Shown here: piece after piece, positions 1 through 34,738 of the stretch
How positions within the stretch are numbered: position 1 is the first letter of the stretch
How the letters are laid out: every line of letters begins with the position of its first letter
From: Planctomycetaceae bacterium
Lineage (GTDB): Bacteria > Planctomycetota > Phycisphaerae > Sedimentisphaerales > UBA12454
Direction of reading: 5' to 3'
Assembly (NCBI GenBank): GCA_021371795.1
Contig: JAJFVK010000009.1
Coordinates: forward strand, 1 to 34,738
DNA length: 34,738 nucleotides
The notes under the pieces: model-generated
What the model was told of the DNA's origin: nothing
Databases searched by the model: none
Seen by the model: only the letters and a program-made list of their open reading frames with translations
Program-made: the position numbers and the translations under genes

Positions 1-402
1 CGGAAGTTATTAACCGCATTTTTGTCTGCGCTGCTGAAAATTTATGAGATTTTTGTAAGATTGGCGGTGCACAAAGCCAAAGTATCCGTAACATAGGACG
101 CGACTTTGCAATTAAAACCCACTTTTTCAGGGACGACTATATTAACCCATTAAAAATAATGAGGTTGCAATTCAAGACACGATTTAAACGCTGATAATTA
201 AGTTTTGAGTCTTGAGTTCTTAGTTTTGAGTTGTGGAATCGGAAGAATTATAAAATAGCTTTAAAAACTTCTTGCAAAACACAAATCAATTTGTGTTTTA
301 CAAAAATAAAAGCGGAGCCCCAGAGACGATTTTTAGATACCGATTAACACTGTTATAAAATACGCATATCAAAGCACGAAACAAATTCACAATAAAATAC
401 CG
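1..402. other. intergenic stretch without a supportable gene
   Basis: No reading frame here is long enough or family-like enough to call. Short open stretches exist on both strands at positions 1-150, but none was recognised. Positions 203-236 contain a degenerate tandem repeat of the word TTGAGT(C/T)T, a low-complexity type seen between other genes in this window. Confidence 0.5.
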
Positions 403-990
403 TTAATTACTCTGTTCACTATTTTGACGTTGCTGCGTCCATAACAGATAAGGCGTAACACCAGCATCACACAAAACGTTTACGCAAGTACAGGCTTTTG
501 AAAGGAAAATTACCCTTAGAACAGGAATAGCCAAACCGAGCAACCATCCTACATAAGGTATCCATCCCAATATATTTAATATTGGAATTGTTAAGCCAAG
601 ACCAGTCGACATTAGTGGCACATTAAGCTGTCTTTCGATAACTATTTTATTGTAATCCTTAGCCCATCCCCAGTAAACCTGAAATTCCCAGTATAGACTG
701 AACACAGGTATAAATAAAAATCCAACGGCCTTGCCTGGAGTTGTTCTCGCAGATGGGCCACCTATTGCCGCCCACATTTTATACACCACAATCATTTCCA
801 CGACCAGTGCAACAAGAAGGAAAATAAAGCCCAGTAGTCCGGAACACAGCCACACTACTGCTACTACAGGAGAATAATGAGATGTATCCTCCAATGCAAA
901 CAACCCCATGGACAATGCCAACAACAACCAACCAAGCACAACACCTGATATATAAATACCCATATATAACCATGTACGCACCTTTTGCAT
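403..990 (-). CDS. small multi-pass membrane protein, function unknown
   Basis: This encodes about 195 residues with four or five hydrophobic segments. Two lie in the first 75 residues, one is near FLFIPVFSLYWEFQVYW, and two lie in the glycine-rich part containing ILGWIPYVGWLLG. The FLFIPVFSLYWEFQVYWGWAKDYN-type segment resembles an unnamed family of planctomycete membrane proteins often attached to GYF or zinc-ribbon domains, but no such domain is present here. I chose the ATG at 990 because AAGGA lies 8 bases upstream. The ATG at 999 is directly abutted by that AAGG. A TATAAT at about 1008-1013 could be its -10 box. The function is unknown and the protein probably sits in the inner membrane. 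Confidence 0.7.
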   Translation of the reverse strand: MQKVRTWLYMGIYISGVVLGWLLLALSMGLFALEDTSHYSPVVAVVWLCSGLLGFIFLLVALVVEMIVVYKMWAAIGGPSARTTPGKAVGFLFIPVFSLYWEFQVYWGWAKDYNKIVIERQLNVPLMSTGLGLTIPILNILGWIPYVGWLLGLAIPVLRVIFLSKACTCVNVLCDAGVTPYLLWTQQRQNSEQSN

Positions 991-1016
991 TTGTCCCATC
1001 CTTAAAAATTATATCA

Positions 1017-1481
1017 TTAACATTTTTTGTTTTTATTTGCTTTTTGAATTGCTTCGATATCTGCCAAATCTTTCAACCGGCCGGACGCTTTTTTGTTTGC
1101 GATGAATTCTTCTTTGCCGAGATAGAAAACATTCACATCGCCATATTGGCCTGCTATTTTTCCTCTTGAAGCGGTCTGCCAATCCACGCCGCTGATAGAC
1201 ATAATAATATCTATGCGAACAGGCGGATAGCCCAGTTGAATTATATTGTCAGGTTTTAAAAAATCAGCCTCTGTAAAATTCAAAGACGCAAAACCAAAAT
1301 CACTTAACGCAGCAAGAATTTTTTTTGCGTTTTCAATGTCCGGCTTTATAAGCAAATCTATATCGCCGGTGAAACGAGGCGCACCGTGAAAAGCCAATGC
1401 AAAACCACCGACAACCAAATATTCAACTTTGTGAGCGTTGAATAATTCGAGCAACTCTTTGTAGTCTTTCTGTATTTCCAT
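1017..1481 (-). CDS. nucleotidyltransferase-fold protein (MNT/AbiEii/DUF6036-like)
   Basis: The product is 154 residues. It has the minimal nucleotidyltransferase signature: Gly25-Gly26 in VVGGFALAFHG, followed by TGDIDLLI with Asp40 and Asp42 as the expected metal-binding pair. Proteins of this size transfer a nucleotide to a target or act as one half of toxin-antitoxin-like pairs. The start ATG lies inside the 3' end of the upstream small gene, overlapping it by 59 bases in another frame, so the two are very likely co-expressed. An AAGAAG sequence precedes the ATG. The substrate cannot be told from sequence. It could be an antitoxin-like, toxin-like or tRNA-modifying enzyme. Confidence 0.85.
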   Translation of the reverse strand: MEIQKDYKELLELFNAHKVEYLVVGGFALAFHGAPRFTGDIDLLIKPDIENAKKILAALSDFGFASLNFTEADFLKPDNIIQLGYPPVRIDIIMSISGVDWQTASRGKIAGQYGDVNVFYLGKEEFIANKKASGRLKDLADIEAIQKANKNKKC

Positions 1482-1608
1482 ACATTTGTCTTCTTAAAAT
1501 TTCGACGGCCTCTACGCGCTCTTCTGGCGTTTTGGAAAGCCAATACTCAAGGTTCTGGCCAATCTCCGAATCCTTCAAATTCTTTTTTGTTACCGTCTTT
1601 TTATCCAT
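1423..1608 (-). CDS. small conserved partner of the nucleotidyltransferase
   Basis: The product has 61 residues and no membrane segment. It is rich in charged residues and carries the pattern YWLSKTPEERVEAVEILRR followed by YGNTERLQRVARIIQR. From memory, this pattern recurs in small proteins encoded directly ahead of nucleotidyltransferases of this type, which supports it as a real gene rather than a chance frame. Its 3' end overlaps the nucleotidyltransferase start by 59 bases, implying translational coupling. The role is unknown. A regulatory or antitoxin-like partner is an inference from gene order only. Confidence 0.75.
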   Translation of the reverse strand: MDKKTVTKKNLKDSEIGQNLEYWLSKTPEERVEAVEILRRQMYGNTERLQRVARIIQRSQS

Positions 1609-1703
1609 ACAAACATTATACCTGTCTGAATATTTTTTGGAAAGCGGAAAAAGACACGAAAGAAAATTAAGATTGAAGATTGGTTCCGGGGATGAGGGTT
1701 ATG

Positions 1704-1752
1704 CGCTTCCGTACCGGAAGCGGCTAAACAACCGGTCGAATAAATCGACCGG
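1704..1752. repeat. two small palindromes with GGCTAA tails
   Basis: Two hairpins stand side by side. The first has stem CGCTTCC/GGAAGCG (1704-1710 and 1716-1722). The second has a perfect 8-bp stem CCGGTCGA/TCGACCGG (1732-1739 and 1745-1752). Each right arm runs into the word GGCTAA(A)C. The same layout recurs at 2718-2806. No T-tract follows on the coding strand, so this looks like a dispersed palindromic repeat rather than a standard terminator. Confidence 0.65.
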
Positions 1753-1810
1753 CTAACCGATGCGAATTCCCACCTATGCGTAAATGACATAAGAGCAAAT
1801 ATACTAACTT

Positions 1811-2692
1811 CTATTGATTCCTTATCATTATCGCTTTTTTGTTTTCTTTTAGTTCTAAATTTTTTTGCCAATTTTGTTTGCCGGATTCGAGGCTGCGGGC
1901 AAAGCCGTATTTCACGCCGTCGGCTTCATCGTAAATTTCACTGCCGCAGCGGTAATCGCTTTTGTGATATTGGCCGGTAATCGTCGCATAGTACCAGCGC
2001 AACGGAAATTTGTGCTCGGCAATCGCAGGGTCGGCGTGGGTTATGTCCACGTTATACGCATTTGTGAGATTTATCTCCGTTACGCCTAACGTAATATCCT
2101 TTATATAATAATGCTCAATCCATTTGACTTTCGTATTCTCCAATCTGCCAAGCTGCGACTGGTCGGAACCTTTCGGAACATACGCATCGAGAAACGTCAG
2201 GTGAATTCGCGTCTGCGTCTGCTTTTCAATCGCTTTGGCTGCACTATCGATAACCCAACAGCCTGCCGAATGGCCGATTAAATGGATATGCTCGAAATTT
2301 CCCAATGCCAATATCGCTTTGGCAAGTTGCGGGCCGGCGAAATCACGAGCATACTGAACAGAACTTACAGCGTTCAAAACCATTGCTCCATCACGCCATT
2401 CGAAGTATCCGCAGAGCCATTCATTGCTGTCGGCTTTCGTTTTTATCGCAGATGCGATGTCTTCGGCTAATTGCCCCTTTGCGCCGTCGAACCAGCCGTG
2501 TGTAACTATTACAATATTTTTTCTGTCTGACGGAACTTTAATCTGGGTACCAATTATAAGATTCGGCTCGCTATTTTTCTTCTTGTCAACAATTGAAATG
2601 ATTCCGTTTTCCCGCTGTTTGATTTTCAGGGTGTTGGCGAAACAATCGCAGCAGCATAACATTGCAAAGAATAAAACTAAATATCTTTTCAT
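1811..2692 (-). CDS. exported alpha/beta hydrolase (lipase/esterase-like)
   Basis: The product is 293 residues. The first 19 residues form a signal peptide (KR followed by a hydrophobic stretch with several cysteines, ending FAN), so it is exported. The hydrolase fold is shown by IVTHGW (oxyanion region, about residue 65), the nucleophile elbow GHSAG with Ser142, Asp169 in FLDAY, and a candidate catalytic His219 or His227 in THADPAIAEH. The pattern resembles pancreatic-lipase-like hydrolases. No strong ribosome site precedes the ATG. The gene stands alone between two palindrome clusters, and the substrate is unknown. Confidence 0.85.
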   Translation of the reverse strand: MKRYLVLFFAMLCCCDCFANTLKIKQRENGIISIVDKKKNSEPNLIIGTQIKVPSDRKNIVIVTHGWFDGAKGQLAEDIASAIKTKADSNEWLCGYFEWRDGAMVLNAVSSVQYARDFAGPQLAKAILALGNFEHIHLIGHSAGCWVIDSAAKAIEKQTQTRIHLTFLDAYVPKGSDQSQLGRLENTKVKWIEHYYIKDITLGVTEINLTNAYNVDITHADPAIAEHKFPLRWYYATITGQYHKSDYRCGSEIYDEADGVKYGFARSLESGKQNWQKNLELKENKKAIMIRNQ

Positions 2693-2717
2693 CGTTTTAT
2701 ACCATAATAAAAACCGC

Positions 2718-2806
2718 GTGGGCTAAAGCCCACACTACGAATTCAAATTAAAAATCAAAATTTTGGAATTGTTGTTTTTACGAACCCGGCCAAAGTGTTG
2801 GCCGGG
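2718..2806. repeat. two palindromes of the GGCTAA family
   Basis: The stem GTGGGCT/AGCCCAC (2718-2724, 2727-2733) is followed by the 9-bp stem CCCGGCCAA/TTGGCCGGG (2785-2793, 2798-2806). The first contains GGGCTAAAGCCC and the second ends in GGGCTAAAC, matching the pair at 1704-1752. The pair lies between the exported hydrolase and the Aas fusion gene. Confidence 0.65.
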
Positions 2807-2836
2807 CTAAACACGATTTATTTACTCTGATGATTG

Positions 2837-5800
2837 TTATATTTTCTTTTTTATTGCCGCGATTTCTTTTAATTTTCCAAAGTTTATTTTTCCAGAACCC
2901 AACATCGGCATCGCATCTATTTCGATAAAATTCTCTTTTCGAGGCTTTGCGATGTTCGGCAAATCACTCTTGGCTGTAATATCATATAACTTTTCCGCAG
3001 GACCCGCCGTCATAACATAAAATACAATCAGTTCCTCGCCCTTCTTTTCGTCTTCGACAGCCGTTACAGCAACAACCGGTTCTGTCGCGGCGAGCGATTC
3101 GGTCAAAACCTGCTCAATCGCTCCATGCGGAACCATCTCGCCGCCAATCTTGCTGAATCGCGAAAGTCTATCCGTAATAGTAATGAAACCATCGTCGTCA
3201 ATCTTCGCGATATCGCCGGTGTTGTACCAGCCGTCGTGAATAACGCCTGCCGTTTTTTCAGGGTCATTAAAATAGCCGAGCATAATATTCGGGCCCTTTA
3301 TCATCAGCAGACCTTGTTCATCTGTGCCCATCGGCTCACCTGTTTCGATGTTCACAATTTTCGCCGCGATACCTGGCAGCAGATTGCCAACCGAACCTTG
3401 CTTTGTGCCAATCTGCGTTACAGCGTTAATCGACACATCCGGAATATTCAGTGAAACCACAGGCGAAAGTTCCGTTGCGCCGAAACCTTCGACCGGACGA
3501 ATTCCAAATTTTTCCTGGAACGCGTCAATGATTCTCGGCTTTAATTTTTCCGCACCGCCGGCAACGATTCGCAGGCTCGTAAAATCCTCGCGCTCGGCAC
3601 GGCGGATATAAGTTGATAAAAACGTCGGAGGCGCGAACATTATCGTCGAGCGGTTTTCACGCACGCTTTTGGCGACTGCCTGGCCGTCAAGAGGATTAGC
3701 GATATATGAAACTGAAACGCCGCTGGTCAACGGCATCCAACAGCCGCAGGTTAAACCGAACGAATGGAAGAACGGCAACGCACCGCACATATCGTCGCCT
3801 TTGCGAATCATCACAACCATTCGCACGCCTTCGATGTCCGAGATGATATTATGATGCGAAAGCATTACGCCTTTTGGTTTGCCGCTGGAGCCGGAGGAGA
3901 AAATTATCGTCGCAAGTTCGTCGCCGCCCTGCTTCATCGGTTCGGCAAGCAAACGTATCGGCATAAATCTTGCCTTGAGATACGCTCTGATTTTTTCCTT
4001 TTTAGTAATTGTCGCGATGATGTCCTCAAGGTAAATAATTTTATCGCTCTCGAAATTCATCTGCACTTTTTCGGCGAATTTGCGGGACGAAATTATATGT
4101 CTGATTCCGCACTGGTTAATCGCAAAATTTATATTCTCCTGACCGGCTGTAAAATTCAGATTTACCGCGATTCTGTTGGTCAGCGTAATCGCAAGATTTG
4201 TAAGCGCAGCTCCGGCCGAGGCCGGCAAAATCACGCCGAGCTTTTCGCCTTTGGTCGTCATCTTCTTAATTTTTTCGCCGAGAACGAGTGAACTGATAAA
4301 TGTCATACCGTAATTCAGTAATTTTCCTGTGGAATCGGCGATGGCTTTTTTACGCCAGTTTTTTCGCGCGGCCTTGATGAACTGATAATTCAGCGAACGG
4401 GTCGGCGATTTTCTGCCGTTGAAATAATCGCACGAAAGCTCGGCGACCTTCTGGCGAACAATATGCGCTGAAGAATCCGCAGGCAAAGGCTGCCCGAAAT
4501 GAATCGTCAGCGGATACGGGAAATCCTTTGGCAGCATCGAAAGCGGTCTACCACCATAATAACTGAATGTGCTGCCCCACACTCCGCCAAGATAAACTGG
4601 AATAATCGGCGCATCGGAGCCCTTCATTATCCGCTCGAAGCCTGCCTTGAAGCCTGCCATCATTCCGCTGCGCGTCATAATGCCCTCGGCGAAAATACAG
4701 ACCATGAAACCCTCGTCGAGCGCTTTTCTGGCGAGATGAAAAGATTCTATTAACTGGCGAGGCGGGTCTGTCGAAGAAATTGGAATCACCCTCATCAATT
4801 TCACAAACGGCAGAACCCACCATTTTTTGTAATACTTTTTTTCGATAACAAACCTGATTCTGCGCTGGCCGGTCGCAAGCAGCAGAAACGCATCGACATA
4901 CGAGACATGATTACTGACAAGCAGTGCGCTGCCTTTGACCGGTACATTTTCTGCACCGACAACTTTAATCTTGTAACAAAATCTTGTCAGAAGCACCGCG
5001 ATGAAACGTGCGAGAAAATCCGGCAGCATAAATATCGTCGCAAGAGCGGGCACGAGCGTAATTATGCCAAGCACCATGAACATCTGCGAAGCGGATAATT
5101 TAAAAATACTGTTCAATACGTAAATCAGTACGCTTGCCAGCAGTACGCCAATCCAGCCGAGGAAAGCGGAAGCTGCGAGAATCTGGCCGCGTTTGGCCGC
5201 GGGACTGCGAAGCTGAATAAACGTGTCAATCGGCACAATGAAAAGGCCGGCGCTTACGCCCATTATGAACACCAGCAGAATCATAATATAAAAATGCGGA
5301 ACAAAACCAAGGCCAATCGATGAAATTGTCAAACCAACCGCGCCGAGCGGCACAATTCCAAATTCCACATCACGGCCGGAAAGACGCCCCGCCCAAACGG
5401 AGCCGACGCCAATGCCCGCTGCGGTAATGACGAACAAATATGCGCTTTCTGTTTTGCTCAAGCCCAGATTGCTCATACCATACGGAATGAGATTAGAATA
5501 GATGAATCCGCCAATGAGCAGAAAATATGCTGACGCGGCGACGGCGAGGAGCAAATCCTTATCGCCGCTGATTTCCTTGAGCGTTCGCCAGATGTCTTTG
5601 CCGAAGATAACTGACGAACGCGCATCCGAACCGACAGCAATAGTTTTTTTGATTTGCAGACTTGCCGTAAAACCCAGCACCGCAATGACGATACAGGCTG
5701 CGCCTGCCATCGCAAAATTCTCGCCGGTAATCTGCGACATAAACGGCCCCATCGCTGTGCCGATAACAATCGCAAGATACGTCAGTGCTTCGAGAAGACC

Positions 5801-6214
5801 GTTTGCCTTTGAAAGTTTTTCGTGCTCGACAAGCTCGGGCAAAATACCGTATTTGGCAGGGCCGAAAAACGCGCTCTGTGCAGCCATTAGAAACAGAACA
5901 CAATAAAGACCCAACTGACTGCCAAGCAAAAACGAGATGACGCCCGCGGTCATTATCACAATTTCAGCGAATTTCGCCAAGACGACGATTCTGCTTTTGC
6001 TGTACTTGTCGGCGAGTTTGCCCGCATACGCCATAAAAATCAGAAACGGTATAACAAATATCGCACTTGCAAGCGAAGTAACCTTCGCGGCGGACTGGTC
6101 GCCCTGAACGCCAATCAAAAAGAAAATCACCAGCAACTTGAAAATGTTATCGTTCAACGCACCCAAGAACTGCGTTGCGTTAAACCATTTGAACGAATTG
6201 TTTACAGTAGCCAC
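2837..6214 (-). CDS. aas: LplT-PlsC-Aas fusion: lysophospholipid transporter / acyltransferase / acyl-ACP synthetase
   Basis: One polypeptide of about 1125 residues carries three domains. Residues 1-405 are an MFS-type LplT domain starting at NATQFLGALNDN. Residues 410-610 are a PlsC acyltransferase with NHVSYVD (HX4D box) and FAEGIMTR. Residues 640-1131 are an AMP-forming ligase with IIFSSGSSGKPKG, WYNTGDI and a C-terminal GSGKINFGKL lysine motif (numbering from the TTG at 6232). Together they would flip lysophospholipid inward and re-acylate it at the inner membrane. In E. coli LplT and Aas are separate proteins. The longest frame begins at TTG 6232, but its first codons lie inside a dispersed repeat copy and no ribosome site is visible. 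I chose the GTG at 6214, which is nearer the start of family homology. The true start is uncertain. Confidence 0.9.
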   Translation of the reverse strand: MATVNNSFKWFNATQFLGALNDNIFKLLVIFFLIGVQGDQSAAKVTSLASAIFVIPFLIFMAYAGKLADKYSKSRIVVLAKFAEIVIMTAGVISFLLGSQLGLYCVLFLMAAQSAFFGPAKYGILPELVEHEKLSKANGLLEALTYLAIVIGTAMGPFMSQITGENFAMAGAACIVIAVLGFTASLQIKKTIAVGSDARSSVIFGKDIWRTLKEISGDKDLLLAVAASAYFLLIGGFIYSNLIPYGMSNLGLSKTESAYLFVITAAGIGVGSVWAGRLSGRDVEFGIVPLGAVGLTISSIGLGFVPHFYIMILLVFIMGVSAGLFIVPIDTFIQLRSPAAKRGQILAASAFLGWIGVLLASVLIYVLNSIFKLSASQMFMVLGIITLVPALATIFMLPDFLARFIAVLLTRFCYKIKVVGAENVPVKGSALLVSNHVSYVDAFLLLATGQRRIRFVIEKKYYKKWWVLPFVKLMRVIPISSTDPPRQLIESFHLARKALDEGFMVCIFAEGIMTRSGMMAGFKAGFERIMKGSDAPIIPVYLGGVWGSTFSYYGGRPLSMLPKDFPYPLTIHFGQPLPADSSAHIVRQKVAELSCDYFNGRKSPTRSLNYQFIKAARKNWRKKAIADSTGKLLNYGMTFISSLVLGEKIKKMTTKGEKLGVILPASAGAALTNLAITLTNRIAVNLNFTAGQENINFAINQCGIRHIISSRKFAEKVQMNFESDKIIYLEDIIATITKKEKIRAYLKARFMPIRLLAEPMKQGGDELATIIFSSGSSGKPKGVMLSHHNIISDIEGVRMVVMIRKGDDMCGALPFFHSFGLTCGCWMPLTSGVSVSYIANPLDGQAVAKSVRENRSTIMFAPPTFLSTYIRRAEREDFTSLRIVAGGAEKLKPRIIDAFQEKFGIRPVEGFGATELSPVVSLNIPDVSINAVTQIGTKQGSVGNLLPGIAAKIVNIETGEPMGTDEQGLLMIKGPNIMLGYFNDPEKTAGVIHDGWYNTGDIAKIDDDGFITITDRLSRFSKIGGEMVPHGAIEQVLTESLAATEPVVAVTAVEDEKKGEELIVFYVMTAGPAEKLYDITAKSDLPNIAKPRKENFIEIDAMPMLGSGKINFGKLKEIAAIKKKI

Positions 6215-6289
6215 AAAGACACCAAGACACAAAGGTTTTTATTTCTTTATTTACTTTTACTGTAGCCACGAAGGCACAAAGACACGAAG
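6207..6289. repeat. two direct copies of the AGCCACAAAGACACC repeat
   Basis: Copy 1 (6207-6235) and copy 2 (6262-6289) share GTAGCCAC(A/G)AAG(A/G)CAC followed by purine-rich AAGACAC. Further copies lie near 10430, 12207, 14362 and 14411. Copy 1 overlaps the 5' end of the aas frame, which makes that gene's start ambiguous. Confidence 0.75.
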
Positions 6290-6321
6290 AAAATATTTTT
6301 TAAGGAATTATTTTCCCTGCG

Positions 6322-8973
6322 TTAATCTTTCTTTTCAGAGTCATTTAAAAACAACGTATCGAAAAAACCGTTTTTTCTTAAATACTGGTACAAATACGAA
6401 ACGCCGACCAGCGTAATGCCTGTCATCAGGAACGCGGCGACACGATAAATATTTTTAATCTCGTGCGTATCAACTAAAAATACTTTTAACAGCAGAACGC
6501 CAAAAATCATAAAACTGATATAGCGAAGGAATCTATTGTTCCGCAAGAAGCCAAGCACCATTAAAACAAATGCGTAAACCGCCCAGGCAATCGAAATGCA
6601 CATCTGTGCCATAAACTGCCAGTTTGTAATATATTCGCCATCAAGTGTTTTGTGCTGCCAGTAAAGATATATTTCCATTGTAAGAATAATCCACAACATA
6701 ATTACGCCAGTGATTGAAAAGATGGTTTTAAATATCTTGTCGCTACTTGTAAATCTTGCGGCAAGAAATAAACCAGTTATAAACACTGCGGTAATCAGGA
6801 AATTAATATTCAAAAAGATTCTGAATTCAGTATGCTGCAAAAACTGATAACTTAACATAGTAAATACCGAACCAGTTATCGCCAAACCAACAGCTATGAT
6901 TTTTGGGAAAATGCCTTTTGGGGCAAGCGGTCGAACCACAAATAACAATATACCCACAGCCAAAATAACGATATCGCCTCTAATAAGTTTATCGTCCGGC
7001 AGACTAATACTGTCACCGCAATAAAACACCCATTGAAAAGCAACTGCAAGCAAGAACAATGACCCCAATGCGATATAAAGGATTTGCGAACCAACATCTG
7101 AAATTTTTCTGTACCTGATTTGATAAATCAGCATAACTGCCAAAAATACCAGAATTATTGCAAAGTCAACATTCTTAAACACTGGTTTTGGAAAAGGATT
7201 ATTACATATTGCCATACAACAAAATACAGCACTTGCGATAATCAACACCCACGATAAAACTTCTGAAAATTTTCCTTCGGGTTTAATAAATCTTGGCATA
7301 AACATTATCAGCATACCGGCGAAAATAATCAATTGTCCGGTTTGTTCACTCATATAATTTGTTTTACACGCAGACCACTCCATCCAGCAGGCGGCAAACA
7401 ATAAAATCATCGATATGCCGTAAAGGATTTGCGTTAATACCGCGTAACTGCTTTCGGTTTTGTTTTTACGGTACATTAAATGGATCACAAAAATGGATGC
7501 GGATACGAGTGCCCATCTTCCAAATTCCACATTAAGAATAAAATTCTCTCTGTGTGTCGGCATATCGACAAGCAGGCAAATTATGCTGCCGGTCATAACG
7601 ATTAAGCCCGCGGCTTGTGTTAAAATGCTCTTGTATCGCAAACCAATGTACGAAAGCACCGCTGCCTCAAGTGCCCACGTAACTGTTGTCGCATCCAATT
7701 TGAAATACAGCGGCACGGCAAGCGTAACACAGAAAATGCCAATCGCCTGCAAACTCATCCGCAGATTAATATCCTCTTTGCAGCGTTTATATACTATCGC
7801 GGCAAGCATCAAATGAGCAGCCGCCATTGTCAGAGACATCAACGCAAGGTAATCCCTGAACCAGTCGAACAGAATCGCGGAAAAGAAATATAATGTTACG
7901 GCCGCGTTGGCAAGAATCAGGCAGACTTCTTCGGTACGTGCCTTTGTCTTTTTGGTAATGCTGTAAAGAACCGGCATAACTAAATAAATCGTCGAAAAAA
8001 CTCCAAGCCAGCCAAGCACAAACAAAATTTCGCTCGTCGTCAGTGCCCCGCCTTTGGAGAGCGTGGCGTAAATCATGGAACTGTAAAACCATCTTGCGAA
8101 AAGGCCGAAAGTGCCGGCGAAGGCAAGCAGATTTATCACACGCCATCTGCGGTAATATGCGCAGACCATCGCACCTGCACCGAGAATCAAAACATAAACA
8201 AACAACGGCGTCGGGTGAACAACTTTCAATAGAACCATCGCGGGCGTCGTGAATCCGCCAAGCAAACTCAAAAACGCAATCAGCAATTCATCAAGCACAA
8301 CGGCATACACCATCGCGCCGATAGTTATGATGCTCGCGGCGGTGCAGGCGGGAATGTAGCCGATTAAATTGTAAATCTGATATGCCGAGAAGACCGCGGC
8401 GTAAAGAATCGCAAAGCCCATTGCTGTAACACCCTTTGCGACAAAGCCGAAGCCCTGACGGCGTGTGATTTCGCCGGCCAGCAGCGCGATTAGTCCGAAA
8501 ATTGTAACGGCGATGACTCTGCCCTGCGGACCCATCGAGAAATTATCATAAGCAAATTTCAAAAAGAATCCGACGCCAACGAAAACCGTAATAATGCCGG
8601 CGACGAGCAGCCATCGTGTGCCGATTTTCTGCTCCAACACTCCTATTTCTCTGCTGCGTTCTCTTTTTTCGTGTTTGATGTATTTATCGAACTCGGTTTC
8701 AATATGCTGCGGTTCTTTCGGCTGCTCCTGAACAGTGAACACAGGCAGCGGCGGAGGTACGGGCTTTTCGCTTTCCGATTTTTCAACGGGAATCGCGGGA
8801 ATTTCCGGAATTTTAGGCTCTATTGGTTTTGGTTCGTAACCAATTCTCTGCCGCGGCTGCGAAGCGGATTTCTCACTTGCCTTGTTTAATGCGATGATGG
8901 AAATTATCAAGGCAATCGGGCCGGTCAAGACACACAGCGTTTTAAGCATCGACCAATACATAAAGCATTCCAT
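6322..8973 (-). CDS. large DUF2339-family polytopic membrane protein
   Basis: The product is 883 residues. It has one N-terminal membrane helix, a proline-rich cytoplasmic linker (about residues 45-95, with PEIPAIP and PVPPPLP), and a charged stretch reading REIGVLEQKIGTRWL. A long run of more than twenty hydrophobic helices follows to the C-terminus. The RWLLVAGIITVFVGVGFFLKFAYDN entry and the multi-helix body are characteristic of DUF2339. The family's biochemical role is unknown. The start ATG has AAGGACTAAACT ahead of it. The gene follows aas in the genome order, but the two are separated by a repeat pair, so a shared transcript is not certain. Confidence 0.9.
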   Translation of the reverse strand: MECFMYWSMLKTLCVLTGPIALIISIIALNKASEKSASQPRQRIGYEPKPIEPKIPEIPAIPVEKSESEKPVPPPLPVFTVQEQPKEPQHIETEFDKYIKHEKRERSREIGVLEQKIGTRWLLVAGIITVFVGVGFFLKFAYDNFSMGPQGRVIAVTIFGLIALLAGEITRRQGFGFVAKGVTAMGFAILYAAVFSAYQIYNLIGYIPACTAASIITIGAMVYAVVLDELLIAFLSLLGGFTTPAMVLLKVVHPTPLFVYVLILGAGAMVCAYYRRWRVINLLAFAGTFGLFARWFYSSMIYATLSKGGALTTSEILFVLGWLGVFSTIYLVMPVLYSITKKTKARTEEVCLILANAAVTLYFFSAILFDWFRDYLALMSLTMAAAHLMLAAIVYKRCKEDINLRMSLQAIGIFCVTLAVPLYFKLDATTVTWALEAAVLSYIGLRYKSILTQAAGLIVMTGSIICLLVDMPTHRENFILNVEFGRWALVSASIFVIHLMYRKNKTESSYAVLTQILYGISMILLFAACWMEWSACKTNYMSEQTGQLIIFAGMLIMFMPRFIKPEGKFSEVLSWVLIIASAVFCCMAICNNPFPKPVFKNVDFAIILVFLAVMLIYQIRYRKISDVGSQILYIALGSLFLLAVAFQWVFYCGDSISLPDDKLIRGDIVILAVGILLFVVRPLAPKGIFPKIIAVGLAITGSVFTMLSYQFLQHTEFRIFLNINFLITAVFITGLFLAARFTSSDKIFKTIFSITGVIMLWIILTMEIYLYWQHKTLDGEYITNWQFMAQMCISIAWAVYAFVLMVLGFLRNNRFLRYISFMIFGVLLLKVFLVDTHEIKNIYRVAAFLMTGITLVGVSYLYQYLRKNGFFDTLFLNDSEKKD

Positions 8974-9053
8974 AGTTTAGTCCTTGTATAAACTTGATAT
9001 ATTAAATATCAAAATGCAAAAATCAAAATGACAAATTAAAATTCAAAAATAAT

Positions 9054-9066
9054 ATGCCGAAGGCAT
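9054..9066. repeat. ATGCC-GAA-GGCAT mini-hairpin repeat
   Basis: This is a perfect 5-bp inverted repeat around GAA, followed by TCC, inside an AT-rich spacer made of AAATCAAAATG-like words. A sister copy at 10492-10504 reads ACGCC-GAA-GGCGT. The pair has changed compensatorily (T-A to C-G), so base pairing seems to be kept. Confidence 0.55.
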
Positions 9067-9119
9067 TCCACAATCCCCGCCTGCGCGAGGACAAGTTTTG
9101 ATATTTGATTTTTAATTTT

Positions 9120-9995
9120 TTACTTTTTTACCAAATAATCTCTTATCAACTCAAACACTTCATCTCTGTATTGTTTTGCTTCGTTGAAAAATTCGTGCTG
9201 GGCGTTTTCGACGAATTCAATGTCGGCATTTTTGAATTTCGCGAGAATAAACTTAAGATTGTATTTCCACGCAACGGTCGTATCGTTTGTGCCCTGAACA
9301 ACAAAAACAGGTTTGTTAACCACAGGCATCTTACTGATTTTCTTTTCCCATTTAAAAATCGCCCTGACCCAGCGAAGCGAAATTGACTTCACCTGCAAAT
9401 GATCGCGATGCTTGAGAAAATCAACGTACTGCGCATCGGACGAAATATTTCTGAACAGCCTGAAAATGTGCTTCATAAACGGCATATAAATCGCGCAGCC
9501 GATTTTCGACAGGTGCCACAGCTTAAATCGTACCAAAGGAGCGGCAAGAACGACCTTGTCGAAATCGCCGCTGCCAAAGCCGGTGATATAATCCATTACA
9601 ATAGCGCCGCCAGTACTGTGGCCGACGATGTGGAATGGGCCGTGCAATTTTTCCTTAATAATACTCAAAAATTCGTCAAGTGCGATTGTGTACTGTGAAA
9701 AATCACTGGTTACGCCGCGGTCGCCGCCGGAAAGGCCGTGGCCGGGCAAGTCGAACATCGCGACGGCCATATGATTATCGAGCATATATTTGATAAACTT
9801 GCCGAACGTGCCGCAGTGTACGAGATAGCCGTGGACAATAATTACAGTTGCTCGATATTCCTTCGGCTGGAAAACCTGCCCTACTAATTTATTACCGCCT
9901 GCGCTGAAATCGAAACATTGATGTTCAACGCCGTCGAATGTCAGGCCGTAAAATTGTGAGTATTCCTCAAACGTTTTGAAATTTTTATTAAACAT
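9120..9995 (-). CDS. cytosolic alpha/beta hydrolase (monoacylglycerol lipase/lysophospholipase-like)
   Basis: The product is 291 residues without a signal peptide. Motifs in order are VIIVHGYLVHCG (oxyanion), FDLPGHGLSGG, the nucleophile elbow HIVGHSTGG, PVFVVQGTNDTTV carrying the catalytic aspartate, and NAQHEFFNE carrying the catalytic histidine. This is the serine-aminopeptidase/monoacylglycerol-lipase type (Hydrolase_4), which typically cleaves fatty-acyl esters. AAGGA stands about 7 bases before the ATG. It begins 9 bases after the stop of the small membrane protein at 10005-10412, so the two form a pair. Together with aas it hints at a local theme of lipid turnover, which is inference. 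Confidence 0.88.
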   Translation of the reverse strand: MFNKNFKTFEEYSQFYGLTFDGVEHQCFDFSAGGNKLVGQVFQPKEYRATVIIVHGYLVHCGTFGKFIKYMLDNHMAVAMFDLPGHGLSGGDRGVTSDFSQYTIALDEFLSIIKEKLHGPFHIVGHSTGGAIVMDYITGFGSGDFDKVVLAAPLVRFKLWHLSKIGCAIYMPFMKHIFRLFRNISSDAQYVDFLKHRDHLQVKSISLRWVRAIFKWEKKISKMPVVNKPVFVVQGTNDTTVAWKYNLKFILAKFKNADIEFVENAQHEFFNEAKQYRDEVFELIRDYLVKK

Positions 9996-10004
9996 ATAGT
10001 ATCC

Positions 10005-10412
10005 TTACTTTTTCATTCCAACAATGCCGCAAATCACGCTGCCCAATGCTCCAACTGCGAACAGAATCGGGCAGACCAATACAGCAAGGATAAAAAATAC
10101 CGCCTCATCGCCGGTTTTACCAGCGAAAAACAGCCCGTAAACAACATTGTGCAGCACGGCACAAAGCGGAATCCCCGCCGCGGAGGCACCGGCGAGGGTG
10201 AAAAATACCTTTTTGACTTTCGCCTCTTTGATTTTGACGCTTAAAATAACTTCAACAATCCCAAGCACAAAAAACGCACACGCCATGGCAAGCAAAACGA
10301 AAATCGGCAAATGCCGAAGGCTCATACGCTCATTCAAACCGAAAATGCTGACCATCAGTACGGCGAAAATCACGACCAGAACCGCTAAAACAATATTTCG
10401 CAATTTCTCCAT
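10005..10412 (-). CDS. small four-helix membrane protein, function unknown
   Basis: The product is 135 residues with four evenly spaced hydrophobic segments. Segment 1 is about residues 6-28, followed by one near 37-60, one near 70-95 and one near 105-132. A basic cytoplasmic loop (KIKEAKVKK) separates the second and third. A good ribosome site (AAGGAG, 8 bases before the ATG) supports the start. It is the first gene of a two-gene unit with the downstream lipase-like hydrolase, separated by only 9 bases. No family was recognised. Confidence 0.75.
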   Translation of the reverse strand: MEKLRNIVLAVLVVIFAVLMVSIFGLNERMSLRHLPIFVLLAMACAFFVLGIVEVILSVKIKEAKVKKVFFTLAGASAAGIPLCAVLHNVVYGLFFAGKTGDEAVFFILAVLVCPILFAVGALGSVICGIVGMKK

Positions 10413-10491
10413 TTTTTAAGCTCCTTAATAGCCACCAAGGCACCAGACATTGAATATTGTAGATTGAAGATTGTAGATTTTTATAAGTATC

Positions 10492-10504
10492 ACGCCGAAG
10501 GCGT
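10492..10504. repeat. ACGCC-GAA-GGCGT mini-hairpin repeat
   Basis: This is the sister of the element at 9054-9066, with one base pair swapped but pairing kept. It lies downstream of the lipoprotein gene in an AT-rich spacer containing TTGAAGATTGTAGATT-like words. Confidence 0.55.
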
Positions 10505-10539
10505 TCCTCAAATCTTCATTCTTCATTCTTAAATCTTAA

Positions 10540-11118
10540 TTAATTTTCGCCTTCGCGGTAAAATGTCATCGGTTCTGCGAAAATCGAATTTGCATCGTCA
10601 ACGTTCACGCCGTAATCAATAACAAAATCCCGCAGGTCGTTCGTATCGGCCGAGAGAATGAGTCTGTCGTTCAGCTTTTCATATTTAATCGCATTCGGTT
10701 CTGCCTCGATTATTTTATCAACCTTTTCGCAATCGACCAGAGCAATTTGCAGCGTCGGGGAGATTTGCTTTACCCACATAAACGAATGCATTCCCAACAT
10801 ATGCTGCTTGTATAAATCGTTGTCGTTTTCATCGCTTGGGAAAATATCGAGGAAAAGATTATTGTCGATTTCGCCAAGTCCCGCTGTGAAAATTCCAGTC
10901 TTGCCGTCGTCTGTTACAACAAGTTTATAGGCATTAGCATCTTCTATTTTGCTGAACTCCCACGTTTCATTCGAATCTTTTGGTATCCAGATGCCGACAA
11001 GATTCGGGTCGAAAAAAACATCCTTTTCAGTAAACAACGGCTTGAGCGACGGCTGTACACAGCCTGTCAAAAAAATCGCCGCTGCATAAAACATTACTAC
11101 ACCAATTTGCTTTTTCAT
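10540..11118 (-). CDS. lipoprotein, function unknown
   Basis: The product is about 192 residues. I chose the ATG at 11118 because AAGGAG lies 8 bases upstream and the protein then starts MKKQIGVVMFYAAAIFLTGC, a lipoprotein signal with an LTGC lipobox. A longer frame to 11163 would destroy that signal. The mature part contains FDPNLVGIWIPKDSNETWEF and is acidic, with no recognised domain. The lipocalin-like 'GIW' opening is only suggestive. It lies 25 bases downstream of the ankyrin lipoprotein and is probably co-transcribed. A decayed second copy of its first codons is found upstream of the ankyrin gene. Confidence 0.8.
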   Translation of the reverse strand: MKKQIGVVMFYAAAIFLTGCVQPSLKPLFTEKDVFFDPNLVGIWIPKDSNETWEFSKIEDANAYKLVVTDDGKTGIFTAGLGEIDNNLFLDIFPSDENDNDLYKQHMLGMHSFMWVKQISPTLQIALVDCEKVDKIIEAEPNAIKYEKLNDRLILSADTNDLRDFVIDYGVNVDDANSIFAEPMTFYREGEN

Positions 11119-11143
11119 AAAATTTCTCCTTAAAATAAACATT

Positions 11144-12127
11144 CTATTTTTCAACTGCACCATATTGACTAAGTATTTTCACGATTTTTCTTTCTTTACA
11201 TTCGAGTGCTTGAGCCAATGGAGTTTTGCCTTTAGTATTTTTGATATTTATATCACATCCGTTTTCAATAAGAATTTTTACTATATCTTCTTTTTTGCAT
11301 TTCCAGATAAAACGGCTGATTGCTAAGCTAAGCGGCGTTTCCCCCGCGTTATCCTGGATATTAACATTTGCACCATTAGCAATTAAATATTGAATTACAT
11401 ACACGTCCTGACCATAAGTAATTGCTTCATGTAACGGTGTGCTACCCTCGTTGTTTTTAACATTAATTTCAATTTCATTTTGGACTAATAATTCAATAAA
11501 ACATCTACTGTCCTTGTTCCAATATACTGCTTTATGCAGTGCATTTTCACCGAGATCGTCTTTAGCATTTACATTTGCACCATTTTCAATCAAGAGTTTA
11601 CCTATTTCACTATCGAAACTTGATTGATGTAAAGGCGTTTGATTTACATCATCTCGTATGTTTACATCTGCTCCGTTGGCAATTAATAATTCCGCCAATT
11701 TTTTTCCTATATTTTTGTTACATATTCTATCTAAACAAACAGTAAGAGCCGTCTCGCCTCTGTGGTCTTTAGCATTCACATCGGCACCATATGCTAATAA
11801 AATTTTAGCAGCTTCTCTTCGATTATTTGCTATCGCGTAATGCAAAGGCGTCTCTTGATAATATCCTCTTGCATTTATATCTGCACCATTTTTGATGAGC
11901 GTCTTAATAACATTTGGTTCACCCTTAATAGCGGCAAAATGCAAGGCTGTAAGTCCGTTATTTGTTTTAGCATTTATATTTACTCTTTCATTGAGCACCT
12001 TATTTATAGTTTTTTTATTGCCAGATAATACTGCTTTGTGCAATGGAGTATAGGTTTCATTACATCCAACTAATGGCAGGAAAAACATAGAGCATAATAT
12101 TACAGATATTTCTTTTAAATTTTTCAT
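11144..12127 (-). CDS. ankyrin-repeat lipoprotein
   Basis: The product is 327 residues. The N-terminal signal peptide ends LPLVGC, a lipobox, so the protein is probably anchored in a membrane facing outside the cytoplasm. About nine ankyrin repeats follow, with TPLH, ALHFAA and NGADINA-type signatures and a length close to 33 residues each. The fourth, sixth and eighth repeats are a few residues longer. Ankyrin repeats bind other proteins and no catalytic domain is present. AGGTGG stands 7 bases before the ATG. A 19-codon open frame ends one base before this start, so translation may be coupled. It leads into the downstream lipoprotein. Confidence 0.92.
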   Translation of the reverse strand: MKNLKEISVILCSMFFLPLVGCNETYTPLHKAVLSGNKKTINKVLNERVNINAKTNNGLTALHFAAIKGEPNVIKTLIKNGADINARGYYQETPLHYAIANNRREAAKILLAYGADVNAKDHRGETALTVCLDRICNKNIGKKLAELLIANGADVNIRDDVNQTPLHQSSFDSEIGKLLIENGANVNAKDDLGENALHKAVYWNKDSRCFIELLVQNEIEINVKNNEGSTPLHEAITYGQDVYVIQYLIANGANVNIQDNAGETPLSLAISRFIWKCKKEDIVKILIENGCDINIKNTKGKTPLAQALECKERKIVKILSQYGAVEK

Positions 12128-12128
12128 T

Positions 12129-12188
12129 TTATTTCCACCTTATATTCGCCACTACATAAAACACCACTATACCAATTCTCTTTTTCAT
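12129..12188 (-). pseudogene. decayed duplicate of the lipoprotein 5' end (19-codon upstream ORF)
   Basis: With AGGAG upstream, an ATG at 12188 opens MKKRIGIVVFYVVANIRWK and stops at 12129. It matches the start of the lipoprotein at 10540-11118 (MKKQIGVVMFYAAA). The DNA matches well too, including the ribosome site and flanking bases (12152-12205 against 11083-11140). The lipobox is gone. The TAA ends one base before the ankyrin ATG, and the last codons supply that gene's ribosome site. Confidence 0.7.
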
Positions 12189-12233
12189 AAAAATTCTCCT
12201 AAAAAAAATCTTCGTGCCTTCGTGGTGAAAAAA

Positions 12234-12410
12234 TTAATCAACTTGATACAAAATTTCACAAAGTTCTGCTTCCGGCGATACAGTGGATTTGTGATTGCAT
12301 TTGAATAATCCAAAGCCAATCGCACCGACTACTACCAGAGCCAAAATAATCCAATGACTTTTCATAATCCCGCGTTCAATTCTTTTTCTTATTGTAAATC
12401 TTCTTTTCAT
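12234..12410 (-). CDS. 58-residue single-pass membrane peptide
   Basis: This short gene encodes an N-terminus rich in arginine and lysine (MKRRFTIRKRIERG), one hydrophobic helix (HWIILALVVVGAIGFGLF), and a polar tail with two cysteines (KCNH...AELCEILYQVD). AAAGGA lies 9-10 bases before the ATG at 12410. An internal ATG at 12365 would leave 43 residues but has a weaker ribosome site. It lies between marR and the ankyrin genes, all on one strand. No family was recognised. Confidence 0.6.
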   Translation of the reverse strand: MKRRFTIRKRIERGIMKSHWIILALVVVGAIGFGLFKCNHKSTVSPEAELCEILYQVD

Positions 12411-12505
12411 TTTTTTATTTCCTTTATATGTATATTGTTAATATCTTAACTATTGATTTAAAAAAAATCGTTTAATCGCAGATTACGCAGATTCCACTGA
12501 TTGTT

Positions 12506-12979
12506 TTAGTTTCCATTTATATTTTCTCTAACTTTTTCAAGTATGGATATAAGCTTCTTTAAATCACCCAGACCGAATCCAGTCATTGCCTGCTTTATAA
12601 TTTTGTCATACATCGGCTCGGCCTTTTCAAAAACCTTTTTACCCTTTGTGGTCATCTTGATAATGTTTGTTCGGCGGTCGCCAGACAGGCTCGTTCTTTC
12701 GACCAATGATGTTTTTTCCATTCTGTCAATCAGCGTCGTTACATTTGCGCGATTGACGAGCATCATATCGCTCAACTGAACCTGGCTCAAACCTTCGCCG
12801 CCACCCTGATAACTCAAAAGCATCATCACGTTAAACTGCACATCTGTTAAGCCAAGCGTTTTGAAGAACGCATCAGCACGTTTCTTGAGGCTGGCTGTTG
12901 TATAGTAAATATTCAGCATCGCTTCATGTTCGACTACGTCGAACCCCCTTTTCAATTTTAATTCTTCTTTTAATGCCAT
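12506..12979 (-). CDS. MarR-family transcriptional regulator
   Basis: The product is 157 residues with the MarR winged helix. Helices carry LTDVQFNVMMLLSY, the recognition region is LSQVQLSDMMLVNRANVTTLIDRME, and the wing is VERTSLSGDRRTNIIKMTTKG. Such proteins bind palindromic DNA as dimers, usually repressing themselves and neighbours, and release DNA on binding a small aromatic ligand or oxidant. A palindrome at 13019-13033, 40 bases upstream of the ATG, is a candidate site. No transporter or enzyme is divergently paired with it, so the target genes are unclear. Confidence 0.93.
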   Translation of the reverse strand: MALKEELKLKRGFDVVEHEAMLNIYYTTASLKKRADAFFKTLGLTDVQFNVMMLLSYQGGGEGLSQVQLSDMMLVNRANVTTLIDRMEKTSLVERTSLSGDRRTNIIKMTTKGKKVFEKAEPMYDKIIKQAMTGFGLGDLKKLISILEKVRENINGN

Positions 12980-13018
12980 CTTTTAAATTCCAAATATCAA
13001 TTACTAATTAAATGTTAA

Positions 13019-13033
13019 TATATAAACTATATA
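13019..13033. promoter_or_regulatory. candidate MarR operator
   Basis: The perfect inverted repeat TATATA-AAC-TATATA lies 40 bases upstream of marR. AT-rich palindromes of about this size at this place are typical for autoregulating MarR proteins. AT-richness also makes such palindromes likely by chance. Confidence 0.35.
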
Positions 13034-13102
13034 CCTGCAAACCTTTTGTCAACAAGAAAAATTTAAAAAAATGAAAATTTTTGAATTGCCGTCTTAAGTT
13101 CT

Positions 13103-13813
13103 TTATTTTTCGGGACTTAAAATTTTATCTGCTTTTGCTAAAAATGATTTTTCCGGCATCAGGATACCGAAAGAAATCAGTGTTTTAAATGCGTCTTCGA
13201 CGGTTATATCGGTTTTAACTACCTCTTCTGAACGCAATATAAGGAAAAAACCCGTAGTCGGGTTGGGTGTTGTAGGCACAAACACCTTGCATAATGTTTC
13301 ACCTTTTTCATTATTTATATAGCCGGTCAGAAAACCAATTGAAAGCATTTCCGGCCTTGGGAAACCAACCAGCACAACCGACATAAACGCCTCTTTGCCG
13401 GGCAAAGACATCGCGCCCATAACCTGCTTTGTCGCACCGTAAACGGTTCTTAATACAGGAATCTTCAGCAGTATCCATTCGCCGATAGAAATCAGTTTCC
13501 TGCCCAAATACCTTTGCGCAAAGAAACCGACAAGATACACGAGCATAAGAAGAATCAAAATCGACAGGATTGAAGTCGCAATACTTACATACGCGGGCGG
13601 ACTCGTCTGCAATTCGGGATTTTTGATTACCAGCGCCAAAAGTGTCAGCAGCCAGGGCTTTAAAAACCCTGCCATCCAGCTAAAGACCCACCGCATCACC
13701 AGCAATGTAACGCCAAAAGGCATTAATATTAAAATTCCGGCCAGAAAATGATTACGCAGGTCTTTCTTGAAAACCGTCCAGCCCGATACTTTTTTGTTTG
13801 TGTCTTTTGCCAT
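13103..13813 (-). CDS. DUF502-family membrane protein
   Basis: The product is 236 residues. It has two membrane segments, one about residues 25-50 with LAGILILMPFGVTLLVMRWVF and one about residues 78-100. A conserved cytoplasmic body follows with IPVLRTVYGATKQV, VVLVGFPRPEMLSIGFLTG and VFVPTTPNPTTGFFLI. This motif set defines DUF502, whose function is not established in bacteria, although plant homologues are linked to membrane trafficking. AAGGG precedes the ATG. The gene lies downstream of rplU but behind a strong terminator, so it probably has its own promoter. Confidence 0.93.
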   Translation of the reverse strand: MAKDTNKKVSGWTVFKKDLRNHFLAGILILMPFGVTLLVMRWVFSWMAGFLKPWLLTLLALVIKNPELQTSPPAYVSIATSILSILILLMLVYLVGFFAQRYLGRKLISIGEWILLKIPVLRTVYGATKQVMGAMSLPGKEAFMSVVLVGFPRPEMLSIGFLTGYINNEKGETLCKVFVPTTPNPTTGFFLILRSEEVVKTDITVEDAFKTLISFGILMPEKSFLAKADKILSPEK

Positions 13814-13872
13814 TTTTAAATCCCTTTATGCCCAACCGCACATATTTTAATATCGCGCTGAATGATTGTCAG

Positions 13873-13904
13873 CAAAAAAAAAGGGCGAGTATTAACTCGC
13901 CCTT
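13873..13904 (-). terminator. rho-independent terminator of rplU
   Basis: A perfect 10-bp stem AAGGGCGAGT/ACTCGCCCTT (13881-13890 and 13895-13904) with a 4-base loop is followed, in the minus-strand direction, by a run of Ts (A-tract 13874-13882). It sits about 30 bases past the rplU stop. Confidence 0.92.
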
Positions 13905-13932
13905 GTCGGTTATTCAATTTTCTAAAAATCAA

Positions 13933-14265
13933 TTAAGCAGAAATTTTTTCTATCATAACTTCCATATATTTTTGACGGTGGCCGATACGTTTCTTGCTGG
14001 CCTTGCGGCGTCTGAAATACGTCGGGAACAGCTTTGGACCCTTTACGAGTGAATCTTCCGCATTTTCAGTTATGAATTTAGCCGTAACTTTAGCGCCATC
14101 AACATAAGGTGCGCCGATTTTCGCGTCTTTGCCTTCGCCAACCATCAAAACTTTGTCAAACTCTATTGTTTTTGCATCAGGACTAACATCAGCAAGCTCG
14201 ATTTTAAGCTTGTCGCCCTGCTGAACTTTAAATTGTTTTCCGCCCTGTTCAATTATTGCGTACAT
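13933..14265 (-). CDS. rplU: 50S ribosomal protein L21
   Basis: The product is 110 residues, the normal length for bL21. It starts MYAIIEQGGKQFKVQQGD and carries the C-terminal RNA-binding signature FRRRKASKKRIGHRQ. It is a structural part of the large ribosomal subunit. TGGAG lies 8 bases before the ATG. In most bacteria rplU is followed at once by rpmA (L27). Here a strong terminator follows and no rpmA lies in the window, so the pair is separated. A large imperfect inverted repeat lies upstream between it and the PilZ gene. Confidence 0.98.
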   Translation of the reverse strand: MYAIIEQGGKQFKVQQGDKLKIELADVSPDAKTIEFDKVLMVGEGKDAKIGAPYVDGAKVTAKFITENAEDSLVKGPKLFPTYFRRRKASKKRIGHRQKYMEVMIEKISA

Positions 14266-14361
14266 TTTTTACTCCAGTTTTTAATTTTATCCAAATCCAA
14301 AATTTGAGGGGCGTATTATAGACATAGCAGGTATCTATGTCAAAGCAAAATTTTGGAATTA

Positions 14362-14434
14362 CAGCCACAAAGACACCAAGACACTAAAATATTAACTATA
14401 TTGTAACTTTTTGTGCCTTCAAGCCTTAGTGGCT
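14362..14434. repeat. inverted pair of the AGCCACAAAGACACC repeat
   Basis: A forward copy (14362-14386, AGCCACAAAGACACCAAG...) faces a reverse copy (14411-14434, whose complement begins AGCCACTAAGGC). They can fold into one long imperfect hairpin between the PilZ stop and rplU. The same unit occurs as direct copies at 6207-6289. Confidence 0.7.
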
Positions 14435-14440
14435 AAGGAT

Positions 14441-14782
14441 CTATGCGAATTGAACAGCAACGCCGATTGTAGCGTCTGTTGTCAAAGATTCGCGCTGAAC
14501 TCGCAGAACCTTACCGCTTTTAATCCTTGCGAACTGGCCTTTTTTCTCTGCAAGCGCCGTTGTACGCGGGAAATTAATCTCAACAATATGCCCGGGACGA
14601 ACAGGTGCCGACATTGGCAATGAAATATAAACCCCGCCCTTGGCGACATTTACAGTTCGGCCATTGAAGAATCTGTTTGCTTCCGGCAGCCAAATACTTA
14701 CCGGCCAGCTCAAATCAGTTCTGTTAGCACTTCTGTTCTCTACTGACGTTTCTACGGCTTCTACTGTCTCTAACATTGTCAT
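14441..14782 (-). CDS. PilZ-domain protein (putative cyclic-di-GMP receptor)
   Basis: The product is 113 residues and consists almost entirely of a PilZ domain. The RxxxR motif is present as R17-SAN-R21. The second motif (normally D/N-x-S-x-x-G) reads N45-V-A-K-G-G, with alanine replacing serine, and the domain ends IGVAVQFA. PilZ domains bind cyclic-di-GMP and control motility, polysaccharide output or adhesion. The alanine change may weaken binding. GGAG stands 7 bases before the ATG. It is a single gene upstream of rplU. Confidence 0.88.
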   Translation of the reverse strand: MTMLETVEAVETSVENRSANRTDLSWPVSIWLPEANRFFNGRTVNVAKGGVYISLPMSAPVRPGHIVEINFPRTTALAEKKGQFARIKSGKVLRVQRESLTTDATIGVAVQFA

Positions 14783-15163
14783 AAATCAACTCCATTTGTT
14801 TATAAAATCATTTTCCACTAATAACTAAATTATCGTCTTTGTTAAGATAGATAAAATAGTGTATTTAGGGGAAATATTGAAATTAGTTAAAATTATCTTC
14901 AAAGAGCCTGTTTTTCGCTTCAAATTACGCTTTTATCGGTAGTTAACAAAAAATATTTTTAACGCAATTTAAAGACCTTGAACATCTATTATTGTAAGAT
15001 TAAAATTACCTATTTAATTCTCGCAGGGTTAGAGGTTTTTATTAGTGAAATTTTATGAATGAAGAAATTACTTGCAGAAAAAACGCTATATGAGACCTCT
15101 GGAAACCCACCCTCCGCAGAAGCCATTACCTCTTGTTTATTACCATTTTGCATTGATAAGGTT
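14783..15163. other. intergenic stretch
   Basis: I see no gene. It holds the upstream region of the PilZ gene and the 3' flank of the UroD-like operon. A short GAGACCTCTG at 15092-15101 matches the tip of the MITE-like element at 26874, but the rest does not follow, so it may be chance. Confidence 0.45.
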
Positions 15164-16366
15164 TTAGTTTATTGCACCATACAATTTTGCGGCTGCATAC
15201 AACTCTTGAATATTTTGAACAGGAGTTCCCGGAGCCAGATTATTCGCTGCAATCATAACGAATTTCCCGCCAGCCATAACACCTGAATGGCAAATCCTCT
15301 GAACTTCACTACGGATATCTTCGATAGTTCCATCTTTGATAACCATCACTGTAGGACCACCTTTGATTTCCACATCCATTCCCAATTCCTTTCGCAGTCG
15401 GCCGTGGTCAACAGGAAATCCCGTATCAAAACTCCTGACATTAAGGTGATTGGCAAGGAAACTGAAATGCCTGGTTGCGTCTCCACACAGGTGTATACCA
15501 ACATAGCTTCCATCGCAGAACTCGTCCACCAGCCGCTTGTGGTAAGGATAGACATACTCCTGATAATGTTTCGCAGAAACCAGAGCAATCGCATCATCGG
15601 CAAAGCAAAATTTTGCCTGCTTGAATTTATCCTTATCGGGCGATTCTGGAAATTTATCCCATCTCCGCTGACGCATTAGTTTCATCCGTCTGATAAGGTT
15701 ATCTGTAATCCATGTCATCAGATCGTGATAGTATTTCTCATCCGTCAGCATATCAACAAGCAGGTTATCCGCTCCCCGTAATTTATAGGCCAAATCCAAG
15801 GGGCCGTCAGTTCCCTCACCGCAAGTCATTTGCATAACATGCACAGGCCTGCCTTCATATTCTCGATGCTTACAAGAATCGAACATATAATCTTGAAATT
15901 CCAGTACCCGCCCCATCAAACCGTGCTCGACAGGCAGTTCTTTTGGGAATTCGTAAAGTTTTTCTTTATGCTCTTTGAGAATTTCCCTGGTATCAGGAAC
16001 CTGGCTTGGTATGTATTCCAGGGGACAGCCTACCCAACCGGCATCATAGGAATTCTGAAAATCAACACTTACCGACCAGCCGTCTTCCGGCAAACCCATC
16101 TCGCGATCACAAACCCAATGAAATCGCTGCCATTTCTGATATTCAAGTTGTGCCTGAATATGAATTTCTGGATTTTCAAAAAAATCACGAAATGACCAGC
16201 CATTTGTATTAACATGAGGATTCAGAAAATAATTGGTGATACTGCCGATCACACTTACAGGAACGCGATAAGGCCGTCCTTGATTGTAAGCTTGCCATAC
16301 TCTGGCAACCTCTTCATTGTGAGCACGAAAATCAATTTTTTCATTAATAAAAAAAGACAATGTCAT
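15164..16366 (-). CDS. uroporphyrinogen-decarboxylase-like protein (UroD/MtaA superfamily), paralogue 1
   Basis: The product is 400 residues with the TIM-barrel UroD/MtaA fold. A zinc-type HxC motif is seen in H292-L-C294-GD. The C-terminal strand KFVMIAANNLAPGTPVQNI matches the place where MtaA-type methyltransferases carry the last zinc cysteine, but here it has no cysteine. True heme UroD is unlikely, because the gene sits in a transporter operon and the family motifs differ. A role in methyl transfer or small-molecule catabolism is inference. GGAGG is only 2 bases from the ATG at 16366 but 8 bases from a TTG two codons later (16360), so the real start may be that TTG. It follows the next gene by 12 bases. 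Confidence 0.85.
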   Translation of the reverse strand: MTLSFFINEKIDFRAHNEEVARVWQAYNQGRPYRVPVSVIGSITNYFLNPHVNTNGWSFRDFFENPEIHIQAQLEYQKWQRFHWVCDREMGLPEDGWSVSVDFQNSYDAGWVGCPLEYIPSQVPDTREILKEHKEKLYEFPKELPVEHGLMGRVLEFQDYMFDSCKHREYEGRPVHVMQMTCGEGTDGPLDLAYKLRGADNLLVDMLTDEKYYHDLMTWITDNLIRRMKLMRQRRWDKFPESPDKDKFKQAKFCFADDAIALVSAKHYQEYVYPYHKRLVDEFCDGSYVGIHLCGDATRHFSFLANHLNVRSFDTGFPVDHGRLRKELGMDVEIKGGPTVMVIKDGTIEDIRSEVQRICHSGVMAGGKFVMIAANNLAPGTPVQNIQELYAAAKLYGAIN

Positions 16367-16378
16367 AGCCTCCTTTTG

Positions 16379-17458
16379 CTACCCTTTACAGGGTTTGAAT
16401 TTAGTTAAGCCAAATACTTCTCTGTAAGCATTCACTACCGCTATATAATTTTCAAATGGCACACTGCTTGTAATCGCATTGCTAGCACAGAGGATGTGCC
16501 CGCCTTTTCCCTGACCTTGCTCAATACACTTTATTACAGCCTGCCGCACCTCCTGTGGCGAGCAGAACGAAAGCGTATTTCCACAATCCAGGTTTCCGTA
16601 AAATGTAACCTTGTCGCCATACATGGCCTTAAGTTTGTCTAATTCCATTCCGGCATGCCGGTCGATTTCAAGATAACCGTCAACCTCGCATCCGAACAGA
16701 AAATCTTCTATTACAGACCAAAGGTTCCCATCACTGGCGTTGATTGCGTATCCTCCCAGACTGTGAATCCTGCGAGAAATCTTTTGAACTTCAGGAACAA
16801 TAAATTCACGGTATGCTTGCGGCGAAATCATAGGACGGTTACCGGCAAAATCGCCCCCTACCCCGAATTGATCTATTCCCAGACTGAAATATTTATCAAT
16901 CATTCCCAAAACCTGCTTTGTAGCCAGTGCGAAATGCTGATGCGCAACATCCGGCGCGAGCAGCATTGTCTGCATAAGTTCAACATCTGTCCATATTCCA
17001 TGAGCATAGGCAGGGGCAAGTATCGGCAAATCCACATCGCGGCGATTCATTTCTTTGTTGAGACACTCATAAATAAAAAAACTCTCTTCAGCTAATCCGA
17101 TATTTTGCGAAGCTATTTCATTTCTTTTCCGAACAAATTCGACAGGATCGTCACGATTCAATTCCTGTAACGCTTCAAACGGATTGTGCTTTTTTTGAGA
17201 CAGCTGATTTGGAATCACATAGAGCATATCCCAGCCAAGAAGCATAGCCAAGTCTAACTGGTCGACAGCGCTCTGCTGCACCGCATCCAGCCACCCTTTT
17301 TCGAGTACAATCGCATCCCAGTTATCAGGATCGCCCGCATATTTACGTCCAAGCAGAATATCTGCAATCGGCGACAATAAAACATATTCAAAAACTGGCG
17401 TTCGATCCGGCTCTCTATGATTTAGTGAGACTTCTATTCGTTGTCTGGAACTTAACAT
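16379..17458 (-). CDS. uroporphyrinogen-decarboxylase-like protein, paralogue 2
   Basis: The product is about 359 residues and starts SSRQRIEVSLNHREPDRTPV, the typical opening of UroD-superfamily proteins. The position of the HxC zinc motif reads INASDGN, so metal ligands appear absent. The final strand HILCASNAITSSVPFENY keeps one cysteine. It is clearly different from paralogue 1, and the two may form a heteromer, which is inference. AAGGA precedes the start. GTG 17461 and ATG 17458 are both possible and I chose ATG. It lies 23 bases after the symporter stop and is thus in the same operon. Confidence 0.85.
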   Translation of the reverse strand: MLSSRQRIEVSLNHREPDRTPVFEYVLLSPIADILLGRKYAGDPDNWDAIVLEKGWLDAVQQSAVDQLDLAMLLGWDMLYVIPNQLSQKKHNPFEALQELNRDDPVEFVRKRNEIASQNIGLAEESFFIYECLNKEMNRRDVDLPILAPAYAHGIWTDVELMQTMLLAPDVAHQHFALATKQVLGMIDKYFSLGIDQFGVGGDFAGNRPMISPQAYREFIVPEVQKISRRIHSLGGYAINASDGNLWSVIEDFLFGCEVDGYLEIDRHAGMELDKLKAMYGDKVTFYGNLDCGNTLSFCSPQEVRQAVIKCIEQGQGKGGHILCASNAITSSVPFENYIAVVNAYREVFGLTKFKPCKG

Positions 17459-17481
17459 CACTTATAATCCTTTTTGATTTG

Positions 17482-19368
17482 TCATAAATTAAGGCCATTC
17501 ACATTCACTATCGTTTCTGTTACCTGATCTTTTGTTATTGCTGCGTTCTGTTTTTCTGTCGAGAGAATTCTGTCCATATGCCACTTGTAAACCCATTTAA
17601 ATACGAATACGCCTGCAATTGCTATTGCCGCCAGCAATCCAGCTTTAAGATAATTTGCTACAAACAACGCTGAAAGGCTTAGCACCGCACTATCCATCCA
17701 CACTGCGCCCGTGAGTACTGCCAGAATTCCCGAAAAGAACACACGACGCGATGACAAGCCCAGTACCTCACCATCATCCTCTAACACTTTCTTCTTTATT
17801 GGCCCCCATGCCCCGAAAGGCAATGCACGCCGATAAAAATTCTTTAACACTTGCGTGTCTTCAGGTTTTGTCAGCAATGTTACTATTATCCAGAGCATAG
17901 TCGTTATACTGATAGCAATAAGTACCTGTAAAACCTGAAGCTGCTGTGTGGAAGATTCATCACCGCCAAGATGCTGATTCCACCATGGTATAATTCGCAG
18001 CACACTGCCAAGCGTAAGATATATCGTAGGCCCGCCGACAGTAGCTGTAAGCCACGACCATATATTAACTCTCCACCAAACCCATTGTCCCCAACCCAAA
18101 AGAGCTGCCGGCGCAAAAAAACCGGCTATAATAATCATCATACCAAATAAGCTTTTAGAAAAAAAGAGTATTACGACCGCCGCAGCAAGCAGGCCTATCA
18201 TCGAAAGTCTGCCGATCCACATCGCCTTACCGTCTGAAATACTACCAAAAATCGGGCGGCAAATGTCATTGACCAGTGTCTGTGCGCTGTAGTTGAGATG
18301 TCCCCCGATCGTTGCCATTACTGACGCCATTACCGCCGCAAGCGCCAGTCCAAGCAATCCGACAGGCAGATAATCCTGCAACATAATGCCATATATTTGC
18401 TCTCTTTGCGAAGGTGTAGCCTTGTACATCTCCGGATGTTCCACCAACGATCCCAGTGTGGGCAATGTCATTACCAAGAGCATTACAAACAAGGCTATTG
18501 CCGTCCAGACATATACTTTGCTCGCCTCGCGAGGCGATTTGCAAGAAAAAATCCGCTGTCCTTCAGCTCCGATATTGCCGCCAGCGCCCAAACTATACAC
18601 AAGCACAAAGGCAATCACCATAAATGGTCCGAATACTCGGTGTCCCCGCACCGGCAGCAGGGAAAAAATATTCTGTGAATCAATGCCGTGTGCATCAACT
18701 ATTGATGCCGCAAGTCCCGCCGGCCCATGGAAGTGGATCAACACCAATATCAGCAATGCAAGACTCGAAATAAGTATGATGCTCATCTGTACCAAATCAT
18801 TAACCACGACCCCGCTATAGCCCGATATCCAGACATAAATTAGCAGCACCGGCAATATGAACGATAGCGTAATCAGTTTGTTTTCAATGCCGAAAACCGG
18901 GCCTATAATCATGTGTACGCCAAGCATTCCCATTCCCATAAACGGCACTAAGCACAATGCAATTGCAGAGAATGAACTCCATATACGCACAAACTTAGCA
19001 CTTCTACCTCCAAAACGAAGTGTAAAGAACTCGGGACCTGTCGAAATACCCATGCCCCTCCACTTTACCGCAAAGAACATGCCCGCTATCAACAAACCGA
19101 ATGTGAATGCCGACAGATAATACCAGCACACCGACAGCCCAACTACCACTGTCAGCCCGCAATAGGTAGGACCAACATTGGCATTCATGCAGGTTACCGC
19201 ATATGAAATTCCGTTGAGCCAGCCCGGCATTTTACGACCGGCAAGAAAATAGCCGTCTTCTTTATGAGCATTGCTATGGAGTAATTTGCTTGCAAACACA
19301 CCAAATATGAATGTCGCAAGAAGATATAAACAGACAACAACAGCATCTATTCCATGTTTTATATGCAT
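17482..19368 (-). CDS. sodium:solute symporter (SSS family)
   Basis: The product is about 628 residues with some thirteen to fifteen hydrophobic helices. Family features include GYFLAGRKMPGWLNGISYAVT near the N-terminus, GPEFFTLRFGGRSAKFVRIW, and LAAVMASVMATIGGHLNYSAQTLVNDI in the sodium-site helix. SSS transporters take up sugars, amino acids or similar solutes with sodium across the inner membrane. I chose ATG 19368 since AAGGTGG lies 7 bases before it. The ORF extends to 19410 without a ribosome site. First gene of the operon with two UroD-like genes, and preceded by stumps of a sugar isomerase and a sugar kinase, so a sugar or sugar derivative is a likely substrate. Confidence 0.92.
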   Translation of the reverse strand: MHIKHGIDAVVVCLYLLATFIFGVFASKLLHSNAHKEDGYFLAGRKMPGWLNGISYAVTCMNANVGPTYCGLTVVVGLSVCWYYLSAFTFGLLIAGMFFAVKWRGMGISTGPEFFTLRFGGRSAKFVRIWSSFSAIALCLVPFMGMGMLGVHMIIGPVFGIENKLITLSFILPVLLIYVWISGYSGVVVNDLVQMSIILISSLALLILVLIHFHGPAGLAASIVDAHGIDSQNIFSLLPVRGHRVFGPFMVIAFVLVYSLGAGGNIGAEGQRIFSCKSPREASKVYVWTAIALFVMLLVMTLPTLGSLVEHPEMYKATPSQREQIYGIMLQDYLPVGLLGLALAAVMASVMATIGGHLNYSAQTLVNDICRPIFGSISDGKAMWIGRLSMIGLLAAAVVILFFSKSLFGMMIIIAGFFAPAALLGWGQWVWWRVNIWSWLTATVGGPTIYLTLGSVLRIIPWWNQHLGGDESSTQQLQVLQVLIAISITTMLWIIVTLLTKPEDTQVLKNFYRRALPFGAWGPIKKKVLEDDGEVLGLSSRRVFFSGILAVLTGAVWMDSAVLSLSALFVANYLKAGLLAAIAIAGVFVFKWVYKWHMDRILSTEKQNAAITKDQVTETIVNVNGLNL

Positions 19369-19426
19369 TTGGCACCACCTTAAAGGATCGCAAGCAATTA
19401 ATTTTTGCATTCACATAATTGATAAT

Positions 19427-19621
19427 TTATTTTGCGGCTAATAATTCAAGTTCTTTCGAGCAAAGGAACAACGCTCGCGGAAGATGGAAACAGCCCTTCC
19501 ATTTGCCTCCTTTGGACTGAAAGAGAACCTGCCCCTGTCTGCTAAGATAGCCGAACCATTCGCCGAATTCCTTGTCGGCGAAATATTCCATGAGTACTCG
19601 TGTAAATTCCTTTAAAAAATA
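19427..19621 (-). pseudogene. 3' stump of an AGE-family epimerase/isomerase gene
   Basis: About 65 codons remain, read toward 19427. The peptide includes EFGEWFGYL and [18 protein letters not shown], the typical C-terminal end of N-acylglucosamine 2-epimerase / mannose isomerase / cellobiose epimerase proteins (usually around 400 residues). The frame is closed upstream by a stop at 19628-19630. No start with a ribosome site or catalytic core is left, so this is a deletion remnant. Confidence 0.8.
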
Positions 19622-19623
19622 GT

Positions 19624-19740
19624 TTATTTACCTGCGATAAACGCATCAACTTCCTGTCTGGTAGGCATTGAAGCCTGTGCGCCCAGTCGCGTTACGCTGA
19701 TTGCGGCAACCACGTTGGGTTCTTCTATTGTATCGCACCA
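19624..19740 (-). pseudogene. 3' stump of a PfkB-family sugar kinase gene
   Basis: About 38 codons remain. They contain VVAAISVTRLGAQASMP followed by [12 protein letters not shown] and a stop at 19624, which is the usual C-terminal end of ribokinase/fructokinase-type PfkB proteins (normally about 300 residues). A stop codon closes the frame at 19741-19743. The stump abuts the epimerase stump, so both genes lost their 5' parts. Confidence 0.8.
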
Positions 19741-19814
19741 TTAGACAAAGCCAAAGATTCGCATAAGACTCAGATAAATATTATCCTTAAACTTTATTTC
19801 CTATTGCCATATAA

Positions 19815-22781
19815 CTATTTTACCCTTAATTCGATCACTGTTCCGGCTGAAATTGTATTAGTCTGGCCTGCGGCAATATCCGGCGTAACCCACCTTACAG
19901 ATGGGTCATCGCTTATCCCGCCAACATCAACCGATAATATTTCACCAGACTCGATTGATTTGTCAAGCTGCACCTTCAGCAGATTTCCGTCAACAGTTGC
20001 CGATAGAACGTTACATGTGCCGTTTGAAAGACTGGTTATCGTCCTTTGACTCATTATGGCAGCGCTGTTTGAATGTATGCGCTGATCGAATTCGAGTACT
20101 ATATTGCTGTCAATTATACCCTTTGAAATTCGTTTTAATTGTGGCGCAGCCTCATAAATATCTCCGCGAATGTCAAAGCAGTAATAAGTCGAGTTTGCAA
20201 CATTACTCGCTTCGCAGGCAGCCAAAAAATCATTGTAATACTGATTACTGCGCCGCATGGAATCCATACTTCCGATATCATCCTGTACCCCAACGGGAAC
20301 ATCCGGCATAGCATGCCACGCCTCTTTGAAATTATCAATATAATAATAAACATGTTCCGGACTCAAATCAGAATCGCACCAGTCAGGCCAGTGAGTTTGA
20401 AAATAATGTATGTCCGGCTTGGCTTTTTTTACGATACTGTACGCATCGTTGCCTTCCCATTCAGGTAAAATACCGACACCGCCATTCTGCAGTTTTGAAC
20501 AGGCAAGAGACCATGTAACTACCAGCGTATCAGGCGACGACTGTCTGAGGCCGCCGGTTCCGTTAATTATTTCATCAAAGTAATTCGTAATCGAATCTTT
20601 CCTGTGCTGGACAAGTTTCTGATAAAGAGCTGTGTTGGTCTTAAAATAATACGGGCTTGCAGAATTTGTAAAATCCGGAAAATTCGTTTCACCTGTATCC
20701 GTTTTAAAAATATTCTGATAGGCTGATGACACATCGGCATACACAACCGGATTTCGCGTAACACCGTCATAAACAGGGTACATAGGCTCGGCAAAAGTAA
20801 TCGCGTCAAAGCCGTAAGTATTACAAAGTGCGGCTGCACGTTGTTTCATCCACTGACGATACCCATCATGTATAAAAGAAAGATGCTGAACATTCGGCGT
20901 GTTAAGGAATTCCATCAGCCAGCCTTCCCATCCGGGCGGAAAAATGCTCGGCGAGGTATAAACACTATCTGCAAACATCATCAGCCCTGCCCCAATACCT
21001 TTTTCGTGCAAAGCCGTTACAATTCCATCCTTAATTCCATCTGTAGAGGTCGGTATAATAAACACCGACTCTACTCCGTTGACAGACAGCTCAGAAGCTA
21101 TACTTTCAACGCTTCTGCCCTGCATATAAGGCGAATCCTGTGTAAGCTGAACACCTCCCAGCTTGTAAAATTGATTCCGATAGGTCTCTTTGTCATCCCT
21201 GTGCCATTTCCAGTTTGCAGCTAATACGGCAAAAGTTTTATTATTGATTATTGTTCCATCAGTACCATAGTGCAGCCATTGACCAGCCAGTTCTGCAACG
21301 TCCTGCATATCGATTTTAAAATCAAAATTGTAGTCTCCTGTCGGAGCGCTCCTATAAACACTCAGTTCCGAACACATCAGCCAATTCGTTGCACGAATTT
21401 TAAATCTAATATATCTGGCCGAGATGTGCTGCTGCGGAAAACCAAAATACACATTAAGAGAATCGCCGGAAGCCGGGAATGTTGTGAGCTGAGTAACATA
21501 ATTAAAAGTCTGATTGTCTTCGGATGCATACACCTGTATACGGCTCGGCAGGACAATTCCCCAGCTCGCCTGCTTCATTATCGTTGCGGAAAAACCATAT
21601 TTAGCCGAGATATTTTCCCGCAAATCAATTGTAATCATAAAATCCTGTGTGCCGCTAAGAAAAAAACCTACCTGCGAAGCCATCGTCCAATCAATCTGCG
21701 AATCTGTCAGTTCGCGATTCGTATCAGGATAGCTTGCGGATGGAGTTATACTTGATGTATAGGTTTTATTAAGCGATGCTAATTCAAACCCTTTATTATG
21801 CGCCAGCATTTTTACATAAAAGTTTTGCCTGTCCGTAGTTCGGATCCACCCTCGCATTCGCTGGGTCGGCGTAATGTAAAACCATTCAAACGTCACTATT
21901 TTATCAACATACGCCTTACTGATATCTATCTGAATTCTCGCATCGCTGAATGTCTTGGCCGACCAATCCGACTGATTAAAAGTTTCAAGATCATTCCAGA
22001 ATTGAACTCCATTATTATGACAGGCCACTGCAAGATTTTTGAAATATGGAATTATCTGCTCGGGTTGCCTGTTCTGGTCAGCGCCCAACCCATCCTGAAG
22101 CATTGTTATATCAAAATCAACCTGACTGAGAGTATAATTCCACCAGTTAAAACACGCATCCGCACCGGCATTAAAATCATAAACAAACGGGGCATTGGCC
22201 ACGGGCATATCAGGCGTTATGGCTTTTAGATGATTGACGACCGGATTAAGAAGAATGTTTATGAGCCGGGTATGAGAGGTGCCGGTCCACTCATGAAAAA
22301 CAATCTCTTCGGTCATATACCAGCCCGCAAAAGACGTATGCGGACTTACCAGCGGCAAAAGCTCATCTGCCGCAGCGATGTTATTAGCCGCCATCGAAGA
22401 TAATACCGTGTCGCTTCTATCTGTCCACCATCTGCCGTCCCCGACCAGTCCGACAAGGCATTTTATATTATAAGTATCACAGGCGTTTAAAATCATTATC
22501 AGCCCATTGTCCTCAACTTTGGTTACAAACGGCAGAGCGCTTGGATAATGAGCAACACCATCGGCTATTGAAGGAGCAACGATAACTGTATCCATCCCTG
22601 CCCGACTCATCAGCCCAATTTCCTCATCCCAGTTAGCCTGGGTATAACCGGCCATATGCGGATTAATTTGAATAAACGCTCCGCTAATCGGTTTGGCCAT
22701 CGTTTTCACAGTTAAGAACAAAAAACATGAAACCGTCAACCAAAAAACATTTTTGCATTTTATAAACAGCTCAGTTTTCAT
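19815..22781 (-). CDS. exported two-barrel DUF4434-type putative glycosidase with internal dockerin-like module
   Basis: The product is about 988 residues. It has a signal peptide (to about residue 33), then a first barrel (35-335) opening SGAFIQINPHMAGY with an acidic GWYMTEE motif (E162/E163 in the longer frame) like DUF4434. A discoidin-like beta module follows (370-482, ending YIRFKIRATNWLMCSELSVY), then a dockerin-like loop GDYNFDFKIDMQDVAELAGQWL (486-507) with a degraded second half. A second barrel (545-895, AITFAEPMYPVYDG) and a C-terminal beta-sandwich complete it. DUF4434 is thought to be glycoside-hydrolase-like, but the substrate is unknown. ATG 22781 is preferred over 22793 because GATGGAAAA precedes it. 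Gene symbol not assigned. Confidence 0.8.
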   Translation of the reverse strand: MKTELFIKCKNVFWLTVSCFLFLTVKTMAKPISGAFIQINPHMAGYTQANWDEEIGLMSRAGMDTVIVAPSIADGVAHYPSALPFVTKVEDNGLIMILNACDTYNIKCLVGLVGDGRWWTDRSDTVLSSMAANNIAAADELLPLVSPHTSFAGWYMTEEIVFHEWTGTSHTRLINILLNPVVNHLKAITPDMPVANAPFVYDFNAGADACFNWWNYTLSQVDFDITMLQDGLGADQNRQPEQIIPYFKNLAVACHNNGVQFWNDLETFNQSDWSAKTFSDARIQIDISKAYVDKIVTFEWFYITPTQRMRGWIRTTDRQNFYVKMLAHNKGFELASLNKTYTSSITPSASYPDTNRELTDSQIDWTMASQVGFFLSGTQDFMITIDLRENISAKYGFSATIMKQASWGIVLPSRIQVYASEDNQTFNYVTQLTTFPASGDSLNVYFGFPQQHISARYIRFKIRATNWLMCSELSVYRSAPTGDYNFDFKIDMQDVAELAGQWLHYGTDGTIINNKTFAVLAANWKWHRDDKETYRNQFYKLGGVQLTQDSPYMQGRSVESIASELSVNGVESVFIIPTSTDGIKDGIVTALHEKGIGAGLMMFADSVYTSPSIFPPGWEGWLMEFLNTPNVQHLSFIHDGYRQWMKQRAAALCNTYGFDAITFAEPMYPVYDGVTRNPVVYADVSSAYQNIFKTDTGETNFPDFTNSASPYYFKTNTALYQKLVQHRKDSITNYFDEIINGTGGLRQSSPDTLVVTWSLACSKLQNGGVGILPEWEGNDAYSIVKKAKPDIHYFQTHWPDWCDSDLSPEHVYYYIDNFKEAWHAMPDVPVGVQDDIGSMDSMRRSNQYYNDFLAACEASNVANSTYYCFDIRGDIYEAAPQLKRISKGIIDSNIVLEFDQRIHSNSAAIMSQRTITSLSNGTCNVLSATVDGNLLKVQLDKSIESGEILSVDVGGISDDPSVRWVTPDIAAGQTNTISAGTVIELRVK

Positions 22782-22926
22782 TTTTCCATCCAAACTATAT
22801 AAAATTTATAACTTAAACCAAAACAAAATTGGCAGGCGGTGAATAGCTTCGACCCGCATCCTGAACACAATACAGCAAGTATTACATCTATCACCAGAGA
22901 CATCAACTCCGTTGAAAATCCCGAAC

Positions 22927-24165
22927 TTAATTTGTATTAGCAGGAATATTTTCACTACATTTCAGCTGCTGCTTTGCGAAACCGGTAATTTCTAAGGCCA
23001 AATCGCTAATCTTAAGCTCTTCAGGAAAATTATGATGCACGCCAGTTTTAAATCGATTATTAAGCGGTTCTTTCCACCTGGCAGGGATATTTTTTTCACC
23101 TATCATTGCTCCGAGTACGCTTCCTACTGTACCGCCGTTGCAGTCGCAGTCATACCCGCACATCGCCGCCAGACAAATCGAATCGCTGAAGTCTCCCTTG
23201 CCGTAAAGCAAAGCCAAGGCCACCATAGCTCCATTTGGCACAGCATGAACCCATCGTGCGTTTAATGATTCATATGTCTTAGTTTTTTTATCATAACGGC
23301 TCTGGTCTATAAAATCGCCTACGCGAGCGCCATCATCGTTCCAGCCGTAGCGGTCATCGACCATTTGCCATGTCTTGTGCCAATCATCGCCGCGGTCATA
23401 GCAGGCAATAACATCGCGAATAGCTCTGGCATACTCACAATGTTCCGGAATAACGACCAAAGCATCCTGCACTACCGTACGAACATCCTGATGATTCATT
23501 GCCAGACTTATTAGTGCTGCAACATATTTAGCAGCATAAATACCATTTCCTGCATGACTGATACAAGCATCTCGCTCTGCATACTCGGCAGCAACCTGCG
23601 GCAAACCGGGCGCTATCATCCCCCAAATATCCACTCTCATCTGAGCGCCAATCCACTGACAATACGGATTGTCTTTTACGCCTGATTCCGGCGGCCAGAC
23701 TTCTCTTTTAAAGTTATACAAAGCAACGCCTTCTGCAGTACAGGCACCGTCCATACTCTTGCTCCAGATTTGAGCCAGTTGTTTTGGGGTAAAATTCAGT
23801 CCATAATCACGCAGGGCTATGAATCCCATCATCATCAGAGCTGTATCGTCATTGGGCGGGTAGCAATCAAAATTGCCGAAGAGAAAACCCTTTAAACCGG
23901 TGTCAAAATTGTTTGGTAAATAATATGTAATAGGCCAGGAATTAACGTCCCGTGCCTTTTGTTCAGTAATTTTTGTCTCCCACCCTTCCATCGGCTGACC
24001 AAGTACCAGCCCTATGCATTTACCGTATAAACTACCATGGATTTTATCCAGTAGTACATTCGGATCAATTGCCGATGAACTTTTAGTTTTTGCTTCGCCG
24101 GTTAAAGCTGAACAAGCCAACACAACACCAATACACAATACTGCAATTTTTTTAAACATAGACAT
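22927..24165 (-). CDS. exported ADP-ribosylglycohydrolase-family protein
   Basis: The product is about 412 residues. A signal peptide (MSMFKKIAVLCIGVVLACSA) is followed by the all-helical ADP-ribosylglycohydrolase (ARH/DraG) fold. LDKIHGSLYGKCIGLVLGQPMEG opens it, NDDTALMM (about residues 105-108) gives the first metal-binding acids, and GYDCDCNGGTVGSVLGAMIG (about 338-357) the second set. Known members remove ADP-ribose from proteins in the cytosol. An exported member in a glycan locus more likely acts on another N-glycosidic or sugar bond, which is inference. I chose ATG 24165 because AAGGAG stands 6 bases upstream. The ORF reaching 24192 has no such site. Confidence 0.9.
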   Translation of the reverse strand: MSMFKKIAVLCIGVVLACSALTGEAKTKSSSAIDPNVLLDKIHGSLYGKCIGLVLGQPMEGWETKITEQKARDVNSWPITYYLPNNFDTGLKGFLFGNFDCYPPNDDTALMMMGFIALRDYGLNFTPKQLAQIWSKSMDGACTAEGVALYNFKREVWPPESGVKDNPYCQWIGAQMRVDIWGMIAPGLPQVAAEYAERDACISHAGNGIYAAKYVAALISLAMNHQDVRTVVQDALVVIPEHCEYARAIRDVIACYDRGDDWHKTWQMVDDRYGWNDDGARVGDFIDQSRYDKKTKTYESLNARWVHAVPNGAMVALALLYGKGDFSDSICLAAMCGYDCDCNGGTVGSVLGAMIGEKNIPARWKEPLNNRFKTGVHHNFPEELKISDLALEITGFAKQQLKCSENIPANTN

Positions 24166-24468
24166 ACACACTCCTTTGATTTTCATAGTCATAACTAATT
24201 ATAACAATTACAAACTACACATCTTGCAAACTCTACAAAAAGCATCAAGTTTTAACCCGATGTTTCTGCGTACTGTTGTATTAGTATATATATATAATAT
24301 TATTTTTTTCAATAAAAAAGCGGGCTTTCAAAGTACCGTGCCGTGCTAACGTGCACAACCAACTTCTATCATACTCTACCGAAACCCGTAAAACACCCAT
24401 GACTTGCCCTAAAACAAACGCGTAACCACATCACCCCCTTTTCGCACAACCTGTGTGTCTGGCATACA
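24166..24468. other. upstream region of the ADP-ribosylglycohydrolase gene
   Basis: I see no gene. The AT-rich run TATATATATAATATTATTTTTTT at about 24285-24310 could hold a promoter. The 31-bp motif found at three other starts is not clearly present here. Confidence 0.4.
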
Positions 24469-24496
24469 AAAGGCTTGGCTATAAAGCCAAGCCTTT
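24469..24496 (-). terminator. rho-independent terminator after the PEP-CTERM gene
   Basis: A perfect 12-bp stem AAAGGCTTGGCT/AGCCAAGCCTTT (24469-24480, 24485-24496) with a 4-base loop is followed by a short T-run in the minus-strand direction. It lies 27 bases past the stop at 24523. Confidence 0.85.
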
Positions 24497-24522
24497 CAAT
24501 CCTTTTATATAATGTGCAATAA

Positions 24523-25224
24523 TTATTTTTTGCGACGGAAAAGCAAGCCGCCAATACTGAGCAGTGCTAATGTAGCCGGCTCAGGTATCGCTGTTATCGA
24601 GGTATAGCCGTCGCCATTGGGCGCAACCACTAACGTGCTGTTACCGCCAGCGACTATATTATGGGCTTGAATATAACCATTAATAGGCGCTGATTCCCAT
24701 ATCAACAGCTTTCCGCCGGGATTAATAGTGACAACACCGAGTGAACTGCACTGTATTGCGGCGCATAGCAGAGTGCCGCCACTAAGATTCACATTGGCTG
24801 CGCTGCCCATACCAACCATAAGCCAACCAGCAACTGTCGCGTTTCCTCCGCTCATATTGAATATACCATGCGAACCGGTACCAAAGCCCATCTGCATGGA
24901 ATCAACATTAAGGGCTCCACCTGTCATTGACACATTACCAGTCAAACCCCAATCTGCAATAACCAGCAACTGGGCTACAGCGGCATCACCATTATGGATA
25001 ACAGGACCATTTGTGCGGGTAACATAGGGTGTATCTGCAGATGTTGGCGCACTCGTTGCAGGAGGAGCACCCCAACCATTTAAGCCCCAGTTTGAAGCGG
25101 TACTCCACTCAGTAGTTGTGCCAGGTACAGCCTCTCCGCCCCAGAATAGATACCCAGCCGACGCGATACTGCCAAACGACAACACTACAATTAAAGAAAC
25201 CAACAATAAAACATTTTTCTTCAT
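24523..25224 (-). CDS. PEP-CTERM exported protein with beta-helix-like repeats
   Basis: The product is about 233 residues. A signal peptide (MKKNVLLLVSLIVVLSFGSIASA) is followed by glycine/asparagine-rich repeats (NMSGGNATVAGWLMVGMGS, NVNLSGGTLL) that would fold as a beta-helix. The tail IPEPATLALLSIGGLLFRRKK is a full PEP-CTERM signal: PEP box, hydrophobic helix and basic end. Such proteins are sorted by an exosortase to the cell surface or an exopolysaccharide layer. No exosortase is in the window. ATG 25224 is chosen because GGAGGATAGAAAA precedes it. The longer frame to 25326 masks the signal peptide. A consensus -10 and a 31-bp candidate operator lie upstream. Confidence 0.92.
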   Translation of the reverse strand: MKKNVLLLVSLIVVLSFGSIASAGYLFWGGEAVPGTTTEWSTASNWGLNGWGAPPATSAPTSADTPYVTRTNGPVIHNGDAAVAQLLVIADWGLTGNVSMTGGALNVDSMQMGFGTGSHGIFNMSGGNATVAGWLMVGMGSAANVNLSGGTLLCAAIQCSSLGVVTINPGGKLLIWESAPINGYIQAHNIVAGGNSTLVVAPNGDGYTSITAIPEPATLALLSIGGLLFRRKK

Positions 25225-25302
25225 TTTTCTATCCTCCACTAAAAAACTAACAGACACTCTGAACTTTTGAGCAACACGCTCAAAATCAAAATACCTACAA
25301 TT

Positions 25303-25308
25303 ATTATA
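25303..25308 (-). promoter_or_regulatory. -10 box of the PEP-CTERM gene
   Basis: A perfect TATAAT on the minus strand lies 79 bases upstream of the ATG at 25224. Its upstream edge is 27 bases from the 31-bp candidate operator. No good -35 is present, which fits an activator-dependent promoter. Confidence 0.5.
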
Positions 25309-25334
25309 CATATTTTTTTGACACAAAAAACTCC

Positions 25335-25365
25335 GTTTTGTACTTTGATCCCCCCATTTTGTATA
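25335..25365 (-). promoter_or_regulatory. 31-bp candidate AraC-type activator site A
   Basis: The site ends in CCCCCCATTTTGTATA on the plus strand and contains TTTTGT twice at a 21-bp interval. It aligns without gaps to sites B and C (21 and 23 of 31 bases identical). It lies 110 bases upstream of the PEP-CTERM ATG. All three sites have the same orientation relative to the gene they precede. Confidence 0.65.
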
Positions 25366-25406
25366 TCCGCTGTGAAATCATAACTTATACCTTGTCAAAT
25401 AAATCC

Positions 25407-26819
25407 TTACCGCGTAACGTTTTGGTTGTCAGCATATAAATAGCGTTTTCCTGATTGTTTACTCATAATTTCCGCTACTTTCCGCTCGCGAGATTTGAGA
25501 AAGTTATAATAATCTGTGTAAAGCTTTACCGTGGCTTCACCGCCCGGTTTCTCTGTTGCCCACGGCGCATTCATCAAGCCCGGAAATTGATAACATAGTA
25601 TATGTTCAAAGTTGGTGAACTTGCATAAATCGCCGATTATCCCGCTAATTGAGCGAGGATACAAGGCGTTATCTTCCTCGAATGAAAACATTTCCATATC
25701 CATCCACAAGTGAGCTCCGGCGTCTTCGCAAAGTTTCTGCATTAATTCCGCCGCTTCAGTACCGCTGATATCACCTGCCGGCATACGGTGAAAGCCGAAA
25801 GGACAGATTATATCGCAGTGCTTCAATAATTTACGCCAACTTTCAACAGCACGAGGGACAAAATGGCAATTCGGAGCCAGCATCACCGGCTTGCAGGGGG
25901 CTAAGCGGCGACAATGAGCCTGGAATTCATGAAAGAATTCCACAATCTCACACTGGTATTGCGGGTCATTGCCAAGGTCGCCATACACCTCCTCGGATAC
26001 ATACCATCCATAAAAGGATTTATGGTGTCCATACAATTCATGCAGTTCATCAGCAACCTGTTTGTGCCATTCCAATGAACCTTTGGTAAAATCGAACCAG
26101 GCATACATGCCAACAGGAAGAAATACATTCATATTATGTTTGTCGGCCTCGGTGAGAATAGCTTCCACTGGGTTCTTAGCTGTGATCGGCATTCGTCCGT
26201 GATAAAGACGCGAAGGATAAAAAGCCTTTCCATGATAACCGTCGCCCTCGATTGTGTGTTTGCCATAGTACATCTGATTGCGGAACAATTCCTGGATAAC
26301 TATAATATCCATTTTGATTTCATGCATTTCTCTGACCATTTCAGCCCAGTGTTCATCGGTAAGCTGTCTGATATTTTCATTCCAGAGACGACCTTCTTTC
26401 TCGCACCAGTGCAACAGACCCAGCCAGGCGCCACTGATTCTGCGCGAGCTTGGCACATCAGATGCGATAATCTCAAGCGTTCGAGTCTCGCAAGATTTTA
26501 TTGAACCGCTGGTAGCAACGAAAAACACCAAATGGCAACCGACACTACCTTTTGTCGGCCAGTGGAAACAAACTTCGGTAATCGATTTTGCAGCGACACT
26601 TATATTTTCGCGATGCAACAAACAGCTTTCTTCCTGCTTGCCAAGATAAAAACATACCTCAAATTTCATCGTCTCATTGCTGTGGTTTGTAACAGCGCCG
26701 CGGATATCAAGCTTTATCTTGTCCGTAACCGGCGATGGCGGTACAAACATCAAATCAACAGATGCCGTCTTCAACTGATGCTCAGTTCCAGGTGATAATT
26801 TTTTGTGTGTTAGATCCAT
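25407..26819 (-). CDS. cytosolic DUF4434-type putative glycosidase
   Basis: The product is 470 residues with no signal peptide. An N-terminal beta-sandwich (about 18-118) is followed by a TIM-barrel (about 125-450). The barrel contains the acidic motif FYGWYVSEEVYGD (E276/E277), matching GWYMTEE of the exported relative, and a second acidic stretch LWMDMEMFSFEE. This is the DUF4434 type, related to glycoside hydrolases. The reaction is not known. Being cytosolic, it would act on imported oligosaccharides, which is inference. A MITE-like element lies 54 bases upstream of the start, and the ribosome site (GGAATTTAA) is weak. Confidence 0.8.
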   Translation of the reverse strand: MDLTHKKLSPGTEHQLKTASVDLMFVPPSPVTDKIKLDIRGAVTNHSNETMKFEVCFYLGKQEESCLLHRENISVAAKSITEVCFHWPTKGSVGCHLVFFVATSGSIKSCETRTLEIIASDVPSSRRISGAWLGLLHWCEKEGRLWNENIRQLTDEHWAEMVREMHEIKMDIIVIQELFRNQMYYGKHTIEGDGYHGKAFYPSRLYHGRMPITAKNPVEAILTEADKHNMNVFLPVGMYAWFDFTKGSLEWHKQVADELHELYGHHKSFYGWYVSEEVYGDLGNDPQYQCEIVEFFHEFQAHCRRLAPCKPVMLAPNCHFVPRAVESWRKLLKHCDIICPFGFHRMPAGDISGTEAAELMQKLCEDAGAHLWMDMEMFSFEEDNALYPRSISGIIGDLCKFTNFEHILCYQFPGLMNAPWATEKPGGEATVKLYTDYYNFLKSRERKVAEIMSKQSGKRYLYADNQNVTR

Positions 26820-26873
26820 TTAAATTCCAAAATTATAAAATTATAAAATACAATTCATTACTTTCTCACAAAC

Positions 26874-27042
26874 GAGACCTCTGAAAAACACGAGATTGCT
26901 TCGTCGTCCCGATTAATCGGGACTTCTCCCGCAAGGGGACTTTAGTCGCAATGACAGAGTATATTTTTTATGTCACTGCAAGGTCTTTGAAAAAGGCTGC
27001 GGCAATCTCAAACTTTCGAAATGTCAGTTTTTCATAGGTCTC
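26874..27042. mobile_element. 169-bp MITE-like element
   Basis: The element is bounded by 15-bp terminal inverted repeats GAGACCT(C/A)TGAAAAA. A second inverted pair, GAGATTGC/GCAATCTC, lies further inside. An inner palindrome (CCCGATTAATCGGG) lies near 26909-26922. It has no coding capacity and sits between two genes. No target-site duplication is obvious. Confidence 0.6.
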
Positions 27043-27055
27043 AAACAGCTAACCA

Positions 27056-29269
27056 TTATTGGTTATCAGTCAGCCAATAATAAGCCAACTTTGACAAATC
27101 ATTAAAATCAACTATGCCGTTCTGATCTATATCACCGACAATGTCGCTGCCAGACTGAAACCAATTCTGAGCAAGCAATGCAAAATCAGCAAAATTAACC
27201 GGGGAGTTGTTATCTAAATCTGAAGCCTGATAACTGTCAGGGTCAACACCGTGATGTCTTCGGAAAATCGTTCCAACCACTTCCATTGGCGATTCCCACT
27301 TCCCTACATATCGGCCGAACTTCAACATATTGTACCAGAAATACTCCCCGCGTCCCTTTGCCACTATCGAAGTAACACAATTGTCAATGGAAAGTTCTCC
27401 GCCGGCGGCCTCAATTACGTTAGCGGCACTAACCTGCTTATATGAGTCCATTACATTGCCGTAATCGTCAACTATAACCAAATCGCCCTCGGCCCGACTG
27501 CCGTAAACAGAATCCTGCTCAAAGATATAATTCTGCAAGGTAGCATAATCATCATTCAGCAGGTAGCAATAGGTATCGCACAGCCTGCTCTGGCAGCGGC
27601 TCAACCACGAAGCGTTATTATATGGTTCTACCGGCTGCTGAAAAAGAACTGCCCCTTCTTTGTCTGCGGCATAAGTCATTAGCGAATTAATCCAGTTCCC
27701 CACATCTGTTCCGCTATATATGGTACCCATCAGCCCTCTTGCCTGGGCGTATACGTTTATGTCAATCGGCGAAATCATTTTTATCGAAGGAATCTGCGTC
27801 AGCAAAACACCTACAAAATTTCTGAAATAATTCCTCGCATCAATATTGGTTACGTCAATAAGCGGAGCAATATCATAAAAACGTTGGTATAGCGCGCTTG
27901 GATTCACATTTAAACAGTAATCCCACTGTACCAACCCGATAACCGGCACCATTTCCACGTTGTACTTTGCACAGGCATCAGCCCAGATTTGATAGTATTG
28001 CAGCGCTGTATCCCAATCTACTTCGCCGTTCCATTCAATAAAAAGCGTATTATATCCATATACATCGTGCAAAACGCGGACGATCTCATCAAAATTATCC
28101 GGCGACGGATCCTGCCAGTACTTGGTCCACGCGCCATTGACGTAGCCGTCTGGCCGATAAAATGCGTCAACGCCGCAGTTTATTGTCATAACGCCTGCCG
28201 TACGATAAGCGTTATGCTTGTATGAAACGTGCTCATCTCCATAAACGCCCATCTCTGTCAGGCTGACAATACCACTTAAAGGCGACCGGGTGAAAGCCAA
28301 AAGTACCCAATCGCAAACGGTGTCATCGGTTCCCGTCCATACAAACCGGTTTATTTTGCCGTCTGCGTTCGTTACATTATTAAGACTACCCCTAAACGTG
28401 TAATTAGACTCGTTATTCATTCGCGTTGAAATATTTACAACGGTAGGAACTTTAATATTGGAACTGGTCTTAGCCATAAAGTCGGCAAATACCTCTTTAA
28501 GTGTCGTGGTTCTGGGAAGTTTAATATAAACATATGGGTCTGAATCACCGCTCCCGAACAAACCAAAATTCCACTGTACGCTTTTGGTCTGGTCAAAAAG
28601 TGAGGTTCCATCGGTAACTCTTCTGCCGGTTCCATCGGTGTTAGTCCCATTCGGAATGGTTCCGCCATACGACACAGCAGTTCCCAATGCTAAATCATCG
28701 TAAAGAAAATTCTCCTGGTAAGCTTCAACCTCCAACAGTGAAACAACACCACTTTGAGAAATAGTATTATCAATCACTCGTATTCTTAAATAGGGATCCG
28801 TTATCGGAGTATCAAGCTTAAGCGCCAACTGCCCCACACAGTTATCTGCTGTAAAAACTGGTGTCATTATTCCGCGATATGTATAGTTAATTCTGTCCGA
28901 CGAGGAATATACTTCCACCACAGCCGGAATAAATCTTTTGGACTGCTGAATCTCAAGCCAGTAGCTCATTACCACATCAATTGAATAACTTGTACCGAGC
29001 CTGAAATCAATATCAAGCGTGTTATTGGGCATATGTGTCGGAAACCATTCGACTGAATACGGATAGTTATACCCCGAAAGGCCATCGCTTAGTTTGGTGG
29101 GATAGGGTATGTTGGTATCGACATTTCCGCCGTCAGGTATGGAAGAATAGCTGTAACGCGTATTCTGCAAGGCATTCGCACCGAATGCGGAGACGAACAT
29201 AAACACCGATAGTACCAAGGCAGAAACTACGGCTGCTCTTATATCAACAGTTTTATTCAACATATCCAC
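27056..29269 (-). CDS. exported dockerin protein with two discoidin-like modules and a TIM-barrel-like domain
   Basis: The product is 737 residues. A hydrophobic signal segment is at about residues 10-32. Two discoidin-like beta modules (about 35-185 and 190-345, each ending near SLLEVEAY or SLTEMGVY) come next. A barrel-like domain (about 355-680, with YGYNTLFIEWNGEVDW) is a possible glycosidase. The last 55 residues form a dockerin with two calcium loops: DLDNNSPVNFADF and GDIDQNGIVDFNDL. Dockerins bind cohesin partners or anchor surface complexes. Start GTG 29269 is backed by GGAG 8 bases upstream, and ATG 29263 is the alternative. The barrel family is not certain. Confidence 0.82.
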   Translation of the reverse strand: MDMLNKTVDIRAAVVSALVLSVFMFVSAFGANALQNTRYSYSSIPDGGNVDTNIPYPTKLSDGLSGYNYPYSVEWFPTHMPNNTLDIDFRLGTSYSIDVVMSYWLEIQQSKRFIPAVVEVYSSSDRINYTYRGIMTPVFTADNCVGQLALKLDTPITDPYLRIRVIDNTISQSGVVSLLEVEAYQENFLYDDLALGTAVSYGGTIPNGTNTDGTGRRVTDGTSLFDQTKSVQWNFGLFGSGDSDPYVYIKLPRTTTLKEVFADFMAKTSSNIKVPTVVNISTRMNNESNYTFRGSLNNVTNADGKINRFVWTGTDDTVCDWVLLAFTRSPLSGIVSLTEMGVYGDEHVSYKHNAYRTAGVMTINCGVDAFYRPDGYVNGAWTKYWQDPSPDNFDEIVRVLHDVYGYNTLFIEWNGEVDWDTALQYYQIWADACAKYNVEMVPVIGLVQWDYCLNVNPSALYQRFYDIAPLIDVTNIDARNYFRNFVGVLLTQIPSIKMISPIDINVYAQARGLMGTIYSGTDVGNWINSLMTYAADKEGAVLFQQPVEPYNNASWLSRCQSRLCDTYCYLLNDDYATLQNYIFEQDSVYGSRAEGDLVIVDDYGNVMDSYKQVSAANVIEAAGGELSIDNCVTSIVAKGRGEYFWYNMLKFGRYVGKWESPMEVVGTIFRRHHGVDPDSYQASDLDNNSPVNFADFALLAQNWFQSGSDIVGDIDQNGIVDFNDLSKLAYYWLTDNQ

Positions 29270-29297
29270 TTTTTAAACTCCCGCAACTTCGGTTCAT

Positions 29298-29335
29298 AAA
29301 AAGCAGGAGCCAAAGACAAGCCTCCGGCTCCTGCT
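29298..29335 (-). terminator. rho-independent terminator after the triple-CBM-like gene
   Basis: A 9-bp stem GCAGGAGCC/GGCTCCTGC (29303-29311, 29326-29334) is followed by five Ts in the minus-strand direction. It sits between the stop at 29372 and the next gene start at 29269, so these two neighbours are likely separate transcripts or partly uncoupled. Confidence 0.82.
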
Positions 29336-29371
29336 GTCATATCCATTCAATGCATTCTTAACAACTTCAAC

Positions 29372-31873
29372 TTAGAATAAGTTTTCACAACCTGACAGTT
29401 GCGGGTCAGTACAATCAAGCCACATATCAGAAAAATTAGCAATGTCCGCAAAGTCAATCTTGCCATTTTTATCTAAGTCCCCAGATAAAAACACGCCCAA
29501 GCTTATCTCGTCAAGGTCTATTACACCAGAACCCATGTCACCTAATGTGCTTGAACTCCATATCCCAAACAAAATGTGCGACATAGATGTTATATCCTCA
29601 AGAGAATTATAGCCATTTCCAGAGGCATAATCATAATTCAGGTTGTGCAGGTCAACTGTCCATTCAGTCCATACATCCGGATTACTAATGGTGGCACCAT
29701 CATATACCAAACTTTCGCCTGCTATATTTGCAAGCATGCCGCCATTATTTAAGAATTTGATATAGAAGAGATGTTCATCGCTGTTACCAGCGTGGCGTTT
29801 GATCCAGACCTTTATCTCATCATACTGACTTAAGTCTACAGGTGCATCCAGTGTATATAATACTTCACACTTTCCATCCGCCAAAGCACCGCTTAAATCA
29901 TAAGACCATTGTGCCGCCTTTTGCCCTGTTTGGGCATAAGCCGGGTCAGTCAGCAGAACAAGACTGCTGGGATGTGTTGAATTATAATACGCTTCCCAGC
30001 TATTGGCAAAAGTCTCATCATTATAAGATTCAAAATCCTGTAGGGTTGTCTCAGTAACAGTGCCGAGCCAATTAATACCCAGTAACGCAAAATCTTTCAT
30101 ATTAACACGGCAGTCTTCATTCAGGTCACCACCCTTATAGCTCCATGCGCCACATTCGTTATCGTGAATTACTACATTGACATCAGGGACTATACAATCA
30201 CCGTAGCGTGTATCAGTACTGACTAATGTATGTGTGATTAGTGAGTGGCGATCAAAATTAAGAACACTATCATCAACCGCTCTGACAGTGATGGTTTGCG
30301 CTATATTGTAATTGGCAGGTGTGAATGCCACCTGAGCCGTCTGGGCAGCGCCCGAACCACTATCAACTGTGGTTTGCCCGTCTGTATGAGCCGTAACTGT
30401 AACATTGGACGTCGGTACATACAGAAGTCTTATTGTATATGTATCCGAGGCGGCCACCTCGCTTACTTCTGTTACATCGTTGCTCTCTGTAATACAGACA
30501 GGACTCTTATAAAATACTATGTCGTCATACCACACCGTTGCGCCATTGGGATATACACCCATAAGTACCTGGTCGATCTTTTTCCATTTATCGCTTTTAT
30601 CAAATTTAATTGTGAGAGGCTGCCAGGTCGCGCTTTGCAGATTTGTAGCTATCTCTTCGCCAAGGTTCTCGAATGACGAGAGATCTCTCAATATAAAATG
30701 CATAGTGCCACCAGCGATATTACTTGTATCGCCTCTATACCAGAGACGTGCATAATCATACATCCTGCAATCCACAGATTGAAAAGCGCTCATTGTGAAA
30801 CCAACAGCATCCCCTGGAGTACCGGAAAGCGTGTATTGCATCGATTTTGTGCCGCCATGCGAGATCGTGGTAGCCAGATCCTGAATAGCATTGGCACCTT
30901 CTCCCCATACACCGCCGGACAGCCAAACATAATCCATATCAATATAACTTTCATAGCTCTCGAAATTTTCAATTACACACTCGGATGGCCAAATGGTAAC
31001 ATTAACACTTCTAATCGATTGGCTGTCGCTGGAAATGTGATTTATAACGGCCACAATCTTGGTACCGGCTGCATTGACATCATTGGCTGATTTCACAGTC
31101 ACTGTCTGCGGCACATCCCAGTTTGCAGTCGTAAATGTCAGAGTTTTAGATACGCCTGCTCCATTGCCGATATCTAATGTTGTGTCTTGTGGAGTAACAG
31201 TTACTGTTACGCTTGCGGTAGGCTGCTTTTCCAAATTAACAGTGTAACTGTCGGAACCGCTTCCTTTTTCCATAACACCGGTTGAGCCGCCGCTTTCATG
31301 AATTTGATCTTTAAACAATTCAAGATTGTCAAAGTAAATAATACCGTTGTCACCCGCTTGTAAACCGTAGAAATATCCAATGAAAAAGTTAATATCGTGA
31401 GATTTTCCATTCTGATCAAGATTAAATTCCATCATATGCCATTCATTGCTCTGGGTTGTGAAATTGTCTATCGTCACCACAGATGAAATACCACCGCTGG
31501 CACTATTAAGGTATGCCTGCCATGTGCGACCGGCATTACAACCAACCGGCCGATACCAGAATCTCAGCCTATCGTAATTGGTCCAATCCAGACTCCCCAA
31601 AGCTGTGGTATAGAGATGCTGCATATCAGCGGTAGACCCTACCGCATAGGTGTACTTCAGCGCCTTGGAGTCGCCAATTCCGTTTGTAGTATCAAGTGTA
31701 AGTGTGAACGTACCATTACCCGAGTAATACGGATTCTGCCAGTCAGCTTGTAATTGGGCATTGGTGGTGTATGACTCAAAATCATTGACCATCGCCGCCT
31801 TAGCCACATTTCCGAAAACAAACATCAAACAAAAAAACAATATCACATTTTTCAGCATAACCATTTTTTTCAT
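29372..31873 (-). CDS. exported multidomain protein: three CBM-like, two Calx-beta-like modules and a split dockerin
   Basis: The product is about 833 residues. After a signal peptide (to about residue 28) come three related beta-sandwich modules (about 30-190, 302-457, 613-796), each opening with an FESY motif (NDFESY, ENFESY, QDFESY) and resembling carbohydrate-binding modules. Two Calx-beta-like modules (200-296, 463-572) carry SDSYTVNL / SDTYTIRL and QTVTVKS / QTITVRA. One dockerin loop, GDLNEDCRVNMKDFALLGINWL, is at 583-604. The other, GDLDKNGKIDFADIANFSDMWL, is at 799-820, so the dockerin is split around the third CBM-like module. No catalytic domain was seen, so it is likely a binding or scaffold protein. 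ATG 31873 is chosen (GGAGG 7 bases upstream). Confidence 0.85.
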   Translation of the reverse strand: MKKMVMLKNVILFFCLMFVFGNVAKAAMVNDFESYTTNAQLQADWQNPYYSGNGTFTLTLDTTNGIGDSKALKYTYAVGSTADMQHLYTTALGSLDWTNYDRLRFWYRPVGCNAGRTWQAYLNSASGGISSVVTIDNFTTQSNEWHMMEFNLDQNGKSHDINFFIGYFYGLQAGDNGIIYFDNLELFKDQIHESGGSTGVMEKGSGSDSYTVNLEKQPTASVTVTVTPQDTTLDIGNGAGVSKTLTFTTANWDVPQTVTVKSANDVNAAGTKIVAVINHISSDSQSIRSVNVTIWPSECVIENFESYESYIDMDYVWLSGGVWGEGANAIQDLATTISHGGTKSMQYTLSGTPGDAVGFTMSAFQSVDCRMYDYARLWYRGDTSNIAGGTMHFILRDLSSFENLGEEIATNLQSATWQPLTIKFDKSDKWKKIDQVLMGVYPNGATVWYDDIVFYKSPVCITESNDVTEVSEVAASDTYTIRLLYVPTSNVTVTAHTDGQTTVDSGSGAAQTAQVAFTPANYNIAQTITVRAVDDSVLNFDRHSLITHTLVSTDTRYGDCIVPDVNVVIHDNECGAWSYKGGDLNEDCRVNMKDFALLGINWLGTVTETTLQDFESYNDETFANSWEAYYNSTHPSSLVLLTDPAYAQTGQKAAQWSYDLSGALADGKCEVLYTLDAPVDLSQYDEIKVWIKRHAGNSDEHLFYIKFLNNGGMLANIAGESLVYDGATISNPDVWTEWTVDLHNLNYDYASGNGYNSLEDITSMSHILFGIWSSSTLGDMGSGVIDLDEISLGVFLSGDLDKNGKIDFADIANFSDMWLDCTDPQLSGCENLF

Positions 31874-31981
31874 CACTATTCCTCCATTACTATAAAAAGT
31901 TCTTGTGATAGTTACTGTTCAACTTTTACACTCTGTTTATATATACTAAGCAGTAGAAAAAACACTCTCAACTGCAACTTG

Positions 31982-32851
31982 TTAATGATTCCAGAAATAA
32001 TGACACCATCGCGGTATCGTTCCAGCCGGGGACAATTGCGACAAATCAGATGGTTCCCTCGATGAATGACCGTCAACCCAGCTAACATTAGCATAGCCAT
32101 ACAATTTTCCAGGTTTCTTATCATGCCAACGAGTTGCAAAAAGGGTAACAGGGTTAGATTTAGATTTTGCGAGCGGGTCAAAAACACCAGGGTAAATCGC
32201 CCCAAACTCATGATCGATAAAGAATATGGTTTCACCTGGACGGCGTACATTACAAAACTTGGTAGAACCATGCAGATAGTTATAAATTCCCCACTCACCA
32301 CCCCCATTATATGTTCTATCTCCCGGCGGGCCCTCCCATTCGACACCGGACCGCCCTGGCGTTGGCAGAGAACCCGGACTAACAAAATTATTCTTATAAG
32401 GGGCACCTCTGAAAGCAGCGGCCATCCAGCCATTTATGGCATAGGTATTTCTTTTATTTTGCGGAACCTTTGCGAGAATATCTTCCTCGTGCACTGTACC
32501 GGAAAACGTTGAAAACACTGCCGATGGACATGTTAACACCGTGCCTGACTTCGCCTGACTTGCGCCTCCCAGATAACGCTGAAGCGAACCAGGGTTGCTG
32601 TATTTCTCAAATGGGGGTGCGAACGGATCTGAACGATTCCATGTAACCGGCGGAGCCCAGTCATCATTATTCGTAGACCATGTTGTCGACGCTAACGCCA
32701 ATTGCTTCTCGTTACTCTTGCAGACAGCACTCCTGGCAATTTCCCTTGCCTTTGTCAATGCAGGCATCAGAACACTCAGCAAAACTGCTATAATCGATAT
32801 TACTACCAGAAGTTCTACAAGCGTAAACGCCTTTTTGTCCCTATTGTTCAT
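31982..32851 (-). CDS. prepilin-like protein (type II pseudopilin, H-X9-DG-like C-terminus)
   Basis: The product is 289 residues. The class III signal [32 protein letters not shown] has an alanine in place of the usual glycine before the phenylalanine, as is common in planctomycetes. The C-terminus carries RWHDKKPG...[11 protein letters not shown], like the 'H-X9-DG' domain but with a longer gap. Such proteins are cleaved by prepilin peptidase and displayed on a type II or pilus-like apparatus, and in planctomycetes they are numerous and often lie beside exported hydrolases. GGAGGG lies 7 bases before the ATG at 32851. Candidate operator B is 135 bases upstream. Confidence 0.9.
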
Positions 32852-32985
32852 TATTTAACCCTCCGTATTTTAAACATTACTATATGCCATAAAACTCGCA
32901 AATATTCATTCGGCTTATGCCTTCTATAAAATATCTAAACGCATTATTACACATTATTGCATTTAGCACATCACTTTTGAACACC

Positions 32986-33016
32986 AAATTGATTATTTCT
33001 CCCCCCACTTTGTATA
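32986..33016 (-). promoter_or_regulatory. 31-bp candidate AraC-type activator site B
   Basis: Plus-strand positions 33001-33016 read CCCCCCACTTTGTATA. The 17 bases at 33000-33016 match site A at 16 positions. The proximal repeat half is degenerate. It lies 134 bases upstream of the prepilin-like gene, with the same relative orientation as A and C. An AATAAT (32953-32958) could serve as -10 about 28 bases downstream. Confidence 0.55.
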
Positions 33017-33229
33017 AGACCAAGCTTTAATATGTTTTATCTTAAATTGTCCCAAAAATGGAAAACATATGATTGGGTGTTCGTACATTAATTTGCGTGG
33101 CACATATTTAATGTTAGTCTTTGTTTAAGCTTGAGTTACAAACAGCTTTCGTCAACTCAAACACACGTCATTTTGCCGAGGACACAGCCCATCCCTCCCC
33201 TGATGCTAACTCAGAATCATCATTTATTT

Positions 33230-33260
33230 AATACAAAATGGTGGGACAAAAACACAAAAT
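33230..33260 (+). promoter_or_regulatory. 31-bp candidate AraC-type activator site C
   Basis: On the minus strand it contains CCCACCATTTTGTAT, and two ACAAAAT words on the plus strand (33233, 33254) are 21 bases apart. It aligns to site A at 23 of 31 bases. It lies 133 bases upstream of the divergent gene's ATG. A TATGTT at 33287-33292 is placed like the -10 of site A. Confidence 0.6.
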
Positions 33261-33279
33261 ATACTATCTTTTCATGAAG

Positions 33280-33307
33280 GAAACCTTATGTTGTAATACA
33301 TGGTTTC
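33280..33307. promoter_or_regulatory. inverted repeat at the toroid-gene promoter
   Basis: GAAACC...ATGT and ACATGGTTTC form an imperfect inverted repeat covering the proposed -10 (33287-33292). It could be a second operator or a hairpin at the transcript start. Confidence 0.4.
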
Positions 33308-33393
33308 TAAAAAATACAGTGGTTCGAATGCCATCTCTATTTTTTCTAAGGATGAAGCCGGATTAAAGCTACTATTTTTTATAGGTCTTGCAT

Positions 33394-34587
33394 ATGAATG
33401 ATTGTTGTCCAGAAGCGGTTTCTGCAGTAAAATTATTCGATTGGGTCTGTCGTAAGATGCTGACCAAACCGGACGGCCGGTTTGGTATGTATGAGCGATG
33501 GAGAATAAATCTTAAATCACATGTAAACTGGGTGCGGCCGGATTGCAACATGGAAATGGCAAGAGCACTGGCCTCTTACGGGCTTGCCACAGACTCAAAT
33601 AAATATGAACACATATGTGAAAATTTACTTAATTGGGTTTTAGATGCCCAATATGGGCATGAGCACGGCGAAATCTGTGGAGCATTTCCGTTTTACAAAG
33701 TTGAAGGTAAAACAATTCCAAAAGAAATATATACTTGTACTCATTGGCCAAACGATCTGGGGAAAATTTTACGAAATATGTGTTGGTTTTACAATTTCCG
33801 CCCCCGTGAAGATTTGCTCGCCTCGGCTGTGAGATTAGCAGATTTCTTTTTAAGAAATCTTTCTTCCGAAGGCACCTTTCCACAAAAAGGCGTCTATTAT
33901 AACGGGCCGGCATTCAGGCTCTGGCCGGCAGCTGGACTATCTTGTCTGTATGCAATAACTGGCGAAAAAAAACATGCCGATGCCGCAAATTTAGTTTTTG
34001 AAAAATTGAAGGCTATGCAGCTTGATAGCGGTCGATTCCGTAGTTCTTTTGAGTCGCCTAATAACAAGGGGTGCAGTGAAGACTGGAGGCCTGTCTCGTC
34101 TGAAACCGCTATCGCAATGAAATGCTTTAGCATCGGTTATTCGGTATTCAAGGATGACTCTTATAAGCAAATAGCAATAAAAGCGGCTGATTGGATTTCA
34201 AGCGTACAACATCCTTGCGGTGGAATATTGAATTCTGACATGAAATCTGAAAAATCATCTCTTCAACAAGACCATTTGATTGATCTGGTTTATACTCAAG
34301 GCTATGCGGTGATGGGGCTGGCACACATTGTCAATAATGTTAGCGATTCGTATAATGAATGCTACAAAAAGCTGAAAAAATTTCTAATCAGCATTCAGTG
34401 CCAGGGAGAATCCGAAAACTGGGACGGTGCGTGGCGAGGGTCTTACGATCCTGTGCGGCAGTGCTGGGACGGCCATTGCGATATGAATAATGAGCTTGAC
34501 GAGGGCGGACTTGATTCAGTTTACACCGGTTGGTGCGCTGCGCCAATAGTAATCGGCCTGCTTGGGGGCTTGACCACCAAGCGTTAA
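33394..34587 (+). CDS. putative cytosolic alpha/alpha-toroid glycosidase-like protein
   Basis: The product is 397 residues and has no signal peptide. It is made of repeated helix pairs typical of alpha/alpha-toroid enzymes, such as MEMARALASYGLATDS, YEHICENLLNWVLDAQ, AIAMKCFSIGYSVF and YKQIAIKAADWISSVQ. It ends NNELDEGGLDSVYTGWCAAPIVIGLL. The fold is used by unsaturated glucuronyl hydrolases, epimerases and other glycan enzymes. I cannot assign the exact family. This is the only confirmed gene on the plus strand, and the promoter region is shared with the prepilin-like gene. A TTG two codons earlier (33388) is a less likely start. It would act on imported products. Confidence 0.7.
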   Translation: MNDCCPEAVSAVKLFDWVCRKMLTKPDGRFGMYERWRINLKSHVNWVRPDCNMEMARALASYGLATDSNKYEHICENLLNWVLDAQYGHEHGEICGAFPFYKVEGKTIPKEIYTCTHWPNDLGKILRNMCWFYNFRPREDLLASAVRLADFFLRNLSSEGTFPQKGVYYNGPAFRLWPAAGLSCLYAITGEKKHADAANLVFEKLKAMQLDSGRFRSSFESPNNKGCSEDWRPVSSETAIAMKCFSIGYSVFKDDSYKQIAIKAADWISSVQHPCGGILNSDMKSEKSSLQQDHLIDLVYTQGYAVMGLAHIVNNVSDSYNECYKKLKKFLISIQCQGESENWDGAWRGSYDPVRQCWDGHCDMNNELDEGGLDSVYTGWCAAPIVIGLLGGLTTKR

Positions 34588-34601
34588 AGATGTGATAATT
34601 T

Positions 34602-34738
34602 AAGGGTATCTCTAAAAATTAACAAAATTTCGTGCAGTTCGCCGCACATTTGATATAGTTAGCTCATTGACAAGTAAATTACGGTTTTTCATATCATTGG
34701 CAAAGGATTTCTTATGATGCTCTCCGGACTTTTCGACT
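34602..34738 (+). mobile_element. possible left end of an insertion sequence, cut by the window edge
   Basis: AAGGGTATCTCTAAAAATT at 34602-34620 looks like the terminal repeat of an IS5/IS4-like element. About 95 bases later comes a ribosome site and a start codon. The other end is outside the window, so this cannot be confirmed. Confidence 0.3.
34714..34738 (+). CDS. 5' end of a possible transposase gene (partial)
   Basis: AAAGGA lies 7 bases before ATG 34714, opening MMLSGLFD before the window ends. The opening resembles some IS5-family transposases ('LFD' start), but eight residues are too few for certainty. It lies behind a candidate terminal repeat at 34602. Confidence 0.3.

Follow-up and report, generated by a model that had tools for sequence, protein, structure and literature searches.

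Fused 3' ends of a ribokinase gene and an N-acylglucosamine 2-epimerase gene: a probable recombination scar in a planctomycete sugar operon

We analyzed a stretch of 34,738 nucleotides from the genome of a Planctomycetaceae bacterium (the window), in which the 3' ends of two sugar-enzyme genes are fused to each other between intact genes. The region 19427-19710 on the minus strand is probably a non-functional recombination scar, left when part of a paralogous sugar operon was joined into the present one and then cut down. The segment would derive from an operon of the type found in the family relative GWC2_45_44 (ribokinase, permease, further genes, N-acylglucosamine 2-epimerase [AGE], AGE-linked symporter), and it would have entered between a DUF4434 gene and a symporter gene of UroD-linked type. 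A single internal deletion would have brought the leader that immediately follows the kinase gene up against AGE codon 335; the 5' part of the kinase gene and all that lay beyond the AGE stop codon would have been lost at further breaks. The remnant would make no enzyme, leaving that work to the intact AGE and ribokinase genes elsewhere in the genome. We base this reading on the identities of the fragments, their exact junction, a frameshift, the intact copies, the linkage of the two genes in one relative, and the phylogeny of the symporter; from these we infer the order of events and a mechanism of illegitimate, end-joining-like recombination, and the scar presumably has no function.

Two gene tails that meet at a dinucleotide

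The two stumps lie in one orientation on the minus strand between a DUF4434 gene that also carries an F5/8C domain (19815-22793; PF14488, E 6.6e-42) and the gene of an SSF sodium:solute symporter (17482-19410; PF00474, E 5.5e-28), which is the position given in the earlier note. Both neighbors are intact, as are two UroD/MtaA-like genes on the same strand downstream of the symporter (15164-17461; PF01208, E 6.2e-17 and 1.2e-19). The listed symporter start (19410) probably lies too far upstream, and an ATG near 19370, preceded by AAGGTGG, agrees better with the alignment. The stumps appear as two open frames without beginnings of their own, at 19740-19624 and 19627-19427. At the DNA level, they match intact genes elsewhere in this genome with E 4e-81 (AGE) and 6e-33 (PfkB), so their presence is not due to chance. 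Together with profile matches, these alignments bear out the assignment to the AGE and PfkB families that the earlier note had made, a claim that it was ready to give up had neither family been matched, and they support its view of the stumps as truncated, dead remnants.

The AGE tail (19427-19604) consists of the last 58 codons and the stop codon, and one base pair has been deleted close to its 5' end. Its frame at 19627-19427 matches the C-terminus of PF07221 above the gathering threshold (E 1.4e-5, 24.9 bits against a cut-off of 23.4), and it matches positions 331-382 of the 384 in the N-acyl-D-glucosamine 2-epimerase model NF052547 (E 1.2e-21), so that the family is recognized by both profiles. 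A complete enzyme has about 390 residues; here, 58 of 392 codons are left, frameshifted near the 5' end. The tail had been put at about 65 codons, which is right as to the gene and too long as to the homology: true homology covers 19602-19427, and the 66-aa frame opens with residues that stem from DNA downstream of PfkB and from a frame that the deletion disturbed. Compared with the intact AGE gene on contig C25, the stump has eight substituted positions over 178 nt besides the single 1-bp deletion (DNA identity is given as 93%). Judging by its sequence, the fragment is a copy that has diverged and is decaying, as opposed to a misplaced copy of the C25 gene, because the lost base is present in all intact copies aligned here, because the stump's own branch carries two amino-acid changes (His to Tyr and Lys to Leu, a small number of sites) besides the deletion, and because the three changes assignable to the C25 branch are all synonymous. 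The differences from C25 are clustered, with two in the first 146 nt and six in the last 32, as if a recent patch had been copied from C25; this is a single post-hoc test (p about 0.0004) on which our conclusions do not lean.

The PfkB tail (19603-19710) comprises the last ~28 codons of a ribokinase-type gene and its stop codon (19626-19624), followed by ~21 bp of the leader that lies downstream. The 38-aa frame at 19740-19624 has no Pfam match; it does align with the C-terminal ~30 positions of two ribokinase models, PRK11142 (E 3.3e-7) and TIGR02152 (E 6.9e-7), and through these two it is placed among PfkB ribokinases (PF00294 / TIGR02152). With about 28-38 of 313 codons left, it falls far short of a PfkB catalytic core, which takes up most of ~310 residues. 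Positions 19710-19603 are 86% identical in DNA to the end of the intact ribokinase gene on contig C13 (L010, 9554-9659). This match passes the stop codon, covers the AAAGGA ribosome-binding leader of the next gene, which after the C13 ribokinase is a RhaT/GlcU-like permease gene, and ends 2 bp before its ATG. The open frame extends upstream through 19711-19740 without a DNA match, a few of its codons (PN.VAA) may still be PfkB, and the 5' boundary of the homology is uncertain by ~20 bp. The family named in the earlier note thus stands, as does the truncation; of the ~38 codons it counted, DNA homology spans only ~28, and it continues for ~21 nt past the stop. In the 74 bp that separate the PfkB frame from the DUF4434 stop codon, nothing convincing was matched.

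At the junction, the PfkB fragment with its downstream leader runs directly into AGE codon 335. The C13 sequence reads GGAATTTA up to the break and AAATGG beyond it, the C25 sequence reads AAAAAG before the break and TACACGAG after it, and the window reads GGAATTTACACGAG. The fragments abut without a spacer and share only the dinucleotide TA (19603-19604, minus strand). Since the genome is in 28 contigs, we considered an assembly or binning artefact in which pieces of three loci would have been wrongly combined into one contig, and we regard this as highly improbable. An overlap of 2 bp is far below any that an assembler would use, and the stumps, with about 4-14% of sites different from the genome's own intact copies, are not those copies joined wrongly.

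A search of the stump site for direct repeats, terminators, and Rfam RNAs found none, so no mobile element is implicated; a plasmid search returned AGE-gene matches only, mostly annotated as such, and a phage search returned no match. We found no excess of promoters in the stump stretch. The AGE frame is open to its own stop codon and includes an ATG (MEYFADKEF...) with a ribosome-binding-like AAAGGA upstream, so that translation of a short peptide of 54 codons is conceivable. That the region serves a function, either through this small peptide or as a leader controlling the symporter, is nevertheless very unlikely: AAAGGA lies about 16 nt from the ATG, a greater distance than is usual, the branch of the stump carries the frameshift and amino-acid changes, and the region has no conserved counterpart in relatives and no RNA family or other such element. 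Most likely, the stumps are silent leader DNA of the operon transcript.

Intact copies in the genome and linkage in a relative

Full-length AGE genes are present in this genome on contigs C25, C24, and C19, and among its eight PfkB genes there is one close ribokinase, on C13. The AGE proteins of C25 (646) and C24 (626) pass the NCBIfam N-acylglucosamine 2-epimerase cut-off of 600, and with a score of 362 the C13 kinase clears the TIGR02152 ribokinase cut-off of 299.65. With intact genes encoded, the AGE and ribokinase activities would not have been lost from the organism. The search for intact copies that the earlier note had proposed was thus successful. Of the two conversions it offered as examples, an N-acyl-hexosamine substrate fits AGE, while mannose to fructose does not agree with the cut-offs that the C25 and C13 proteins pass.

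The same note had recommended looking in relatives for intact genes at this position, and here the result was divided. The stump pair itself was found in 0 of 59 relatives. AGE genes do stand directly before a symporter gene on C25, on C24, in GWC2_45_44, and in G001, and a ribokinase lies upstream in one relative. That relative is GWC2_45_44, where one strand of a single contig (MHXU01000083, C83) carries a ribokinase (19964-19038), a permease (19002-18013), an AGE gene (6692-5514), and a symporter (5498-3678), with a row of further genes between the permease and AGE that includes two DUF4434 genes and a DUF2961 gene. The kinase and permease are thus ~12 kb upstream of AGE, and a single ~13-kb deletion that began in the kinase-permease leader and ended at AGE codon 335 would reproduce the window's junction exactly. 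Among 80 AGE loci from the AGE scan, no comparable ribokinase was present within 10 kb (the kinase of GWC2_45_44 lies beyond that flank). Since the linkage was seen in one genome only, the single-deletion step rests on one example. A ribokinase gene with a RhaT/GlcU-like permease gene directly behind it is a pair conserved across the order (L080, L082, L088, L046, L010, L042).

Both stumps are nearer to the copies in their own genome than to those of GWC2_45_44. The PfkB stump differs from C13 at 10 of 75 nt, compared to 19 of 75 between C13 and GWC2_45_44; over 178-179 nt, the AGE stump differs from C25 at 8 and C25 from GWC2_45_44 at 20. Since the stumps have diverged from C13 and C25 about half as far as these genes have from their GWC2_45_44 counterparts, they appear to come from extra copies within the lineage or from a near relative.

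Symporter phylogeny and the type of operon

The symporters encoded directly after AGE (C25, C24, GWC2_45_44, and G001) form one clade with support of 99/100. The window symporter falls outside this clade as the sister of the G014 symporter (97/96), in a tree that is small (12 rows) and in which it is just 50% identical to its nearest relative. The G014 locus has the order DUF4434, DUF4434, UroD-like, unnamed gene, symporter, UroD, and it contains neither AGE nor PfkB. A scan of genome contigs with the window symporter found no relative, and none closer than about 50% was found in 397 genomes of the class; this exact locus is therefore without a known orthologue.

These relationships bear on an alternative in which an intact ribokinase and AGE gene once stood here, in this operon, served the present symporter, and were lost by in-place deletions. 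AGE does lie directly upstream of a symporter in the four loci named above, and at the head of the C25 operon stands a DUF4434 gene about 78% identical in DNA to that of the window (77.5% over 2704 bp by blastn). Against it stand the position of the window symporter, whose sister is UroD-linked at a locus free of AGE and PfkB, and the homology to C25, which stops short of the symporter leader, at the AGE stop codon. We consider in-place loss possible, though unlikely. On the same two grounds, the window operon is best seen as one of the DUF4434-symporter-UroD type with an eroded piece of another operon type joined in. Given that AGE precedes its own symporter clade and the window symporter belongs to another, UroD-linked one, debris from another, paralogous operon is a better reading of the stumps than that of the earlier note, which had taken them for former enzymes of this operon. 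Its further suggestion that the pathway was re-routed through the UroD-like proteins fared no better: UroD genes flank the G014 symporter in the absence of stumps, and intact AGE and ribokinase genes are still encoded. The UroD genes look ancestral, as part of the operon type.

Because the C25 operon starts with a DUF4434 gene so similar to that of the window, an exchange between paralogous DUF4434/symporter operons is plausible. A broader version, in which blocks are recurrently exchanged between planctomycete DUF4434/symporter operons by end joining, short pieces from other operons are captured as filler at the breaks, and the AGE fragment is such a patch, seems to us improbable. DUF4434 genes are repeated within single operons (C83 of GWC2_45_44, C25, and 25407-26819 in the window), beside SSF, AGE, ADP-ribosylglycohydrolase-like, and UroD genes, and together these genes make up a recurrent planctomycete gene set.

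Comparison with known systems

Truncated pseudogenes are described as widespread in prokaryotes (PMC522871). The stumps resemble those already reported (PMC522871, PMC9336565) in being 3'-end fragments of known enzyme genes that lie among intact neighbors, include a frameshift, and have intact copies elsewhere in the genome, and they correspond to what is called a truncated pseudogene, in that an intact homologue exists and most of the coding sequence is gone (about 15% remains for AGE and 10% for PfkB). They differ in that the two tails come from separate genes and are joined end to end, which makes one deletion junction readable at single-base resolution. The ribokinase-permease and AGE-SSF cluster of GWC2_45_44 holds the same two genes on the same strand, with the kinase upstream of the epimerase; however, it belongs to another genus, its genes are intact and ~12 kb apart, and its symporter is of the AGE-linked clade. 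The G014 locus has a DUF4434 gene, a symporter from the window symporter's clade, and UroD arranged as in the window, but DUF4434, UroD-like, and unnamed genes stand where the window has stumps, and the locus shows no trace of AGE or PfkB.

Overall, the stump pair is confirmed as truncated pseudogene debris of an ordinary kind, with a readable deletion junction, and it matters little beyond this genome. Within this genome, it would document, to the base, a sugar operon pieced together from paralogous operons. It also calls for caution, in that gene stumps are a poor basis for proposing a lost or re-routed pathway when intact copies exist and the neighboring symporter belongs to another clade.
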